From positions 1 through 64,000 of the forward strand of contig CALUEU010000004.1 in assembly GCA_944319735.1 (NCBI GenBank): a stretch of DNA of 64,000 nt. Direction: 5' to 3'. This DNA comes from an uncultured Methanomassiliicoccus sp. (GTDB taxonomy: Archaea > Thermoplasmatota > Thermoplasmata > Methanomassiliicoccales > Methanomassiliicoccaceae). Shown here piece by piece: positions 1 through 64,000 of the stretch. The notes beneath the pieces are model-generated. The model made no database searches and was not told where the DNA came from. It saw only the letters and a list, made by a program, of their open reading frames with translations. Within the stretch, counting starts at the first letter, position 1; each line of letters opens with the position of its first letter. The translations under genes were made by a program, and so were the position numbers.

Positions 1-1
1 T

Positions 2-1363
2 AAACCTCTCATCGCTAAAAAGGAGCTGAAACGTCTTTTGCTTTTATGCGACTATGAAGAAACTGCAATTACACAAGCGATCTCCCTTCATTATCCCAAT
101 CCTCTGGGATATGTTCTGATGCTGGATGACTCTGCAAGTATGCATTCTGCCAGTTTCATGATCAAAATTGACGCCAAAGCCTTTATTGACTGTTCCCGTA
201 CCGAGGATGAATTCGGCATTAACCGGTTCGAAGTGCATGCAGACTGGGTCTATCCATCTGGAATTAATCCGGCTCCTGCAGTCGTAACGGAAGAACGCGG
301 CGAATTAACCGCGGCAAAATCTGCAATCAACAATTTGAAGACAGATGGAGACTGGACCAACATAGGAGAAGCAGTTTCTTTGGCCAACGCCATGATAGAA
401 AAAATGACGGCGGTTAACAAAGCATATGTGCTGGTCAGCGATGGACTATCTAATCACGGCACTTCACCTGCTGCAGTTTTGAAAGATAAACCTCCAATTT
501 ATATCGCTGGTTTAGGACCCTACATGCGGAAATCTTATTTTGAAAGTATGCTGAGTAAAAATCCAAAAAGTAAATTCTACAATAGTCCCAATTCATACGA
601 TATGATGATGGTTTTCAATCAGATCTTAGCGGATTCTTCTCAGTCTTTATTGACATTAAATCATCGGGAAACCTATCAGGGAATTGATTATAATGTTCAG
701 GAATTCAGCATCAGCGGGAAGGGAAACTGCTCATTGGTGAATGTGGTATGGTCGGATGACAGATGTCATTATACCCCTGGTTGCCCAAATATGGGTGAAA
801 TAAATCTGGTTCTCATTGATCCTGATGATCATTCAACTTCCATCCGCCCTCAGATCATAGAAGACGGCTTCTGCATCTTTGATTTACGCAATGTCAGGCC
901 CGGCAGGTGGAAGCTGTTGGCTCAGTATGTCTTTGAATCGCCTATATGGGTAACCGTTGGTGCTATCCAGACCAGTGCTCCGGTGTCGGTAACTGTGATA
1001 GGCGAGCAGATGGTAAAGGCAGGAGAAACACCCAGCTTCACTGTGCAGATTGCAGGTACAGAGGCGATCTGTGATCTAAAAGTCAACGCTGTATACAGTC
1101 GTCCGGCGGTTGACTTCCAGAATGTGATAAAAACACTCGGTGAAAAAGGATCTGAAGCGGACATCATTGGTAAAGACGTCAGCCGTTTTCCTAGAGTACA
1201 GGAACTGGCATCGCTGAGGGAAACAGAGGCAGGAATATTCAATGGAAGCTTGGGTTCGGTTCTAAACACAGGAATTATAAATGCATACCTTACAATCACT
1301 GGAACTTATCTGGACGGAACTCCGTTTGTGGCAAAGAAGCTGCATTCAGTCTTTGTAGAATAA
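2..1363 (+). CDS. von Willebrand factor A domain protein, 5' end outside window
   Basis: The frame is open to the left edge of the window, so the N-terminus is missing; the first possible internal start is a TTG at 38. About 30 residues after that TTG comes the sequence LDDSASM, a D-x-S-x-S metal-ion-dependent adhesion site, followed by a typical alpha/beta VWA core (for example YVLVSDGLSNHG). The C-terminal half is rich in beta strands (roughly residues 210-440), with no membrane segment seen. VWA proteins of this kind often work with AAA ATPases in metal insertion or complex assembly; any partner would lie upstream, outside the window. The gene ends about 150 bases before the nitrogenase-like pair, but that pair has its own promoter-like box, so co-function is only a suggestion. 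Confidence 0.75.
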   Translation, partial: KPLIAKKELKRLLLLCDYEETAITQAISLHYPNPLGYVLMLDDSASMHSASFMIKIDAKAFIDCSRTEDEFGINRFEVHADWVYPSGINPAPAVVTEERGELTAAKSAINNLKTDGDWTNIGEAVSLANAMIEKMTAVNKAYVLVSDGLSNHGTSPAAVLKDKPPIYIAGLGPYMRKSYFESMLSKNPKSKFYNSPNSYDMMMVFNQILADSSQSLLTLNHRETYQGIDYNVQEFSISGKGNCSLVNVVWSDDRCHYTPGCPNMGEINLVLIDPDDHSTSIRPQIIEDGFCIFDLRNVRPGRWKLLAQYVFESPIWVTVGAIQTSAPVSVTVIGEQMVKAGETPSFTVQIAGTEAICDLKVNAVYSRPAVDFQNVIKTLGEKGSEADIIGKDVSRFPRVQELASLRETEAGIFNGSLGSVLNTGIINAYLTITGTYLDGTPFVAKKLHSVFVE

Positions 1364-1481
1364 AGCTGAAAATCATCCGTTTTGAGATTGGAGCAAGGCC
1401 GTATTCCCAGGGATCTTTTTTTACCTTACTCTGTTCACACCCTAACTCTGAAATATCCCATAGGATCATCCATTTCATCTT

Positions 1482-1495
1482 CTTAAAATAGATTG
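1482..1495 (+). promoter_or_regulatory. TATA-like box upstream of the nitrogenase-like operon
   Basis: CTTAAAATAGATTGA lies about 28 bases before the ATG at 1516, the spacing expected for an archaeal TATA box that starts transcription at or next to the start codon, giving a leaderless mRNA. An almost identical box occurs at 43207-43220 at the same distance from another start. No Shine-Dalgarno sequence is visible before 1516, which supports leaderless translation. Confidence 0.5.
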
Positions 1496-1515
1496 ACGCA
1501 TATATCCAATTGGAT

Positions 1516-3669
1516 ATGAAACGGATTGCTGTATATGGTAAAGGCGGTATTGGAAAATCAACAATCTCCTCTAACTTAACCGCTGCTCTTTCAGACATGG
1601 GTGTAAAGGTATTGCAGATTGGATGCGATCCAAAACACGACTCTACTAGACTTTTGTCGAACGGAGCGGGGGATACAACAGTTCTCGAATATCTGAGGGA
1701 TACATATCCTGATGAAAGAACTCTGGAAGATGTGGTCTATACTGGTTACAAAGGCTGCTTGTGTGTAGAAGCAGGAGGCCCTGAACCGGGGATAGGCTGT
1801 GCCGGGAGAGGCATAATCTCAGCCTTTGAACTCCTTCAAGATCTGAACATAAATTCAATTCCGATCGATATCACAATTTACGATGTTTTAGGAGATGTAG
1901 TCTGCGGAGGCTTTGCCGTTCCCCTGAGAGATGGTTACGCAGATACTGTGTATATTGTAACTTCCGGAGAGTTCATGTCGATATATGCTGCCAACAACAT
2001 TCTGAAAGGAACAGCAAACTACAATCCTGATAGAATCGGTGGCATAATATTCAACAGCCGCGGTGACGAGGAAGAGTATGAAAGGGTAAAGAGATTCTCC
2101 GAGGCAGTTTCAATTCCTATCGTAGCAGTATTCAAACGTTCAAAGGAATTTTTGGATGCAGAAAGATGTGGAAAAACCGTAGTGGAAGCTTATCCCGATT
2201 CTTCTCTTGTAAAATCATTCAGGGATCTGGCTGAAATTGTTCTGGAAGGCAGAAAATATGCTGCAAAATATCTTGGGGAAGCAGAGTTAGAAGAAGTGGT
2301 TTTAGGCATAGCAACATCAAAAAGAACTTCTCAAAGCAGTGCTCTGATAAGAGAGCCAAATGTGGTTTCTGAACCTAGATATTATACATCTCGCAATGTA
2401 CAGAGGAATGAAGTCTTGCACGGCTGTGCCTTTGCCGGTGCAGTTTCAATCACAACATCAATGACTTCTTTGACAACGCTGATGCATTCTCCGCGCAACT
2501 GTGCACAATTCGCTTATCAACTGGCATCCAATGCAGTAAAACGTTCATACATCTGTGAAGGCACCGCGATTCATGGTTTTTCACAGCCCAATGTCACGTG
2601 CACGAATATGGCAGAATCAACAATGATCTTTGGCGGCAATGATGAACTCAAAGCTTCTTTAAAATCTATTTTAGATGGCGGTCAGAAAAACATCGCAGTA
2701 GTGACATCTTGTCCTTCAGGTATCATCGGAGATGACGTAGAAAGTATCGTCAACGATTTGTCATTGCAGTATCCAGATGCTACCATCATTCCCTTGATTG
2801 AAGATGGAAACGTCAATGGTGATTTCATGCAAGGGGTAATTGATGCATCAATCGCATTGACTAAAGCTTTCGTAAAGACTTCGTTTGACAAGACAGATTC
2901 AGTAAACCTAATCGGAGTCAAGACAATCTCAACAAACTGTATAAAAAATTCAGATTATGTGGAAAGTATTCTGTCTAAATTAGGAATTAAAATCAACTGC
3001 AAATATCTTGGAGATGCTGATATTGAAGATCTTAAGAAGCTTACTGAAGCTAAATTCAATCTTCTACTGAACCCGGACCGCTTTTCTATGATGTTGAAAC
3101 AATTTCTTGAAGATAATTACGACATGACATTTTCCAACCACATTGCCAGACCAGGTCTGAAAGCAACTACTGAATGGATCAGGGAAATAGGAGAATGTTT
3201 TGGCAGAACGGAAGCTGCTGAAAATATCATTCAGGAGATATGTACTGAATATAAGTTGCATTTAGAATTTTTAAAGAATAATCTACAAAATAAGACTGTA
3301 TATGTGGCAAGTATGAACAGAGATATCGACTGGATCTTGGAGATGCTTGAAGGGGCAGGCATGGAGATCATAAAGGCAGTGGTTATCGATAGGCCTGATT
3401 ATACAATGGATTACGACATCAAGGCCGCTTATCCGTTTGTCGACATTATTGAAAAATATGAGATAAATGAGCTTATCAATGACATAAACACCAAGAACCC
3501 GGATATTTTAATTTCCGCCTATCCAATGGATGTAAATCCCCACATCGTGCAGAGGTATATTCCACTGGTACCTGATATCGGGCCCTTCGGGGCATTAGAA
3601 CTGGCAGATTCCTGGGTGAGTTTTATGAAGGCACCAGCTGAAGAGGGGTGGAGAAAAGATGGCAATTAA
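1516..3669 (+). CDS. NifH-NifD-type fusion protein of an unassigned nitrogenase-like enzyme
   Basis: A 717-residue fusion. Residues 1-260 are a complete NifH/BchL/CfbC-type ATPase: P-loop GKGGIGKS at 8-15, the [4Fe-4S] ligands Cys95 (GIGCAGRG) and Cys130 (DVVCGGFAVP), and Arg98, the equivalent of the ADP-ribosylated arginine. After a linker of about 35 residues comes a nitrogenase component-1 domain with HGCAFAGA (Cys304), SPRNCAQF (Cys329) and TSCPSGIIGDD (Cys399), which match the three P-cluster cysteines of NifD. I see no convincing equivalent of NifD Cys275 or His442, so a FeMo-type cofactor is unlikely. The ATG at 1516 is preferred to the TTG at 1510 because it begins the canonical MKRIAVYGKGG. 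It overlaps the next gene by 11 bases. The substrate is unknown. Cfb enzymes use separate C and D genes and no K-type partner, so this is not an ordinary cfbCD locus. Confidence 0.85.
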   Translation: MKRIAVYGKGGIGKSTISSNLTAALSDMGVKVLQIGCDPKHDSTRLLSNGAGDTTVLEYLRDTYPDERTLEDVVYTGYKGCLCVEAGGPEPGIGCAGRGIISAFELLQDLNINSIPIDITIYDVLGDVVCGGFAVPLRDGYADTVYIVTSGEFMSIYAANNILKGTANYNPDRIGGIIFNSRGDEEEYERVKRFSEAVSIPIVAVFKRSKEFLDAERCGKTVVEAYPDSSLVKSFRDLAEIVLEGRKYAAKYLGEAELEEVVLGIATSKRTSQSSALIREPNVVSEPRYYTSRNVQRNEVLHGCAFAGAVSITTSMTSLTTLMHSPRNCAQFAYQLASNAVKRSYICEGTAIHGFSQPNVTCTNMAESTMIFGGNDELKASLKSILDGGQKNIAVVTSCPSGIIGDDVESIVNDLSLQYPDATIIPLIEDGNVNGDFMQGVIDASIALTKAFVKTSFDKTDSVNLIGVKTISTNCIKNSDYVESILSKLGIKINCKYLGDADIEDLKKLTEAKFNLLLNPDRFSMMLKQFLEDNYDMTFSNHIARPGLKATTEWIREIGECFGRTEAAENIIQEICTEYKLHLEFLKNNLQNKTVYVASMNRDIDWILEMLEGAGMEIIKAVVIDRPDYTMDYDIKAAYPFVDIIEKYEINELINDINTKNPDILISAYPMDVNPHIVQRYIPLVPDIGPFGALELADSWVSFMKAPAEEGWRKDGN

Positions 3670-4906
3670 TTATGATGAACCTGAAGGTTTGATGGGTATA
3701 CTGCTTGCTTTCGAGGGTGTGAAAGATGCAGAAACCATTCTCAATGGTCCGACTGGATGCAAGTTTCATCCTTCATCTGTGTCTGAAGCAGTCTACAGGA
3801 GAAAAGGATCATTCAATCCGATGATATTTTCAGGGGAGTTTCATTTCTGCCAGCCCCGCATTCCTTGCACATATCTTGGCGGCTATGATTACATAACAGG
3901 ATCAAAGGACAGATTGAACAGGCTTTTTGATGAAGTAAACAACTCTCGCCCAAGCCTTATTGGAATAGTAAATTCTCCTGGTGCATCTCTGATCGGTGAA
4001 TCTTTGAATGTGACTGAAACATCTGTACCGGTTGTAAAAATAGAGACTCCTGTATATTCTAAATCATTGGGAGATGGGTTTCAGGAAGGAATAATCTCTA
4101 TTCTGGAAAAAATTAAACCTGGTACTGGGAAAAGGAAATACTGCATAAATCTGCTTGGAATTTCAATATGGCATTTGAACTGGGAAGACAGTCTCAACGA
4201 TCTTACTGCATTATTGAATCTGTGCGGAATTGAAGTGATAACCGCGGTGGGTGCAGGCTGGTCAATAGATGATATAAAGACCTCTGGTGAAGCTGAGCTT
4301 AATATAGTCATTCATGACGAATTTAGCGGTAAAGTCGGAAGTTGGTATGAGAAGAACTGCGGCATTCCATACATCACACCGGAAGTTCCGATAGGTTTCG
4401 ATGCTTTGGAAAACTGGCTCAAAGAAGTTTGTCATGCATTAGGGAGAGACGCTGCCCCTGCTATTGACGTTATAAAATCTAAGCGTAAGAAGGTTTTCAG
4501 GGAACTTTCGGCAATGGAAGAAAGAAAAGTCCTGCCAAAAGGCAGAACATTTTCAATTGCAGCAGACGGATCTCTTGCCTTTCCTGTTTTGAAATTCTTA
4601 TATGAATACCTTGGAATGGTACCAGTGGCTGTAAATGTGGAAGATTCGGAATGGGACAGTAAAATCAATGATTATCTGTCAGACAACGGTATCAACATTT
4701 CAAAAAATGTATTCAATACGGCCGCTGATATTTTCATAGGGGACGGCAATACGTTGTCTGCTTTGTTATTCAGGGAAGTAGTCAGAAGCGGAATAACTGT
4801 TGAATCTCCTGGAATCAGACAAATTGAGATAAGAGAAGAGCCTGTTTTAGGCCTGAATGGAACACTTCGTCTGCTTGATGGTGTATTAAATTCATTAATA
4901 AGATGA
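3659..4906 (+). CDS. NifK/NifD-type component-1 subunit, partner of the upstream fusion
   Basis: A 415-residue nitrogenase component-1 family protein, shorter than NifK (about 520). It has GPTGCKFHP (Cys34), the position of the second P-cluster cysteine, and Cys64 and Cys70 just before a TYLGGYDYITG segment that resembles the conserved NifK glycine-rich turn. Where NifD and NifK carry the third cysteine this protein reads VNSPGASLIGE, so the ligand is missing. It starts inside the end of the fusion gene, after a purine-rich GGGGTGGAG ribosome-binding site, so the two are translationally coupled. With the fusion it should form a D/K-like heterocomplex whose iron-sulfur cluster is held asymmetrically. 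The function is not known from sequence; reduction of a tetrapyrrole or a small thioether are family precedents only. Confidence 0.8.
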   Translation: MAINYDEPEGLMGILLAFEGVKDAETILNGPTGCKFHPSSVSEAVYRRKGSFNPMIFSGEFHFCQPRIPCTYLGGYDYITGSKDRLNRLFDEVNNSRPSLIGIVNSPGASLIGESLNVTETSVPVVKIETPVYSKSLGDGFQEGIISILEKIKPGTGKRKYCINLLGISIWHLNWEDSLNDLTALLNLCGIEVITAVGAGWSIDDIKTSGEAELNIVIHDEFSGKVGSWYEKNCGIPYITPEVPIGFDALENWLKEVCHALGRDAAPAIDVIKSKRKKVFRELSAMEERKVLPKGRTFSIAADGSLAFPVLKFLYEYLGMVPVAVNVEDSEWDSKINDYLSDNGINISKNVFNTAADIFIGDGNTLSALLFREVVRSGITVESPGIRQIEIREEPVLGLNGTLRLLDGVLNSLIR

Positions 4907-4923
4907 AATGGGAAATGCTGTGC

Positions 4924-4942
4924 GCAGGGCACATGGCCCTGC
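4924..4942. terminator. Hairpin between convergent genes
   Basis: GCAGGGC and GCCCTGC form a perfect seven-pair stem with a five-base loop between the K-like gene (ends 4906) and the leftward membrane-protein gene (ends 4953). It can work on both strands. Archaeal termination depends mainly on U-runs, so its role as terminator is an inference from position. Confidence 0.5.
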
Positions 4943-4952
4943 ATTAATTTGT

Positions 4953-5375
4953 TTAGAGTCTTGCCTGGATAATACCAAATATGAGTGTTATTACACCAGA
5001 GGCCACCGCAAGGTAAAATCCGATTCCGTAGCTAAGATCTGTAAATTCATCTCCCGCCCACATGTAGCTCACAATTGCAAGAATAATTGTAATGATACCG
5101 AAGAGTGCAGAGATGTATCCAACATTCTTTCTTGAACCATTACCAGTCATACCTACAGCAAATAGTATTAAAGATATAACTCCTAAAACTGCAACAATCA
5201 CTGGAATATAGATTTGGAAGCTACCGTCATAGTCAATAAGATCTATTCCCGTATAATCTATACCACCGCTTGTAAACCAGCTAACTGCAATAGCAACTAT
5301 TCCAATTAAGGCTCCAATTATTCCAATAATGCCCCAAATGTATGGAGTATTTTTCTTCAACGATGTTGAATCCAT
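4953..5375 (-). CDS. Small four-helix membrane protein, unknown function
   Basis: The product is 140 residues, counted from the ATG at 5375, which sits nine bases after an AAGGAG ribosome-binding site; an upstream ATG at 5402 has no such site. The protein is almost entirely hydrophobic, with four predicted transmembrane helices (around residues 10-32, 55-80, 88-106 and 116-138) and an extracellular or cytoplasmic loop rich in Asp/Tyr (GGIDYTGIDLIDYDG). I do not recognise a family. It is transcribed toward the nitrogenase-like operon and shares the hairpin at 4924 with it. Confidence 0.65.
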   Translation of the reverse strand: MDSTSLKKNTPYIWGIIGIIGALIGIVAIAVSWFTSGGIDYTGIDLIDYDGSFQIYIPVIVAVLGVISLILFAVGMTGNGSRKNVGYISALFGIITIILAIVSYMWAGDEFTDLSYGIGFYLAVASGVITLIFGIIQARL

Positions 5376-5750
5376 AATATCAATCTCCTTGCCTTGATAC
5401 ATTTTTGGAAATGCGTATAAGTGTTTCTGATAAATTTTACAGATATATTATTCATATCGTACATAAAAATCATTAATTTAAGAATTTAAATTTTTACTTT
5501 ATTTTAGCCAGCATTTAGAAAATAGATATTTTTTTAACGATTCATATATAACTCAAAAAAATTGTGTTATTTTGTATATTTTTTTTGAAATGACTGTAGA
5601 ATTAAGAGATATTTATTGGTTTTGAAGGACATTCCTTGTCTATGTGAATACCTAATCTATGTAAATGCACGATCTAATCATGATATTTTCCCGTATATCC
5701 GCTATAATCGCAGAAATTCTTAATTTACTCAGCATTCAAATTGTTAGTTT
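5376..5750. other. AT-rich intergenic region between divergent genes
   Basis: A divergent spacer of 375 bases between the membrane protein (leftward) and the PRC-barrel gene (rightward). It is very AT rich. A TATA-like ACTTATACG (reverse strand, near 5412-5420) is placed suitably for the leftward gene. On the right, TATAATCG near 5703 or TTCTTAATTTAC near 5717 could serve the rightward gene. No RNA gene, repeat or further ORF is seen. Confidence 0.4.
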
Positions 5751-6053
5751 ATGCAGACTATTGAGATTAGCAAGACTCTCGATATTGGGTTTGGAAATAA
5801 AAGATCAGTCATGACCTCAGATGCTAAAATAATAGGCAAAGTGTACGGAGCTGAAGTTGACACAGAGCAGTGGGTTGTAAGCAACATTCTGACTGACTTT
5901 GATTCATCAATCCTTTCAGATGCTGATGTAAAACACCCTAAAATGAGGAAAACAAGAGTTTCAATTCCTGTTGATAAAATTGAGAAAGTGTCTGACATAA
6001 TTGAGCTTTCTGTAGATCTAAACACACTGCTCAACGCAATAGAAGAAGACTAG
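5751..6053 (+). CDS. PRC-barrel-like small protein
   Basis: The product is 100 residues. The pattern KRSVMTSDAKIIGKVYGAEVDTEQWVV followed by a charged segment and VSIPVDKIEKVSDIIEL resembles the PRC-barrel fold, a beta-barrel found in archaeal small proteins and in the ribosome-maturation factor RimM. Such archaeal proteins have been linked to cell division or RNA processing, but nothing here fixes the role. The rightward frame is chosen over the overlapping leftward frame at 5744-6034 because only it gives the alternating hydrophobic pattern of a folded domain. It stops with TAG two bases before the first decayed CRISPR repeat. Confidence 0.6.
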   Translation: MQTIEISKTLDIGFGNKRSVMTSDAKIIGKVYGAEVDTEQWVVSNILTDFDSSILSDADVKHPKMRKTRVSIPVDKIEKVSDIIELSVDLNTLLNAIEED

Positions 6054-6054
6054 G

Positions 6055-6352
6055 CTTGAGAGACACTCATTCGAATGGACTTTGAACAGTCGCTGTCATG
6101 AAATAACTCATAGTCTTTGATGCTTCAACTTACACCTCCTATTTGGAGGTGGTCTATTGTTTAAACCTCTTTGCTGTTTTTTGCTAGTGTTTCAACTCAC
6201 ACTCCCGTAAGGAAGTGACCCAGGAGCGACCTCGAAGGCATAGACACACCTAAGTTTCAATCCACACTTCCGTATGGAAGTGACTGGAGATGTGGATAAT
6301 ATACAATAAGTACAAATTAGTTTCAATCCACACTTCCGTATGGAAGTGACTG
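6055..6352 (-). CRISPR. Short decaying CRISPR array, transcribed leftward
   Basis: Five repeat units of about 33 bases start at 6055, 6122, 6189, 6254 and 6320, spaced 65-67 bases, leaving four spacers of 32-34 bases. The two right-hand repeats (6254-6286 and 6320-6352) are identical and begin GTTTCAATCCACACTTCCGT. The repeat at 6189 has a few changes, the one at 6122 more, and the one at 6055 keeps little beyond the core TCG-ATGGA. Read on the minus strand the repeat contains the palindrome ACTTCC-GGAAGT and ends in ATTGAAAC, the usual 3' end of type I-A/I-B/III repeats. The steady decay toward the left marks that end as leader-distal, so the leader is on the right. No cas gene is present in the window. 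Confidence 0.9.
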
Positions 6353-6724
6353 TCAAAATATGAAATATGGATATTTACATTTAATCTTATCCTAACATCT
6401 GGGCAAGAATTAGTATGGTATATTATAAATAAAAATTTTGTTCCCACACAACTTATTTATTCTATAATTAAAGAATATCACATTAAATAATTAGTTCTGG
6501 TTCAGCAAATTCTCAAAATATTAGTGAGTGCGAACGGATGGTCTTTTGAATGTTCACTATATGTTCGCACCGCATATATATTCTGTTCATCTACTCAATA
6601 CTACGCTGCATTATGATATCTTTTTGTTCTCATCTGGTCTGTATTTATCATTATTTTATATATTATATTAAACATGGTTTAGTTATTTTTCTGAACTCAT
6701 CCATATGCATTTTGAAACACTAAT
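6353..6724 (-). promoter_or_regulatory. Probable CRISPR leader and intergenic region
   Basis: AT-rich sequence directly right of the intact repeats, where the leader and promoter of a leftward array should lie; a TATA-like stretch on the minus strand lies near 6370-6390. It also contains an inverted repeat of eight bases, GTGCGAAC at 6528-6535 and GTTCGCAC at 6563-6570, separated by 27 bases. That could be a protein-binding site or part of the leader. No ORF of note lies here. The right boundary is the stop codon of the sugar porter. Confidence 0.5.
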
Positions 6725-8092
6725 TTATTTTGCCTGTTCATTTTCAGTGATTTCTTCTAATGAAAGACCTTTGGTTTCTGGTATAAACTTCCAGACGAAA
6801 ATTAGCGAGAACACTCCTACAATGGCATATATGAAGAACACCCCATTAGTTCCCAGCAAACCTACAAGACCTAAAAATGTCAATGAAATTATGAAATTAG
6901 AAGCCCAGTTGGCTACTGTAGCTACACTCATCGCTTTACCTCTTATTCTGAGTGGATAAATCTCTGCTATGAGCAGCCAGAAGATTGGACCAAGTCCTAT
7001 GGCAAATGAGGCAATGTATGCCATTAGAAACACGGCTGTATAAATGCCCAGAGATGCAGCGCCGATGGTGAATACTACGCTCAGACCCAGAAGTGATAAA
7101 ATCATCCCGCTCAGACTTATCAGCAGCAGAGGGCGTCTACCAACTCTGTCTACAAGGAATATGGATATGACTGTCAGAACTACATTTACTATGCCGACAC
7201 CGACACTGGCGGCTATTGAAGCTGTAGCATTGCCGTAACCGGCAAACTCAAAAATTGTAGGGGCGAAGTAAATGACAGTGTTGATACCTGTAGCCTGCTG
7301 CAGTATTGCCAATGTTATGCCGATTATGGCTACATAACGAACGGCAGGAGACCACAACTCGCTGATTTTGGTATTCTTCTGCTCTTCATTTTCTTTTTCC
7401 ATCTGACGGATTGCATCGTCAGCTTTTTCTTTGTCGTATGAAAATTCTTCAGCTACGTGCATGGCACTGTCTACTTTTCCTTCGAATACCAACCATCTGG
7501 GGCTGGAAGGAAGAATAATCATTCCAATCAAAAGAGCAGCAGCTGGTATAACTGCAGCGAGAAACATGGCCTTCCAATTTCCAGACGGAGAGAAGTAAAG
7601 TGAGACTACATAAGCCACAAGTATTCCCACAGTGACCATCAGCTGTGTAAGGGACACCATAGCGCCTCTAATGCTCTTAGGTGCCACTTCTGAAATATAC
7701 ATGGGGCTTATGAATGAGGCAATACCTATGCCTGTCCCTATTATGAATCGGCCAGCAAAGAAGAAGTATATGTCTGGCGACAAAGTGATTACTGCAGTTC
7801 CTATTATCACCAAGGCAGCAGAACTGATTATAGACTTTCTTCTTCCCAGTCTGTCTGATAAGTATCCCCCGGAAGCTGATCCGATTATGGCTCCGACCAA
7901 AACTATGGATACTGCCCACGATCTTTCAGAAACCGTTAAAGAGAAATCCTGCTGTACGAATAATATTGCTCCAGAAATGATCCCAGTATCAAATCCAAAT
8001 AAAATTCCGCCGATGGCAGCAACTGCCGCTGCAACATATGCCAAAGGTGGAATACTAAGTCTCCTCTTAGATTTCTGGCCGCTGAATTTCAT
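6725..8092 (-). CDS. MFS sugar porter (sugar:H+ symporter family)
   Basis: A 12-helix major facilitator protein of about 455 residues carrying the classic sugar-porter signatures in order: GGYLSDRLGRRKS after helix 2, the SSPRWL motif at the start of the central loop, QQATGINTVIYFAPTIF in helix 7, DRVGRRPL after helix 8, and PETKGLSLEEI after helix 12. It probably imports a monosaccharide, inositol or a similar polyol with protons. The ATG at 8092 is preferred, but an in-frame TTG at 8116 is also possible. It follows otsB in the same direction by 10-30 bases and so looks like part of an otsA-otsB-porter operon, which suggests a link with trehalose or glucose handling. Confidence 0.88.
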   Translation of the reverse strand: MKFSGQKSKRRLSIPPLAYVAAAVAAIGGILFGFDTGIISGAILFVQQDFSLTVSERSWAVSIVLVGAIIGSASGGYLSDRLGRRKSIISSAALVIIGTAVITLSPDIYFFFAGRFIIGTGIGIASFISPMYISEVAPKSIRGAMVSLTQLMVTVGILVAYVVSLYFSPSGNWKAMFLAAVIPAAALLIGMIILPSSPRWLVFEGKVDSAMHVAEEFSYDKEKADDAIRQMEKENEEQKNTKISELWSPAVRYVAIIGITLAILQQATGINTVIYFAPTIFEFAGYGNATASIAASVGVGIVNVVLTVISIFLVDRVGRRPLLLISLSGMILSLLGLSVVFTIGAASLGIYTAVFLMAYIASFAIGLGPIFWLLIAEIYPLRIRGKAMSVATVANWASNFIISLTFLGLVGLLGTNGVFFIYAIVGVFSLIFVWKFIPETKGLSLEEITENEQAK

Positions 8093-8124
8093 GAAGCATT
8101 TATTACTCTTCAGCAAGTCTCTAA

Positions 8125-8886
8125 TTAAAGTAACGATCTTTCCTCAAGCAGTTTCTTTAAAATCAATCTTAAATCGTCTATGCATTTCAGCCTGTATGTC
8201 GCATCGGTTTCACCACTGCCTATTTTTATAGTCACAGACTTTTCTTTTAAAGCTCTGAATGCATCCTCATCAGTGATGTCATCACCTACGTAGATAGACG
8301 CTTCACACCCCGCATGATCAATAAGCATCTGGCAGGCGTCCCCTTTGTTTTTCCCTTTGGCTCTCAGCTCTATGACTTTCTTACCTTCTGTTATCGCGAA
8401 GTTGCCAGAGTTCTTTTTGACAATGTCTCTAATACTTTCTTCGTCTCCAGCATCTGCGTTTCTGTAGTGTATGCTTACAGAATAGACTTTTTGCTCAATC
8501 TGGATGCCCCTATAATTCTTTAATAAGCATTCAATATCATTTTTCAATTTTGAGATATCATCACAGTCTATTTTTTCTTCAGCAGAAAAAGGACATTCTA
8601 TGCCGTGGCTGCCTATCAGATTTTTGAAATGAACTTTGTTTTTCAGATCTTCTAAGCTTCTGCCGCTGACTATCCAGATTTCCGTCGAGGGAAGTTTTTC
8701 CAGATCAGTCAGAATATTCTCTATTTCCTTATCGATCTCTGCTTCTTCTGGTGTTGGCACTATGGGAGAAATAGTGCCGTCAAAATCAAGCATTAAAAGA
8801 AGCCGAGGCGATTTTGCTAATGCACTTAGTTCAGTACTCAGATTCCCATTGTCTGAAGAACTCGTCCAGCCACCAGAAGATGTCAT
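8125..8886 (-). CDS. otsB: Trehalose-6-phosphate phosphatase
   Basis: HAD-superfamily phosphatase of 253 residues. It has motif I DFDGTIS near residue 35, motif II VSGRS, the conserved lysine region ELRAKGKNKGDA, and motif IV YVGDDITDEDAF. It removes phosphate from trehalose-6-phosphate to give trehalose, a compatible solute. Its ATG lies inside the last 19 codons of otsA, in another frame, giving a 56-base overlap. This suggests tight translational coupling, and no later in-frame ATG precedes the catalytic DFDGT apart from the methionine next to it. Confidence 0.9.
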   Translation of the reverse strand: MTSSGGWTSSSDNGNLSTELSALAKSPRLLLMLDFDGTISPIVPTPEEAEIDKEIENILTDLEKLPSTEIWIVSGRSLEDLKNKVHFKNLIGSHGIECPFSAEEKIDCDDISKLKNDIECLLKNYRGIQIEQKVYSVSIHYRNADAGDEESIRDIVKKNSGNFAITEGKKVIELRAKGKNKGDACQMLIDHAGCEASIYVGDDITDEDAFRALKEKSVTIKIGSGETDATYRLKCIDDLRLILKKLLEERSLL

Positions 8887-10231
8887 GATCCTTAACTTCC
8901 TTCCTAAGTTTGCTGCAGTGGTTTGCTTTTTCTTTCTGTTTCATTCTCAGAGCTTTTTGAATAGCTTTTGCCATTGATTCGAGATCATACGGATTTACTA
9001 CAATGGCATCTTTCATTCCTTCACTGGCTCCTGCGAACTCACTGAGAATTAAAACTCCATTTTCGTTTACAGCCACATATTCTTTGGCTACGAGATTCAT
9101 TCCGTCAATAACCGGTGTAACCATGGCAACATCTGCTATCCTGTAAAGCATCAGCAGTTTGTCCTCGTCAATTTTCCTGTTGATGTAGATGATTGGAGTC
9201 CACGATGGAGTCTGAAATCTGCCATTTATTCTGCCTACACTTTCCTCTACTTTCCTTTTCATTTCTTTATATTCATTTATATTGACTCTAGTGGGAGATG
9301 CTATCTGTATGAACGAAACTTTTTCCCTTGCCCTGGGGCTGGATTCAAGATATCTTTCAAAGGCAAGAAATCTGTTTAAGATGCCTTTGGTGTAGTCCAG
9401 TCTGTCTACGCCTAAAATTATGCGTTCAGCATTGATCGACTTTCTTGTTGCCTCAGCACCTTTGATTATACTTTGCATGTTGCCGCTTTTAGCATATGTT
9501 TCATAATCAATCCCGATTGGGATCGCTGCGATCTTTGTTTTTCTGCCGTTGTAGGTAATCACATTGTCTTTGGCTTCAGCTTGAGGAAATTCCCTGCATA
9601 CAGTTGCAATGAAGTTATCTGCGTGAGCTTTTGTGTGAAATCCGAGCATATCCGCGCTCAGCAGACCTTTTAGAAGATCGCTTCTCCAAGGTATGCAGGA
9701 AAAGGTCTCAGCTGCTGGAAAGGGGATATGCCAAAACAATGCTATGGCAGCTTCCGGAACTTTATTTCTCAGCATGTCAGGAACTAATGAAAAATGTACA
9801 TCCTGAATGAACACCCTGCCGCCTTTTTCCAGCTCTTCTGCTGCAGCCTCGGCAAATTTCATATTCACGCTTTTGTAAGTTTCCCAGTAGTTTTTTTTGA
9901 ACTGGGCATTTTCTTGAAATAAGTGACACACTGGCCAGATGACCCTGTTGCTGAATCCAAGATAATAATCGTTAACCTCTTTCTGAGTAAGCCAGATCCT
10001 TCGGAGAGTGTACTTCGGATCCTCCGGAGGAACTCTGACGCATCCTTTAGAATCGCTGCAGTCTTTGTCGGCGTCTCCGCTTCCCCAGGCAATCCAGGTA
10101 CCTTTTGCAGCCTGCATCACTGGATCTATGGCAGCGACAACTCCTCCAGTTGGAACTGAACAATCTATATGCTCTTCATTGTACTCATGGACATATGGTT
10201 CTCTGTTGGAGATAACGATTAATCTATCCAC
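8831..10231 (-). CDS. otsA: Trehalose-6-phosphate synthase
   Basis: Family 20 glycosyltransferase of 466 residues that joins UDP-glucose (or another NDP-glucose) to glucose-6-phosphate. Recognisable blocks are the N-terminal SNREPY and PTGGVVAAI loop, FWHIPFPAAETF, LLSADMLGFHT, the donor-site LGVDRLDYTKGILNRF, VTPVIDGMNLVAKEYVA and LSEFAGASE. The usual QDYHL reads QDVHFSL, a mild variation. It heads the otsA-otsB-porter group; trehalose is a known archaeal osmolyte and stress protectant. The intergenic stretch to the deoxyhypusine synthase gene is short (about 64 bases). Confidence 0.93.
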   Translation of the reverse strand: MDRLIVISNREPYVHEYNEEHIDCSVPTGGVVAAIDPVMQAAKGTWIAWGSGDADKDCSDSKGCVRVPPEDPKYTLRRIWLTQKEVNDYYLGFSNRVIWPVCHLFQENAQFKKNYWETYKSVNMKFAEAAAEELEKGGRVFIQDVHFSLVPDMLRNKVPEAAIALFWHIPFPAAETFSCIPWRSDLLKGLLSADMLGFHTKAHADNFIATVCREFPQAEAKDNVITYNGRKTKIAAIPIGIDYETYAKSGNMQSIIKGAEATRKSINAERIILGVDRLDYTKGILNRFLAFERYLESSPRAREKVSFIQIASPTRVNINEYKEMKRKVEESVGRINGRFQTPSWTPIIYINRKIDEDKLLMLYRIADVAMVTPVIDGMNLVAKEYVAVNENGVLILSEFAGASEGMKDAIVVNPYDLESMAKAIQKALRMKQKEKANHCSKLRKEVKDHDIFWWLDEFFRQWESEY

Positions 10232-10295
10232 TCTGTGAATTATGAGAGCACAGCCTATTTAAGAGAATTCAAGAAAAGGTTTGAAGGAAGGGATT

Positions 10296-11237
10296 TTATT
10301 CAGAATCCATTCTTTCCAGAACTGCTGAGATTATGATCGGAAGTGTGATGGTGGCATCTCCCTCCACAGTCATGTAATCTGCTGCAGCTTTGACTTTTCC
10401 CCATGAAACAGCTTCCCTTACTCTGGCTCCTGAAAGTGAACCATCGTATTCCTCGGCTGTGGTGAGGTACACGGCATGGTCAAGTCCTCCTCTGAACTGG
10501 TTCCACCAAATGGTATGATGTTTGGAAATTCCTCCACCTACCATGATAGCTCCAGATTCTTTAGCGTCAAACACCATGTCCATAAGGTCCTGTTCATCCT
10601 GGAATAAGTCAATGTGAAGATCGCGGTGCTCCTGCCAGTACATCCAGACCTGGCTTCCGAATGATCCGTCTGTGATTCCAGGTACAAATATCGGCACATT
10701 GTTTTTGTGACACCAGTAGAGCAGTGAACTTTCATCGTTAACCATTGCACCTACCTGATCTATCAGCTCTCTCGTGGAGATTGAGTTGCGGTCTTTGAGG
10801 ATCTTCTTCAGCATAGGCTGCATTTTCCTCTCAAGAATGGTTCCGTAGCTTGAGTTAGGAACAAGGACATTTCCCAGTCTGTTGATTCCCTCGTCGTAAA
10901 GCTTGGCATCATCCATGATAAACTCGCCGTGATAGTATTTTTTCCATGTTCTGGCTAAATCATGATCAAGTGTTCCGCAGGTTGTAATGATTACATCAAC
11001 AAGACCGCGTTTTACTAATTCTATAATAACTCCCCTTGTTCCAGTGGCCATTATGCAGGCCGGGAAAGAAAGGAAAACTGTGCAGTCCTTCTTTTTAAGC
11101 ATTTTTTCAGCAATGTCCACAGCGTCAGACAGTTTTTTTGCTGTGAATCCTCCACAGTTGCTCATCTGGTTTATGAGGTCGTTAACAGTCATTGCCCCGC
11201 CGATTTTAATATCAACTACAGGCTTTTTTGTATTCAT
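10296..11237 (-). CDS. dys: Deoxyhypusine synthase
   Basis: A protein of 313 residues from the ATG at 11237, with upstream ATG and TTG codons also in frame. It transfers the aminobutyl group of spermidine to a lysine of archaeal IF5A, the first step of hypusine formation. Family features are FLSFPACIMATGTRG, the TTCGTLDHDLAR segment, GGGISKHHTIWW, YDGSLSGARVREA and the block VSWGKVK, whose lysine is the enzyme-intermediate residue in characterised homologs. It sits between a dTMP-kinase-like gene and otsA, all leftward, and may share a transcript with the former (45-base gap). Confidence 0.93.
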   Translation of the reverse strand: MNTKKPVVDIKIGGAMTVNDLINQMSNCGGFTAKKLSDAVDIAEKMLKKKDCTVFLSFPACIMATGTRGVIIELVKRGLVDVIITTCGTLDHDLARTWKKYYHGEFIMDDAKLYDEGINRLGNVLVPNSSYGTILERKMQPMLKKILKDRNSISTRELIDQVGAMVNDESSLLYWCHKNNVPIFVPGITDGSFGSQVWMYWQEHRDLHIDLFQDEQDLMDMVFDAKESGAIMVGGGISKHHTIWWNQFRGGLDHAVYLTTAEEYDGSLSGARVREAVSWGKVKAAADYMTVEGDATITLPIIISAVLERMDSE

Positions 11238-11281
11238 CAGGACCATCAAGCGCTAAGATTGCTAAAAAGGTTATCTATTGC

Positions 11282-11857
11282 TCAACAAAGATTTTTGAAA
11301 TTCCAAGAGTCTATTACTTTTTCCAACTGCCTGTATGTGGTTTCAAGATCCAGGCTGTTGTCGATTATGTCCCAGCCTTCGGAGATGGACATCATCTTCT
11401 TTCTAACATCTGCAATGCTTTCTTCTGTTTCGAACATCTCCCACTCTTCATTCCTCATGTGGATTCTGTCCATTGCAGTCTTCGGGTCAATATCTACGAA
11501 TAATAATTCATCAGGTGTTGGAAACAGTTTTGTCAGGAACTTATAACATGGTTTCACCAGCTTAGGAGGTAAGTATGCTGCACTCATGGCATATCTGATA
11601 AAAATCACGATATCTGCTTTGCAGCTTTTTATTTTTGACAAAGAAGTCAGAAGATCCAAAACGAAGAAAACTACTGAAAGATGGTATTTCACTCCTGCTC
11701 CCTGAAGACAGGATTTCATGCATTTCCCTGCAAATCTCTCAGAAGGGTGGATGAAGATCTCTACACTATTGCCTTTTGATGTATACAGCTCTTTAATGTG
11801 CTCTGCGATTGTATTTTTTCCAGAACCGTCTGTGCCCTCAATAGCTATCCACTTCAT
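11282..11857 (-). CDS. Thymidylate-kinase-like P-loop kinase
   Basis: The product is 191 residues. The N-terminus MKWIAIEGTDGSGKNT is a Walker A motif of the dTMP kinase type, and the middle has IVIFIRYAMSAAYLPP where dTMP kinases have their DR(Y/W) segment. The DR is replaced by IR, and the lid region is short, so it may not be a true thymidylate kinase. Related archaeal proteins are annotated as nucleoside or nucleotide kinases of the thymidylate kinase superfamily. It is the first gene of a probable leftward transcript with dys. Confidence 0.72.
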   Translation of the reverse strand: MKWIAIEGTDGSGKNTIAEHIKELYTSKGNSVEIFIHPSERFAGKCMKSCLQGAGVKYHLSVVFFVLDLLTSLSKIKSCKADIVIFIRYAMSAAYLPPKLVKPCYKFLTKLFPTPDELLFVDIDPKTAMDRIHMRNEEWEMFETEESIADVRKKMMSISEGWDIIDNSLDLETTYRQLEKVIDSWNFKNLC

Positions 11858-12312
11858 TCAAACCCTTGAACGTAGGGGTAATACGTTTCCTATTAAATCT
11901 GTTTTTAGTTGTATTAAACTTCAGAAGTCCTTTTGAGTTATTTTCAAGATGTACTTTGGTGTAACTTACGGAAGCGGTATTTTTAGAAGAATCAATACAC
12001 ACGCATAACAAAAGCACTTTTAGATAAGATATAAATTCATATTTTAATGAAATTAGTATCTAGACAAAATAGGTACATATTATTGTTCTGCAGGCATTTA
12101 TCTACCGAACATACTGCATAATTCTACGGAATTTATCTGTTTATTTGAGTACACACGTGTAAAAGAATTAGAAGATATTACAACTACATTTGTTACAACA
12201 CCCTTGCTAGAACCCTCTCATCTGATTCATATGAGCAATGTAGAATGGCAGACAATCTCCTTCATTATTCTTCAGTCAATAATATTAATAAAGAATGCAC
12301 TTGTCTCATACA
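11858..12312. other. Divergent intergenic region without a recognised gene
   Basis: About 455 bases between the leftward kinase gene and the rightward polyphosphate phosphotransferase gene. The sequence is AT rich. AATATTAATAAAG at 12281-12293 is a plausible TATA box for the gene starting at 12313. I find no tRNA, repeat or convincing ORF. Confidence 0.4.
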
Positions 12313-13755
12313 ATGCTTCAGAACCTAGACCTAAGTAAGAAACTTAAAAAAGGAGAGTTCGCAAAACAACTTCCAGATCTCAGAACTCAGCTCGGAGAAC
12401 TGCAGCGCAGACTCAGACGGGCTCAGATTCCAGTAATCATCCTTTTTGAAGGCTGGGAACCGGCTCTGATGGCTAAAGTGATTAACCAGCTCCTTGTTCC
12501 GCTGGATCCGCGTGGGTTCGATTACCATAACATCGGTCCGTCGAGCCCGGAGGAATCTAAACATTCTTTTCTATGGAGGTTCTGGATAAAGACGCCTGCT
12601 AAAGGCAGAATAACTATTTTTGATCGTTCCTGGTATTCTTCATCAGCAGCCAGGTCTATGGATGCAGGAATGGAAGACATCATCATCAAAGATGTGAAGG
12701 AGATCAATACATTTGAACGGCAGCTTGTTGACAGCGGGGTCATGATAATCAAACTTTTCTTGCATGTTCAGGATACAGACAGAACTCCTACCGATGAAGA
12801 AGTCTGCGGACTTGTGAAGGATGATCTGGAGCTGATAAAGAGGCAAAAAAAGTATGTGCCGATCATCGACAAAATGATCACGGCTACAGAAACTCCATTG
12901 GCTCCGTGGACAATCATTGAGTCTGCCGACGAAGAATTTGCAACTCTGAAAGTCTTAAAGACTGTGGTAAACAGGATGGAGTCGGCGTTAGAAGCAAACG
13001 GCACAGCGTCAGAAGGCGGATATTGTAAAATGGAATATCCCGCGATTCAAAGTACGCCTGCATATACAAAGTTAAACTCAGATACATATCGCACTAAGCT
13101 GGAGAAATATCAGCAGAGACTGAAGAAAGTCCAGATGGAACTTTATCGTCAGAAGAGGCCGTTAGTACTAGTATTTGAAGGAAGAGATGCGGCGGGCAAA
13201 GGAGGAAACATTCTCCGAATAACCCAGTCTCTCAATCCTCGGACATATCAGGTTGTTCCTACTGGCGCTCCCAACGATGTGGAAATCTCTCATCATTATC
13301 TCTGGAGATTCTATCTTGGGCTTCCTGAAAAAGGACACATATCGATATTTGACCGTTCATGGTACGGGAGAGTTCTCGTAGAAAGGGTGGATAAAATCAC
13401 ACCCGAACAGGATTGGCGCAGAGCTTACCGTGAGATAAACGAGTTTGAAAAATCAATGGTTGACGACAATACCATTCTAATCAAGATGTGGCTGGAAATC
13501 ACAAAAGAGGAGCAGCTGCAGAGATTCATCGAAAGGGTGGATAATCCTCTGAAGAACTGGAAGATCTCTAATGATGACTGGCTGGCAAGGGAAAAATGGG
13601 ATGATTATACTGCAGCAATAGATGAAATGATTGTGAGGACGTCTCAGCCATATGCTCCGTGGTATATCATAGACTCCAATGATAAACAGAGTGCTAGGCT
13701 GCAGTCTCAGAAGACTATCTTAGACATAACAGAAAAAGAGCTGAAGATTAAGTAA
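12313..13755 (+). CDS. Two-domain polyphosphate:AMP phosphotransferase (PPK2 family)
   Basis: Tandem PPK2 domains in about 480 residues, the layout of class II PPK2, which phosphorylates AMP to ADP with polyphosphate. The C-terminal domain is intact: Walker A FEGRDAAGKGG and Walker B IFDRSWYGRVLVERV. The N-terminal domain has lost its nucleotide loop (FEGWEPALMAKVI) but keeps FLWRFW and FDRSWYSS, the usual pattern of a degenerate first domain. The ATG at 12313 fits a leaderless start after the TATA-like box near 12285; an ATG at 12295 is also in frame. It converges on the antiporter gene with no spacer between their stop codons. With the pyrophosphatase at 15.8 kb it suggests active phosphoanhydride metabolism. 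Confidence 0.92.
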   Translation: MLQNLDLSKKLKKGEFAKQLPDLRTQLGELQRRLRRAQIPVIILFEGWEPALMAKVINQLLVPLDPRGFDYHNIGPSSPEESKHSFLWRFWIKTPAKGRITIFDRSWYSSSAARSMDAGMEDIIIKDVKEINTFERQLVDSGVMIIKLFLHVQDTDRTPTDEEVCGLVKDDLELIKRQKKYVPIIDKMITATETPLAPWTIIESADEEFATLKVLKTVVNRMESALEANGTASEGGYCKMEYPAIQSTPAYTKLNSDTYRTKLEKYQQRLKKVQMELYRQKRPLVLVFEGRDAAGKGGNILRITQSLNPRTYQVVPTGAPNDVEISHHYLWRFYLGLPEKGHISIFDRSWYGRVLVERVDKITPEQDWRRAYREINEFEKSMVDDNTILIKMWLEITKEEQLQRFIERVDNPLKNWKISNDDWLAREKWDDYTAAIDEMIVRTSQPYAPWYIIDSNDKQSARLQSQKTILDITEKELKIK

Positions 13756-15516
13756 TCATTTTTTCTTAATCTTTTTAGTAATTTTCTCATTAGCGGCAGC
13801 ATATTTTCCCCTTGGAAGACCTTTAACCAGCAGGGCGATAAACACTGCAAGGCAGATCAATATCACAGCCACCTGTTCCCAGAGTAGAAGGGGATTGGGG
13901 ATGATCAGCAGTACAACGAAGTCTATCGTAAGTATGAGCAGAATGCTGCTGACTTTCATAAACTTCTCATAGACGCTGGGATCAGCGCATTCTGCCTGGC
14001 GCTTCAGCCTCTTTCCGCCTTCCAGCATTACTTCGTCTATTAATTTCAAGTTGTGAACTAAGTTGATGATTGGCGGCAGCAGAACTAAGAAGTTAACTAT
14101 CATCGACGCTGAGTTGGCAATATGGATTGTGCCTGGAACTAAGGGATCGACATTCTCAAAAATATATGGAGAGATGAAGTAAAATGCGATCTCAATCGCT
14201 GCAATTACTATAAGATCTATGTATATCATTATGATTTTTGACTTTACAAGAGAAGCCGACTGTTTAGAAGACTTCGCTCTTGCATATGCGTCACTTCTGA
14301 TGCATGACAGTTTTGCAACTGTGTTGTGTACTGGCTGAGGAGTTTTTGATGATACTTTGTCATAGATTTTATAGGAATTCTTAGACAGAATCGGCAATGC
14401 AATCATGGAGACCAAAGCCGCGCCTATCACAGCTGAATAGAAATCCTGCCCGACCACTCCTGCATCAAGGGCGGTCTTAGCAATAATAAACGCAAACTCA
14501 CCCATAGCAACAAGGCTCACAGCAGACAGGAAGCTGATCTTCAACTCTCTGTTTCCCAGTAGATATGCAAGCAGGACTGTAGATACTTTAGCAAGGGCAA
14601 ATACTCCAAATATTATCAGAATCAATGGGATATTGTCAAGAAGGTCTGAAGGCACTATCTCCAGGCCGATGGAGATAAAGAATACAGCCATGAAGAGTTC
14701 TTTCATAGGCTCTGTTTTTACCATAATTTCATGAGAGAACTTACACTGGGACACTATAACTCCCATGATGAATGCCCCTATTGCCATAGATAAGCCAATC
14801 TTGGTGGAAAGAAGGGCCATGGCGAAACATAAGCCGATGGCGACTATCAGCAAAACTTCTGAAGAAATCTTCTTCCCGATCCAGTCTAAAATTCTGGGAA
14901 TGAATATCAGGCCTATTCCTATGCTTGCTGCAATGAATATTACAATGGCAGCAATCATACCTATAATTGAACCCAGTGCCGGGGTGTCTCCCACAAGCAG
15001 AGGAGCAGCCATGGTCAGAATCAAAACCTGTCCAATGTCCTCCATTACCGTTATGAGAATGATTGTTTCAGCGGTGTCTTTGTCGATGCGTTCCTGACTT
15101 TTCAGTACTGCAGCGATGACTGCCGTGCTTGAGCCGGAAATCACAGCTCCAAGGAATATGGACTGTACCATGTCCCAACCCATCAGGATACCGGCGATGT
15201 AACCTGCAATAAGCATAAGGGGCAGCTGAACCACAGCAACCATCACAACAAACATTCCGCTTTTCTTGAGTTTCTGCAGATTCAGCTCAAGACCTATGAA
15301 GAACATCAGCAAAACGAGGCCCATGTCGGAGAGGATTGAGACAATTACTTCAGTGGATTCTGAAGAGCCATCCCAATAGTTTGCTAGGATTATGCCTGCC
15401 GCTAAGTATCCAATAATTGCAGGCATCTTGAGTTTTGAGAATATTATAGAGCAGACTCCTGCAATCAAAAGCAGATATGTTATGTTTACAAGCAGTACGG
15501 CCTCTTCCACATTCAA
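13756..15516 (-). CDS. CPA2-family monovalent cation/proton antiporter (Kef/NapA type)
   Basis: A 586-residue membrane protein. The first 385 residues form the CPA2 exchanger core of about 12-13 helices, with the family segments MPAIIGYLAAGIILAN, GLVLLMFFIGLELN, GAVISGSSTAVIAAVL and SKIGLSMAIGAFIMG-like stretches, and VAMGEFAFIIAKTAL. The C-terminal 150 residues hold three or four more hydrophobic segments around a basic linker and no TrkA-type nucleotide domain, which makes it unlike E. coli KefB/C. It probably exchanges Na+ or K+ for H+. The proton-pumping pyrophosphatase lies divergently upstream, so one may build and the other use the proton gradient. Confidence 0.85.
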   Translation of the reverse strand: MNVEEAVLLVNITYLLLIAGVCSIIFSKLKMPAIIGYLAAGIILANYWDGSSESTEVIVSILSDMGLVLLMFFIGLELNLQKLKKSGMFVVMVAVVQLPLMLIAGYIAGILMGWDMVQSIFLGAVISGSSTAVIAAVLKSQERIDKDTAETIILITVMEDIGQVLILTMAAPLLVGDTPALGSIIGMIAAIVIFIAASIGIGLIFIPRILDWIGKKISSEVLLIVAIGLCFAMALLSTKIGLSMAIGAFIMGVIVSQCKFSHEIMVKTEPMKELFMAVFFISIGLEIVPSDLLDNIPLILIIFGVFALAKVSTVLLAYLLGNRELKISFLSAVSLVAMGEFAFIIAKTALDAGVVGQDFYSAVIGAALVSMIALPILSKNSYKIYDKVSSKTPQPVHNTVAKLSCIRSDAYARAKSSKQSASLVKSKIIMIYIDLIVIAAIEIAFYFISPYIFENVDPLVPGTIHIANSASMIVNFLVLLPPIINLVHNLKLIDEVMLEGGKRLKRQAECADPSVYEKFMKVSSILLILTIDFVVLLIIPNPLLLWEQVAVILICLAVFIALLVKGLPRGKYAAANEKITKKIKKK

Positions 15517-15744
15517 CCTCTTTTCAACATCTAGTTGGACAGTAAATCCAGGCTTTAACTAAAATCTTAATGATATTTAAGCGTGTTCTTTAAATTTATA
15601 GTCATATTCCATATATTTATTGAAAAACAATTTTAATGATAATCTTAAGACTGCACAGGCTACGATTTCCGCTGTCTTGCTTGTGATTATCTCATTCTGG
15701 TGAAAATTACTGCTGAATATCTTAAAATTACTGTCAGCAACCAA

Positions 15745-15756
15745 TATATATAAAAA
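15745..15756 (+). promoter_or_regulatory. TATA box of the membrane pyrophosphatase gene
   Basis: TATATATAAAAA lies about 45 bases before the ATG at 15796, leaving a short leader of about 20 bases. This is one of the clearest TATA boxes in the window and fits a strongly expressed gene. The 279-base divergent spacer otherwise shows only AT-rich sequence. Confidence 0.6.
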
Positions 15757-15795
15757 CCATAATACGACCTCAAACCCCTGAAGAAGGTTCTGATT

Positions 15796-17976
15796 ATGAA
15801 TGTTGATATTGACACATTGGTATATCTTGTACCAATTGCGGGTATAATCGGCCTCATCGTCGCGGGTGTCCTTACAAAATGGGTTATGCGTAAGGATACA
15901 GGCACTCCTGAAATGAAAGTAATCGGAGATGCAATCCGCGAGGGAGCAATGGCCTATCTGGCCCGTCAGTACAAGACAATCGCCATAATCAGCGTTATAG
16001 TAGCGGTGCTTCTGGTCGCTTTAGACTGGAGGATAAGCATCGCCTTCCTGATTGGAGCATTTTTCTCATCCTTATCTGGTTACATAGGAATGAGAGTATC
16101 TGTAAGCTCCAACATCAGGACAGCTAGCGCTGCTAGAAGATCATTGAATGAATCTCTCTTGACTTCATTCCGCGGTGGAGCCGTATCCGGTCTCGCTGTA
16201 GTTGTTCTGAGCTTACTTGGTGTTACAGGTATTTTCTTCCTGTATCTGTTCATGCTCAACAACGACACTGACTTTGCTTCCGAGTCCGCATGGTTCTCTA
16301 GCACACTGAACTTAGTCGCTGGTTATGCATTTGGTGCTTCATTTGCTGCATTATTCGCTCAGCTTGGTGGAGGTATTTACACCAAAGCTGCAGATGTCGG
16401 TGCCGACCTTGTAGGAAAAGTCGAAGCCGGTATTCCTGAAGATGATCCACGTAACCCTGCTGTAATTGCCGACCTTGTAGGAGACAACGTCGGAGACTGT
16501 GCAGGCCGTGGTGCTGACTTATTCGAAAGCACAGCTGCCGAGAACATCGGTGCAATGATTATGGGTTCTGCAATCTACGCTTACACTGGAGATCCACTCT
16601 GGGTATTCTTCCCGTTAGTAGTATGCGCCTTTGGTCTGCTTGCATCATTAGTAGGTATTGCCACAGTCAGGCTCAGAAACGAAAACGAAGAGCCGATGAA
16701 AGCTCTGAACCGCGGTTATTTCATTACTGCAATCATTGCTGCTGTAGGTTTGTATTTCATTACCGACTATATGCTTGGAGCATGGCAGTATTTCGTGTGC
16801 GCCATTATCGGTATCATCCTCTCCATTGCTATCGTGTATATTACTCAATATTACACAGCTGGAAGCTACCGTCCGGTCCGTGAAATCGCAGAAGCTTCTG
16901 AAACAGGACCTGCAACCAACATCATCACTGGTTTCTCAGTCGGTCTTGAGACCACAGTCCTGCCGATCATTGCTATTGCAATCTCTCTCTTAGCATCATA
17001 TGCTCTGGGAACAGATGCAGCAGTCCTACTTGGACATCCAGACCAGTCATTCATTTTCGGCCTATTTGGAACGGCAGCTGCCACAGTTGGTATGCTTGTC
17101 ACAGCCACATTCGTACTAGCAATGGATACATTCGGACCAATCACCGACAACGCCGGTGGTATCGTCGAGATGTCTAATCAGCCGAAGGAAATTCGTAACA
17201 GAACCGACAAGCTGGATTCAGTGGGAAACACAACAAAAGCCCTTACAAAGGGATACGCCATGGGTTCAGCAGCCCTTGCGGCATTCTTACTATTCTCTGC
17301 ATTCTTCGAGCAGGTAGTAATTGCAAGAAACAACATGGGACTTAACACTTCACTTTCTGAAGTATTCGATGTCAATATTGCCCAGCCTCAGATCTTCGTA
17401 GCAGCTCTTCTTGGTGCTATGTTAGTGTTCATATTCGCATCACTGGCTATCCGTGCTGTAGGAAAAGCTGCTGGCGGAATGATCACAGAGGTCCGCAGAC
17501 AGTTTAGAGAAGACCCCGGCATTATGGAAGGAACTTCCAAGCCAGACTATGCAAGCTGTGTAGATATTTCTACAAAGTCTGCTCTAAAGACCATGGTTCT
17601 GCCGGCTATCCTGCCAGTTCTGACACCTATCATCTTAGGACTTCTGATGTTCTACGCTTATGACTACGGTACAGACAACGGTGGAGTAATCGCAGTTCAG
17701 GCAGTCGGTGCATTCCTGATGGTTGCAACAATTGCCGGTATCCTGATGGCTATCCTCCTAAATAACGGAGGAGGAGCCTGGGACAACGCCAAGAAATACA
17801 TCGAAGACGGACATCACGGCGGAAAAGGCTCACCAGCCCACGCTGCAGCAGTCGTCGGAGATACAGTGGGAGATCCATTCAAAGATACAGCCGGACCATC
17901 ACTTCACGTGTTAGTCAAATTGCTGTCTACGATCTCTTTGGTCTTTGCAGTAGTGTTTGTAACTGGAACATTCTAA
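15796..17976 (+). CDS. hppA: Membrane-bound proton-pumping pyrophosphatase (K+-independent type)
   Basis: A 726-residue integral membrane protein with about 15-16 helices. It hydrolyses pyrophosphate and moves protons across the membrane. The catalytic loops are complete: KAADVGADLVGKVE, the GDNVGDCAGRGADLFES acidic block, DTFGPITDNAGGI, and the C-terminal GDTVGDPFKDTAGPS. In the potassium-determining position it reads GNTTKALTKGYA, with lysine in place of the alanine of K+-dependent enzymes, so it should be K+-independent. It recovers energy from pyrophosphate made by biosynthesis, useful to a methanogen with little energy to spare. A run of T follows the gene at 18012-18024. Confidence 0.96.
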   Translation: MNVDIDTLVYLVPIAGIIGLIVAGVLTKWVMRKDTGTPEMKVIGDAIREGAMAYLARQYKTIAIISVIVAVLLVALDWRISIAFLIGAFFSSLSGYIGMRVSVSSNIRTASAARRSLNESLLTSFRGGAVSGLAVVVLSLLGVTGIFFLYLFMLNNDTDFASESAWFSSTLNLVAGYAFGASFAALFAQLGGGIYTKAADVGADLVGKVEAGIPEDDPRNPAVIADLVGDNVGDCAGRGADLFESTAAENIGAMIMGSAIYAYTGDPLWVFFPLVVCAFGLLASLVGIATVRLRNENEEPMKALNRGYFITAIIAAVGLYFITDYMLGAWQYFVCAIIGIILSIAIVYITQYYTAGSYRPVREIAEASETGPATNIITGFSVGLETTVLPIIAIAISLLASYALGTDAAVLLGHPDQSFIFGLFGTAAATVGMLVTATFVLAMDTFGPITDNAGGIVEMSNQPKEIRNRTDKLDSVGNTTKALTKGYAMGSAALAAFLLFSAFFEQVVIARNNMGLNTSLSEVFDVNIAQPQIFVAALLGAMLVFIFASLAIRAVGKAAGGMITEVRRQFREDPGIMEGTSKPDYASCVDISTKSALKTMVLPAILPVLTPIILGLLMFYAYDYGTDNGGVIAVQAVGAFLMVATIAGILMAILLNNGGGAWDNAKKYIEDGHHGGKGSPAHAAAVVGDTVGDPFKDTAGPSLHVLVKLLSTISLVFAVVFVTGTF

Positions 17977-18011
17977 AGATGTTTGTCATAAGCACAACTC
18001 AAACCCCTTCC

Positions 18012-18024
18012 TTTTTTTCTTTTA
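18012..18024 (+). terminator. Poly-T terminator after hppA
   Basis: A T-rich run (TTTTTTTCTTTTA) 35 bases after the hppA stop codon, the typical intrinsic archaeal terminator, which needs no hairpin. Confidence 0.5.
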
Positions 18025-18171
18025 TCAAATGTTTAAGTCAGAAGATCCGATTGATACATCAGTATGGTGTAAATAACTCAACAGACTCCAGATATTTTTC
18101 ATCATTCTGGGTGACGCTTAGTTTTAAATAACAGTTGAATCATGAGGACCATATCGTTCAGAGGATATGCT

Positions 18172-18744
18172 ATGTATTTGCTGACTACGAAGGAAAAGGT
18201 AGTACGGATTCCCCCAGAGATGTTGGGAGAAGACCTCGACGAGGTCGTCAATCAGAGCACTCGCACAACATTCGAGGGAAGCATGGAAAGTGGTAATTCG
18301 TACACCATACTGATTACCAACGTGGAGCAAGTGGGTCCAGGGCGCATAGTCCATGGAGACGGGGCAGTTTATCAGAATGTTAAGTATGATGCCCTTATGT
18401 TTCGTCCACTTCTTCAAGAGGTTATCGAAGGTACAGTTGTAGAAGTTTTAAAGTTCGGTGCATTTGTAAGATTTGGGCCTCTAGACGGCTTACTGCATGT
18501 CAGTCAAATAATGGACGATCGTATCGACATAGATCAGGACAACGGTAGACTCATCGGTAAAGATACCAAGCGTGATCTTAAAGTCGGAGACAGAGTGCGT
18601 GCAAGAATTGTGGCACTCAGTATAAACGAAAGAAATCCACGCGAATCCAAGATTGGTCTCACAATGAGGCAGCCTGGACTCGGAAAGATCGAATGGTTAG
18701 AAGAAGACCATGGCACTTCTGATTCTACAGGTGATGAAGAATGA
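18172..18744 (+). CDS. rpoE1: DNA-directed RNA polymerase subunit E' (Rpb7 homolog)
   Basis: A 190-residue protein from the ATG at 18172, chosen because MYLLTTKEKVVRIPP matches the family start and because TTTTAAATA at 18122-18130 is a TATA box too close to the earlier ATG at 18142. The N-terminal RNP-like tip domain is followed by an S1 RNA-binding domain (GTVVEVLKFGAFVRFGPLDGLLHVSQI). With subunit F it forms the polymerase stalk. It heads a tight operon with spt4, a dephospho-CoA kinase, S24e and S27ae, the usual archaeal order. Confidence 0.95.
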   Translation: MYLLTTKEKVVRIPPEMLGEDLDEVVNQSTRTTFEGSMESGNSYTILITNVEQVGPGRIVHGDGAVYQNVKYDALMFRPLLQEVIEGTVVEVLKFGAFVRFGPLDGLLHVSQIMDDRIDIDQDNGRLIGKDTKRDLKVGDRVRARIVALSINERNPRESKIGLTMRQPGLGKIEWLEEDHGTSDSTGDEE

Positions 18745-18926
18745 AAGTTCAGCGTGCATGTAAACACTGCAGCTACATGACTGAAGAAGAGACCTGCCCT
18801 CTATGCGGCAACGCCACTTCTAAGGAATGGCAAGGCTATGTGGTGATTCTAGACCATACCAATTCAATGATCGCAGAACGGATGGGAATAAATGTCAATG
18901 GGAAGTTCGCCCTCAAGGTGCGCTGA
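18741..18926 (+). CDS. spt4: Transcription elongation factor Spt4 (RNA polymerase E'')
   Basis: The product is 61 residues. A zinc ribbon is formed by ACKHCSYMTEEETCPLCG (C-x2-C and C-x2-C), followed by WQGYVVILD. It binds Spt5 and helps polymerase processivity. The ATG overlaps the rpoE1 stop by four bases (ATGA), so the two are translationally coupled. The length is normal for archaeal Spt4. Confidence 0.93.
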   Translation: MKVQRACKHCSYMTEEETCPLCGNATSKEWQGYVVILDHTNSMIAERMGINVNGKFALKVR

Positions 18927-19449
18927 GTTACAGTGCCCTGCTAAGGGATGGGCTCTTCCAGAGAACATGAGAAGCGAACTAAGTACAGGTTTTGGCGAAT
19001 TGGTAAAATTAGAAGATTTGAAGATTCAACTAAAAGGTTGTGTGAAGTTGTTGTCTGTCGGTGATTTTGTATCATATACTCTGTTAGACAACGGTTTCAA
19101 GCCAGATTTGATCATCTACGACCTCAAGACTGAGCGGAGACCCTTCTCTCCCCTCTCCTCTAAGCTCAGTCTCTTGTGCGGCGAGGAAGTAGTTGTTAAA
19201 AACCCTGCAGGGTTCATAACTCCGGAGCTTATCACTGAAATCAGTTCAGCTCTCGGCAGGGATGGCCCTACAAAAATCAGAGTCGAAGGTGAAGAAGACC
19301 TTGCTGCGTTGGCCTGTGCAGCGATGGCTCCTATGGGTTCATGCCTGATGTATGGCGTACCAGGTGTTGGTATGGCTTTACTGAAAGTGGATGAAGTCTC
19401 TTCAGGCCGAGCAAAATCTTTATTATATTCCATGGAGGAATTAAATTGA
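18892..19449 (+). CDS. GTP-dependent dephospho-CoA kinase (DUF359 family)
   Basis: The product is up to 185 residues. It shows the family blocks LPENMRSELSTGFGELV, LLSVGDFVSYTLLDNGFKPDLIIYDLKT-ER, KNPAGFITPEL, IRVEGEEDLAALACAAMAP and YGVPGVGMALL. In archaea this enzyme makes CoA from dephospho-CoA using GTP. The start is uncertain: the ATG at 18892 overlaps spt4 by 35 bases but includes the conserved LPEN, while the ATG at 18967 would be non-overlapping and lose it. The gene sits between transcription and ribosome genes, a conserved archaeal arrangement. Confidence 0.88.
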   Translation: MSMGSSPSRCAELQCPAKGWALPENMRSELSTGFGELVKLEDLKIQLKGCVKLLSVGDFVSYTLLDNGFKPDLIIYDLKTERRPFSPLSSKLSLLCGEEVVVKNPAGFITPELITEISSALGRDGPTKIRVEGEEDLAALACAAMAPMGSCLMYGVPGVGMALLKVDEVSSGRAKSLLYSMEELN

Positions 19450-19763
19450 AGTTAGAGATAATTGATAAAACTGAAAATAAGCTCATGCATCGCGTTGAAG
19501 TAAAATTCAAGGCGATTCATATCGGAGAATCAACACCTAACCGCGACACCATCAAGGAAGCATTGGCCAGTAACTTTTCAGCACCAAAAGACAACATAAT
19601 AGTTACCCGCATGAACTCTGAGTATGGAAAATGCTCTACCGATGGCTACGCCAAAATCTATGATTCAGCAGACATCGCAAAGACTCACGAGAGAAACTAC
19701 CTTCTCGTAAGAAACGGCCTTGCTGAGAAGAAAGTCAGAGCATCAAAGAAAAAGAAAAAGTGA
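19446..19763 (+). CDS. rps24e: Ribosomal protein S24e
   Basis: A 105-residue small-subunit protein that starts with TTG: KLEIIDKTENKLMHRVEVKF matches the family N-terminus exactly, and a GGAGG ribosome-binding site lies eight bases upstream. The TTG overlaps the stop of the dephospho-CoA kinase gene by four bases. The C-terminus ends in a lysine tail. Role: part of the archaeal 30S ribosome. Confidence 0.95.
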   Translation: MKLEIIDKTENKLMHRVEVKFKAIHIGESTPNRDTIKEALASNFSAPKDNIIVTRMNSEYGKCSTDGYAKIYDSADIAKTHERNYLLVRNGLAEKKVRASKKKKK

Positions 19764-19774
19764 GTGTGATATAA

Positions 19775-19972
19775 ATGGCCGATAAGAAAAAATCCGCAGC
19801 ACCTAAAAAGGAAGCTTCAGCAAAGAAAAACTATTATTCCGTCAATGGAGACAAATTGGAACGTATAAAACGCAACTGCCCTAAATGCGGACCAGGTGTA
19901 TTCTTAGCTGAACACAAAGACCGTGCATCCTGTGGCAAATGCGGATACACAGAATTCAAAAACAAAAACTGA
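19775..19972 (+). CDS. rps27ae: Ribosomal protein S27ae
   Basis: The product is 65 residues. After a lysine/alanine-rich N-terminal tail of about 20 residues comes a zinc ribbon ([27 protein letters not shown]). It is co-transcribed with S24e, 11 bases downstream. It is part of the archaeal 30S ribosome. Confidence 0.95.
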
Positions 19973-20015
19973 TACTGTGGACTTTTCCACACATCTTTTC
20001 TATTTTAGTGATTGA

Positions 20016-20747
20016 ATGATTGGTTTCATTGGCTATGGAAACATTGGAAGTGCTCTTGTGAGGGCATTTCTTTCTCATGGAGTTCCTGCCGATGAAATTA
20101 TGATATCTACAAGATCTCCTGAAAAACTCAGGCCTCTTTTAGAGGAATATGATATTTCTGTAGTTAACCAAGATGAGGTGCAGACTGCAGACATTCTTTT
20201 TCTTTGCGTAAGAAGCAGTGATGCACTGAATGTTTTGAAACAGTTGACTTCATTCAAAGGTCATCTGGTTTCTATCAATGGAGGAATTTTGTTAGAAGAT
20301 CTTTCTTCTGTGTATTCTGGCCCTGTGACTAAAGTTATGCCTCCTTTGACGATAGAGGTCGGCAGAGGGATCGTTCTATTATGTCATAATCGGATTTGTC
20401 CCACATCTAAAACAGTTGAAGAGCTTTTTTCTAAAGTGTGTATTGTAGAAAATCTGCCTGAGTGTGAATTTCCCGTAGTAGAAAGCATAACAGGCTGTGC
20501 ACCTGCATTTTTTGCTAAGTTTGCAGAATTACTTGCAGAGTCTTCAGGTCTTTCTCCTGATGAATCCTTAAAAATGGCAAAAGAAACCCTCATCGCTACA
20601 GCTATGCTGCTGGACGAAAGAAAACTCTCACTTAATGATTTAATTAAAAAAGTTGCCACTGAGGGAGGAATAACTGAAAAAGGCCTTCAAGTCATGGATG
20701 ATGAACTTCCCCCAATAGTTAGAAAAATGTTTGAACGCATGCACTGA
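20016..20747 (+). CDS. proC: Pyrroline-5-carboxylate reductase
   Basis: A 243-residue protein, slightly shorter than the usual 265-280. It has an N-terminal Rossmann fold (MIGFIGYGNIGSAL) and a C-terminal helical dimerisation domain with ITGCAPAFFAKFAE and the final TEGGITEKGLQVMDDE block that forms the pyrroline site. It reduces pyrroline-5-carboxylate to proline with NAD(P)H. It lies 43 bases after S27ae and may or may not share that transcript. Confidence 0.87.
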   Translation: MIGFIGYGNIGSALVRAFLSHGVPADEIMISTRSPEKLRPLLEEYDISVVNQDEVQTADILFLCVRSSDALNVLKQLTSFKGHLVSINGGILLEDLSSVYSGPVTKVMPPLTIEVGRGIVLLCHNRICPTSKTVEELFSKVCIVENLPECEFPVVESITGCAPAFFAKFAELLAESSGLSPDESLKMAKETLIATAMLLDERKLSLNDLIKKVATEGGITEKGLQVMDDELPPIVRKMFERMH

Positions 20748-20792
20748 CTTCTTGAGAAGCTTTATTTAATGTATGATCATCTGCAAACCAAT

Positions 20793-20886
20793 GGGCTCGT
20801 AGTGTAGCTTGGATATCACCGAGGCCTCCGGCAGGAACTTATCTTGGAGAAAGCCTCAGACCCGGGTTCGAATCCCGGCGAGCTCG
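20793..20886 (+). tRNA. tRNA-Arg (anticodon CCG) with a 20-base intron
   Basis: The cloverleaf is complete. The acceptor stem is GGGCTCG/CGAGCTC with discriminator G. The D arm begins at GTGT. The anticodon stem is GAGGC/GCCTC. The T arm is CCGGG-TTCGAAT-CCCGG. The anticodon loop holds 27 bases instead of 7, and removing 20 bases leaves CTCCGGA, anticodon CCG, which reads CGG arginine codons. CCA is not encoded. A TATA-like TTTATTTAATG lies about 30 bases upstream. Confidence 0.93.
20832..20851 (+). other. tRNA intron with bulge-helix-bulge splice site
   Basis: The intron is 20 bases, at the canonical position between 37 and 38. The pre-tRNA folds as a strict bulge-helix-bulge: anticodon stem, three-base bulge AAA (20850-20852), four-pair helix CTCC/GGAG, three-base bulge GGC (20830-20832), then a three-pair AGG/CTT hairpin. 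Cuts inside the two bulges release exactly this intron for the archaeal splicing endonuclease. Confidence 0.88.
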
Positions 20887-20959
20887 CTTATATTATAAAC
20901 ATTCTATATTTTATGATTTTTTTATATTGGCTAATTTCATTCATATGATACACTTAATC

Positions 20960-22474
20960 TTATTCGATGTTGATAAGCCCTTTTTTAGGATATGTAACGG
21001 AATACTTAATTGACAGTTCTATTGATTTACCGGCTTCTAGATGGCGCTCCCAACACAATTCTCCAGTTTCTGTGTTATATTTTGCACCTGAGATCTCTAC
21101 AGGTTCAACAATGATTGATTTAGATGCAGAAACTGGGATTTGATCCAGTATCTTTATGGAAATGTCACTGTGTCTGGTATTTCTAACTGTAATCTGCCAT
21201 TCTCTACTAATCTTATTATTAATATTCAGCACTGATGAACTAGTGAAATCTTTTCCTTTCACACGGCTTGCAATTACACTCCCATCTTTTCCTAAATGAA
21301 TACTCATTTTACTGTTAGCCTTTCTAGGCTCAATGAATGTAGTGCCCACATATGTGTTACCTAGGAATATGCTAGCTTCTCCTTCTAGAATATCAAGGGT
21401 TTCCCAGCCTTCAATATTTGCCAATAGGAAAACATCTGTGTCTAACTTTGGTATGCAGTAATGTTGATATGAGGCATCAAGCCGTTGGCGTGTAATTTCA
21501 ACTCTTTGATGGTTTCCCAAGGCGGTTATCGATATATGTTCTGGAATTACAAACTCCAGGCTAGTGCAAGCCTGTCTAACTTCGGCCTTATTTGGTGAAA
21601 AACAACTCTCACATCCATATGGTTCTCCAAGGATTTCTGGGGAGTTTTCTGAGTAATCAACTTCATAACAGGCATTGGCTTCCATGGGCTGTTCTATGGC
21701 TAAATACCATGGTTGCAGTTTTGGAGGCTTCCCATGTATTGATGGCATACCAGACGATAACAGTAATGAAATGTCATTCCAATCTTCACCCGTGTTTTGA
21801 TAAATTTCTGCTTTGCAGATGAGTACTGCCGGATGTTCTGTATCCTTTATGCGGATTTCATAGACTGGGCGCCACCCAGCACAAGGAACAAAATATGAAA
21901 TTACAATCTCTACTTTACAATCACTTTCTGCTGAAAGCTCTGCAACAATATCAACATAGGAGTAATCATCAGCATTCTTATAGTTTCCTAATTTAGATAT
22001 GAGATCTTTTTTCTTAGTCTCCAGACATTTTTCTTCCTTTTGATAACTGAGACGTTCCGAATTAATCTCATGCACCCGTTTGCGATAATATTCTTCCATT
22101 TTCTTCAATTCTTCTAGCTGAATGCCCTGTGTTCCGCCTACATTCCTATTTTCTTGTAAAAAATCATATTCGTCTTCCAGAATTTTCTGCTTTGTGAGAT
22201 TTTCTGTCAACATTTCTTCGCAATTTTTCAACTCTTGCTGCAGCTTTTCAATTTCTTCACTCATATCTGGCCATTTTAGATCTGTTTCATGACTTGAAAC
22301 TGATATTAATTGCGCATCTCCGATGACTTCTGCCGTTATACTATCTAATTCAAAATTATTAGGTATTCCAGTAAATCGAATCTCATTTTTTCCAGGGTGA
22401 ACATCAACATTCAATCTTCGAGCTAATTCAGCTCCCTGAAGAAAAACAGTTACTTTAGTAATTTTTGAAATCAT
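20960..22474 (-). CDS. DUF4139/DUF4140 (MuiA-like) protein
   Basis: The product is 504 residues. The N-terminal domain (KVTVFLQGAELARRLNVDVHPGKNEIRFTGIP) is the DUF4140 type. A long coiled coil follows at about residues 75-165 (many Glu/Lys/Leu). The C-terminal DUF4139 beta domain contains VEIVISYFVPCAGWRPVYEIRI and a later ISREWQITVRNTRHSDISIKI region. Family members are called mucoidy inhibitor A in some annotations, but no molecular function is established. No signal peptide is visible here, so it is probably cytoplasmic. It stands alone between a tRNA and a divergent unknown gene. Confidence 0.8.
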   Translation of the reverse strand: MISKITKVTVFLQGAELARRLNVDVHPGKNEIRFTGIPNNFELDSITAEVIGDAQLISVSSHETDLKWPDMSEEIEKLQQELKNCEEMLTENLTKQKILEDEYDFLQENRNVGGTQGIQLEELKKMEEYYRKRVHEINSERLSYQKEEKCLETKKKDLISKLGNYKNADDYSYVDIVAELSAESDCKVEIVISYFVPCAGWRPVYEIRIKDTEHPAVLICKAEIYQNTGEDWNDISLLLSSGMPSIHGKPPKLQPWYLAIEQPMEANACYEVDYSENSPEILGEPYGCESCFSPNKAEVRQACTSLEFVIPEHISITALGNHQRVEITRQRLDASYQHYCIPKLDTDVFLLANIEGWETLDILEGEASIFLGNTYVGTTFIEPRKANSKMSIHLGKDGSVIASRVKGKDFTSSSVLNINNKISREWQITVRNTRHSDISIKILDQIPVSASKSIIVEPVEISGAKYNTETGELCWERHLEAGKSIELSIKYSVTYPKKGLINIE

Positions 22475-22767
22475 AATGTCTCACTTTGTTCCAACAAATA
22501 ACAGCTACATAGTTTAGTGATTTTAATAAGCTTGATATCACATTCTTTATTTTGATAAATCTTATTCAATGATGGCAAATAAATGATGATTTGTCAGTTA
22601 GTAATATTTTTATTATAATTAATTAAATTTATCCAGATTAGTATATAGTATTATTTCAAAAGTTACTTTACTGTTCACCAATTGTCTGATGTATTGTCCA
22701 TAGTAAAGATTATTACATACTATATCCTTAAGTTAATATATTTATCATTAGTAATATATAACTACTT

Positions 22768-23451
22768 GTGATCTATCCAATCTTGGCCTATGGAGCATAT
22801 TTAGAACCTGCTGCAAGAAAACCCAGAGTTTACTTACATGGATACAATGAAGCGAAGGCTAAGATATTGTCAGACATCGAAGTGATGTTTGAGCAGATAC
22901 ACACAATGGAAAATTACTTCCTTTCTGAAAAAGTCATATGTGCTCGTTTAGAACCGGATTTAGATCTAAAACATTCTGCAGCTTTGATTACATCTATATC
23001 TGCTCATATGAAATGTTTAGGTTGGAAAACTTATTCATGTACAACTATTGATGGAAACCAATCTGCTAGACTATACTTTATCAGAACAACTGATCAAGGA
23101 ATTGAAGATCTACGCAAAACACTCATAAGCGGAGAAAAAGATTCTGACGCAGATTGGAAAAAACACATAAGCAGTTTTCATTCATTAGATTTTTTAACTC
23201 CTGAAGAACGAATAATCAGAATGAGTGAAAAATGGAAATCTGGAATTGTAAAAATGCATCTTCATCCAATGGGCAAAGATTCGGAAAATGCATTGAATCT
23301 TCTGTATGAGTCAAGTGGAATTTCAAAAAGTCAGACTAAAATATTTAGGTGCCACAATGGTTCAATAGTTATACGTGCTAAATGTACAAGGGATGACATT
23401 GAAAGGATTAAATTCCCTAAGATCAGTTCATTTTATGCAAAATGCACTTGA
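22768..23451 (+). CDS. Isolated N-terminal region resembling defence-associated S8 proteases
   Basis: A 227-residue protein starting with GTG, about 28 bases after a TATA-like AATATATTTAT, so probably leaderless. From memory, the order LEPAARKPRVYLHGYNEAK, a long helix, VICARLEPDLDLKHSA, LYFIRTTDQGIEDLRKTL, LDFLTPEERI and VKMHLHP resembles the N-terminal half of large subtilisin-like proteases that are paired with AAA ATPases. The catalytic Asp-His-Ser domain that should follow is absent, and no AAA gene is near. It may be a remnant, or a stand-alone domain. A short ATG frame (23435-23515) overlaps its end and could be a frameshifted trace. The family match needs a profile search. Confidence 0.45.
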   Translation: MIYPILAYGAYLEPAARKPRVYLHGYNEAKAKILSDIEVMFEQIHTMENYFLSEKVICARLEPDLDLKHSAALITSISAHMKCLGWKTYSCTTIDGNQSARLYFIRTTDQGIEDLRKTLISGEKDSDADWKKHISSFHSLDFLTPEERIIRMSEKWKSGIVKMHLHPMGKDSENALNLLYESSGISKSQTKIFRCHNGSIVIRAKCTRDDIERIKFPKISSFYAKCT

Positions 23452-23568
23452 AGACCTCTCCGATGGTATAGAAATTACAGGAGAGATTCTAAAGGGTGTC
23501 CTGAGTTGTCTTTAATTGTATCAAAGCTTGGAAAATAGATTATTCATTATCATTAATTAATCAGGTTA

Positions 23569-23584
23569 TACGAACATGTTCGTA
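23569..23584. promoter_or_regulatory. Palindromic operator upstream of the methyltransferase gene
   Basis: TACGAACATGTTCGTA is a perfect 16-base palindrome 72 bases before the methyltransferase start codon. It is followed eight to nine bases later by TTGATTATAAAA (23591-23602), probably the core promoter. A near copy with the same downstream TTGATTAT lies at 25450-25476, before the MFS transporter. Confidence 0.65.
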
Positions 23585-23655
23585 GTCATATTGATTATAA
23601 AAAATATGTTACATTCATGGGCAAAGACAGGTGAACAACTGCAAGGAGTGATATT

Positions 23656-24684
23656 ATGGATGATATAACACCAAGGGAAAGATTCTTAAAAGCCATGCAT
23701 AGGGAGCCTGTAGACAGACCGCCTGTTTGTGGCATGACAACCACTGCGACAGTGGAGCTTATGGATCATGTAGGAGCTGCATGGCCGGATGCACACACCG
23801 ATGCCAGAAAGATGGCAAAGATTGCACTGGGGGTTTATGACTACCTTAGGCTGGAATCAGTAAGAGTTCCTTACTGTTTAACATATGAAGCGGAAGCATT
23901 GGGATGCACTATTGATTTAGGTAAGAAAAATAGTACACCTATGGTTAAGAGCAGCCCGTTCAAGGGAGAACTGGACCCAAAGTTTGAATTAATGGGCCCA
24001 GAGGAAATGATGAAACTTGCTAGGAATAAAGCCGTAGCAGATGCGGCAGAAATAATCATTAAAGAAAGAACAGTGGACCTACCAACATTATTGGGTGTTA
24101 CAGGACCATTTACGATAGCCGGTCATTTGGCTGGAACAGAAAGTCTGATTCTATGGACCTTGACAGACCCGGATGTGGTAACAAAATACACACAGTTCAC
24201 AGGTGATTATGTGAAGATGTGGCTGGAATTTGTGGAGACACTGGGAATCGACAGCATCCAGATGAGTGAACCCACTGCATCATATGATATGATTTCAGAG
24301 GATATGTTTGATACATATGTTCTGCCCAATCTTCAGAGAGTATACAAACCGCTTAAAGAGACAATGAAGGTTCTTCATATCTGCGGAGATACTGTACCTA
24401 TCCTGTCTCACATGGCTGATTCAGGTGCTGATGCGCTCAGTATTGAAGAAAAAGCCAATCCATACGATGCTGTTAAAGCGGTAGGAGACAGAGTTGCATT
24501 GGTAGGAAATGTTGGTGTAGTTAGAGATCTTCTTCAGGGCACACCAGAAACCGTTATAAAATCAGCCCAGACAAGTATAGATGCAGGTTTCAACATAATA
24601 TCTGCAGGCTGCGGAATGTCTGCATTGATTACGAAAGAAAATATCTGGGCAATGGTCAACGCTACCAAAAATTACAAAGCTTAA
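23656..24684 (+). CDS. mtbA: Methylcobamide:coenzyme M methyltransferase (MtbA/MtaA type)
   Basis: A 342-residue protein of the uroporphyrinogen decarboxylase fold. The zinc ligands that activate coenzyme M are all present at the expected positions: His241 and Cys243 in LHICGDT, Cys319 in SAGCGMS. It moves the methyl group from a methylated corrinoid protein to coenzyme M in methylotrophic methanogenesis. Whether it serves methylamines (MtbA) or methanol (MtaA) cannot be decided from sequence by eye, and no corrinoid protein is next to it. A ribosome-binding site AAGGAGTG precedes the ATG. The palindromic operator at 23569 links it to the regulator and transporter downstream. Confidence 0.9.
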   Translation: MDDITPRERFLKAMHREPVDRPPVCGMTTTATVELMDHVGAAWPDAHTDARKMAKIALGVYDYLRLESVRVPYCLTYEAEALGCTIDLGKKNSTPMVKSSPFKGELDPKFELMGPEEMMKLARNKAVADAAEIIIKERTVDLPTLLGVTGPFTIAGHLAGTESLILWTLTDPDVVTKYTQFTGDYVKMWLEFVETLGIDSIQMSEPTASYDMISEDMFDTYVLPNLQRVYKPLKETMKVLHICGDTVPILSHMADSGADALSIEEKANPYDAVKAVGDRVALVGNVGVVRDLLQGTPETVIKSAQTSIDAGFNIISAGCGMSALITKENIWAMVNATKNYKA

Positions 24685-24686
24685 AT

Positions 24687-24716
24687 TGTGCGCTAAGCGC
24701 ACATATTTATTTTTTT
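24687..24716. terminator. Hairpin plus T-run between mtbA and the regulator
   Basis: TGTGCGC and GCGCACA form a perfect seven-pair stem with loop TAA, followed by TATTTATTTTTTT. It lies between convergent genes and is the clearest hairpin/T-run terminator in the window. Confidence 0.7.
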
Positions 24717-24724
24717 ATACTTAA

Positions 24725-25480
24725 TTATTTCTTTTTAAATGTACTCATTCCCAGATTCAGATAATTAAATACAAGCTTCTTCTCTGCTTCTCTCAGCATC
24801 ACACTCAGAGTTGATTTAGAGTAATTGAGGCTGTTGGAAAGTTCGTCGATCGTGATCTTTCTCGGAACAGAATAATATCCTAACTTGTATGCAGCCATCA
24901 AAGCATCTTCTTGTTTCTCAGTAAGTATAGATTCTTTGTTTATTTTATTGGTGGAGATCATCTTGACCTTGTAACCTTCTTGTCTCATTCTTTCCATCAT
25001 TCTGTCCACGTATGTACTATTTAGACTGAGTACTCCCCATTCAATTATATCATCGGTAAATGGTATGGCTGATGTAAGAAAACATCCTGATTCTGTGAGT
25101 ATTGTAGCAAGCATGCAGTTGTTATTAGAAACCATTGCTAAGTATTGTTTAGGAGAAATCTTCAGAATTTCACACTCACCGTATAGGTTGCTAGTCATTC
25201 CTTCTTTAAGTTTGTCAGCGTGTTTTCCATCTATATCAGTTATGCGAATCATAGAGTATCCAGCACCTTTGCTGAGTGCTGAACATTGTGTAATCTCTAC
25301 CTTTAAATTTTCTTCATTTATATCAATCGGCAGAAGGTCATGGCAGGGATGACCGTCCGGTACGCATCCATTTATTTTCCGATCTATCAATAATCTAGTG
25401 TATTGGATAGAATCACCAATTCCATATTGGTTTAAACGTATTATTATTTTACGAACATGTTCGCCATTTTGATTATGCAT
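24725..25480 (-). CDS. HTH_10 (bacterio-opsin-activator type) transcriptional regulator
   Basis: A 251-residue protein. The C-terminal 55 residues contain the archaeal Bat-type helix-turn-helix: EDALMAAYKLGYYSVPRKITIDELSNSLNYSKSTLSVMLREAEKKL. The N-terminal 190 residues form an unrecognised sensory domain with several cysteines. It converges on mtbA and diverges from the MFS gene with only 60 bases between the start codons. The palindrome CGAACATGTTCG falls in its own codons 6-10, so it probably binds there and before mtbA, controlling itself, the transporter and the methyltransferase. That regulatory role is inference from site placement. Confidence 0.82.
   Translation of the reverse strand: MHNQNGEHVRKIIIRLNQYGIGDSIQYTRLLIDRKINGCVPDGHPCHDLLPIDINEENLKVEITQCSALSKGAGYSMIRITDIDGKHADKLKEGMTSNLYGECEILKISPKQYLAMVSNNNCMLATILTESGCFLTSAIPFTDDIIEWGVLSLNSTYVDRMMERMRQEGYKVKMISTNKINKESILTEKQEDALMAAYKLGYYSVPRKITIDELSNSLNYSKSTLSVMLREAEKKLVFNYLNLGMSTFKKK
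25451..25476. promoter_or_regulatory. Second copy of the palindromic operator
   Basis: ACGAACATGTTCG (25451-25463) followed by TTGATTAT (25469-25476), the same pair as before mtbA (23569-23598) but with three fewer bases between. It lies 78 bases before the MFS start and inside the first codons of the divergent regulator gene. Confidence 0.6.
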
Positions 25481-25540
25481 TTAGCTTGAGATATCTCCTT
25501 GCAGCTTGATTCTGAAGTCTTTGCCTGATGGAGGAATTAG

Positions 25541-26827
25541 ATGACAATAAATCCTGAACTAAAAGCAAAAATGATGAAGTATCGCTGGGCTATATTCATA
25601 ATCTTAGCAATAGCCTATTTCTTTGTGTACTTCCACAGGGTGTCAACTACCGCAATGGCTCCCGACATTGAAGAGGCATTTGGTATTGGCGCTGCAGCCA
25701 CGGGTCTTTTAGCATCTGCGTATTTCTATGCATATACTGCTATGCAGTTGCCTAGTGGCATTTTCACTGATAAGTGGGGGCCAAAAAGATCAGCAACTGT
25801 ATTTATCATAATCACAGCAATCGGATCATTGATATGTGGTCTTTCAACCAGCTATGAAATGCTGATAGCTGGTAGAGTCATCATCGGTGTCGGTGTAGCA
25901 GTTATCTACATCCCGATTATGAGAGTATTAGCCTTATGGTTCAGAAAGGATGAGTTCGCGTCTTTGAGCGGAATTCTGCTGATGGTAGGCAACGTTGGAG
26001 CTATCGCTGCTGCAACACCATTGGTGCTGATGACTGAAGCACTAGGATGGCAGAATGTATTCATTCTTCTGGCGGTTATCACATTTATCATTGGCCTGAT
26101 GTGCTGGGTAATCGTTAAAGATCATCCAAAAGACAAAGGATTTCCAAGCATTGAAGAAGTCGAGTCAGAAGAGACTGGAAAACCCATCGGAGAATCAACG
26201 TCTGAAAAAATACCGATGGTCCAGTCACTCAAACTCACATTTGGAAGCGGGAGGAAATTCTGGACTCTTGCAATATGGTTCTTCTTTATGTATGGATCAA
26301 TAATGGTATATCAGGGGCTTCAAGCAGGTGCCTACTATACAAATGTTTATGACTGGGACAAAGGAACATGGGGAATTCTGCTGACACTGGTCGGTGTAGG
26401 AATGATTATCGGATGTCCGCTGGCTGGATTTATCTCCGATAAAATCTTACACTCTAGAAAAAAAGTATTAGTCCTCGGTACCTTAATCTACACCATCATC
26501 TGGGCTGTAATCTGGCTCATGTCTGGAAAGCTAGATTCATTAGTTGCTCAGGGCATTATCAACTTCTGTTTCGGATTCTTTGGAGGATTCTTTGTAGTGT
26601 CTTATGCCCAGGTAAAAGAACTCTATCCGGTATCTATTGTAGGAGTTTCAACAGCTGCCTTGAATTTGTTCCCCTTCCTCGGAGGAGCAATTCTTCAAAG
26701 CATATCCGGATACATTGTTGCTGATAAAACACCAGAGCAATTCCAAACTCTGTGGCTGATAATGTTCATATGCATGGTAATTGCCACCATATGTGCATTC
26801 TTTTCCATGGAAAAACAGAAAACTTAA
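25541..26827 (+). CDS. MFS transporter of the OPA-like type, linked to mtbA
   Basis: A 428-residue major facilitator protein with 12 helices. The N-terminal helix FVYFHRVSTTAMAPDIEEAF and the loop DKWGPKRS follow the pattern of organophosphate:anion-type and related anion transporters, and a charged central loop (PSIEEVESEETGKPIGES) divides the halves. The substrate is unknown. Sharing an operator with a methylcobamide:CoM methyltransferase suggests uptake of a methylated substrate or of a precursor related to coenzyme M. A GGAGG ribosome-binding site precedes the ATG. Confidence 0.82.
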   Translation: MTINPELKAKMMKYRWAIFIILAIAYFFVYFHRVSTTAMAPDIEEAFGIGAAATGLLASAYFYAYTAMQLPSGIFTDKWGPKRSATVFIIITAIGSLICGLSTSYEMLIAGRVIIGVGVAVIYIPIMRVLALWFRKDEFASLSGILLMVGNVGAIAAATPLVLMTEALGWQNVFILLAVITFIIGLMCWVIVKDHPKDKGFPSIEEVESEETGKPIGESTSEKIPMVQSLKLTFGSGRKFWTLAIWFFFMYGSIMVYQGLQAGAYYTNVYDWDKGTWGILLTLVGVGMIIGCPLAGFISDKILHSRKKVLVLGTLIYTIIWAVIWLMSGKLDSLVAQGIINFCFGFFGGFFVVSYAQVKELYPVSIVGVSTAALNLFPFLGGAILQSISGYIVADKTPEQFQTLWLIMFICMVIATICAFFSMEKQKT

Positions 26828-26881
26828 CCAGCAATCTCCTCAAAACTCTTTAATCTAAGAGATGTGGGATCTGCCCACATC

Positions 26882-27412
26882 TTATTTTTTATTGATATAT
26901 AATCCAAAAGACATCTTTTTGATGACATCAATATATCTCTCCATTGAGAAATTTTCTGAGTTAGATAGTATCGAATATATTTCTGATTTATTTCTAAAAA
27001 ACTTTCCAGTGTCTGCAAAACCATTTTTCTTGTAGAACTCTAATCTTCTTACTCTTTGATGGTAATTTTCTGCATTTTCATCTACTGGCTCAATGTTCAA
27101 TACAAGATCTTTCTCGCCATATCTCACCTTTAAAAAATCAAGGATCTTCGAACCATAGCCGTTCGAACGAATCTCATTACTAACTGCTAGATATAATATA
27201 AAAACCATTTTTTCTGTTTTTACTGTATAAGTCACTCCGCAGAATCTATCATCATCATAAAATGCCAAAAAATCAACACATTTTCTTTTGGATGTAAGTA
27301 ACAGTAGCCACATTGGAAGACGTTCATTTTCAGGAAACGCTGTTTGGATCAACTCTTTTATCTTTATATATTCATCAAGATTACGGCTGACCTTTTGTGT
27401 AGTTAGTTCCAT
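26882..27412 (-). CDS. GNAT-family N-acetyltransferase
   Basis: The product is 176 residues from the ATG at 27412, which follows an AAGGTG ribosome-binding site. The acetyl-CoA loop is NGYGSKILDFLKVRYG, and the C-terminal block RRLEFYKKNGFADTGKFF is the usual GNAT ending. The substrate cannot be told. It shares direction with the HxlR regulator but is separated by about 55 bases. Confidence 0.8.
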   Translation of the reverse strand: MELTTQKVSRNLDEYIKIKELIQTAFPENERLPMWLLLLTSKRKCVDFLAFYDDDRFCGVTYTVKTEKMVFILYLAVSNEIRSNGYGSKILDFLKVRYGEKDLVLNIEPVDENAENYHQRVRRLEFYKKNGFADTGKFFRNKSEIYSILSNSENFSMERYIDVIKKMSFGLYINKK

Positions 27413-27465
27413 ATTTATTGTCACCTTTGTTTATTTCTGTTTCATACTTTACAATGGCAAATGGA

Positions 27466-27822
27466 TTATGCGTAGCCTTCTATCTTATCATCTCTTGTAG
27501 AATCTTTGTATCTGCTGCCCCAGGTTTTCATTGACTCAAGTATGGGTTTTAGACTATATCCCATGTCAGTAAGCTGATATTCTACTCTGGGCGGGACTTC
27601 TGCATACACGGTGCGAATAATCAGGCGGTCTTCTTCCATTTCTCTCAGATTTGAAGTTAAGACTTTCTGAGTTATGTTGCCTAATGACTTTCTCAACTCT
27701 CCAAAACGCTTGGCTCCATCCATCAAGTCTCTTAGAATAAGGACTTTCCAGCGGTTGCTGATCAGCGAAAGGGTAATCTCCACAGGGCATTGCGGCAGCT
27801 CTTTGGGCAATTCTTTACTCAT
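27466..27822 (-). CDS. HxlR-family winged-helix regulator
   Basis: The product is 118 residues from the ATG at 27822; an upstream frame reaches 27903 but is not part of the family. Family features are CPVEITLSLISNRWKVLILRDLMDG, RFGELRKSLGNITQKVLTSNLREMEEDRLI and the wing PPRVEYQLTDMG. One cysteine (CPVE) at the usual N-terminal position could sense redox or electrophiles. The target is unknown; the adjacent acetyltransferase is the nearest candidate. Confidence 0.88.
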   Translation of the reverse strand: MSKELPKELPQCPVEITLSLISNRWKVLILRDLMDGAKRFGELRKSLGNITQKVLTSNLREMEEDRLIIRTVYAEVPPRVEYQLTDMGYSLKPILESMKTWGSRYKDSTRDDKIEGYA

Positions 27823-27992
27823 GCGTCTTCCTCCAATGGTATCTAAATAGATAGTACAGGCATTATAAAGTGTTTCATCCTTAGTTATACTCATAACTTT
27901 CAATATGGTGTTTTAACGATCCATGTAGGGAAAATCATCAGTATGGATGTAGAGACGCATCCATAATTAGACAAATTATTTTGAAGAATTGT

Positions 27993-28715
27993 TCAAAACA
28001 GCTTTTTCCCGTCTAAAATATCTATGCCTAATTCTTTTGCCATACTGGTTTGTTTAAAGGGATTTATTTTCTCTACTACACCGTCACGTTTGAAAAATGA
28101 ACCTGTATTTTTGAACCAAAATGTTACATTTGCTTTTACACATTGTTCACGGATATCAAGTACCCATTCATAATCACATTCACGCGCCTCCCGCCCAGTT
28201 TCACCGCCAACTGTAACATGATCCACACCATGGAGATACGGCGTTAGGTCTATTGCTTCTAAAAGCGGAGCGCAGGCAATAAAACGTTTTTTTATTGGAT
28301 ACGATAAGAATAATGGAAGTCTGTAATCAGCCAGTTTTTGATTTTCGACAGTACATCCGATATTCACATTATCATATCCTATGCCCCAGTCTGATGGAAG
28401 TGATACCGGGAAACGGTCAATTCTCTTTGTCAAAATCAAAAATTCTATGTCTTTTCTTTCTTTGATGATAGCCCAAATTTCTTTACGCCATTCGTCGGCT
28501 TCGGGAAGAAAAAAATCAGTTGAAAAACAAGTTGCAAGAATTTTATTTCCTTTTATGTTATACTCACCTTTTGCATTCTTTCTTATGGGCCAATCGAATT
28601 TATCTGTTTTTTGGATTGTATTCTGACCGTAATGTTTTGCATAGGGTCCATAAAAATAACAATTTGTACAGCCGTCACTTATTTTATAACATCCTGTCCA
28701 TGGATCCCAGTTCAT
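27993..28715 (-). CDS. DUF5131 (phage Gp37/Gp68-like) protein
   Basis: A 240-residue protein that opens MNWDPWTGCYKISDGCTNCY, with Cys9, Cys16 and Cys19 forming the cysteine cluster typical of this family, which is related to radical-SAM enzymes. Later blocks are FLILTKRIDRFP, NVNIGCTVENQ, FIACAPLLEAIDL and VTVGGETG-REARE, all typical. Family members occur in phages and in many chromosomes; the reaction is not established here. An AAGGAG site precedes the ATG. No other phage gene is near, so it does not mark a prophage. Confidence 0.85.
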   Translation of the reverse strand: MNWDPWTGCYKISDGCTNCYFYGPYAKHYGQNTIQKTDKFDWPIRKNAKGEYNIKGNKILATCFSTDFFLPEADEWRKEIWAIIKERKDIEFLILTKRIDRFPVSLPSDWGIGYDNVNIGCTVENQKLADYRLPLFLSYPIKKRFIACAPLLEAIDLTPYLHGVDHVTVGGETGREARECDYEWVLDIREQCVKANVTFWFKNTGSFFKRDGVVEKINPFKQTSMAKELGIDILDGKKLF

Positions 28716-28974
28716 AGATATTCTCCTTATTGTTGGGTTTATAACATAAACAAAGCCGATATGTATCGCCTATATTAAAACAATCAGATTCTGACATTCT
28801 ATCTTGAATTATAAATTTACAATGATTAATTTATATATCTTCAATACAATAACACTATGGTTTCTGCATGCCATTTTACCTTTGTCTGTGGTATGCATTA
28901 CTTTAGCAGCTCATGGCTGCGCATAATTCCCTAAGATGAACTCAAACAAGATAATCAATAGGTAAGGAGATTAT

Positions 28975-29490
28975 ATGCCGCAAAAATCATCATTGAACAA
29001 TCTGATAATTTTAACACTCATATGGGTGGCAGCCTTTGTTGCAGTGGCATACTATAATCTTCAATACTCGATATTATATGTATTTCCGTTTTGTTTTTTC
29101 TTAGTCTTGTTTTATGGGAATCTCTATAGAAAACATGATCTGTCGCATCTGCGCAGCTCTGATCTTTGGACGCCGCTGATGGCAGCGTTAGTTGTTATGG
29201 TAATATCTGTTGCAATAATCTGTGTGGTCTATCAAATTGAGTTCATATTAATGCTGATTCTTGGTGACATTGCATTGATGTTTTCCGTAGCACTTCAATT
29301 ATCTAACAGAATAAAGATCCTGGGCAATCCATCTAAAAAGTGGTTTTTGGCAGCCACGATGATCATGATCATATTGCATGTTGGTTTTTTGCTTATGGTG
29401 GGAGCATATAATTCATCAGCACCTCTGTACTTTGGACCTCTGTTGATAATAACGATCTATTCAAGTTCATTACAGGCTCTGCCAAACTGA
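28975..29490 (+). CDS. Hypothetical six-helix membrane protein
   Basis: The product is 171 residues with about six hydrophobic helices and short loops. It has a basic cytoplasmic stretch (YRKHDLSHLRSSDLW) near residue 55 and another (SNRIKILGNPSKKW) near 115. No family is recognised. An AAGGAGATTAT ribosome-binding site precedes the ATG. The 259-base spacer before it is AT rich with a TATA-like TTTATATATC near 28829. Confidence 0.6.
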   Translation: MPQKSSLNNLIILTLIWVAAFVAVAYYNLQYSILYVFPFCFFLVLFYGNLYRKHDLSHLRSSDLWTPLMAALVVMVISVAIICVVYQIEFILMLILGDIALMFSVALQLSNRIKILGNPSKKWFLAATMIMIILHVGFLLMVGAYNSSAPLYFGPLLIITIYSSSLQALPN

Positions 29491-29561
29491 GCAGTATCTC
29501 CATATTTTCTTGAATCATAATCTAACCAAATCTTGGGAAGGATCATTTACCAGTATTGTTT

Positions 29562-30245
29562 ATGGAACTATCAATGTCAATGGTGGCGTTCATTCCTAAG
29601 AAATGTGCAGTATGTGGAAATGAAAATGAGGACGTTCAGGAAGTGATAGATGCTGTACCATTCGGGCCAATGGATCTTGATACAAGGCCGGCAGAGAATC
29701 TGAGATCTGCACTTCCTTACTTGATTCAGCAGTGTTCTTTCTGTGGATATTGCAATAGTGACATTTCAGAGGAGATTATTGATGACAGAAGCCTTTTGGA
29801 AACTGAGGAATACAAAAGCATAATTGATGATGAAGAACTGCCAGATGCTGCAAGAAAATACCTTGCATCAGCTCATCTTCTGCATAAAACAGGAAATCTT
29901 CACAGATCAGCAATTGAATCACTGCATGCAGCATGGGTTTTCGATGATCTTGGAGATTCAAACAGTGCTATAAGTGCGCGCTTGGGTGCAGTAATCTCCC
30001 TTAGAGCGCAGTTACAGGAATGCTATGATGAAAATCTGGCAGTAATTCTCTTGGACATCTTAAGGAGGGCTGAACAGTTTGATCTTTGCATAATGATCTC
30101 CGAATCTATTGTAAGCATGGGAATTGAAGATGAATTTGTAAAATCCATTGTTGATTATCAGATACACCTTGCACAAAACAGGGACAGCAGCTGCAAAACC
30201 GTAGCTGATGTAGATCTTTGGGAAACTGACAAGAATAAACTTTAA
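29562..30245 (+). CDS. DUF2225-like zinc-binding protein
   Basis: The product is 227 residues from ATG 29562. The N-terminal 60 residues hold KKCAVCGNEN and QQCSFCGYCN, two CxxC pairs likely to bind zinc. The rest is helical with TPR-like spacing (AARKYLASAHLLHKTGNLHRSAIESLHAAWVFDDLG). This architecture resembles DUF2225 proteins of bacteria and archaea, of unknown function. The start is unsure: methionines at residues 5 and 7 are alternatives. Confidence 0.6.
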   Translation: MELSMSMVAFIPKKCAVCGNENEDVQEVIDAVPFGPMDLDTRPAENLRSALPYLIQQCSFCGYCNSDISEEIIDDRSLLETEEYKSIIDDEELPDAARKYLASAHLLHKTGNLHRSAIESLHAAWVFDDLGDSNSAISARLGAVISLRAQLQECYDENLAVILLDILRRAEQFDLCIMISESIVSMGIEDEFVKSIVDYQIHLAQNRDSSCKTVADVDLWETDKNKL

Positions 30246-30322
30246 TACACGTATCTTTTAACAAATAACGTACCTGAATTGGATAATCAAAAATTACGAG
30301 GCGAGTCTTAACGAAAAAAATA

Positions 30323-31054
30323 TTGTTTCCTTGCGAATTAGCATTAATTGCAGGACTTGTCTGTACTTCGATAGCTGTCTGTCTTCTTTTGAAAAGCGGA
30401 CTCGGAGTTTCAGTCATTTCTTCCGTAGCGCTTTCATTGTATTATTCCGCACCTGCGCTGTCATTCGGCACCTGGAATATAATCTTCCAGATCGGAGTGC
30501 TTCTGCTCTTGATCGCTATACTGAAAAAAATCAAGATAAGCTATTTCGTTTCTTTGGGAGTAGGAATAGTATTCGGCATTCTTCTTGATATAATGAAGCC
30601 GATAATCTTCTCTCTGCCTGATGATACATGGCTTGTACCTGTGTATGTGACAGCATCAATGCTCATCATTTCTCTGGGAATCACATTCTTTATGAAATGC
30701 CAGCTGCCTCTCATGCCATGTGATATTTTTGTAAGAAATATTGTCATTGAGAAACATCTCCCGCTGGGGCGCATCAAGACCATATTTGATATCTCTTGTT
30801 TGATATTCTCCATTGCAGTCTCCTTAATCTTTGCAGGAGCAATCAGAGACATCGGCATCGGAACAATCATAAGTGCAGTTTTCACCGGAACGCTGGTAAC
30901 ATTGGTCTCCAAAAGAGTATCAAGCGTGTTTGATTTTAAACCTGTCACGGGAATTGCAAAGCGCAGTCTGAATGGATCATTGGATGCTACAGTGGATCCG
31001 CATTCAAATACTGAACAGGCTGTAACTGTTCTGAAAGTTAAAAATAATGAATAA
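30323..31054 (+). CDS. YczE/YitT-like membrane protein
   Basis: The product is 243 residues starting with TTG (no ATG precedes the conserved segment). Five to six helices, with SGLGVSVISSVALSLYY, FGTWNIIFQIGVLLL, GVGIVFGILLDIMK and LPLMPCDIFVRN followed by GRIKTIFDISCLIFS, match the YczE branch of the YitT-type membrane proteins. The function is unknown; some homologs neighbour transport or peptide-export genes. It ends ahead of a hairpin shared with the convergent UspA gene. Confidence 0.7.
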   Translation: MFPCELALIAGLVCTSIAVCLLLKSGLGVSVISSVALSLYYSAPALSFGTWNIIFQIGVLLLLIAILKKIKISYFVSLGVGIVFGILLDIMKPIIFSLPDDTWLVPVYVTASMLIISLGITFFMKCQLPLMPCDIFVRNIVIEKHLPLGRIKTIFDISCLIFSIAVSLIFAGAIRDIGIGTIISAVFTGTLVTLVSKRVSSVFDFKPVTGIAKRSLNGSLDATVDPHSNTEQAVTVLKVKNNE

Positions 31055-31061
31055 AAAGTGC

Positions 31062-31081
31062 CACTCCAGACCACTGGAGTG
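31062..31081. terminator. Hairpin between convergent genes
   Basis: CACTCCA and TGGAGTG form a seven-pair stem with a six-base loop in the 36-base gap between the YczE-like and UspA genes. The symmetrical placement suggests use by both. Confidence 0.5.
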
Positions 31082-31090
31082 TCAGCAATC

Positions 31091-31537
31091 TTATTCTTTT
31101 TTGGAAGGGTGATTTCTTATGACAAGTACAGGACATTCAGCGAATCTCACTACTTTCTCGGCAACGCTTCCTATGAGAATTTTTGAAACTCCAGTTCTGC
31201 CGATTGTACCCATTACAATTAAATCATAGTTTTTTGAAGCTTCAACAATGTCATTGGCAGGAGAACCCATCTTTGAAACAGCCTTCACTTCTATGCCCAT
31301 TTCTTTACCTTTGTCCATGACATACTGCAAAGCTTCATCGCTGCTTTTCTGCATGTAAGCGTTTATGTCCGGAAGCCCGTATCCCTGAGAACTGCTGGTT
31401 ACGCTTCCCAAATCCATAATGTTCATTGCTGTAACTTCAGCTCCAAAAGCTTTAGCCAGCTCTAATCCGTGCTCTACCGCCTTTTTGGTGTAGTCGCTTC
31501 CATCTGTCGCTATCAAGATCCTTTTGTAGAGACTCAT
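31091..31537 (-). CDS. Universal stress protein (UspA family)
   Basis: The product is 148 residues, a single Usp domain. The N-terminus is KRILIATDGSDYTKKAVEHGLELA. The ATP-binding signature G-x2-G-x9-G-S is present in GTIGRTGVSKILIGS, so it is of the ATP-binding type. It has divergent orientation to the M18 aminopeptidase with a short spacer. The role is general stress response; no specific partner is visible. Confidence 0.92.
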   Translation of the reverse strand: MSLYKRILIATDGSDYTKKAVEHGLELAKAFGAEVTAMNIMDLGSVTSSSQGYGLPDINAYMQKSSDEALQYVMDKGKEMGIEVKAVSKMGSPANDIVEASKNYDLIVMGTIGRTGVSKILIGSVAEKVVRFAECPVLVIRNHPSKKE

Positions 31538-31620
31538 AAACTTCTCATTTAACTGCGGTATATTTATCTAAAACGCAAGAATCCTATAAAGAGGGAAAGC
31601 ATTAATGTATAGTCTGTGAA

Positions 31621-33030
31621 ATGCGTATGACGATAAATATGTCGGAAAAAACGCCTGGGCAGCTTCTAACAGAAAAACTGCTGATGAAACCGGAAAATAT
31701 CGGGCAAAGATCTGCAGAAGAGATTGAGAAGGCGAACAAATTCTGCGAAGGCTATAAGGAATTCTTGCGCAATAAAACTGAAAGGGAAGTCGTGGACTAT
31801 ACTGTAGAACTTCTCAAACAGAATGGGTATACTGAGTTTAAACGTGGAGTGAAATATTCTCCTGGTGACAAGGTATACAAGACCAACCGCGGAAAAGCAC
31901 TGATCATGGTTACCGTGGGAAAGAAAGACATCTCTGAGGGTCTGAGACTTGGCGTCAGCCACATCGACAGTCCGAGACTTGATTTTAAACCAAACCCTCT
32001 TTTTGAAGATACTGAGATGGCTTACTTCAAAACCCACTACTACGGCGGGATCAAAAAGTATCAGTGGTTTGCAATACCACTGTCAATACGCGGTACGGTA
32101 ATTCTTAAGGATGGAACTGCTGTAAAAGTCCGCATAGGTGATGAACCAGAAGACCCTATATTCTGTGTTACCGACCTTTTACCTCATCTCGACAAGGCTC
32201 AGGTGAAAAAGCCAGTAGCAGAAGCATTTTCCGGAGAAGCTCTGAATCTTCTGATAGGATGCCAGCCATTTCAGGATGAAGAAGTATCTGAAAAAGTTAA
32301 GCTGAATATAGCTAACATCCTCTTTGAAAAGTATGGTATAACTGAGAAAGATTTCAACTCTGCAGAGTTGTGTGCAGTGCCGGCTTTCGAGCCTAAAGAC
32401 TTAGGTTTTGACAGGGCAATGATCGGAGCTTACGGACATGATGACCGCGTATGTTCCTATACTGCATTAATGGCTGAAATTGATACTAAAAACCCTGAAC
32501 ATACGACCGTAACTGTATTTGCCGACAAAGAAGAGACAGGCTCTGATGGAAACACCGGTATGAACTCATTCTTCCTCAAGGATTTCTTAGAGGATCTGGT
32601 ATCTCCATATGATGTAGAAGTACGCCATGTGCTTGAAAAGTCAAAGTGTTTGTCTTGTGATGTCAGCGCTGCAGTCGATCCTGCTTTTGCTGAAGTTTTC
32701 GAACGCCGCAACGCTTCATACATCAACCACGGGGCAGTAGTTGAAAAATACGGCGGCGGAGGCGGAAAATACAATACAAACGATGCCTCAGCAGAAATGA
32801 TGGGATTCATCAGGTCTCTTCTGGACAATGCAGGAATTGCATGGCAGACCGGAGAACTCGGAAAAATCGACATCGGTGGAGGTGGCACAGTCGCCAAGTA
32901 TGTATCAACACATAATGTGGATACCGTGGACTTGGGAGTTCCAGTGCTGTCTATGCACGCTCCGTTTGAAGTAGTGTCTAAACTTGACGTCTACATGACT
33001 TATTTAGCTGTAGCAGAATTCTATAAGTGA
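31621..33030 (+). CDS. M18-family aminopeptidase
   Basis: A 469-residue zinc aminopeptidase of the aspartyl aminopeptidase family. Metal and catalytic motifs are seen in order: GVSHIDSPRLDFKPNPLFED, GAYGHDDRVCSYTALMA, FADKEETGSDGNTGMNS and, near the end, VPVLSMHAPFEVVSKLD. It trims acidic N-terminal residues from peptides in the cytoplasm. The start may instead be the ATG at 31639. A hairpin/T-run terminator follows. Confidence 0.92.
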   Translation: MRMTINMSEKTPGQLLTEKLLMKPENIGQRSAEEIEKANKFCEGYKEFLRNKTEREVVDYTVELLKQNGYTEFKRGVKYSPGDKVYKTNRGKALIMVTVGKKDISEGLRLGVSHIDSPRLDFKPNPLFEDTEMAYFKTHYYGGIKKYQWFAIPLSIRGTVILKDGTAVKVRIGDEPEDPIFCVTDLLPHLDKAQVKKPVAEAFSGEALNLLIGCQPFQDEEVSEKVKLNIANILFEKYGITEKDFNSAELCAVPAFEPKDLGFDRAMIGAYGHDDRVCSYTALMAEIDTKNPEHTTVTVFADKEETGSDGNTGMNSFFLKDFLEDLVSPYDVEVRHVLEKSKCLSCDVSAAVDPAFAEVFERRNASYINHGAVVEKYGGGGGKYNTNDASAEMMGFIRSLLDNAGIAWQTGELGKIDIGGGGTVAKYVSTHNVDTVDLGVPVLSMHAPFEVVSKLDVYMTYLAVAEFYK

Positions 33031-33053
33031 GAAAAATCTCACTTTATTTTTTT
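33026..33053 (+). terminator. Terminator after the M18 gene
   Basis: AGTGAG and CTCACT pair around a six-base loop, immediately followed by TTATTTTTTT. The stem overlaps the stop codon. It may also serve the convergent TetR gene. Confidence 0.6.
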
Positions 33054-33082
33054 ATAAATAAAATAATATTGAGTTAGTACTA

Positions 33083-33853
33083 TCATTCATCATTCAATAT
33101 ATGGTCCAACTCTGGACAGGCAGTTTTTATAAAAGTATGATAAGCTTCGAATGTTCCTGGTTCCATTCCAAGCAATTTTTCAGTAAGATATTGAACTACT
33201 TCCAAAGATCGCTTTATGTTTTCCAGATCTGGATCATTCCTTAAATTAAACATGGCTGCATGAATCATCATATTCAGCATATGAGAAGTTTCAAATGGAT
33301 ATTTGGTATCGAATACACCTTCTTCGATTCCCTGTTTGATTATGACTTCAAATGCCGGCACAAGAATCTCATGTGCAAGTCTTTCCAACTCAAGATGTAA
33401 ACTTTTATTTCTTGTCACTGAAAAATATTTTATTACTGTTTCAGATCGCATCCCTACATCTCTCTGAGACTTCAACAGCTCTACAAATCTTTCTGTTGCA
33501 GACACTCCTTTCATCTCGATTACTGCTACAACAGAGGATTCTATCTCATTCAGCATTCTCTGTGTCAGGATATCAATCATATCTTCTTTTGAACTAAAAT
33601 AATAATAAAATAATCCCTTGGCGACACCGACTCTTTTAATTATGTCATCTACGGATGTATTTTCAAAACCCTTCTCTTTGAAGAGTTCTTCAGCTGCTTT
33701 TATCAGTTCGGCTTTTCTTTCGGCAGAAATACACTCTTTCTTAGTCGTTAGATCACCAAGGTATTTTGTAAATTGCGCTATTATCTTTTTTATTAATGGG
33801 TTATGCTGATTGTCGTACCCAGACGTTGTCCGGGAGTCCTTCATATACTCCAT
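33083..33853 (-). CDS. TetR-family regulator with N-terminal extension
   Basis: A 256-residue protein. The helix-turn-helix (TSVDDIIKRVGVAKGLFYYYFSSKEDM) begins around residue 60 rather than 20, because of an N-terminal extension that overlaps the end of the DUF6015 gene by 53 bases. A start farther down without ATG is possible. The C-terminal helical domain should bind a hydrophobic ligand. Two matching inverted repeats, one before this gene pair (34209) and one before the drug exporter at 36.4 kb, make it the likely repressor of both. Confidence 0.88.
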   Translation of the reverse strand: MEYMKDSRTTSGYDNQHNPLIKKIIAQFTKYLGDLTTKKECISAERKAELIKAAEELFKEKGFENTSVDDIIKRVGVAKGLFYYYFSSKEDMIDILTQRMLNEIESSVVAVIEMKGVSATERFVELLKSQRDVGMRSETVIKYFSVTRNKSLHLELERLAHEILVPAFEVIIKQGIEEGVFDTKYPFETSHMLNMMIHAAMFNLRNDPDLENIKRSLEVVQYLTEKLLGMEPGTFEAYHTFIKTACPELDHILNDE

Positions 33854-34169
33854 ATTCTAAATCTGCCTTTTCTACCGGAGCGCCTATGATTTTCAGGATT
33901 TTGTCTTTATCAAGCGTCCAGTAAAACACTCTCCAGGGCCTCCCTGTGAATAGTGTTTCTTCTTCATACCTGGAGGAGATTATCTGAAATTCTTCGAGGA
34001 AATAGAACATTCCCCTATCCTCAGGCGTTAGGGCGTTGTCGATCATTTCACTGTTGTATCCAAAGTAGTTTAGTACTCTTTCTGCTAGCTGCCCAGAGGT
34101 CTCCGCATCGATTTTTGATTTTCTCTCAATCGCTGTGCGCAGTTCCTCGTAAGTAACTGGCTCATACAT
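33801..34169 (-). CDS. DUF6015-like small protein, coupled to TetR
   Basis: The product is 122 residues. Conserved-looking blocks are TYEELRTAIERKSKID, LNYFGYNSEMIDNALTPEDRGMFYFLEEFQII and the C-terminal ETLFTGRPWRVFYWTL. It resembles small archaeal proteins annotated as DUF6015, possibly winged-helix-like. The function is unknown. An AGGTGA ribosome-binding site precedes the ATG, and its 3' end overlaps the TetR start, so both are made from the transcript controlled by the operator at 34209. Confidence 0.65.
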   Translation of the reverse strand: MYEPVTYEELRTAIERKSKIDAETSGQLAERVLNYFGYNSEMIDNALTPEDRGMFYFLEEFQIISSRYEEETLFTGRPWRVFYWTLDKDKILKIIGAPVEKADLEYGVYEGLPDNVWVRQSA

Positions 34170-34208
34170 GTTTTTTCACCTGTGTGTAACAATCCTTCAA
34201 CTGCTAAA

Positions 34209-34230
34209 TTGACTGACTGTCAGTCAGTAA
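34209..34230. promoter_or_regulatory. TetR-type operator, copy 1
   Basis: TTGACTGACTGTCAGTCAGT contains TGACTGAC and GTCAGTCA around one base, a perfect inverted repeat. It lies 40 bases upstream of the DUF6015-tetR start and about 90 bases before the divergent mevalonate-phosphate dehydratase gene. The same half-sites, TGACTG-N5-CAGTCA, recur at 36321. Confidence 0.8.
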
Positions 34231-34315
34231 TGATAATTTGCATATATAAAGATTATCTATATTGCATATTGACCTGGCACAAACTATTTCATGCAAATAT
34301 ACATACCAATTGCAG

Positions 34316-35473
34316 ATGTTTTTAACCAGAGAAGAAGAGCAGATCCTTGCGGGCGAATTCGGGGAAGGGAAAAAGAAAGCAATGGAGCTGTTAGTAGCTC
34401 TGGGTGACATATACAAGGCGGAAAGACTCATTCCTATAACTTCAGCCCATCTTTCTGGCGTTTCTTACAAAACGATTGGTGAAGGAGGAATTTCTTTTCT
34501 GGAAGAGATGTCTAGGGACTCAAAAGTATGTGTGCCGACGACGCTGAATCCCCCTGGTATGGATCGTGAAAAATGGAAAGGAATGGGTATTTCAGAACAT
34601 TTTGCCGAACGGCAGCACAAGATTATCTCGTGCTATGAATCATTGGGAGTAACGTCTAACTGTTCATGCACTCCATATCTAGATGTAAACATTCCTAAAA
34701 TCGGAGAGCATGTTTCATGGGCGGAGTCGAGCGCTCTTTCTTATGTTAACTCTGTAATTGGAGCCAAAACAAACCGTGAAGGCGGTCCCGGAGCCTTGGC
34801 AGCAGCCATACTGGGAAAAACACCTGAATACGGTTTACATCTGAGTGAAAACCGTGCACCTTCAATCACAATCGAAGTAAAGGCTTCAGATGTTAATTAT
34901 TCCGTTTTAGGGCAGGCTGTCGGGCAGCTTGGAGGGGGCAGAATTCCTTACTTTAAAGGAATCAGGCCTACAAAAGATCAGCTGAAGACACTTGCAGCCG
35001 CCATGGCTGCTGCTGGCTCTGTAGCATTATTCTATGTAGACGGCGTAACGCCTGTTCCAGCAGACACATCAGAAACTGAAAAAATTTCAATTGATGATAA
35101 AGAACTGCAGTCAGTAAGAGATAAGATGAGTTCTGGTAACGATCCAGAACTGATAGCCTTAGGCTGTCCTCACCTGTCTTGTGAGGAGATACATTCTTTA
35201 GCGTCCAAATTGAAAAATAAGACGAAGAGAGGAGACATTGAAGTATGGTTCTGCACTTCCAGATGTACTGTTGCAAAGTGTAAAAAAGATCTTGACATCC
35301 TTTCTAAATTCGGTAATGTCATCTGCGATACCTGCATGATTGTAACTCCAATTGAAGAACGTTTCAAATGCACTGCTGTGGATTCAGGTAAGGCCTGTAA
35401 TTATCTTCCTACTTTATGTTCTCAGAAAGTGGTCTTTAGAGACACAGATGATCTGCTGGAGATGATTCAATGA
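34316..35473 (+). CDS. Mevalonate-5-phosphate dehydratase large subunit (aconitase X)
   Basis: A 385-residue DUF521/aconitase-X protein. It dehydrates mevalonate-5-phosphate to trans-anhydromevalonate-5-phosphate in the archaeal mevalonate pathway to isoprenoid lipids. Typical blocks are ITSAHLSGVSYKTIGEGG, TTLNPPGMD, TSNCSCTPYL, SSALSYVNSVIGAKTNREGGP and the C-terminal CDTCMIV, which with the upstream cysteines binds an iron-sulfur cluster. MFLTREEEQILAGEFG is the conserved start, so ATG 34316 is chosen over an earlier TTG that falls in the promoter zone. It overlaps the next gene by four bases. Confidence 0.9.
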   Translation: MFLTREEEQILAGEFGEGKKKAMELLVALGDIYKAERLIPITSAHLSGVSYKTIGEGGISFLEEMSRDSKVCVPTTLNPPGMDREKWKGMGISEHFAERQHKIISCYESLGVTSNCSCTPYLDVNIPKIGEHVSWAESSALSYVNSVIGAKTNREGGPGALAAAILGKTPEYGLHLSENRAPSITIEVKASDVNYSVLGQAVGQLGGGRIPYFKGIRPTKDQLKTLAAAMAAAGSVALFYVDGVTPVPADTSETEKISIDDKELQSVRDKMSSGNDPELIALGCPHLSCEEIHSLASKLKNKTKRGDIEVWFCTSRCTVAKCKKDLDILSKFGNVICDTCMIVTPIEERFKCTAVDSGKACNYLPTLCSQKVVFRDTDDLLEMIQ

Positions 35474-36243
35474 TACTGACTGGAAGAAAAATTTCACAAG
35501 GCAAATCTCAGGGAAAAGTGCTATTGTGCCCCAATCCTGTGAGTTTTCTAGGGGGAGTAAGTCCTGCAGACGGAAAAGTGTCGGATGCATCTGTGAACGG
35601 ACAATCTGCAACAGGCCGAGTATTTGCGTTTCCTCGCGGCAAAGGCAGTACTGTAGGATCTTATGTAATCATGGATATGAAGCAACATGGAACACTGCCT
35701 GCAGCAATTATAAACGAATCTGCCGAACCGATAGTAGCAACAGGTGCAGTCATGGCTTCAGTTCCTATGGTAGACTCAATAGACTTATCACTTCTCAGAG
35801 AAGGAGATGAGTGCATAGTAGATGGATCAACTGGGACTGTGGAGCTTCCTGACGTTAAAGAAATCAACGTTGTAAGTTGCGTGATCAAAGACGGTGAAAA
35901 AATTCTCTTTTTGAGACGCTCCTCTAAAGTCGGGACTTTTCAGGGATACTGGTCTGCAGTGAGCGGCTTCATAGAGGTTAATGAAACACCTCTCGAGACT
36001 GCAATAAAAGAAGTAAGGGAAGAAACTACCTTAATCTCTGAACCTGTGAAGATAGGAGAGCCTTTCAAAGTTAGAGATGGAGACACCGTTTGGGTAATCC
36101 ATCCTTTTTTGTTTGAAGAAAAAGACTGTTCAATTCAAATCGACTGGGAACATACAGAATACAAATGGGTCTGTGTAAGTGAAACTGCATCATATCAATG
36201 CGTTCCTGGACTCGATATTGTATACAAATCGCTGGGAATCTGA
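35470..36243 (+). CDS. Mevalonate-5-phosphate dehydratase small subunit fused to a Nudix domain
   Basis: A 257-residue fusion. Residues 1-130 are the DUF126 swivelling domain of aconitase X (GRKISQGKSQGKVLLCPNPVSFLGG, FPRGKGSTVGSYVIMDM, PIVATGAVMASVPMVD). Residues 133-257 are a Nudix hydrolase domain with GFIEVNETPLETAIKEVREET, which fits the Nudix box apart from K for the first R. The small subunit normally ends near residue 135, so the Nudix part is an addition. It starts in the ATGA overlap with the large subunit. The Nudix domain may act on a prenyl or nucleotide diphosphate, but this is a guess. Confidence 0.88.
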   Translation: MILTGRKISQGKSQGKVLLCPNPVSFLGGVSPADGKVSDASVNGQSATGRVFAFPRGKGSTVGSYVIMDMKQHGTLPAAIINESAEPIVATGAVMASVPMVDSIDLSLLREGDECIVDGSTGTVELPDVKEINVVSCVIKDGEKILFLRRSSKVGTFQGYWSAVSGFIEVNETPLETAIKEVREETTLISEPVKIGEPFKVRDGDTVWVIHPFLFEEKDCSIQIDWEHTEYKWVCVSETASYQCVPGLDIVYKSLGI

Positions 36244-36319
36244 AAATCGAAACTGTAAGAAACAGATTTACAAATGGTCCAGTTATCTATATATACCTCT
36301 TTTTCTTTGAGAAAAATTA

Positions 36320-36340
36320 TTGACTGACCGACAGTCAGTA
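36320..36340. promoter_or_regulatory. TetR-type operator, copy 2
   Basis: TTGACTGACCGACAGTCAGT matches the copy at 34209 at all but two positions, keeping TGACTG-N5-CAGTCA. It lies 70-90 bases before the exporter start codon. Between it and the ATG is a GC-rich imperfect hairpin (CCCAGCGGGT and ACCGCGTTGGG, 36368-36396) in the likely 5' leader. Confidence 0.8.
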
Positions 36341-36410
36341 TGACCGCCGGCTTATTACAATTAAACACCCAGCGGGTCATCTTGCACCGCGTTGGGTATG
36401 AGGTGTTGAG

Positions 36411-38060
36411 ATGGAAAACGCGAATGTTACAAATGCTCCAAGTAAACCAGAAATCGACGTTAAGAAAATAAGAACGCCGATTATGATCGGTTTGATCCTT
36501 GGTATGTTGCTTGCTTGTATTGACGGTACAGTCGTTGGTACAAGCATTCCAACAATCATCGAGGATCTGGGTGGCGCCGAAATTTATACTTGGTTAATTA
36601 CTATTTACCTACTTGCTGAAACGATTACCACCCCTATAGCAGGTAAGATGTCTGATATCTATGGAAGAAAGCCTGTATTCTTACTGGGTATGATCTTATT
36701 CTTAGGAGGTTCAATCTTTGCAGGTTTCTCACAAAACATGGAAGGACTAATCATTGGACGTGCTGTTCAAGGTCTTGGTGGCGGTATGCTTATTCCAGTT
36801 GCCATGGCAACTGTAGCTGATTTATATACTCCTCAAGAAAGAGGAAAAATGCAAGGTATCCTGGGTGCAATATTTGCCATTGCAAGTGCAATAGGACCAT
36901 TTATTGGTGGTGTAATTGTAGATAATGCAAGCTGGCACTGGGTGTTCTTTGTAAATATTCCAATAGGTATCTTAGCAATAGCATTTACAGCAATTAAATT
37001 CCCAAAAACTCACGCAGAATCAAATGCTAAAATCGATTATCTTGGAATGGGAGCATTATCTGCATTTTTAGCTCTGTTAATTATGGTTGTAACATTCGGA
37101 GGTGGAACATATCCATGGGGTAGCTTCGAGATAATTGGTATGAGTATCGCAGCAATCATCTTCCTAGGTCTCTTTATCTATATTGAAACAAGAGTGGAAG
37201 AACCATTAGTCCCTCTTCGCCTCTTCCGCAATCGTACATTCACAGCAGGAAGCATCGGTCTGCTGGTTATGGCATTAGGTCTTTTTGGAATATTATCCTA
37301 TATTGCAATATATCTTCAAGAGTATGTTGGTCTAAGTGCTACAAACAGCGGTGCTACATTAATTCCTTTAACAATAGGTATGACCATTACCTCAGTGGGA
37401 AGTGGTTTCTTACTTAAGAAGACTGGATATATGCCTTGGTTGATAGTTGGACCTCCAGTCTCAGCACTCGGTCTGTATTTGATATCTACTCTTGGAATGG
37501 GAAGTCCTCAGTCTGATGCATCCCTGTATCTCATCATTGCAGGATTAGGTATGGGTTGTGTAATGTCTAATTTCATCGTAGCAGCACAGAACATCACTCC
37601 AAGACGTGACATGGGTGTGATGACTTCTACCATGAGCTTATTCAGAAGCATAGGTGGAACTGTAGGTGCAGCCATAATCGGAACGCTGATCAATAACCGC
37701 ATAGCAATAGAACTTCAGCAGAACATTCCAGCAGATGTGTACAATGTAGTTCCTCATACAACTGGCATTCTGGATGGTTTGAAAGAGATAGTCGCTCTAT
37801 TCCCACAATATCCAACATTGGAATTAGATATCATGTATTCATACGGGCAGAGTCTTTCATATGCATTTGTTATATGTGCGATAATTGTTCTATGCACAAT
37901 CATTGCCAGCCTCCTGGTAAAACGTGTGCCTCTTAAAACTGATGAGGAATATGAGCAGCTTAATCTTGAAGCAGAACAGGCTCACGAAGAAGAAGTGGCA
38001 AGGAAGAGAGAAAGAGAAATTCAAAAACACAATAAACACAAAGATAACGGCTCTATTTGA
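36411..38060 (+). CDS. MFS drug exporter, DHA2 (14-helix, EmrB-like) family
   Basis: A 549-residue transporter. The N-terminal helix LACIDGTVVGTSIPTIIEDLGG, the loop KMSDIYGRKPVF, motif C-like GAIFAIASAIGPFIGGVIV and the Asp-rich FFVNIPIGILAIAF block are classic for the DHA2 family. Fourteen helices are expected, with a charged C-terminal tail (EEEVARKRERE). It probably expels toxic hydrophobic compounds using protons. A TetR-type operator upstream matches the one before the tetR gene, so induction by the exported compound is likely. Confidence 0.9.
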   Translation: MENANVTNAPSKPEIDVKKIRTPIMIGLILGMLLACIDGTVVGTSIPTIIEDLGGAEIYTWLITIYLLAETITTPIAGKMSDIYGRKPVFLLGMILFLGGSIFAGFSQNMEGLIIGRAVQGLGGGMLIPVAMATVADLYTPQERGKMQGILGAIFAIASAIGPFIGGVIVDNASWHWVFFVNIPIGILAIAFTAIKFPKTHAESNAKIDYLGMGALSAFLALLIMVVTFGGGTYPWGSFEIIGMSIAAIIFLGLFIYIETRVEEPLVPLRLFRNRTFTAGSIGLLVMALGLFGILSYIAIYLQEYVGLSATNSGATLIPLTIGMTITSVGSGFLLKKTGYMPWLIVGPPVSALGLYLISTLGMGSPQSDASLYLIIAGLGMGCVMSNFIVAAQNITPRRDMGVMTSTMSLFRSIGGTVGAAIIGTLINNRIAIELQQNIPADVYNVVPHTTGILDGLKEIVALFPQYPTLELDIMYSYGQSLSYAFVICAIIVLCTIIASLLVKRVPLKTDEEYEQLNLEAEQAHEEEVARKREREIQKHNKHKDNGSI

Positions 38061-38068
38061 GCCTGATC

Positions 38069-38085
38069 TTTTCTTTTTTATTTTA
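38069..38085 (+). terminator. T-rich terminator after the exporter
   Basis: CTTTTCTTTTTTATTTTA, starting eight bases after the stop codon, is a typical archaeal poly-T terminator. Confidence 0.45.
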
Positions 38086-38239
38086 CATTTATAATCTAAA
38101 ATTGTTATATATTATATATCAATCTGTTTAATTACTTTAAAATTGCATGTCTGCATGTTTCTGTGAGTAATAATATTAAAAGAAAAAATATATTAAGATT
38201 AAGGCTGAAGATTTACTTCAGCCAGGTGTTTTGTTGCGT

Positions 38240-40858
38240 TTATTCGGCAATCATTTTTCTTAGTACGGTCTGCAGAATACCGCCGTTTTTGATATACTCG
38301 AGTTCTGCAGGAACATCCACTCTTGAAAGAACGTTGAACTCTTTCTTCTTGCCGTCTTTTGTTGCTGTTATTTTGACAACCGATTTAGGCTCCATATTCT
38401 CTAAGTCTATATCAAAAGTCTCAGATCCGTCAAGATTAAGAGTTTCAGCACTCTCTCCGTTCATGAACTGCAGGGGAATTATGCCCATCCCTATCAAGTT
38501 TGAACGGTGAATCCTTTCAAAAGACTCTGCAACTACGGCTTTTATTCCCAGCATGAATGGGCCCTTTGCAGCCCAGTCTCTTGAGCTTCCGGTACCATAC
38601 TCTTTTCCTGCAATTACAATCAAAGGAGTATTTTCTGAAACATATTTCTGGGACACTTCAAACATGGTGCCGTTTTCTCCGTCAGGCATGTGTTTTGAAT
38701 AACCCCCTTCAGTTCCGGGAGCTATTTTGTTTCTCAGGCGGATGTTGGCGAAGGTCCCTCTCATCATTACTTCATGATTTCCTCTTCTGGATCCATATGA
38801 GTTAAAGTCAGCAGGTTTTATTCCTAATGAAATCAGATACTTCCCTGCATCCGACTTGTCTGAAAATTCTCCAGCAGGTGAGATGTGATCAGTAGTTATG
38901 GAATCACCCAAACTTGCCAGCGCCCTTGCATTTTTGATGCTGTTTACTGCGGGCTTAGAAGTAAGATTATTGAAAAACGGAGGATTTTGAATATATGTTG
39001 ATTTTTTATCCCAGCTGTACAGTGCTCCTTCTGGCACATTTATATCATCCCATCTGAAAGATCCTTTGAAAATGTTATTATATTGTAATTTAAATGTTTC
39101 AGATGTGACATACTTCTCTATCAGTGCATTTATTTCTTCTTCATCTGGCCAGATGTCTTTGAGGAATATTTCTTTTCCGTTTACAATTCCCAATGGTTCT
39201 TTATCTAGATCTATGTCCACACGTCCTGCTATTGCAAATGCAATGACTAATGGAGGTGATGCTAGATAGTTGGCTTTTACATACGGGGATACGCGGCCTT
39301 CAAAGTTACGATTTGCTGAAACTACAGCTGCAGCAATTAGATCATTGTCTTGAATTGTCGATCTTATGTCTTCTCTTAAAGGTCCGCTGTTGCCGATACA
39401 GGTCATACAGCCGTATCCAGTAACATGAAATCTGAGTTTTTCTAAATACTGCAGCAGGCCAGAATTTTTCAGATAGTCTGTGACTACTTTAGATCCAGGT
39501 GATAATGAAGCTTTAACATAATCTTTAACATCTAGCCCTGCCTCGACAGCTTTCTTTGCCAGTAATCCTGCAGCAATCATTACTGATGGGTTAGCAGTAT
39601 TCGTGCAGGATGTGATAGAGGCAATAACTACAGAGCCGTCTGATAATCCATTAACACTCCTTTTCTGAATTCCAGCGTTTTTAAGGAGCTCTTCAAAGCT
39701 CTCTTTCATTTTATCAAGTGGAATCCTGTCCTGCGGCCTTTTATGTCCTGCTAGTGAAGGAACGACTGTGCTGAGATCAAGTTCCAGAGTGTCTGTGTAC
39801 TTAGGTTCATCAGTGTACCACAGACCCTGTGTTTTTGCATATTGCTCAATTATTTCGATATGTTCAATATTTCTGCCTGAAAGCTTCAGGTATTCCAGTG
39901 TTTTTTCATCAATCGGGAAAAATCCAAGTGTGGCACCATATTCCGGCCCCATGTTAGCTATGGTAGCCCTGTCGGCAACTTCCAGATTTTTATATCCAGG
40001 CCCATAGAATTCTACAAACTTGCCTACAACTCCTTTCTTTCTCAGCATTTCTACTACGGTAAGAACAAGATCTGTAGCAGTCACTCCAGCTTTCAGCGAA
40101 CCTGTAAGTTTGAATCCTATGACATCTGGTAGCTTCATATAGCACGGCTGACCCAGCATAACTGCTTCTGCTTCAATCCCTCCAACTCCCCATCCGACAA
40201 CTCCCAGACCATTGATCTGTGTTGTGTGGGAATCAGTTCCAAAACATGAATCAGGATATGCAACTTTGCTGCCGTTTACTTCTTTTACATGAATGAGTGG
40301 TGAAAGATACTCTAAATTAATCTGATGAATAATTCCATTTCCTGGAGGAACGACTCTGAAATTGTTGAAGGCAGTCTGAGCCCATTTTAAAAGGGCATAT
40401 CTTTCAGCGTTGCGTTCAAACTCAATTTTTTCATTGAGTTCTTGAGAATCAGGAGTACCGGCATGATCTACCTGTATTGAATGATCAATGACAAGATCTA
40501 CAGGAATCAGCGGATTTATTTTGGCCGGGTCTTTTCCCAAGGCTGCCACAGCACTTCTCATCGCAGCCAAGTCCACAACTGCCGGAACACCTGTGAAATC
40601 TTGTAAAATTACTCTTGCTGGGATAAATGGTATATCCATGTCTGCATTGCCGCTGGGACTCCAGGATGCTACATTCTTAACATCTTCTTCAGTAATCAGG
40701 AATCCATCTTCCTGCCTGAGAATAGATTCTATCAGAACCTTGATGGAGTATGGAACGTCTTTCAAGCTGAGATATCCCAGCTCTTCAAGCTTTTTCAAAC
40801 TGTAAATTGTGATTTCTCCATCTTTTGTTTTGATGGTATCAGTAAATTTAGAATTCAT
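38240..40858 (-). CDS. acnA: Aconitate hydratase (AcnA/IRP type)
   Basis: An 872-residue monomeric aconitase. The [4Fe-4S] ligands are in SITSCTNTANPS and GYGCMTCIGNSGPL. Substrate-binding arginines appear in SYGSRRGNHEVMMRGTF and GTGSSRDWAAKGP. It converts citrate and isocitrate via cis-aconitate, feeding 2-oxoglutarate and glutamate synthesis. In many methanogens this step is served by shorter aconitase-like proteins, so a full AcnA of bacterial-like type suggests transfer. It is a single gene with no other TCA gene nearby. Confidence 0.95.
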   Translation of the reverse strand: MNSKFTDTIKTKDGEITIYSLKKLEELGYLSLKDVPYSIKVLIESILRQEDGFLITEEDVKNVASWSPSGNADMDIPFIPARVILQDFTGVPAVVDLAAMRSAVAALGKDPAKINPLIPVDLVIDHSIQVDHAGTPDSQELNEKIEFERNAERYALLKWAQTAFNNFRVVPPGNGIIHQINLEYLSPLIHVKEVNGSKVAYPDSCFGTDSHTTQINGLGVVGWGVGGIEAEAVMLGQPCYMKLPDVIGFKLTGSLKAGVTATDLVLTVVEMLRKKGVVGKFVEFYGPGYKNLEVADRATIANMGPEYGATLGFFPIDEKTLEYLKLSGRNIEHIEIIEQYAKTQGLWYTDEPKYTDTLELDLSTVVPSLAGHKRPQDRIPLDKMKESFEELLKNAGIQKRSVNGLSDGSVVIASITSCTNTANPSVMIAAGLLAKKAVEAGLDVKDYVKASLSPGSKVVTDYLKNSGLLQYLEKLRFHVTGYGCMTCIGNSGPLREDIRSTIQDNDLIAAAVVSANRNFEGRVSPYVKANYLASPPLVIAFAIAGRVDIDLDKEPLGIVNGKEIFLKDIWPDEEEINALIEKYVTSETFKLQYNNIFKGSFRWDDINVPEGALYSWDKKSTYIQNPPFFNNLTSKPAVNSIKNARALASLGDSITTDHISPAGEFSDKSDAGKYLISLGIKPADFNSYGSRRGNHEVMMRGTFANIRLRNKIAPGTEGGYSKHMPDGENGTMFEVSQKYVSENTPLIVIAGKEYGTGSSRDWAAKGPFMLGIKAVVAESFERIHRSNLIGMGIIPLQFMNGESAETLNLDGSETFDIDLENMEPKSVVKITATKDGKKKEFNVLSRVDVPAELEYIKNGGILQTVLRKMIAE

Positions 40859-40989
40859 AGCTGCTCAGGGCTATTAATGAAATGAGATATTTCAACGTTT
40901 TTGAATATCCGATATAACATTAACATCATTCTAAAGTTTATAAAAAAATATGAGCAGAAACTGTCATCAGACAGTTCTGCTTTGTTAGC

Positions 40990-42069
40990 TTATTCAGTTC
41001 TCGTTTTGGCTACAGCTTCAGCCTTGTTCTTTTCCTGCTCTATTGAAGCTTCTAGATTTTTAAGGTCTATACGGAGTTCTTCAATGGATGGTATGGGACC
41101 AAGGATGTCGTCTGGTTTTCCTACAGCCTTTTCAATGCTCTCTACATCAGAAATCTCTCTTGCTGGTGCGTTCTTTCCACTTCCCAGATAGTCTGAGATT
41201 CCTTCCATTATGCTGGTTATTTCAAATGGTATGATCCATTTGGTAGATTGCCCTTCTCCGAGTGACTGCATGGTCTGTAATGACAGTACAGTCATAGCTT
41301 TTGAATCAAGGGTGCTTGCACCGACTGACATTATACGAAGCTTCTGTGCTTCTCCTTGGCTCTGAAGAATAATTGCTAACCTCTCACCTTCAGCTTCCAG
41401 TACTTTGGACTGCCTCAGACCTTCAGCCTGAAGGATACGGGATTTCTTCTCACCTTCAGCCTGCAGGATAGCACCGGTTTTTTCTCCGTCTGCACGAAGA
41501 ATTGTTGCACGCCTCATTCTCTCTGCTGAAGTCTGCTCTTCCATTGCCTGTTTGACTTTTGGAGCAGGGTCTACTTCCCTAATCTCAACGGCATCAACCT
41601 TTACACCCCATTTATCAGTGGATTCATCGAGAATGTCTCTCAGGCGTAAGTTGATTTTTTCCCTGCTGGAAAGGATTTCATCAAGTTCCATGTCACCGAT
41701 GACTGAACGGAGTGTTGTCTGTGCAAGATACACAGTTGCAGAACGGTAGTTGGTAACTTGGAAATATGCTTTAGCGGGGTCAATGACCTTGATATAAATT
41801 ATTGCATCAACATTTGTTGGTGAATTATCTTTTGTAATAACTTCTTGACTTGGAACATCTAAAACTTGGGTACGGAGATCCATCTTTATTACTTGACTCA
41901 CAATTGGAGTTACTACATTGATACCTGGATTCAGAACCCTCATAAATGTACCTAGTCTAATGTATATTCCCTGCTCATACGGGCTTACGATTTTTACGCT
42001 CCCATAGACAATTGCTAGCACTACGATGATAGCAAAAATAGTAAGACCTAACACTAGGCTTTGATCCAT
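40990..42069 (-). CDS. Stomatin-like SPFH/Band 7 membrane protein
   Basis: The product is 359 residues. It has one N-terminal transmembrane helix (LGLTIFAIIVVLAIVYGSV), then an SPFH domain (SPYEQGIYIRLGTFMRVLNPG; SQEVITKDNSPTNVDAIIYIKV), then a coiled coil with repeated ILQAEGE(R/K) units at about residues 205-255. Stomatins assemble into membrane rings that organise protein turnover and microdomains. It lies directly downstream of the NfeD gene, the classic partner in archaea and bacteria. Confidence 0.93.
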   Translation of the reverse strand: MDQSLVLGLTIFAIIVVLAIVYGSVKIVSPYEQGIYIRLGTFMRVLNPGINVVTPIVSQVIKMDLRTQVLDVPSQEVITKDNSPTNVDAIIYIKVIDPAKAYFQVTNYRSATVYLAQTTLRSVIGDMELDEILSSREKINLRLRDILDESTDKWGVKVDAVEIREVDPAPKVKQAMEEQTSAERMRRATILRADGEKTGAILQAEGEKKSRILQAEGLRQSKVLEAEGERLAIILQSQGEAQKLRIMSVGASTLDSKAMTVLSLQTMQSLGEGQSTKWIIPFEITSIMEGISDYLGSGKNAPAREISDVESIEKAVGKPDDILGPIPSIEELRIDLKNLEASIEQEKNKAEAVAKTRTE

Positions 42070-42155
42070 TTGAGTGACCTCAATTACATACTCATGTATA
42101 GGTACTAAAACAATTTGGTTAAAAATTAAGAAAAAATTGAAGGTTGACCTTCAAT

Positions 42156-42863
42156 TTAGATTTCTTCAACGCGGACGCCGTTCGCATCTTTGGAGATAAC
42201 CCTTACCTCTGTTCCTGCATATATATTGCAGTCAGCTGTGGCGTTAAAGACTTCATCACCGATTTTGACTTTTCCTGTTCCAAGTCCGGGAGAAATTAGT
42301 GTTATAACTATTGCTGTCTCTCCTTCTCCTTTTTTGGATTTTGCAGGTTTTGCCTCCTCAATCTTTGGTGCAGGTGCTTTTGCTTCTTGAGAAGAATATT
42401 TGTTGTATTCTTCTTGAGATATCTCTTCTACAGTCACATGAACTCCTTCGGAAGCTATGATCTTAACAGGGGTGCCTGCCGGGATATTGCTGCTAGCTTC
42501 AGCACTCCAGACTTCGCCGTTTACTCTGACTTTTCCTAGCATGGTGCTTGGAGTAATCATCGTGGTAACGACTCCCACCCGTCCCACAAGCGACGTTCCC
42601 ACTAACGTTTCTGGAGGAGCCACCGGGGACATTCTCTTGTACAGCTGTATAGCTAAAACTGCTGCCACTATCAGGATTATTACTGCAAGAATCGGTGTGT
42701 AGATTGTAAGAAGCTGATCAGGAATGAAAATAAACACAATTCCCAGAATTGTAAGCATTGTAGCAGGAACGATTATGAAGTTACCTGGTGCAGCTGCTTC
42801 AGCTAAAAGCAGGATTATACCGATGATAAGCATTATGATTGCAATCATCATCTCGTCTATCAT
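42156..42863 (-). CDS. NfeD-like membrane protein with two OB-fold domains
   Basis: The product is 235 residues from the ATG at 42863; the frame extends to a TTG at 42905. There are three to four N-terminal helices, then two similar NfeD OB-fold domains: GTSLVGRVGVV...GKVRVNGEVWSAEASSNIPAGTPVKI and TAIVITLISPGLGTGKVKIGDEVFNATADCNIYAGTEVRV. They are clearly related to each other, pointing to internal duplication. A flexible Pro/Ala/Lys linker joins them. It forms an operon with the stomatin gene 86 bases downstream and probably supports its assembly. The N-terminal serine-protease domain of long NfeD forms is absent. Confidence 0.9.
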   Translation of the reverse strand: MIDEMMIAIIMLIIGIILLLAEAAAPGNFIIVPATMLTILGIVFIFIPDQLLTIYTPILAVIILIVAAVLAIQLYKRMSPVAPPETLVGTSLVGRVGVVTTMITPSTMLGKVRVNGEVWSAEASSNIPAGTPVKIIASEGVHVTVEEISQEEYNKYSSQEAKAPAPKIEEAKPAKSKKGEGETAIVITLISPGLGTGKVKIGDEVFNATADCNIYAGTEVRVISKDANGVRVEEI

Positions 42864-43239
42864 AACCGGGTTATCGCGTTCTACAATTATAAAGTGTACT
42901 ATCAATATTCTGATATCAGTTGTATTTTTTCGATATTCGTATTAATATTATGAAATAATATCGTTATCTGTTTGTCATCTTATTTTTTCGATTACAAACA
43001 CCTAGATTTCCCAGTTTTAACCATTATCTTAATTTTTACACATAGCTTACCAATTGTAATAAAAAACACTCAAAGACTGTAGAGAATGTTGTAAATGTTA
43101 AGATGTCGCCTTCTAAGAAATCTGCAGCTGAATAACTTCACCATGATTTGAGGTTACTCAGAAGCACCAATCAGATGCAAACAAAACCTTCTCATATTGT
43201 CGGACGCTTAAAATAGATTAAAGTAACATAGAACACCAG
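42864..43239. other. Divergent intergenic region
   Basis: 376 bases between NfeD (leftward) and the GNAT gene (rightward). It is AT rich in the left half. The only supported element is CTTAAAATAGATTA at 43207-43220, about 27 bases before the GTG start at 43240, a TATA box suited to leaderless transcription and nearly identical to the one before the nitrogenase-like operon. No clear small RNA could be established. Confidence 0.45.
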
Positions 43240-44307
43240 GTGCATACGGAGTTAACAAATTCTCTGACGCCCCATATATGCAATGCAGATCCGACTGCAA
43301 TTGTGCAGCTTTTACAAGCTATTCCAGAATGGCCTGGTTTTGACCATGGAGGTTCTAAGGAAGATTTTTGGCATTGGAGGTACGATACAAGCAGAGAGCA
43401 CAATCTCATAAGCACAATCTGCCAGGGAAGCAAAGCGGTGTCGCACGCTGCATCTCTGCCAACTTCCATACTTATAAATGGAAGAGTTCTGAGGGGAGCA
43501 CAATGGTCTGATTTTTTCACTGATCCAGAATTTCGAAATCAGGGTTTAATTGAAAAAGCTCTGAACAATCTGGAAGACTCTGAAACGACAGCGGGTATAG
43601 AAGCTGACTTTTCTTTTCCTTCACCAGCTGGATATACGATTGGCATTAATTCAGGCCTGCAGGAAATCCCTTGCCGCTTCAAACAGTACGAGCTCATAAT
43701 CGACCCAGACAGATTTTTTGGAAACAGTAAAACCGGTAAAGTGAAAAAACTCGCTTATGAAACGGCCATGTACTTAAAATCCAATGAAACTTCAAATATC
43801 AAGGGGATCCGAGTTGAAGAGGTAAATGAATTCCCTCAGGATATTGATGATTTTACAAGCGATTTTGAAATGGATTATGATCTTTCAATCAGGCATAGTA
43901 GAGAGTATCTGACCCATAGGTACCTACATCCTCATGGCGGAGTATACACAGTTTCTGTGGCGAAATGCAATGGAAAAACCTGCGGGTACATGGTTTCCAG
44001 ATTTTATTCCGTAGATGGCATGAAATATATGGATATTGTAGACCTCTGTGCAAACTCTCACTCTGCCGTGCGGATATTGCTTAACAGATCTACTGAATTG
44101 TGCAGAAACTACGGCTCCAGAACAATTCAAATATGGATTTCAAGCAGGGATTGGATTTCATATGATATTGCACGCTTTGGCTTCAAGGCACTAAAACCCA
44201 TTGCTGGTGAAAGAGTGATGAAATTCCTGATAAGGAGATTTGACGGAGGACATATTCCCAGAGATCCGATATGCCATTTGATGCTGGGAGATTCTGATTG
44301 GGTGTAG
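43240..44307 (+). CDS. GNAT-like acyltransferase, paired with radical SAM gene
   Basis: A 355-residue protein starting with GTG; the TATA box about 27 bases upstream indicates a leaderless start. The N-terminal part has GGSKEDFWHWRYDTS and WSDFFTDPEFRNQGLIEKAL, the latter a GNAT acetyl-CoA loop. The C-terminal half (GVYTVSVAKCNGKTCGYMV; YGSRTIQIWISSRDWISYDIARFGFK) looks like a second GNAT fold. Similar two-domain acyltransferases act in polysaccharide or natural-product pathways. It is followed after 37 bases by a radical SAM gene, so the two probably work together. The substrate is unknown. Confidence 0.68.
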   Translation: MHTELTNSLTPHICNADPTAIVQLLQAIPEWPGFDHGGSKEDFWHWRYDTSREHNLISTICQGSKAVSHAASLPTSILINGRVLRGAQWSDFFTDPEFRNQGLIEKALNNLEDSETTAGIEADFSFPSPAGYTIGINSGLQEIPCRFKQYELIIDPDRFFGNSKTGKVKKLAYETAMYLKSNETSNIKGIRVEEVNEFPQDIDDFTSDFEMDYDLSIRHSREYLTHRYLHPHGGVYTVSVAKCNGKTCGYMVSRFYSVDGMKYMDIVDLCANSHSAVRILLNRSTELCRNYGSRTIQIWISSRDWISYDIARFGFKALKPIAGERVMKFLIRRFDGGHIPRDPICHLMLGDSDWV

Positions 44308-44344
44308 AGAAACCGCCTTATAGTCTTCAGTAGTTAAGGGGGCC

Positions 44345-45283
44345 ATGGTGTCATCCTTCCGCCAGTATTGTTATTATGCTAGCTGGTTCTTTAAATCAAA
44401 ATTTGGAAAGAAAAGACCGCTTGTCAATACTATGATCATCGGCTATAACTGCAACTTAAAATGTAAACATTGCTCAGTAATAGCCCACAATAGTGATATC
44501 GAAGGAGCCCACTCTCTTCCATATGATACAGCGTTTCAGGAAATGAAACGTGAGTTTGAGAACGGTGCCAGAATAATCTTCTTTGAAGGAGGAGAACCGA
44601 CAATCTGGAAAGACGGAGACAAGGTATTTCAGGACCTGGTGTCGGCAGCAAAGGAGATAGGCTACTATGTAATTGGATACACCACAAACGGAACCGGCAA
44701 GATATATGAAGGGTGTGATGTCATCTCTGTGAGTCTGGATGGTCCAAAAGAAATTCATGACAAAATCAGAGGCGAAGGCGTTTTTGATAAAATGATGGAA
44801 AACATTTCCAACCTGGAGCATACCAACATATTTGCTAACTTGGTAGTGATGGAATATAATAAAAATCATATCCGTGAAACTCTGGAGATTGTAAGAGACA
44901 ACCCAAAGATCAGTGGCTTGATGGTAAATTTTCTTACTCCGCCACCTTATGAGATAGCAGTATCTCAGGAAGAAAAGGCAGCTATTATAGAAGATCTCCT
45001 TAAGTTCAAAAAAGAAGGTCTTCCTGTGTTAAACACAGAAAATGCATTGAAAGAGCTTTTGATTGAAGATTACAGCGAAAAATGCCCTAAATTTGTATCT
45101 GTCTTTACAATACCAGATGGCTCAAAATTCCATGGCTGTCCAGCAGAAGGTACAGATTCATGCAAACACTGCGGGTTTGATGCAGTCCGTGAGTACCGCC
45201 TGATTCTGGATTTTAACATTGAAACGGTTATGAAGATGTCAAAACAGTTTGCCCTGACAAATAAAAACTCAAAGAGAGACTAA
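44345..45283 (+). CDS. Radical SAM enzyme of unknown specificity
   Basis: The product is 312 residues. The [4Fe-4S] motif C-x3-C-x2-C is Cys36, Cys40 and Cys43 in YNCNLKCKHCS. FFEGGEPTIW is the second SAM-binding element, followed by GYTTNGTG and ISVSLDGPKEIHDKIRG. The C-terminus has GCPAEGTDSCKHCGFDAV, three cysteines that may hold an auxiliary cluster, though shorter than a full SPASM domain. It is coupled to the GNAT gene upstream. No precursor peptide gene is obvious within 400 bases either side. It ends in a hairpin. Confidence 0.85.
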   Translation: MVSSFRQYCYYASWFFKSKFGKKRPLVNTMIIGYNCNLKCKHCSVIAHNSDIEGAHSLPYDTAFQEMKREFENGARIIFFEGGEPTIWKDGDKVFQDLVSAAKEIGYYVIGYTTNGTGKIYEGCDVISVSLDGPKEIHDKIRGEGVFDKMMENISNLEHTNIFANLVVMEYNKNHIRETLEIVRDNPKISGLMVNFLTPPPYEIAVSQEEKAAIIEDLLKFKKEGLPVLNTENALKELLIEDYSEKCPKFVSVFTIPDGSKFHGCPAEGTDSCKHCGFDAVREYRLILDFNIETVMKMSKQFALTNKNSKRD

Positions 45284-45296
45284 TCCTCCTTTGAGT
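45267..45296 (+). terminator. Hairpin at the end of the radical SAM gene
   Basis: ACTCAAAG and CTTTGAGT form an eight-pair stem overlapping the last codons and stop of the gene. A likely transcript end. Confidence 0.45.
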
Positions 45297-45367
45297 TTCA
45301 TACATCTCCTCTCTCATTGGCAATTAGTTACCTAAGAATTATTACCTACAACTGAATAGGCATAAGT

Positions 45368-46015
45368 ATGGTAAAAGTAGCTCCATCCATACTCTCAGCA
45401 GACTTCAGCAAGCTGGGGGATGAAATAAAGCGTTTAGAAAGAGAAGGCGCGGATTGGATCCACATCGATGTAATGGATGGTGTTTTTGTTCCTAATATAA
45501 CGATTGGTCAAGGTGTTGTTAAAAGTCTGAGACCTTTCACAGTACTGCCGTTTGATGTTCATCTGATGATTACAAAACCTGAAAGGTATGTCAAAGAATT
45601 CTCAGATGCTGGTGCAGACTATATAACAATTCATCAGGAAGCATGCGATTGTATTGATTCTGTTTTAGATGATATTCATTCATTCGGTAAGAAGGCTGGG
45701 CTTTCCATAAGCCCCGAAACTCCATTCAGTGCAGTGGAATCATACATGGACAAAATCGATCTGTTGCTTGTCATGACGGTTCATCCTGGCTTTGGAGGCC
45801 AAGCATTCATGTCGGAATGTCTGCCCAAAGTAGCTGATGCCAGAAAAATGATCAATGATAATGGTTACAGTATGGAAATTTCAGTTGATGGCGGCATAAA
45901 TTACGACACTGGGAAAATTGCAGTCTCAACAGGGGCTTCAGTACTGGCAGCCGGAAGTGCAATCTTTAAGGCTAAAGACATGAAAATGGAAATATCTAGA
46001 TGGCATGATTTGTAA
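45368..46015 (+). CDS. rpe: Ribulose-phosphate 3-epimerase
   Basis: A 215-residue TIM barrel. Signature parts are KVAPSILSADFSKLGDEI, the metal-binding HIDVMDGVFVPNI, PFDVHLMITKPERYV, MTVHPGFGGQAF and the phosphate-binding VDGGINYDTG with AAGSAIFKA. It interconverts ribulose-5-phosphate and xylulose-5-phosphate. It is a single gene with an AT-rich spacer on each side. Confidence 0.95.
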   Translation: MVKVAPSILSADFSKLGDEIKRLEREGADWIHIDVMDGVFVPNITIGQGVVKSLRPFTVLPFDVHLMITKPERYVKEFSDAGADYITIHQEACDCIDSVLDDIHSFGKKAGLSISPETPFSAVESYMDKIDLLLVMTVHPGFGGQAFMSECLPKVADARKMINDNGYSMEISVDGGINYDTGKIAVSTGASVLAAGSAIFKAKDMKMEISRWHDL

Positions 46016-46074
46016 AACCATCTTGTCAAATATTTCCGCTATTGTTATATTGTCCCCAATAATTACGGTGGGTT

Positions 46075-47034
46075 ATGGAGACCGTAAACAGCTGTGATCA
46101 TGGCATTGCCTGGAAGGCTAAAGAAGTGCTGAGGATTGCATACACACTGCCTTTTGTAATGGCATCAGTTGCTGGTATAGCATTTGCTATGACAATGTCG
46201 GATCAATGGCTGTTGGCATTGCTCATTCCATTGGATGTTTTCTTTCTTGCGCTGCTAGTGAACTTTTCAAATGACTACTTCGATCATAAAAGCGGTGTAG
46301 ACAAACTCAGATTCGAATGTTTGGATGATGAAGACTTCATGCAGCAGATGAAACGTCTGACAGATGGAAAAGTTTACTGGGTTGGAAACTCCCTTGACCG
46401 CGGCATAATTACAGACCATCAGGGAAAAATGCTGATGATTGCGATCATCACCTCTGCCATAATAATCGCTATTCCTATCATCTACTTGTCCGGAACGATC
46501 TCTCTTGTTTTAGGTGCAGTCGCACTGCTGCTGTGTATCCTTTATACCCTGCCTCCAGTCAACCTCGGTGCCAGAGGTTTTGGGGAGATAGATGTGTTGT
46601 TATCATTCTTCTGCATACCATTCTTTTCATTTTTTGTGATAACAAATCAGTTTAATCTTACATTTTTCTTCGTATCACTTGCAATAGGTTTCGGAGCTAT
46701 GCTGATGCGCATAGCTGATGAAGTTCCTGGTTATGAAGCTCACATTGCAATGGGTGAAAAGAATCTAGTAGTAAGATTTGGTTTGCAGAATCTCCCTAAA
46801 ATTGAATGGACACTGATATTCTTAGTTTATCTGATGATTGCAATGGCTGCTGTCACAGATCCATATTTTATCGTTCTATTATTATCGCTGCCTCTACCGC
46901 TTAAAGCTATGAAAGAGCTTAAAATCAACGATGCTGTGAAGTACTGGCGTCCGTTGACAAAGTTCATGTTTATGACAACCAGCATAGCTTTTCTCACAGT
47001 GATTATTCTGGCAATCAAGACTCTCATTCTTTAA
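46075..47034 (+). CDS. UbiA-family prenyltransferase
   Basis: A 319-residue protein with about nine hydrophobic helices. The first aspartate-rich motif is NFSNDYFDHKSGVD (N-D-x2-D) and the second lies in RIADEVPGYEAHIAMGEKNL. The pattern is closest to MenA-like or lipid prenyltransferases. Between helices 2 and 3 the loop is enlarged by about 30 residues (FECLDDEDFMQQMKRLTDGKVYW). In an archaeon the product could be a quinone-like lipid or a membrane-lipid intermediate; the sequence alone does not decide. Confidence 0.82.
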   Translation: METVNSCDHGIAWKAKEVLRIAYTLPFVMASVAGIAFAMTMSDQWLLALLIPLDVFFLALLVNFSNDYFDHKSGVDKLRFECLDDEDFMQQMKRLTDGKVYWVGNSLDRGIITDHQGKMLMIAIITSAIIIAIPIIYLSGTISLVLGAVALLLCILYTLPPVNLGARGFGEIDVLLSFFCIPFFSFFVITNQFNLTFFFVSLAIGFGAMLMRIADEVPGYEAHIAMGEKNLVVRFGLQNLPKIEWTLIFLVYLMIAMAAVTDPYFIVLLLSLPLPLKAMKELKINDAVKYWRPLTKFMFMTTSIAFLTVIILAIKTLIL

Positions 47035-47041
47035 AAATTCT

Positions 47042-47066
47042 GAATGCCAGGCATACCTTGGCATTC
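47042..47066. terminator. Hairpin after the prenyltransferase gene
   Basis: GAATGCCA and TGGCATTC form an eight-pair stem around a nine-base loop, eight bases after the stop codon. A likely terminator. Confidence 0.45.
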
Positions 47067-47097
47067 TGGATAATTAATTCATATCTGTGACTAGACT

Positions 47098-47385
47098 GTG
47101 CATGTCAGAATAACTTTCAATAAGAAATCAGCTGGCCTTAAGATACATACTCACGAAAATTATATAGATTCTAACGAGAATGCGTTATGCATGTCTGAAG
47201 ACACATGCGGAATTGAAGGATGTTCTGCACCTGCTGTAAAATCGTACTCCGCCAAAGTGTGCATCCAAGCAGGTCTTAAACCGGCTAATGACAAAGCAAA
47301 AAGGGTACATCTTTGCAAAGAGCACAACAAAGAGCTGAAAAAAGCTACAAAAACAGACCGTCTTCTGGAATCTCTAGGAAGATGA
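47098..47385 (+). CDS. Small cysteine/histidine-rich conserved-looking protein
   Basis: The product is 95 residues from a GTG start. The central part has CMSEDTCGIEGCSAPAVKSY and later VHLCKEHNKELKKA, a spacing of Cys and His typical of a zinc finger for nucleic-acid binding. The basic C-terminus agrees. It lies 10 bases upstream of the RNase Z gene in the same direction, suggesting an RNA-related role. I do not recognise a named family. Confidence 0.62.
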   Translation: MHVRITFNKKSAGLKIHTHENYIDSNENALCMSEDTCGIEGCSAPAVKSYSAKVCIQAGLKPANDKAKRVHLCKEHNKELKKATKTDRLLESLGR

Positions 47386-47395
47386 TGATTCTACT

Positions 47396-48304
47396 ATGAA
47401 TCTGACTTTTCTTGGCACTGGTGGAGGTCTTCCTTCTCCTCAGAGAGGGGTAAGTGCAATAGCTCTTCAGTATGGGAGAGACATACTTCTCTTTGACTGC
47501 GGGGAAGGAACTCAGAGGCAGTTCATGAATGCATCCCTGTCATTCATGAAAATCAGCTCAATTTTCATAACACACCTTCATGGAGATCATGTTCTTGGCA
47601 TACCTGGATTAATTCAATCAATGAATCTGTCTGGAAGAACCGAGCCTCTTTCTGTTTTTGGACCTTCAGGCACGGTTGATCTTCTTAAAGCGTCTTTGTC
47701 TTTAGGATATTTTAATCCTGATTACGAAATTAATGCTTATGAACTGCGGCCAGGCGACTCAGTGGAAGTTTCTGGCCTGACTATCAAAGCGATAGAAGCA
47801 GATCATACAGTTCCTGCAATTTCGTTCATCATTCAGGAACCTCAGCGTGCAGGAAAGTTTTCTAAATCTGCAGCAAAAGAACTTGGAATACCAGAAGGTC
47901 CGCTTTATGGAAAGCTTCAAAGCGGAGAGAGCATAGTGGTTAATGGCATAACTATCGAATCGTCCATGGTTATGGGGCCTCCTAGGAAAGGAAGAAAATT
48001 GGCATACTCTGGAGATACAAGACCTACAAATCTCTTTGCAGAAGAGGCAAAAGACTGTGACGTTATGATCCATGAAGCTACTGTTATGGTGGATCTGGCG
48101 GACCGTGGTCTTGAATTTGGACACTCATCCGCAGCCGCTGCAGCAGAGATCGCTAAAAAAGCAGGTGCGAAGAAGCTTATTCTAACTCATTTTTCTAACC
48201 GATATGAAGATTTAGGAGAAATAGAGTCAGAAGCAAGAATGATTTTCCCAAATACTACTGCTGCTTATGATTTCTATACATTCAAGGTAATCTTCTCAAA
48301 ATGA
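47396..48304 (+). CDS. rnz: Ribonuclease Z
   Basis: A 302-residue metallo-beta-lactamase enzyme that matures tRNA 3' ends. It has FLGTGGGLPSPQRGVSA, the zinc-binding THLHGDHVLGIPG, the exosite region around SAAKELGIPEGPLYGKLQSGE, YSGDTRPT, HEATVM and the final LTHFSNRYED. The length is normal for the short form. Since tRNA-Arg in this window lacks an encoded CCA, 3' trimming by this enzyme before CCA addition is expected. Confidence 0.94.
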   Translation: MNLTFLGTGGGLPSPQRGVSAIALQYGRDILLFDCGEGTQRQFMNASLSFMKISSIFITHLHGDHVLGIPGLIQSMNLSGRTEPLSVFGPSGTVDLLKASLSLGYFNPDYEINAYELRPGDSVEVSGLTIKAIEADHTVPAISFIIQEPQRAGKFSKSAAKELGIPEGPLYGKLQSGESIVVNGITIESSMVMGPPRKGRKLAYSGDTRPTNLFAEEAKDCDVMIHEATVMVDLADRGLEFGHSSAAAAAEIAKKAGAKKLILTHFSNRYEDLGEIESEARMIFPNTTAAYDFYTFKVIFSK

Positions 48305-48387
48305 AATTTTTTCTCGCACATCAGGATTATAATTTAGATTAATTTTCACCGGTAGTTCTATATTACTCATTGCCATATTACTATTCA

Positions 48388-48972
48388 ATGAAACTAATAG
48401 AACGTCCGAAGTATGGACCGCTGCACCGTTTCACAGATTATCACGTGTACAAGACTCTTTCCGTGCTTTCTGACGGTACCCGCAAGGGTAGAAAACAGTT
48501 GGCAGATAAAGTAGGCGTTGGCGAAGGCAGCATGCGTACTATCGTAGAATGTATTCGTGAAAAAGGATATATTGACGTTAAACAAACAGGGATAAAAATC
48601 ACCAAAAAAGGAAGTGAATTTTTTAATACGATTCCACTCCAGATATACACTTTGGGCGAATCTGATTTGGTGCATGGCCGGAAAGGAGTGGCTGTGCAGG
48701 TCAAAGGTGTCATAGACAAAATCGGTTCTGGGATGGAACAGCGTGACCGTGCAATGATTGCCGGTGCTGATGGTGCTACGACAGTGTTGGTCAAAGACGA
48801 CAAACTGCAGATTCCCGGTGGCATAGATCTAGAAAGTGTTTACCCAGATACTGCCTCAACACTCAGCAAACTTTTTGATTTGGAGAATGACGACATTATA
48901 ATCATCGGAACATCTTCAGAATATGAACTGGCTGAAGAAGGTGCAGTAACAGCGGCTTTAGATTTAATTTAA
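48388..48972 (+). CDS. DUF4443 winged-helix protein
   Basis: The product is 194 residues from ATG 48388. The N-terminal winged helix (DYHVYKTLSVLSDG; KQLADKVGVGEGSMRTIVECIREKGYIDV) is followed by a C-terminal regulatory-type domain (AVQVKGVIDKIGSGMEQRDRAMIAGADGATTVLVK). This arrangement matches archaeal DUF4443 proteins, which are presumed transcription factors. The target and ligand are unknown. An imperfect hairpin around CAACATTTTATGTTG lies 20 bases after the stop (48990-49015). Confidence 0.78.
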   Translation: MKLIERPKYGPLHRFTDYHVYKTLSVLSDGTRKGRKQLADKVGVGEGSMRTIVECIREKGYIDVKQTGIKITKKGSEFFNTIPLQIYTLGESDLVHGRKGVAVQVKGVIDKIGSGMEQRDRAMIAGADGATTVLVKDDKLQIPGGIDLESVYPDTASTLSKLFDLENDDIIIIGTSSEYELAEEGAVTAALDLI

Positions 48973-49146
48973 ATAGAAACTTTTCTCCGCTCGTCAACAT
49001 TTTATGTTGCGGACGGACTAAAATCATTTTAAACATATGTATGTCAGTAATTAGGCAATACTGTATTTTTGTAAAAATAAATTCTAAATGATGCTTAGAA
49101 TCTGAAAAATAATAAAAAAATTAAAAGAAGAAGTTTGGAGTGGTGT

Positions 49147-50760
49147 TTACCAGCACTCTAACATTCCAGGAATAACCCTTTTAGCCATCTGGTCAAAAGT
49201 TTCAATTCCAGTAATTCTTGCAGCCACTTCACTAAGTGATGCAATATCATCACGGGCAAGGCATTCCAATTTGAATTTTCTGGAACCGGCCATGAGCTGT
49301 TTCAGCCCTTCTCCGATACGGTCTGTAAAGTATGTGTAAAGACCGACTGCTCCCCATGGTATATCCACTCCGACCTTTTTATCAGGGTATTTTTTCTGGA
49401 TCTGAGAGGAAAGCATGAAGAATTTGTTGGGGTCATCTCCATATCCATTAACAAACTGAGTTGGAAGTTTTCCTGTCTCTGCAAGCCTGGCAAAGTACTG
49501 AGATTTCATTACTGCAGTCAGAGGAGATCTGGCCATAGCAATTGCTTTTACAATCGGGCCGTCTCCCAGATTACTCATGGCCATTGATTTGAACATCTGA
49601 GTTTCATTGGTAAATCCGCCAGCAAAACAGATATCTGGTACGAATTTTCCTTTCTTTCTCATGATCTCAGCACACATGAGCACTTGAGCCTCAAGATGGA
49701 CTGTCGGTGTAGACATTTCATTCATCATTGGGACGGGACTCATACCGGTTCCACCGCCGGCTCCGTCAAATGTCAGCATGTCGATTTTGGCTTCTGAGGC
49801 AGCTTTCATAGTGAAAGCAACTACTTCTGGACGGTACGCACCTGTTTTCAGGAATACATAATTTGCACCTTTCTCGCGGAGTTTTTCAATGTCTTCCACG
49901 AAGCTGTCATGAGCTGGGAATCCTACTCTGCTGTGCCTTTCAAATGTTTTTATGGCACCTGATTTGAATGCTTCTTGGACCATTGGATCTTCGGGGTCAG
50001 GCATTACAATGTAACCGCGCTTTTTGAGTTCAAGTGCGCGTTCTAGAGTGGTGAGACGAACTTCTCCTCCGATTGCTTTTGCACCCTGGCCCCATTTACG
50101 CTCTATGATGTTTACTTCTAAATTGGATATTACGTAATCATCAACGCCACCGCGCTGATCTTCTACATTTGTCTGAACAGCTATGTCTCCATATTTTCCA
50201 TCCCAGAGTTCACGGAAGTCTGCAATCCTGCTCATCATGTCTGGAGATTTTGAGACTTTTCCGTTGGTATATATGGATTCTTTATCCATGCCACAGACAT
50301 TCTCACCGATTGTTTCAATTATGCCGGACATGGCTGAACCCATTGCCATTCCTTTCCAGTTTCTCTTTGCTACGTCTGTAGACCCAAGACCTGCAATTAC
50401 CAGTGGTACTTTCAGGTTGATTGGTTTTTTAGAATGGGTAGCAACCTGGGTGGTTACATCGGAGTTCTCAAAAAATGCTACATCAGGATTGGCTTCAATT
50501 CCTTGGGCGCCCAGTAATTCTGCGAGTATCTGGAAATGAGACCAGTCTATCATATAGTTTTTATTGGAAGCAGCGGTACTGTGACCAAAGTATTCATTGC
50601 TGGGATAAAGGACTTCTCTTCCCCTGAAGGCTGATTTACTTACTTCACATACAACGTTACATTCTTCAATGCAAAGTGGACACATTCCTGAAAGGGGGCT
50701 GATATCCTTCTCTCTGCATTTTGTACCTGTTGTAGATCGTGCATTTTCAATTGAAATCAC
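49147..50760 (-). CDS. FMN-binding glutamate-synthase-like oxidoreductase
   Basis: A 537-residue protein equivalent to the FMN-binding (synthase) domain of GltB, with no amidotransferase domain. Typical parts are KGANYVFLKTGAYRPEVVAF, TFDGAGGGTGMSPVP, CFAGGFTNETQMFKSMAM and AMARSPLTAVMKSQYF. The N-terminus has a cysteine cluster (GMCPLCIEECNVVCEVS) that differs from the usual [3Fe-4S] site. Related archaeal proteins include stand-alone glutamate synthases and relatives of methylglutamate synthase, so the substrate is uncertain. It starts with GTG, five bases after GAGGTG, which is enclosed in a hairpin. Confidence 0.82.
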   Translation of the reverse strand: MISIENARSTTGTKCREKDISPLSGMCPLCIEECNVVCEVSKSAFRGREVLYPSNEYFGHSTAASNKNYMIDWSHFQILAELLGAQGIEANPDVAFFENSDVTTQVATHSKKPINLKVPLVIAGLGSTDVAKRNWKGMAMGSAMSGIIETIGENVCGMDKESIYTNGKVSKSPDMMSRIADFRELWDGKYGDIAVQTNVEDQRGGVDDYVISNLEVNIIERKWGQGAKAIGGEVRLTTLERALELKKRGYIVMPDPEDPMVQEAFKSGAIKTFERHSRVGFPAHDSFVEDIEKLREKGANYVFLKTGAYRPEVVAFTMKAASEAKIDMLTFDGAGGGTGMSPVPMMNEMSTPTVHLEAQVLMCAEIMRKKGKFVPDICFAGGFTNETQMFKSMAMSNLGDGPIVKAIAMARSPLTAVMKSQYFARLAETGKLPTQFVNGYGDDPNKFFMLSSQIQKKYPDKKVGVDIPWGAVGLYTYFTDRIGEGLKQLMAGSRKFKLECLARDDIASLSEVAARITGIETFDQMAKRVIPGMLECW

Positions 50761-50804
50761 TGATACACCTCTATGTAATTCCGTAAAACGGATGGAGAGG
50801 TATC
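50758..50804 (-). promoter_or_regulatory. 5' leader hairpin that hides the ribosome-binding site
   Basis: On the minus strand GATACCTCT (50804-50796) pairs with AGAGGTGTATC (50772-50762), nine pairs with a two-base bulge, with an inner CCG/CGG hairpin. The second arm contains the Shine-Dalgarno sequence GAGGTG (50771-50766) five bases from the GTG start. The folded state should block translation. It could be a ligand-, protein- or temperature-controlled switch, but no known riboswitch class is recognised. Confidence 0.5.
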
Positions 50805-51152
50805 GTGATGTGGTAGTTAAGAATTTGCCATAATATCTTGTTTTAAAACATCAATCATTTATCTAAAATATTTGAATGATTACATATTTTTATACTTTAA
50901 AATGGGATAATGATGTACAATTGTATCTATATAATTTGATTTAGCAAACATATGTCTATAAATCGTCATTAGATGAATGCAATCTGTGCGAGTAAAGTTA
51001 TGAATGAATAACCTACGAAATCTTAAATTAATGAACGAATGTCGTAAAAGACTGCCATATGATGCACATACGTTGTGTGATGTAAGATCTTATAATATTT
51101 ATATTGAATAATGGTTTATACAATCCAACATACCACATATGGATGTGTAAAT
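50805..51152. other. Divergent AT-rich intergenic region
   Basis: About 350 bases between the glutamate-synthase-like gene and the DUF5654 gene. TTATAATATTTATATT at 51090-51105 is a probable TATA box for the latter. Apart from the hairpin at its left end, nothing else is recognised. Confidence 0.4.
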
Positions 51153-51446
51153 ATGGCAATTGAATATAGTGAATCTAAAAGTACTGGAACTATTATGGTA
51201 GAAACAGTGGCCAGTCTGATAACTGCAGCCTTTGCATTAGTGGCTGCTCTGGCCTGGAATGAAGCAATCAAGGCTTTAATTGCAAGATTTGTCGATCCTT
51301 CAGATGACTTGATGGGAATGTTAATTTATGCTATCTTAGTAACAATAATTGCGGTTGTAGCTACAGTCTGGATTGGAAAAGTATTGATAAAATACCACAG
51401 ACTAGATGAGGAAAAGAAAAATCGTTCAAAAGAGAAATCTGAATAA
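51153..51446 (+). CDS. DUF5654 small membrane protein
   Basis: The product is 97 residues from the ATG at 51153; the frame also opens at 51111, but that codon lies only some 10-20 bases after the TATA box. Two transmembrane helices (around residues 13-40 and 51-75) flank an amphipathic segment, NEAIKALIARFVDPSDDLMG, followed by a charged tail. This pattern matches archaeal DUF5654 proteins of unknown function. It is transcribed toward the MscS gene, but a strong hairpin lies between. Confidence 0.75.
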   Translation: MAIEYSESKSTGTIMVETVASLITAAFALVAALAWNEAIKALIARFVDPSDDLMGMLIYAILVTIIAVVATVWIGKVLIKYHRLDEEKKNRSKEKSE

Positions 51447-51456
51447 ATATACAGCC

Positions 51457-51479
51457 CTCTTCAGGACAGTCCTGAAGAG
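51457..51479. terminator. Strong hairpin after DUF5654
   Basis: CTCTTCAGGA and TCCTGAAGAG form a perfect ten-pair stem with a three-base loop, 10 bases after the stop codon. Confidence 0.6.
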
Positions 51480-51513
51480 TAAACCTTTTAACTGATATGA
51501 TGGTACAGATTTG

Positions 51514-53058
51514 ATGAAGGCACGAGCTGCTTTTGCACTGTTATTGGTGTGTATCGCATCTTTACTTTTCCTGCCTGCAGTTTCTGCTGAACCAGGCATT
51601 GGAGACTGGTACCAGACTACCGATTTAGAAGCAGGGCAGAGTGCAGACTATACATGGACTGTTTATAACCCAGATGACACTTCTTATGCGCTCGAAGTTG
51701 TATCTTCCATCTCGGGCAATGATCCTCACATAAAGGCTACAGTAAACAGTGAACCTCAAATTCTCGGGCCTAAAACATCAGCAAACATCGCAGTTACATT
51801 GCATACAGACAGAGCAACTCCAACTCAAACCGTAACTCTCACAGTAGATTTCATTCTTACTGATATGGCATCAGGTTCTGAAAGTATTGTAGAAAAAAGT
51901 GTAATTATCAATATTACTTCGTTGATTGCATCAACTGGAAACAATATATTCTTCTGGGAAAATACCTTACCAGCGCCTTTTAATACTGCAATCTGGACTT
52001 TTATTTTTACAATATTGATCTGGATGGGTATAACTGCATTTGCGATTATTGTTGTAGATTCAATATTTAAGCGCTTATTCAGTAAATCAAATCTGAAGAT
52101 AATCCCTAAAATCTATAAGTTGGTTAAAAAGCCGCTATTTCTTACAATTATTGTCTACGCATTAGTTAATTCTTTGACGATACTTTCGGTTTCAGCCGAT
52201 ACTATCTTCCAAATCAATGATCTTCTGACAATATTATTTATCATACTTTACGCCTGGGTAGCTTATCGTGTGTACAACGATATCATCATAGATTTTGCTC
52301 GTAAGTTAGCCAGTAAGACTGAAAATGAATTGGATGACGCTTTGGTTCCATTCATGCATACACTCGGAACTATCCTCATACCGTTGGTGGCGTTTGTTGT
52401 TCTCCTCAACTATTTCAATATAAGTTTCACTGCAATCTTGGCCAGTCTGGGAATAGGTTCCCTTGTCATAGGACTTGCAGCACAGGATACTTTTAACAGC
52501 ATATTTGCAGGAATCCAGATCATGGTAGACAGGCCGTTCACCATTGGAGACAGAATCATACTAAGCACTGGGGAAGTATGTGATGTTGAAAAAGTTGGAA
52601 TCCGCTCTACAAAGGCTTACAGCCCAACTAATAATGAGATGGTTGTGATACCTAACGTTCTTTTGTGTAATAATAAGGTTACAAACATTTCCAGGCCGGA
52701 TGGGCACAGGGCAATTTCTGTTGAAGTCGGTGTGTCTTATGGTACAGATCCAGAAAAGGTTGAAAAGATCCTTTTGGATATCGCAAAACATCATCCAGAT
52801 ATAGTGAACAACAATCCTGCACAGTCATCATACACAAGACTTTCAACCTTTGATGACAGTTCTATCAACTTTGCTCTTTGGGCATATGTTGATGATTTCA
52901 AAAAGGAATGGAGAGTCAGATCTGAGCTGAGGGAAAGAATCAACCAGAAGTTCAAAGAGGAGGGAGTGGAAATTCCGTTCCCACAGACTGTTGTCACTCT
53001 AGTCAATTCTCCAGTACGGGCTAAGAGTGACAGTCAAAACAACTTGAACAAAATATAA
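51514..53058 (+). CDS. MscS mechanosensitive channel with secreted beta-sandwich domain
   Basis: A 514-residue protein. It has a signal peptide or first helix (AFALLLVCIASLLFLPAVSAEP), an outer Ig-like domain of about 120 residues resembling alpha-galactosidase-associated NEW3 domains (DLEAGQSADYTWTVYNPDD; KTSANIAVTLHTD), then four to five helices. The MscS pore and beta domain contain LASLGIGSLVIGLAAQDTFNSIFAGIQIMVDRPFTIGDRI. It releases solutes on osmotic downshock. The outer domain is not part of standard MscS and could contact the cell surface. The ATG at 51514 is preferred over TTG 51511. Confidence 0.9.
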   Translation: MKARAAFALLLVCIASLLFLPAVSAEPGIGDWYQTTDLEAGQSADYTWTVYNPDDTSYALEVVSSISGNDPHIKATVNSEPQILGPKTSANIAVTLHTDRATPTQTVTLTVDFILTDMASGSESIVEKSVIINITSLIASTGNNIFFWENTLPAPFNTAIWTFIFTILIWMGITAFAIIVVDSIFKRLFSKSNLKIIPKIYKLVKKPLFLTIIVYALVNSLTILSVSADTIFQINDLLTILFIILYAWVAYRVYNDIIIDFARKLASKTENELDDALVPFMHTLGTILIPLVAFVVLLNYFNISFTAILASLGIGSLVIGLAAQDTFNSIFAGIQIMVDRPFTIGDRIILSTGEVCDVEKVGIRSTKAYSPTNNEMVVIPNVLLCNNKVTNISRPDGHRAISVEVGVSYGTDPEKVEKILLDIAKHHPDIVNNNPAQSSYTRLSTFDDSSINFALWAYVDDFKKEWRVRSELRERINQKFKEEGVEIPFPQTVVTLVNSPVRAKSDSQNNLNKI

Positions 53059-53107
53059 TCTGCAAAACAATTAAGATATCTTCAACACTGCACCGGTTGC
53101 GAAAACT

Positions 53108-54889
53108 ATGAAAGCTAATGAATTAAAGAGAAAATATATCGATTATTTCGTAAACAAAGGTCACACGGAAATTCAATCCGCTTCACTTATTCCAGAAAAC
53201 GATCCTAGTGTGTTATTCACTACTGCAGGAATGCATCCTTTAGCTCCTTATCTTCTGGGAGAAAAGCATCCTGCAGGTAAGAGGCTTGTTGACTGTCAGA
53301 AATGCATAAGAACCGGAGATATTGACGAAGTAGGAGATGCATCTCATCTGACTATGTTCCAGATGATGGGAAACTGGTCCCTTGGAGATTATTTTAAGAA
53401 AGAATCTATTCAGATGAGCTATGATTTTTTAGTTAATGTTTTAGGCATTGATCCAAACAATCTCGCTGTTACTGCATTTGCAGGAGATGAAAATGCCCCT
53501 AGAGATGAAGAGACAGTATCCATATGGAAATCCATGGGAATGAAGGATGATCACATATTCTACTATGGAAAAAAAGATAACTGGTGGGGTCCAGCTGGAG
53601 TCACTGGCCCCTGTGGTCCTGATACAGAAATATTTTACATTGATCAGTCTAAGCCAAAATGTTCAGATGAATGTGGACCTTCCTGCCATTGCGGTAGATA
53701 CCTTGAGATCTGGAACAATGTATTCATGGAATATAACAAGACTGTTGAAGGCAAATATGAGAAGTTAAAGCAGCAGAACGTCGATACTGGGCTGGGTTTG
53801 GAGCGTACACTTTGTGTATTGGAGCACATTCCCAGCGTATACGACACTGAATTTTTCATTCCGATTATAAAAGATATTGAAAATGCATCAGGACTCAAGT
53901 ATGCAGATTCCATACGAGAATTCCGTATAATTGCTGACCACATGCGTGCAGCAGTTTTCATATTAGGTGATGACAAAGGTGTAGCACCTTCCAATCTGGA
54001 TCAAGGATATGTTCTCAGAAAGCTTATCAGAAGGACAATCAGATATATGCAGAAACTCGGCATGGGCTGGGAACCGATGATTGACATCGCTAATACTGTA
54101 GTAAGAGAATATTCTAGTGAATACCCGGAACTTGAAAGAAATAAGGCTTTCATCATCGAACAGCTTCAAAACGAAGCCGTCAAATTTACAAAGACTCTTG
54201 ATCAGGGCCTCAGGCTTACAGAACGCATTCTTGAAGGCATAGAGCAGAATGGGGTTGTAAGCGGTGAAGATGCATTCAAGCTCTACACTTCCTTTGGATT
54301 CCCATTGGATCTCACAATTGAGCTGGCTGCTGAAAAAGGAATAAAAGTCGATAGTGCCAAATTTGAAGAACTTTTCAAGGAACATCAAGAGATTTCAAGA
54401 GCTGGATCTATGCAGAAATTCAAGGGTGGACTTGCAGATGCTAGTGAAGAGACAACTAAATTACACACAGCCACTCACCTTCTGGGAGCAGCACTGAGAA
54501 AAGTCTTAGGGCCTGATGTACACCAGAAAGGAAGCAACATCACCGCTGAACGTTTGAGATTTGACTTTTCATTCGATAGAAAGGTGACCAAAGAAGAGCT
54601 GGATGAAGTTGAAAAACTGGTTAATGAAGCTATCAAGTCTGCTATAGATGTTGTATGCGAAGAGATGACTCTGGGTGATGCAAGAGAACGCCATGCTGAA
54701 GGAGTATTTGGAGACAAATACGGAGAAATGGTTAAAGTATACACCATCGGAGACATTTCATGTGAAATCTGCGGAGGCCCTCATGTGATGAATACTTCTC
54801 AAATCGGTGGATTTAAAATTAAGAAGGAAGAGGCAAGTAGTGCTGGTGTCCGTAGAATCAAAGCAGTTGTTGGAGATCAATACGCCTAA
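53108..54889 (+). CDS. alaS: Alanyl-tRNA synthetase, short bacterial-like form without C-Ala domain
   Basis: A 593-residue protein against about 870-920 for usual AlaRS. The catalytic domain begins MKANELKRKYIDYFVNKGHTEI and has FTTAGMHPLAPYLLG and GPAGVTGPCGPDTEIFY with a cysteine-rich insertion (CSDECGPSCHCGRYLEIWN). The tRNA-recognition helices follow. The editing domain carries its zinc ligands in HTATHLLGAAL and CEICGGPHV. The protein ends right after the editing domain, so the oligomerising C-Ala domain is missing. The stop is followed by the next promoter, with no trace of C-Ala, so this is a genuine short form. Its style is bacterial, not archaeal, hinting at horizontal transfer. Confidence 0.93.
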   Translation: MKANELKRKYIDYFVNKGHTEIQSASLIPENDPSVLFTTAGMHPLAPYLLGEKHPAGKRLVDCQKCIRTGDIDEVGDASHLTMFQMMGNWSLGDYFKKESIQMSYDFLVNVLGIDPNNLAVTAFAGDENAPRDEETVSIWKSMGMKDDHIFYYGKKDNWWGPAGVTGPCGPDTEIFYIDQSKPKCSDECGPSCHCGRYLEIWNNVFMEYNKTVEGKYEKLKQQNVDTGLGLERTLCVLEHIPSVYDTEFFIPIIKDIENASGLKYADSIREFRIIADHMRAAVFILGDDKGVAPSNLDQGYVLRKLIRRTIRYMQKLGMGWEPMIDIANTVVREYSSEYPELERNKAFIIEQLQNEAVKFTKTLDQGLRLTERILEGIEQNGVVSGEDAFKLYTSFGFPLDLTIELAAEKGIKVDSAKFEELFKEHQEISRAGSMQKFKGGLADASEETTKLHTATHLLGAALRKVLGPDVHQKGSNITAERLRFDFSFDRKVTKEELDEVEKLVNEAIKSAIDVVCEEMTLGDARERHAEGVFGDKYGEMVKVYTIGDISCEICGGPHVMNTSQIGGFKIKKEEASSAGVRRIKAVVGDQYA

Positions 54890-54939
54890 ATCTTGAGGTT
54901 TGCCAGCATTGCTTAAATGTCACATATGTGCATAGTAAT

Positions 54940-54950
54940 GCTTATATATC
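54940..54950 (+). promoter_or_regulatory. TATA box of the S13-S4-S11-rpoD operon
   Basis: GCTTATATATC lies about 85 bases before the S13 start, leaving a leader of around 55 bases. GAGGCAG 12 bases before the ATG is the ribosome-binding site. Confidence 0.55.
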
Positions 54951-55030
54951 AAACCGATTCTAACGGCAACCCTTCATAAATCTACATGTTATACATGCAC
55001 AGATTTTTGAGAAATAAATGAGGCAGTAAA

Positions 55031-55552
55031 ATGGCAGAAGAAACTAAAGCAAAGAAAGCGGACAAGAAGTCCAAGTCTGAGGAGCAGGCTAAGGATGAAA
55101 ATTTCCGCTATATCGTCCGTATCTTAAATACAGATGTGGACGGTAACAAGAACATTATCTTGGGTTTGCAGTCCGTTAAAGGAGTTGGAGCTAGAGTTGC
55201 TAGAATTGTAGCAAAGAGAACTGGTATACCAACTGATGAGATCTTTGGAAACCTTTCTGAAGAGCAGACAACCGAGATTGAAAATGTATTGAATTCTTAT
55301 ATTGAATTCGCACCTGCTTGGGCAATCAACAGGCAGTGTGACATTGAGACTGGCGAGGATATGCACCTGTATGGTCAGAACCTCGACTTGACGAATAAAG
55401 ATGATATTAACAGGCTGAAAATGATTAAATGCTACCGTGGTCGCAGGCACGAGCAGGGACAGAAAGTTCGCGGTCAGAGAACCCGGTCCAACGGAAGGAC
55501 TGGCCTCACTATGGGTGTTAGCAGAACTAAAAACCAGCCTGGTTCAAAGTAA
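55031..55552 (+). CDS. rps13: Ribosomal protein S13 (uS13)
   Basis: The product is 173 residues. There is a lysine/glutamate-rich N-terminal extension of about 25 residues, then FRYIVRILNTDVDGNKNIILGLQSVKGVGARVARIV and the C-terminal RGRRHEQGQKVRGQRTRSNGRTG. It sits at the small-subunit head and contacts tRNA. It is first of the conserved operon S13-S4-S11-rpoD. Confidence 0.96.
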   Translation: MAEETKAKKADKKSKSEEQAKDENFRYIVRILNTDVDGNKNIILGLQSVKGVGARVARIVAKRTGIPTDEIFGNLSEEQTTEIENVLNSYIEFAPAWAINRQCDIETGEDMHLYGQNLDLTNKDDINRLKMIKCYRGRRHEQGQKVRGQRTRSNGRTGLTMGVSRTKNQPGSK

Positions 55553-55565
55553 ATAGGTGAATTAA

Positions 55566-56213
55566 ATGGGAGACCCGAAATTTCCGCGCAGAGCCTATGA
55601 TACCCCCTCACATCCCTGGAGAGGAGAAAGGATCAAGGCTGAAACCGAAATATGCAAGCAATATGGATTGAAAAGTAAGACCGAACTCTGGAAGGCGCAG
55701 GCTTACCTCAGAAATCTGAGAACACAGTCTAAAAACCTCCAAGCCCGTGTACGTTTAGATGATGCACAGGCACAATTGGAAGCTGACCTTCTGCTCGCCA
55801 AGTGCGCACGCCTTGGCATTCTGCCGGCAGACGGCAGCACCCTTGATGATGTTCTAGGTCTTAATCAAGAGTCAATTCTTGGCCGCCGTCTTCAGACGGT
55901 TGTGTACATGAAAGGCTTAGCTACTACTGCCAAGCAAGCCAGACAATTTATTGTACATGGACACATATCCATTAATGGTCGTAAAGTAACCGTGCCTGGA
56001 TACATGGTTAGGCGCAATGAAGAGGATTTTATCACATACAATCCACAATCTCCCATTGCCGATGAGATGCACCCCATTAGAAATCCTCAGACGAGTGAAA
56101 ATGAGGCTGCTCCTGAGCCAAAACCCGAAGAACCAAAACCAGCAGAAGAAAGTGTTGATGCTGATGCAAGCGCTCCTTCTGAAGATGTAATTGATAAGCC
56201 CGTGGAGGAATGA
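55566..56213 (+). CDS. rps4: Ribosomal protein S4 (uS4)
   Basis: The product is 215 residues. The S4 RNA-binding domain is [44 protein letters not shown]. The C-terminal 45 residues are an acidic, Pro/Glu-rich tail ([13 protein letters not shown]) longer than in many archaea. It overlaps S11 by four bases. Confidence 0.96.
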
Positions 56214-56599
56214 GTATGGGAAAATGGGGTATTGCACACGTATTTGCTAGCTACAACAACATCATCATCACCCTTACGGATGTGACTGGTGCTGAAACAA
56301 TCACAAAAGCATCTGGTGGGATGGTTGTAAAGGCAGCTAAAGATGAATCTTCTCCATACGCTGCAATGCGTGCAGCTGAGAGAGTAGCCGACATCGCTAA
56401 AGAAAAGGGAATTGAGGGAATCCATGTAAAAGTACGTGCTCCCGGTGGAAACAAAGCCACATCTCCCGGACCTGGAGCTCAGGCTGCAATTCGTGCTTTA
56501 GCTCGTGCCGGTCTTAAAATCGGACGCATTGAAGATGTTACACCTATACCACACGATGGAACTAAAAAGAAAGGTGGAAGAAGAGGACGTAGAGTATAA
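56210..56599 (+). CDS. rps11: Ribosomal protein S11 (uS11)
   Basis: The product is 129 residues, nearly invariant family sequence: [84 protein letters not shown]. It starts in the ATGA overlap with S4; the ATG two codons later is an alternative. Confidence 0.96.
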
Positions 56600-56614
56600 T
56601 TGCGGGGCAAACTT

Positions 56615-57451
56615 ATGGATATTAAAGTAATCAGTCAGACCGAGACACGCATACGCTTTGTAGTTTCTGACGCTTCTCCATCTCTGGTAAACTCTCTTAG
56701 GAGATGCCTGATGACAGAGATCCCCAAGATGGCTATTGAGCTGGTAGAATTTCACTTGGGGCCAATCATGGATGAAGAAGGAAACGAATATGAAAGTGTA
56801 AGTCCTCTCTTTGATGAGATTGTTGCGCACAGACTCGGTCTCGTGCCAGTTCCGACTGATCTTAGCCTTTACGTGCCCAAAGATGAATGTGTTTGTGGTG
56901 GGGAAGGCTGCCCCAACTGTACAATTATGTACTCTATAAACAAAAAAGGACCCTGCGAAGTTTACTCTGGTGACATGGAACCTCTTGGTCCTCCTGAACT
57001 GAGGATAAAAGATGAACTCGTCCCCATTGTAAAATTGGGTCCAGGTCAAGCTTTGCTGGCATATGCCTCTGCAGAGCTTGGCACCGCAAAGCGTCACGCT
57101 AAATGGCAGGTCGTATCTGGAGCAGGATACAGGTATTATCCTACAATTGAAATCGATCCCGCTCGCTGCGATTCCGGTGGTACTTGCATCAAAGCTTGTC
57201 CAAGAGGGGTCTTAGCTAAAGAAGATGGAATCGTCAAGGTAGTTGATCTGGAATCTTGCATTCTGTGTAAATCATGCTTTGAAGTGTGTGAACTGAATGC
57301 GATAAAATTGTCTGGATCAGACTCTAAATTCATATTTGAATTTGAAACTGACGGTTCACTTGCAGCTATAGACACGCTTAAAGAGGCTCTCAGAATTCTG
57401 TCTCAGAAATTTGAAGAGTTTCGTGAAAATATTTCCACTCTTGAAGCATAA
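56615..57451 (+). CDS. rpoD: RNA polymerase subunit D (Rpb3 homolog) with iron-sulfur domain
   Basis: The product is 278 residues from ATG 56615, which has a GGGG site upstream; a TTG at 56600 is in frame. The N-terminal Rpb3-type dimerisation part (ASPSLVNSLRRCLMTEIPKMAIELVEFH) is interrupted by an insert domain with a ferredoxin-like fold: ARCDSGGTCIKACPRG (three cysteines) and ESCILCKSCFEVCELNAI (four cysteines). Seven cysteines would allow one certain [4Fe-4S] cluster and a second, incomplete site. A separate cysteine group, CVCGGEGCPNC, lies near residue 90. It forms the assembly platform of RNA polymerase with subunits L and N. Confidence 0.94.
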   Translation: MDIKVISQTETRIRFVVSDASPSLVNSLRRCLMTEIPKMAIELVEFHLGPIMDEEGNEYESVSPLFDEIVAHRLGLVPVPTDLSLYVPKDECVCGGEGCPNCTIMYSINKKGPCEVYSGDMEPLGPPELRIKDELVPIVKLGPGQALLAYASAELGTAKRHAKWQVVSGAGYRYYPTIEIDPARCDSGGTCIKACPRGVLAKEDGIVKVVDLESCILCKSCFEVCELNAIKLSGSDSKFIFEFETDGSLAAIDTLKEALRILSQKFEEFRENISTLEA

Positions 57452-57538
57452 AACTTTTTCCAAACTTCTTATTTATTTATATTTCTAAAATCGTAGGAAT
57501 AATCATATATATCGTCTAGACCTATTTTTAGGTACGTT

Positions 57539-57883
57539 ATGATTATTGACAGTTTGTTGGGAATCCTAGGTATATCGTATATTTTTGTAGGGTTACTGTT
57601 AATAGTGTTATCCATTCCACTCATTTCATCGAAGGTAAGTAGAAACGCTCTCTATGGTGTCAGGATAGGAAAAAGCTTCGAATCGGATGAAAACTGGTAT
57701 ATGATCAACAAATATGGAGGAAAAGTCCTGATTATTGTTGGTATAATAACCGCAGTTATGGGAGTATCCTACATATTCATTGGTGATGTGTCAAATACAC
57801 TGGATATTATCCTCTCATTCCTGCCGATTATCATCATCCTTTTAGGGTGTATAGTTGCATATTTTCATGCAAAAAAATTATAA
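57539..57883 (+). CDS. SdpI-family small membrane protein
   Basis: The product is 114 residues with three helices. The segment KVSRNALYGVRIGKSFESDENWYMINKYGG is the hallmark of SdpI/YhfL-like proteins (N-x2-YG-R-x-S-x5-NW-x2-N-x-YGG). In Bacillus, SdpI protects against the killing factor SdpC, but many homologs have no toxin partner. No sdpABC-like genes are near. A TATA-like stretch is present in the AT-rich spacer before the ATG. Confidence 0.78.
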   Translation: MIIDSLLGILGISYIFVGLLLIVLSIPLISSKVSRNALYGVRIGKSFESDENWYMINKYGGKVLIIVGIITAVMGVSYIFIGDVSNTLDIILSFLPIIIILLGCIVAYFHAKKL

Positions 57884-57889
57884 TTCTTT

Positions 57890-58267
57890 TCATTTATTTC
57901 CTTTTAATTTGTTAACTGCATCTGAATTGCTTATCTTGCATGGGGCCTCATAATATTGTGGAGTAAGACGATTCATATCTTTTTTGCGAATCTCCTGAGT
58001 GATTTCAATTGCTGATATTTTAAACTCACAATATAATTTTATAATATCCTTGTCAAGTCTATTGATTTTTATCTTATTAGTTCTGCATGTTTCAACAAGT
58101 TCAACTATATGATTCAGATTTCCAAAGGCTTCTGATTCTAGTAAGAATAAAACATCATTTCTTGTCTTTTTTGGAAGGCTGAAGATATCTTCAGCATATT
58201 TTTCATTTGAGTCCGTTATGCTAGGATGTTCTTCTAGAAACTTGATGTAATCTGCGACAGTTTTCAT
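57890..58267 (-). CDS. Hypothetical helical protein
   Basis: The product is 125 residues, all predicted helical, rich in Glu/Lys/Asp/Ile, with no cysteine cluster beyond a C-terminal CKISNS. The start MKTVADYIKFLEEHPSI is clean, and the codon use looks like its neighbours. No family is recognised. It is adjacent to, and transcribed in the same direction as, the exporter gene upstream (42-base gap), so it may be co-transcribed. Confidence 0.5.
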   Translation of the reverse strand: MKTVADYIKFLEEHPSITDSNEKYAEDIFSLPKKTRNDVLFLLESEAFGNLNHIVELVETCRTNKIKINRLDKDIIKLYCEFKISAIEITQEIRKKDMNRLTPQYYEAPCKISNSDAVNKLKGNK

Positions 58268-58308
58268 ACCTAAATATATTGACTTTTTCCTAAATATAGC
58301 AATTCCCT

Positions 58309-59763
58309 TTATTTGGGACAGGTTATTTCATATTCAGTTTCTGTTTCGATTTTTCCCCTGAGTGTTGAACTTACCGCACCGATCAATGCAATCAGTGCTG
58401 ACACTTTTAGAGCTGCACTCATTCCAGTTATGAATTCGACATTGTCTACACTGGAGCTTCCTCCCATGAATACTGAAGAAACAAGGGCTGATGAAGTTAC
58501 GATAGCCATCACACTACCCATTAAGACCAAGCTTAATGATTGACCAACTGTACGCATGGTAGATAGCATACCGGACGCTACACCAGTTTTATCCTTTCTG
58601 ACGCTTTTCATCACAGCGCTTGTATTGGGGGATGAGAATATTCCCATTCCAATTCCTAAGATTATGAGATAAATTACAACAGTAACAATCGAAGTGTTTG
58701 TACCAACTGTGCTTGTAAGAAACAGTCCTGCCGCCACGATTAACATACCTATAGTTGCAAGTGTTCTTGATCCAACTTTGTCTGATAAATTTCCTGATAT
58801 TGGTGAAATAATACACATTACCAGCGGCATTGCCAGCAGTATCAGGCCGGTAGTCCCAATATCTATTCCAAGCACTCTTTGAAGATAAAATGAAATGATA
58901 AATGTGGATCCATAGTATGATGTGTAATTCAGAAATGCAGAGAAGTTTGCCGCGGCAAAGAGGCGGTTTTTAGTAAATAGTCTAAGATCAAATAATCCGC
59001 TGTCTCCTTTTTTCTGTTCTATTTTGATAAATGCTATGAATGATATCACAGAGACAACAGCTAAGATTATGACACTCGCGGAGAGCCAACCATTTGTGTT
59101 ACCTAATGTTAATGCTAGCAGAATAGTAATTAATCCGATGGCAAACGCAACTGCTCCATTGATATCAAACGACACTTTTTTATCGAGTATCTCACATTCG
59201 TTCAGCTTCCATACTGCCAGTGTAATTGTGATTATTGCAATGGGAACATTCACTAGGAATATGGAATGCCAACCGAAACTCTGAGTAAGTATTCCTCCAA
59301 GCGGCGGACCTATAGCTAGACCTAAATAAACAGCCATTACATTGAGGCCAAGGGCTCTGCCTTGTTCTCCAGGTGGAAATGCAGCAGATACCAATGCAGT
59401 TCCAGAAGTCATGATGAATGCGGCGCCGATTCCTTGTATGATTCTGAATGCTATCAGCTGCTCTCCGCTTTGAGCTATGCTACATAGCAGAGAGCCGACT
59501 GCAAATATTGCAAAACCGCTGACATATATCTTTTTCTTTCCAAATATATCTGAAACACGGCCGATGATAAGGAGTATGCTAGCTATTGTAACAAGATAAG
59601 CTGTCGGGACCCACAGCGTCTGAGCGTAATCCATTTGCAGCGCATCTGATATTGAAGGCATCGAAACGCTTACAATGGTGGAATCTAGCGGACCCATGAG
59701 AGAACCGATGGATGCTACAATCAGCACAATCCACTTGTATGACAGGCCAGTTTCTTTTTTCAA
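58309..59763 (-). CDS. MFS exporter, DHA2 family
   Basis: The product is 484 residues starting with TTG, which has an AAGGAG site eight bases upstream. It has about 14 helices: the N-terminal GPLDSTIVSVSMPSISDALQ, the loop RVSDIFGKKKIY, the motif-C-like GLNVMAVYLGLAIGPPLGGIL and FLVNVPIAIITITLAV. It probably exports drugs or toxic metabolites. It shares family but only modest similarity with the exporter at 36.4 kb. It follows the aminotransferase gene by 11 bases, suggesting one transcript. Confidence 0.88.
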   Translation of the reverse strand: MKKETGLSYKWIVLIVASIGSLMGPLDSTIVSVSMPSISDALQMDYAQTLWVPTAYLVTIASILLIIGRVSDIFGKKKIYVSGFAIFAVGSLLCSIAQSGEQLIAFRIIQGIGAAFIMTSGTALVSAAFPPGEQGRALGLNVMAVYLGLAIGPPLGGILTQSFGWHSIFLVNVPIAIITITLAVWKLNECEILDKKVSFDINGAVAFAIGLITILLALTLGNTNGWLSASVIILAVVSVISFIAFIKIEQKKGDSGLFDLRLFTKNRLFAAANFSAFLNYTSYYGSTFIISFYLQRVLGIDIGTTGLILLAMPLVMCIISPISGNLSDKVGSRTLATIGMLIVAAGLFLTSTVGTNTSIVTVVIYLIILGIGMGIFSSPNTSAVMKSVRKDKTGVASGMLSTMRTVGQSLSLVLMGSVMAIVTSSALVSSVFMGGSSSVDNVEFITGMSAALKVSALIALIGAVSSTLRGKIETETEYEITCPK

Positions 59764-59774
59764 TTAATCTCTCC

Positions 59775-60893
59775 TTAAAATTCTTCTACAAATTCACGTA
59801 TGATTTCAACTCCTTTCCTGATATTGTCTTCCGACGCTGCATATGATATTCTCAGATGTTTCTCTCCAGAATCTCCGAATGCGGTTCCCGGCGAGCAGAG
59901 CACTCCTTTATGAGCAAGTTTTACTGCTAAGTCTGCAGATGGTATATCAATTTCATACGACGGAAATGCGTAGAACGCTCCCCTTGGTTTAATGCATGAA
60001 AAACCTGGAATTTCATTCAGTAAGTCTGTAGTCAGATCTCTGCGTTTTTTAAGAATTGGAAAGATCTCACTGATGAATGTTTCCTGGCAGCCGAATGCAT
60101 CGTCCAGAGCATACTGGAAAGGACCAGGCGGGCATGCTAGAATATGATATTGCATTTTAGAAATCTCACCAAGTAGGTCTTCAGGTGCAGATAAATATCC
60201 TATTCTCCAGCCGGCTACTGCAAATGATTTTGAAAATGAATTCAATACAACGGATCTGTCAAGATATTCATTGAATGAGTAGTGTTTTCCTTCATAGATA
60301 AAGTTCTCATAAACTTCATCTGAGACGATCCAGAGATTATGATCTTCTGCTAGGTCATGTATGGTCTTGAAAGCTTCTTCCGTAAGAACCGACCCACATG
60401 GGTTGGCAGGTGAATTGACAACGATACCTCTAGTTTTTTTAGTAATCTTTTCTTTCAGCTTTTCAAGATCAATATTCAGCTCTTCATCCATTGTATATGG
60501 TACAGACTGGGCTCCACAGAGAGTGCATTCTGGTGAATATACAACAAATCCCGGGTCGGGAATGAGAACTTCATCTCCTTCTTGAAATAGAGTCTGGAAT
60601 GTTGCCATAGCTCCCTGAGTGCCGCTGGATGTTATCATCACGTTTGACATTGTAATGTCTTTATTGTATTTGGAAATCTTATGAGCTATCTTTTCTCTGA
60701 GTGAAGGGATACCCATAGTAGGTCCGTAACGATATGAATCAGAATCCAACGCTTTCTTACAGGCCTCAGTAACTTCCTGAGGCGGTCTAAAGTCAAGTTC
60801 TCCTAACCCTAGGTTGATACTGTCTTCTTGGGCCATGTCGAAAATTGCACGGACTCCAGAAGGTTTGATGGACTGAACCTTTTTAGAAACCAT
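59775..60893 (-). CDS. PLP-dependent class I/II aminotransferase
   Basis: A 372-residue fold-type I aminotransferase. It has GLGELDFRPPQEV, VMITSSGTQGAMATFQTLFQEGDEVLIPDPGF, NSPANPCGSVLTEE, DEVYENFIYEG, the PLP lysine in NSFSKSFAVAGWRIGYL, and the C-terminal carboxylate-binding arginine in HLRISYAAS. It may act on aspartate, aromatic or branched amino acids; the sequence by eye does not fix it. It lies upstream of, and probably co-transcribed with, the MFS exporter. Confidence 0.92.
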   Translation of the reverse strand: MVSKKVQSIKPSGVRAIFDMAQEDSINLGLGELDFRPPQEVTEACKKALDSDSYRYGPTMGIPSLREKIAHKISKYNKDITMSNVMITSSGTQGAMATFQTLFQEGDEVLIPDPGFVVYSPECTLCGAQSVPYTMDEELNIDLEKLKEKITKKTRGIVVNSPANPCGSVLTEEAFKTIHDLAEDHNLWIVSDEVYENFIYEGKHYSFNEYLDRSVVLNSFSKSFAVAGWRIGYLSAPEDLLGEISKMQYHILACPPGPFQYALDDAFGCQETFISEIFPILKKRRDLTTDLLNEIPGFSCIKPRGAFYAFPSYEIDIPSADLAVKLAHKGVLCSPGTAFGDSGEKHLRISYAASEDNIRKGVEIIREFVEEF

Positions 60894-61028
60894 TGGCTTA
60901 GGATGGACTTCTTCTTCTTGAACTTGCTTATATTCCTGTTAAAAAACAGCAGTGATACTATATTTAAAACCGAAATTCGAAGATGATTATGCAATATTCG
61001 AAAAAATAAGGGGTTTGAGCGGCGGTGC

Positions 61029-61823
61029 TCATTCCGGAAAGAAAAATCCACCTGTCATATTTAGATAATTATCACCCGAATACTGTGGATATCTCTTCTT
61101 TACTGCTTCTTTGAATTGTTCTGCAGATCTGCATTCTGAGGCTGTTTTCTTAACATTCTGCAAGTACGCAATTTTTTCATTAGCATCTTTCAGGTTTTCT
61201 GGTGGGTAATGTGATGTAAGAATCAGTGAAAAGTTTCTATTAATATAGTTCTGAAGTTCTTTGATTAGTGCATCCGCATGGTCTTTGCCGGCGACTATGG
61301 AATGACAGTCATGACCCATCATGTGAATATAAACTACTTTTATTGATTCGATCTCTATGTTGTATGCGTCAGGTGTAGGTATGACATTCATTTCAATGCC
61401 TGCAATCTTTACTTTTCCTGGAATCATAACTTCATCTGCTGCAGTTATCCCACTGTCAAAAGCATCTCCGAACATGCTGGTGAAATTTTCGATCAGTATT
61501 CTACCATTTCCGGAGGAGTTATACTTCACAGATGTTTCGGTTCCGTAGTTTTTCACATCAGGCAGGAAAGACGATCCGGCAGCATGATATGATATCATTT
61601 TTCCCTCCACATTCAGGCCGTTTGAGTCTATGTATTTAGTGAGTTCTTCAATATTATTCCTGAAACATGGCGGCTCTATGATTACAGCTCTATTGTCTTT
61701 TTCAAGGATGAATACTTCATCATCAATCAGATCGTTTGTCTGATATGCGTGCAGTCTGGTTTCTCCAAAATCATAAATCCTCATCTTTCCGACTTCCATT
61801 TGAATCTCTTTGCAATTTACCAT
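61029..61823 (-). CDS. Degenerate metallo-beta-lactamase-fold protein
   Basis: The product is 264 residues from the ATG at 61823, which has an AGAGGA site; an earlier ATG at 61844 is in frame. The N-terminal beta strands (DDEVFILEKDNRAVIIEPPCF) and the order of later blocks (VIPTPDAYNIEIESIKVVYIHMMGHDCHSIV; LILTSHYPPENL) fit a metallo-beta-lactamase fold. The metal motif HxHxDH is replaced by YHAAGSSFLPD, so it is probably not a normal hydrolase. Histidines in HMMGHDCH and SHY may still bind metal. It could be a binding or redox-like relative. Confidence 0.65.
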   Translation of the reverse strand: MVNCKEIQMEVGKMRIYDFGETRLHAYQTNDLIDDEVFILEKDNRAVIIEPPCFRNNIEELTKYIDSNGLNVEGKMISYHAAGSSFLPDVKNYGTETSVKYNSSGNGRILIENFTSMFGDAFDSGITAADEVMIPGKVKIAGIEMNVIPTPDAYNIEIESIKVVYIHMMGHDCHSIVAGKDHADALIKELQNYINRNFSLILTSHYPPENLKDANEKIAYLQNVKKTASECRSAEQFKEAVKKRYPQYSGDNYLNMTGGFFFPE

Positions 61824-62053
61824 ATTTGGTCCTCTTGAACACATTTATGTTCAAAACCATGATATCAAAAGGGATATAAGTATCAAATAGAAACTATTGG
61901 GAAACATAGTTACTATGAAGATACTAATATGTTCAGCTAACTATTCGAAAACTGCTTGGCTAGATACAGAATTGAACTATCTTCACCAATTCAGCACCTT
62001 TCAGATTTGCAGAAACGCATACACTTAAATACAAAAAACAGTTTGAATCATTA

Positions 62054-62425
62054 ATGAAGGCTACTAGCGGTCATCTTATTTTTGGAGACGGTGTAGATTA
62101 CAAAGACCTAGAGCGCGTGTTCCCAGAACTATTTACTACATTTTTAGAGGAGACAAATCAGGTCCCAGATGACAATGACATTCTTCAGATGTTTCTTTAT
62201 GCAAATATGCAAGAAATAGCTAGAAATGAAAAGCCTGAAGGATACAATCGAAAAGGACGTATGAGGTTGATCTTCCCCATCGGCAAAAAAGAATTTTACA
62301 TAAAATCTTATACATCCAATGTTGAAACTGTGCGTTTAACGGAAAAGCTTAGCAAATTACTGCTCCGTGAAGGCATCCAACACACAGTTGAATGGGATCA
62401 ACTTATCATAAAATCTAAAAAATGA
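62054..62425 (+). CDS. Hypothetical protein
   Basis: The product is 123 residues, mixed alpha/beta, with no cysteine and no membrane segment. Features are a central KGRMRLIFPIGKKEFYIKSYTS beta-rich stretch and a basic C-terminus. No family is recognised. The ATG follows AAATACAAAAAACAG, with no clear Shine-Dalgarno. It converges with a small membrane protein and shares a hairpin with it. Confidence 0.5.
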   Translation: MKATSGHLIFGDGVDYKDLERVFPELFTTFLEETNQVPDDNDILQMFLYANMQEIARNEKPEGYNRKGRMRLIFPIGKKEFYIKSYTSNVETVRLTEKLSKLLLREGIQHTVEWDQLIIKSKK

Positions 62426-62429
62426 AATT

Positions 62430-62449
62430 CTGAGCGTTTTCACGCTCAG
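62430..62449. terminator. Hairpin between convergent genes
   Basis: CTGAGCG and CGCTCAG form a seven-pair stem with a six-base loop, followed to the right by TTTCAAATTGTTTTT, five bases after the stop codon of the hypothetical gene. Confidence 0.6.
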
Positions 62450-62472
62450 TTTCAAATTGTTTTTAAGGGTTT

Positions 62473-62697
62473 TTAATCGCGGAGTCCGTATGATCCACCA
62501 AGCATTGAGCCTAGTGTAATCAGTGCAGCTGCAACTATGATGTATCCATCAAATTCATTACCGCTGCCAGTACCCATCAATAGATTAGCAGAGAAGTCAA
62601 CAATGAACAAAGTGATGATGAAATAAATCACGCTCAAAATGATCATTATGACTGTTCCGACAATCATTCCAATCAATGCTTTTGCAGTTCCTTGCAT
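62473..62697 (-). CDS. Small two-helix membrane protein
   Basis: The product is 74 residues with two long hydrophobic helices (around residues 6-34 and 51-68) joined by a glycine-rich loop (LLMGTGSGNEFDG). A strong AAGGAGG ribosome-binding site precedes the ATG, and CCTTATATATTC (minus strand, 62748-62737) is a good TATA box. Good expression signals support a real gene, but no family is recognised. Confidence 0.6.
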   Translation of the reverse strand: MQGTAKALIGMIVGTVIMIILSVIYFIITLFIVDFSANLLMGTGSGNEFDGYIIVAAALITLGSMLGGSYGLRD

Positions 62698-63116
62698 AGT
62701 TTTCCTCCTTGAGGATGTATCACTAATTAACTTTCAGAATATATAAGGTTGCCTTAATCTAGAAAAAAACTGACAGTAACTTATAAATACCATCTGTTCA
62801 AAAATTACTATATTCACTAATTTTTTGCGTTTTTCATTATTTATGGGGATACTAATTCATTTTTCATGAGTTTTTATTGCTGATATCTTTCAAATAATAA
62901 TATGTGTTAATTAATAATCGAATCTTCTAAGCTAAATGGCATTATAATCAACATGTTTCCAATAATCATGTATTAATAAAATGTCACTGACAATGTAGTA
63001 ATATATTTTTATTTAGCTATTTACCACTAATTAATCATCAGTATTCATAAAACATGTAATTGGATAGATGATGACATCAGCAAATGTAACAATTTCTGCT
63101 GACATCATTTATCCAT
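62698..63116. other. AT-rich intergenic region upstream of the small membrane protein
   Basis: 419 bases, very AT rich. Supported content is the TATA box for the leftward small gene (62737-62748) and, at the right end, the imperfect hairpin of argH (63068-63108: ATGATG and TCAGCA pairing with TGCTGACATCAT). A further TTATAAATA near 62780 could be a second promoter. No RNA gene is seen. Confidence 0.4.
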
Positions 63117-64000
63117 TTATTTCTTTAAAGCATTGAATGCCTGTTCTATTATATTCCGCTCTCCTATTACAAATGCATTTTGGCGATCTACAGCTGAATA
63201 ACCATTATCCAGTTGTATTGGGATGACTTCTGGAGAAGTACCTCCAAACGACCTTCTTCTGCTTACACATTTTTCCAGAGGTAGGATCTCGAAAACGTCT
63301 TTTTCAATCAGATCGCTGAAAGACTGCAGTTCTTCAATACTTAGATCTTCCAGTTTCTTGTTTTTATCTATGCAGTATCTGACAGCTCCACCGACGACTT
63401 CATGCGCTTTTCTGAACGGCATCCCCTTTACTACAAGGTAGTCGGCCAGATCAGTCGCATTCATAAATCCTTCCGATGCTGCTGACAGCATTCTTTCTTT
63501 ATTGAATATGAGGGTAGCAATCATCGCACTGCACATTTTGATGCATGAAGTCAGTCTGGTATATGACGAGAATAAAGCATCCTTATCTTCCTGTAAATCT
63601 CTATTGTATGTGAGCGGAAGCCCTTTCATGGTGGTCAGAATGTTGACTAAATCTCCGATTGCTGCTCCTGTTCTGCCTCTTGTGAGTTCTGCAACATCCG
63701 AATTCTTTTTTTGAGGCATAATGCTGCTCCCCGTTGCATACGCATCATCCATTTCGATGAATGCAAATTCTTGTGAGGACCAGTATACAAGTTCTTCACA
63801 GATTGACGATAGATGTACTGCACACAGGGAAGCATTGAATAGGAATTCAGCAACAAAGTCTCTGTCAGACACGCCATCCATTGAATTGTAGCATGGATTC
63901 TGAAATCCCAGCAGCGAGCTCGTATAGTTTCTGTCGATATTGTATGTAGTTCCTGCCAGAGCAGCTGATCCTAACGGACACACATTGATTCTGCTGTATG
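63117..64000 (-). CDS. argH: Argininosuccinate lyase, 5' end outside window
   Basis: The C-terminal 290 or so residues of a lyase usually 450-480 long; the frame is open through the right edge. It begins near RINVCPLGSAALAGTTY, a conserved block, followed by the fumarase-superfamily signature GSSIMPQKKNSDVAELTRGR with the catalytic serine loop, then PLTYNRDLQEDK. It splits argininosuccinate into arginine and fumarate. The C-terminus (FGGTSPEVIPIQL) is normal. It is probably intact beyond the window. Confidence 0.94.
   Translation of the reverse strand, partial: YSRINVCPLGSAALAGTTYNIDRNYTSSLLGFQNPCYNSMDGVSDRDFVAEFLFNASLCAVHLSSICEELVYWSSQEFAFIEMDDAYATGSSIMPQKKNSDVAELTRGRTGAAIGDLVNILTTMKGLPLTYNRDLQEDKDALFSSYTRLTSCIKMCSAMIATLIFNKERMLSAASEGFMNATDLADYLVVKGMPFRKAHEVVGGAVRYCIDKNKKLEDLSIEELQSFSDLIEKDVFEILPLEKCVSRRRSFGGTSPEVIPIQLDNGYSAVDRQNAFVIGERNIIEQAFNALKK

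Follow-up and report, generated by a model that had tools for sequence, protein, structure and literature searches.

The stretch of DNA analysed here, called the window, comprises the first 64,000 nucleotides of a contig from an uncultured Methanomassiliicoccus sp. Close to its left end lie two overlapping genes for a nitrogenase-like system, which we called HD-K: a NifH-like reductase (H) joined in one frame to a NifD/NifE-like component-1 domain (D), followed by a second component-1 subunit (K). The features are as follows.

1516..3669, + strand: HD fusion protein, 717 residues, with Fer4_NifH and Oxidored_nitro (Pfam) in a single ORF
1516..2301, + strand: H domain (Fe-protein/NifH-like), residues 1-262, from Pfam, conserved motifs and Foldseek
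1537-1563, + strand: P-loop of the H domain, G8-T16
1762-1764 and 1798-1800, + strand: H-domain cluster cysteines C83 and C95, from alignment
2302..2424, + strand: linker, residues 263-303, with disorder predicted from ~266
2425..3666, + strand: D domain (NifD/NifE-like), residues 304-717, from Pfam and alignment
2425-2427, 2500-2502 and 2710-2712, + strand: D-domain cluster cysteines C304, C329 and C399, from alignment
3659..4906, + strand: K-like component-1 subunit, 415 residues, from Pfam (Oxidored_nitro) and Foldseek
3758-3760, + strand: C34, the single cluster cysteine of K, from alignment with NifK, NifN and BchB

Genes were called as simple ORF picks, and the HD ORF has two possible start positions (1510/1516-3669, + strand). 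In Pfam, Fer4_NifH covers residues 3-262 of HD (E 7e-86) and Oxidored_nitro residues 304-702 (E 5e-58), with a second Oxidored_nitro match in the K ORF at 3659-4906 (E 1e-42). The first-pass annotation had described H and D parts in one frame and an 11-base overlap with K. Both descriptions hold, as the Pfam domains, the P-loop, C83/C95 and the three D cysteines are all present and the two ORFs share bases 3659-3669. The window starts at base 1 of the contig, so that the left flank of HD is cut by the assembly; the gene just upstream of the fusion, for a VWA-domain protein (2-1363), is likewise cut short where the contig begins. On the minus strand, positions 6725-10231 code for a sugar-type MFS transporter, then trehalose-phosphate phosphatase-like and synthase-like proteins, assigned by eye.

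The systematic survey covered the 147 genomes of the window's order, Methanomassiliicoccales, many of the surveyed genomes being MAGs. The fusion, which the first-pass annotation had proposed to look for in this order, is present in 89 of them, often in several copies; close named matches include records of Methanomethylophilaceae and Methanomassiliicoccaceae. A sequencing error or a chance fusion is ruled out because the same HD-K pair recurs across dozens of genomes. In a phylum sample of 390 evenly drawn genomes, matches with E <1e-80 were confined to the window's order. A sample scan of GTDB genomes gave HD-K outside the order, among the matches listed, in Methanococcoides vulcani, Methanosarcina sp. 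KYL-1 and Methanoregula, and, for bacteria, in Clostridium tetanomorphum, Sporobacter, Treponema, Eubacteriaceae, Peptococcaceae, Lachnospiraceae and others. When a collection of plasmids was screened for further fusions, the matches listed were separate NifH and NifD/E, Bch and uncharacterised component-1 genes. Nine fused genes of the order (e.g. L071, L082 and L093) contain an in-frame TAG, which in L093 is at residue 273, where H meets D; TGA occurs in two or three, one of them as the terminal stop, and TAA in none. The in-frame TAGs fit amber (pyrrolysine-type) readthrough in this order.

Cluster ligands were analysed by alignment, with Rhizobium NifDKEN and Sulfitobacter BchB as references. 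D keeps all three alpha-side P-cluster cysteines of NifD; across 45 fused homologues, C304, C329 and C399 are fully or almost fully conserved. K has a cysteine at one of the three P-cluster positions of NifK: C34, invariant in 43/43 homologues, corresponds to C95 of NifK, C44 of NifN and Asp36 of BchB. Its first P-cluster position is Glu/Asp and its third Pro, while C66 and C70 lie elsewhere in the alignment. The first reading of K as devoid of the third cysteine was therefore right for that position but incomplete, since the first is not Cys either, and the missing ligand is no oddity: three cysteines from D plus one from K make the normal NifEN/BchYZ pattern, not the complete six-cysteine P-cluster set of nitrogenase. 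By sequence position, this is the DPOR/COR-type 3+1 ligand set for a single [4Fe-4S] cluster shared across N/B-type subunits. As the pattern is that of NifEN, DPOR and COR, we predict that each D/K pair holds a single [4Fe-4S] cluster and that FeMo-co is absent. At the FeMo-co ligand positions C275 and H442 of NifD, the window's D has Asn and Ile, and among 26 aligned sequences these positions hold Cys in one and His in none, respectively. The K model (pLDDT 88) has BchB of DPOR as its best Foldseek match (TM 0.81), and in the model of the fusion the H domain is confidently folded as an Fe protein, matching nitrogenase Fe proteins with TM 0.84-0.90 over the target.

Phylogenetic trees were unrooted, with Mar sequences not knowingly included and COR sequences not included. 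The H domains of the fused proteins form one clade together with three split relatives (support 100/99), one of which has a TAG at the H/D junction. NifH and other group-IV sets are outside this fused H clade, and CfbC forms a clade of its own (100/99). D and K are each monophyletic (support 92 and 99*, respectively). D groups nearest NifD/NifE among the named types, and the fused family lies outside the BchL/N/B clade, the Bch rows being long branches. The distinct clade envisaged at first is thus recovered: in these trees the fused family stands outside the Nif, Cfb and Bch groups. With H and D in one ORF, K next to it and monophyly, the window's pair belongs to the HD-fused family (archaeal cluster 443). 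Near the D and K clades in these unrooted trees are HDK sets without the fusion, from a Bacillota MAG, Methanoregulaceae and Negativicutes, so that the fusion was probably accompanied or preceded by an unfused ancestor.

The window's genome contains a complete, separate cfbABCDE operon elsewhere (L038), in which CfbA, CfbD and CfbE score above the NCBIfam cut-offs and CfbB and CfbC score below theirs but are best matches. A search of the same genome with the fusion as query returned only the fusion itself, its K and CfbC, and no NifDK/EN; this query does recover nif-like sets in genomes G007 and G014. As the first-pass annotation had argued, HD-K is neither a nitrogen-fixing enzyme nor an ordinary CfbCD. 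N2 fixation is excluded by the missing FeMo-co ligands (Asn/Ile), the incomplete P-cluster set (three cysteines in D, one in K), the clade and the absence of a NifDK/EN match in the genome, and CfbCD identity by the separate clade and the genome's own cfbABCDE. An identity with MAR is rejected on the D residues at the C275/H442 positions, the genome content and the clade, in trees in which Mar was not knowingly present.

Several known systems resemble HD-K in part. CfbCD is likewise a nitrogenase-like tetrapyrrole reductase of methanogens, and among NCBIfam models the H domain scores best with CfbC, below cut-off; in contrast to HD-K, however, its chains are separate, it has D only, without K, and it belongs to another clade. 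In BchLNB and BchXYZ, an ATP-driven Fe protein feeds an N/B heterotetramer with one [4Fe-4S] cluster from 3+1 ligands, and the K fold is closest to BchB, whereas in HD-K H is fused to D, the fourth ligand is Cys rather than the Asp of BchB, and chlorophyll pathway genes were not seen in the neighbourhoods. NifEN shares the D/K pair with 3+1 cluster cysteines, but HD-K has no NifB or NifDK context, its FeMo-co-type Cys is not conserved and its H is fused. Finally, HmuS, a haem de-chelatase of the CobN family, is a CobN homologue found beside FecCD-type transport in anaerobes; it differs in having no nitrogenase-like partner, and the HD-K neighbours are corrinoid genes.

The right flank of the window's HD-K is unrelated, none of the cobamide neighbours of its relatives is found within the contig, and CobN was not found in this genome in the survey of 147 genomes. 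The earlier statement that no biosynthesis or substrate gene is attached on the right is thus correct for this contig but does not extend to the relatives, which have a strong cobamide neighbourhood that includes BtuCDF-type transporters. We therefore read the function from relatives of 46-55% identity. In this nearest subfamily, one locus (L075) has the order HD-K-CbiA-BtuF-like SBP-FecCD-ATPase, two (L203 and L204) have CobN just upstream of HD, and three genomes (G039, G319 and G417) encode CbiZ 2.3-2.9 kb from the fusion. Methanomassiliicoccaceae relatives (L035-L037) have SBP-FecCD-ATPase-CbiZ-ChlI/ChlD-HD-K with CobN nearby. CbiZ was confirmed by Pfam in L101.

More distant members have similar neighbours. 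The order in M. vulcani is ChlD-SBP-FecCD-ATPase-HD-K-CbiK-CobN; its CobN consists of two adjacent ORFs directly after HD-K-CbiK (L119:10677-14180) and may be read through, or broken. A Treponema MAG has FecCD-ATPase-HD-K-CobU-CbiR-CobT-CobS. Its CbiR and CobT pass the NCBIfam cut-offs, whereas its CobU and CobS score below theirs but are unambiguous best matches. In Akkermansia, CbiR is the phosphodiesterase that remodels cobamides (PMC7733943). In a Clostridiales genome, the genes just upstream of HD-K encode a DUF4430 protein and an S-layer protein that weakly matches a prenyltransferase toroid; we infer that they are transcobalamin-like. The unfused sister HDK of Negativicutes is found beside CobN, FecCD, CbiK, CobO and a TonB receptor. 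Linkage of HD-K to corrinoid genes is thus conserved in independent lineages, but not at the window's own locus. CbiR-like TIM barrels encoded beside the M. vulcani and Sporobacter HD-K and near a Sporomusa unfused set resemble each other at ~30%; NCBIfam does not identify them as CbiR (E 0.14, E 0.027 and no match, respectively), and they were excluded from the neighbourhood evidence.

We compared 12 fusion loci from ten genomes with random 20-kb stretches of the same genomes. At least one FecCD, SBP, CobN, ChlID, CbiZ or CbiA gene lies within ~9 kb of 10/12 fusion loci, against 2/20 random stretches (p 6e-5). The strict corrinoid and chelatase genes alone gave a weak difference (4/12 vs 1/20, p 0.05). 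Across the 147 genomes, the fusion and CobN occur together in 79, the fusion only in 10, CobN only in five and neither in 53 (Fisher p 9e-24, uncorrected for shared ancestry). Genome-level co-occurrence with CbiZ is uninformative, as CbiZ is present in 123/147 genomes; adjacency alone was therefore counted, and CbiZ lies <=6.5 kb from the fusion in 11 genomes, against ~2 expected from rough counts.

These neighbourhoods suggest, with a probability that we put at about 0.5, that HD-K represents a new clade of ATP-dependent reductases of the dark-operative type, with a corrinoid as substrate in salvage or remodelling. Its substrate would be an imported or salvaged cobamide or corrinoid, since the relatives adjoin corrinoid genes. 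An (HD)2K2 complex would hold [4Fe-4S] clusters only, and its two H domains would pair as an Fe-protein dimer, possibly serving either half in turn. This dimer would dock, hydrolyse ATP and deliver electrons one at a time; each would leave the H cluster, cross the D/K cluster and reach a tetrapyrrole bound in the cavity that DPOR uses for protochlorophyllide. The most likely job would be low-potential reduction of the corrinoid from Co(II) to Co(I), after which it could be adenosylated, remodelled (CbiZ, CbiR) or, with CobN, demetallated or re-metallated. In the aerobic pathway, cobalt is reduced to Co(I) by CobR before adenosylation, and free flavin has been proposed for CobA (PMC7242693). 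For anaerobes with cobamide salvage, a reductase driven by ATP would be well suited.

Several observations count against corrinoid reduction: the window's contig has no cobamide neighbours and its genome no CobN, four fused loci (L073, L076, L077 and L209) have housekeeping neighbours only, and the best NCBIfam model of H is CfbC, below cut-off. In addition, CobN is not normally required for cobalt reduction. A partnership of HD-K with CobN leaves room for reductive removal or exchange of cobalt. In an unlikely extension of this idea, ATP hydrolysis by the tethered Fe protein would power the reduction of a corrinoid, allowing CobN/ChlID to take out or swap the cobalt of salvaged B12; if true, enzymatic demetallation of cobamides would be a previously unknown activity.

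The frequent presence of CobN, in 79 of the 89 fusion genomes, and of CobN, ChlID and FecCD genes adjoining HD-K (L035-L037, L119 and L124) could also be explained if HD-K served metal harvest. It would then supply low-potential electrons to a tetrapyrrole while CobN/ChlID run in reverse, as HmuS does on haem, taking iron, cobalt or another metal from imported haem, a chlorophyll product or a corrinoid. HmuS is indeed a reductive de-chelatase of the CobN family, and its authors call the role of the archaeal CobN homologues unclear (PMC12583661). However, ten fusion genomes, the window's among them, have no CobN, the specific pathway neighbours (CbiA, CbiZ, CbiR, CobU/T/S, CbiF and CobO) are corrinoid rather than haem genes, and HmuS uses NADH without a nitrogenase-like partner. 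We regard metal harvest as a tentative alternative. By analogy with CfbCD and chlorophyllide reductase, HD-K might instead reduce a macrocycle double bond in a new modified tetrapyrrole pathway: its ligand pattern and fold resemble DPOR/COR, and the CbiA-HD-K arrangement mirrors cfbB-cfbCD within the same order. This appears quite improbable, as no constant methyltransferase or cyclase set adjoins HD-K and the CbiA of L075 scores as CobB (426, cut-off 254), not as CfbB (352, cut-off 560). Least probable of all is a role unrelated to tetrapyrroles, in which the substrate of HD-K would be some other small molecule, for example a thioether as for MAR or another sulphur compound, and its neighbours would be coincidental, as contexts such as cysK-cysE-cysS (L209) or drug-type ABC exporters (L034 and L078) might suggest; MAR uses nitrogenase metalloclusters (PMC12552129), for which HD-K lacks the FeMo-co ligands, and the neighbourhood enrichment is seen again in unrelated lineages.

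The fusion itself is already published. Borrel and colleagues described a 'fused nifH/nifE' of Ca. M. intestinalis in 2014 (PMC4153887), and a 2024 mSystems survey reported 'cluster 443', an archaeal NifH-NifD/E fusion, for Methanomassiliicoccales, and both composite and split forms for Methanosarcinales and Methanomicrobiales (PMC11237513); both concern the same fusion and give no function, ligand analysis, bacterial members or gene context. In a literature search with subscription papers mostly outside its scope, we found no function for the fusion, no bacterial members and no corrinoid or CobN link, nor any paper joining nitrogenase-like enzymes, CobN and TonB. If corrinoid reduction is correct, HD-K would be the first nitrogenase-like enzyme linked to vitamin B12 metabolism and would give the first lead on the role of the many CobN homologues of methanogenic archaea. 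This reading is testable because two named genomes, C. tetanomorphum DSM 4474 and Methanococcoides vulcani, encode HD-K.

The covalent tether, initially considered mechanistically odd, is less so than claimed. Model confidence in the linker is low (pLDDT <50 at 270-287 and 292-302), and as residues ~266-303 are predicted to be disordered, H could still dock and release. The inter-domain spacing of relatives is 13-49 residues in most and ~100 in one. About half of the fused homologues, the window's not among them, have a linker CxxC at ~280-283 (cysteines three residues apart), a possible extra metal or cluster site. A Myxococcota MAG (L130:2627-7182) encodes a 1085-residue H-H-D chain followed by K, its two H domains being sisters; this homologue would provide the full Fe-protein complement. 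HD and H-H-D proteins suggest an Fe protein able to work while tethered, and they may offer a natural test of the need for dissociation in the nitrogenase cycle. At three loci (L101, L103 and L198), additional D-K pairs that lack H adjoin complete HD-K pairs, an arrangement in which a single tethered H might serve two component-1 partners.
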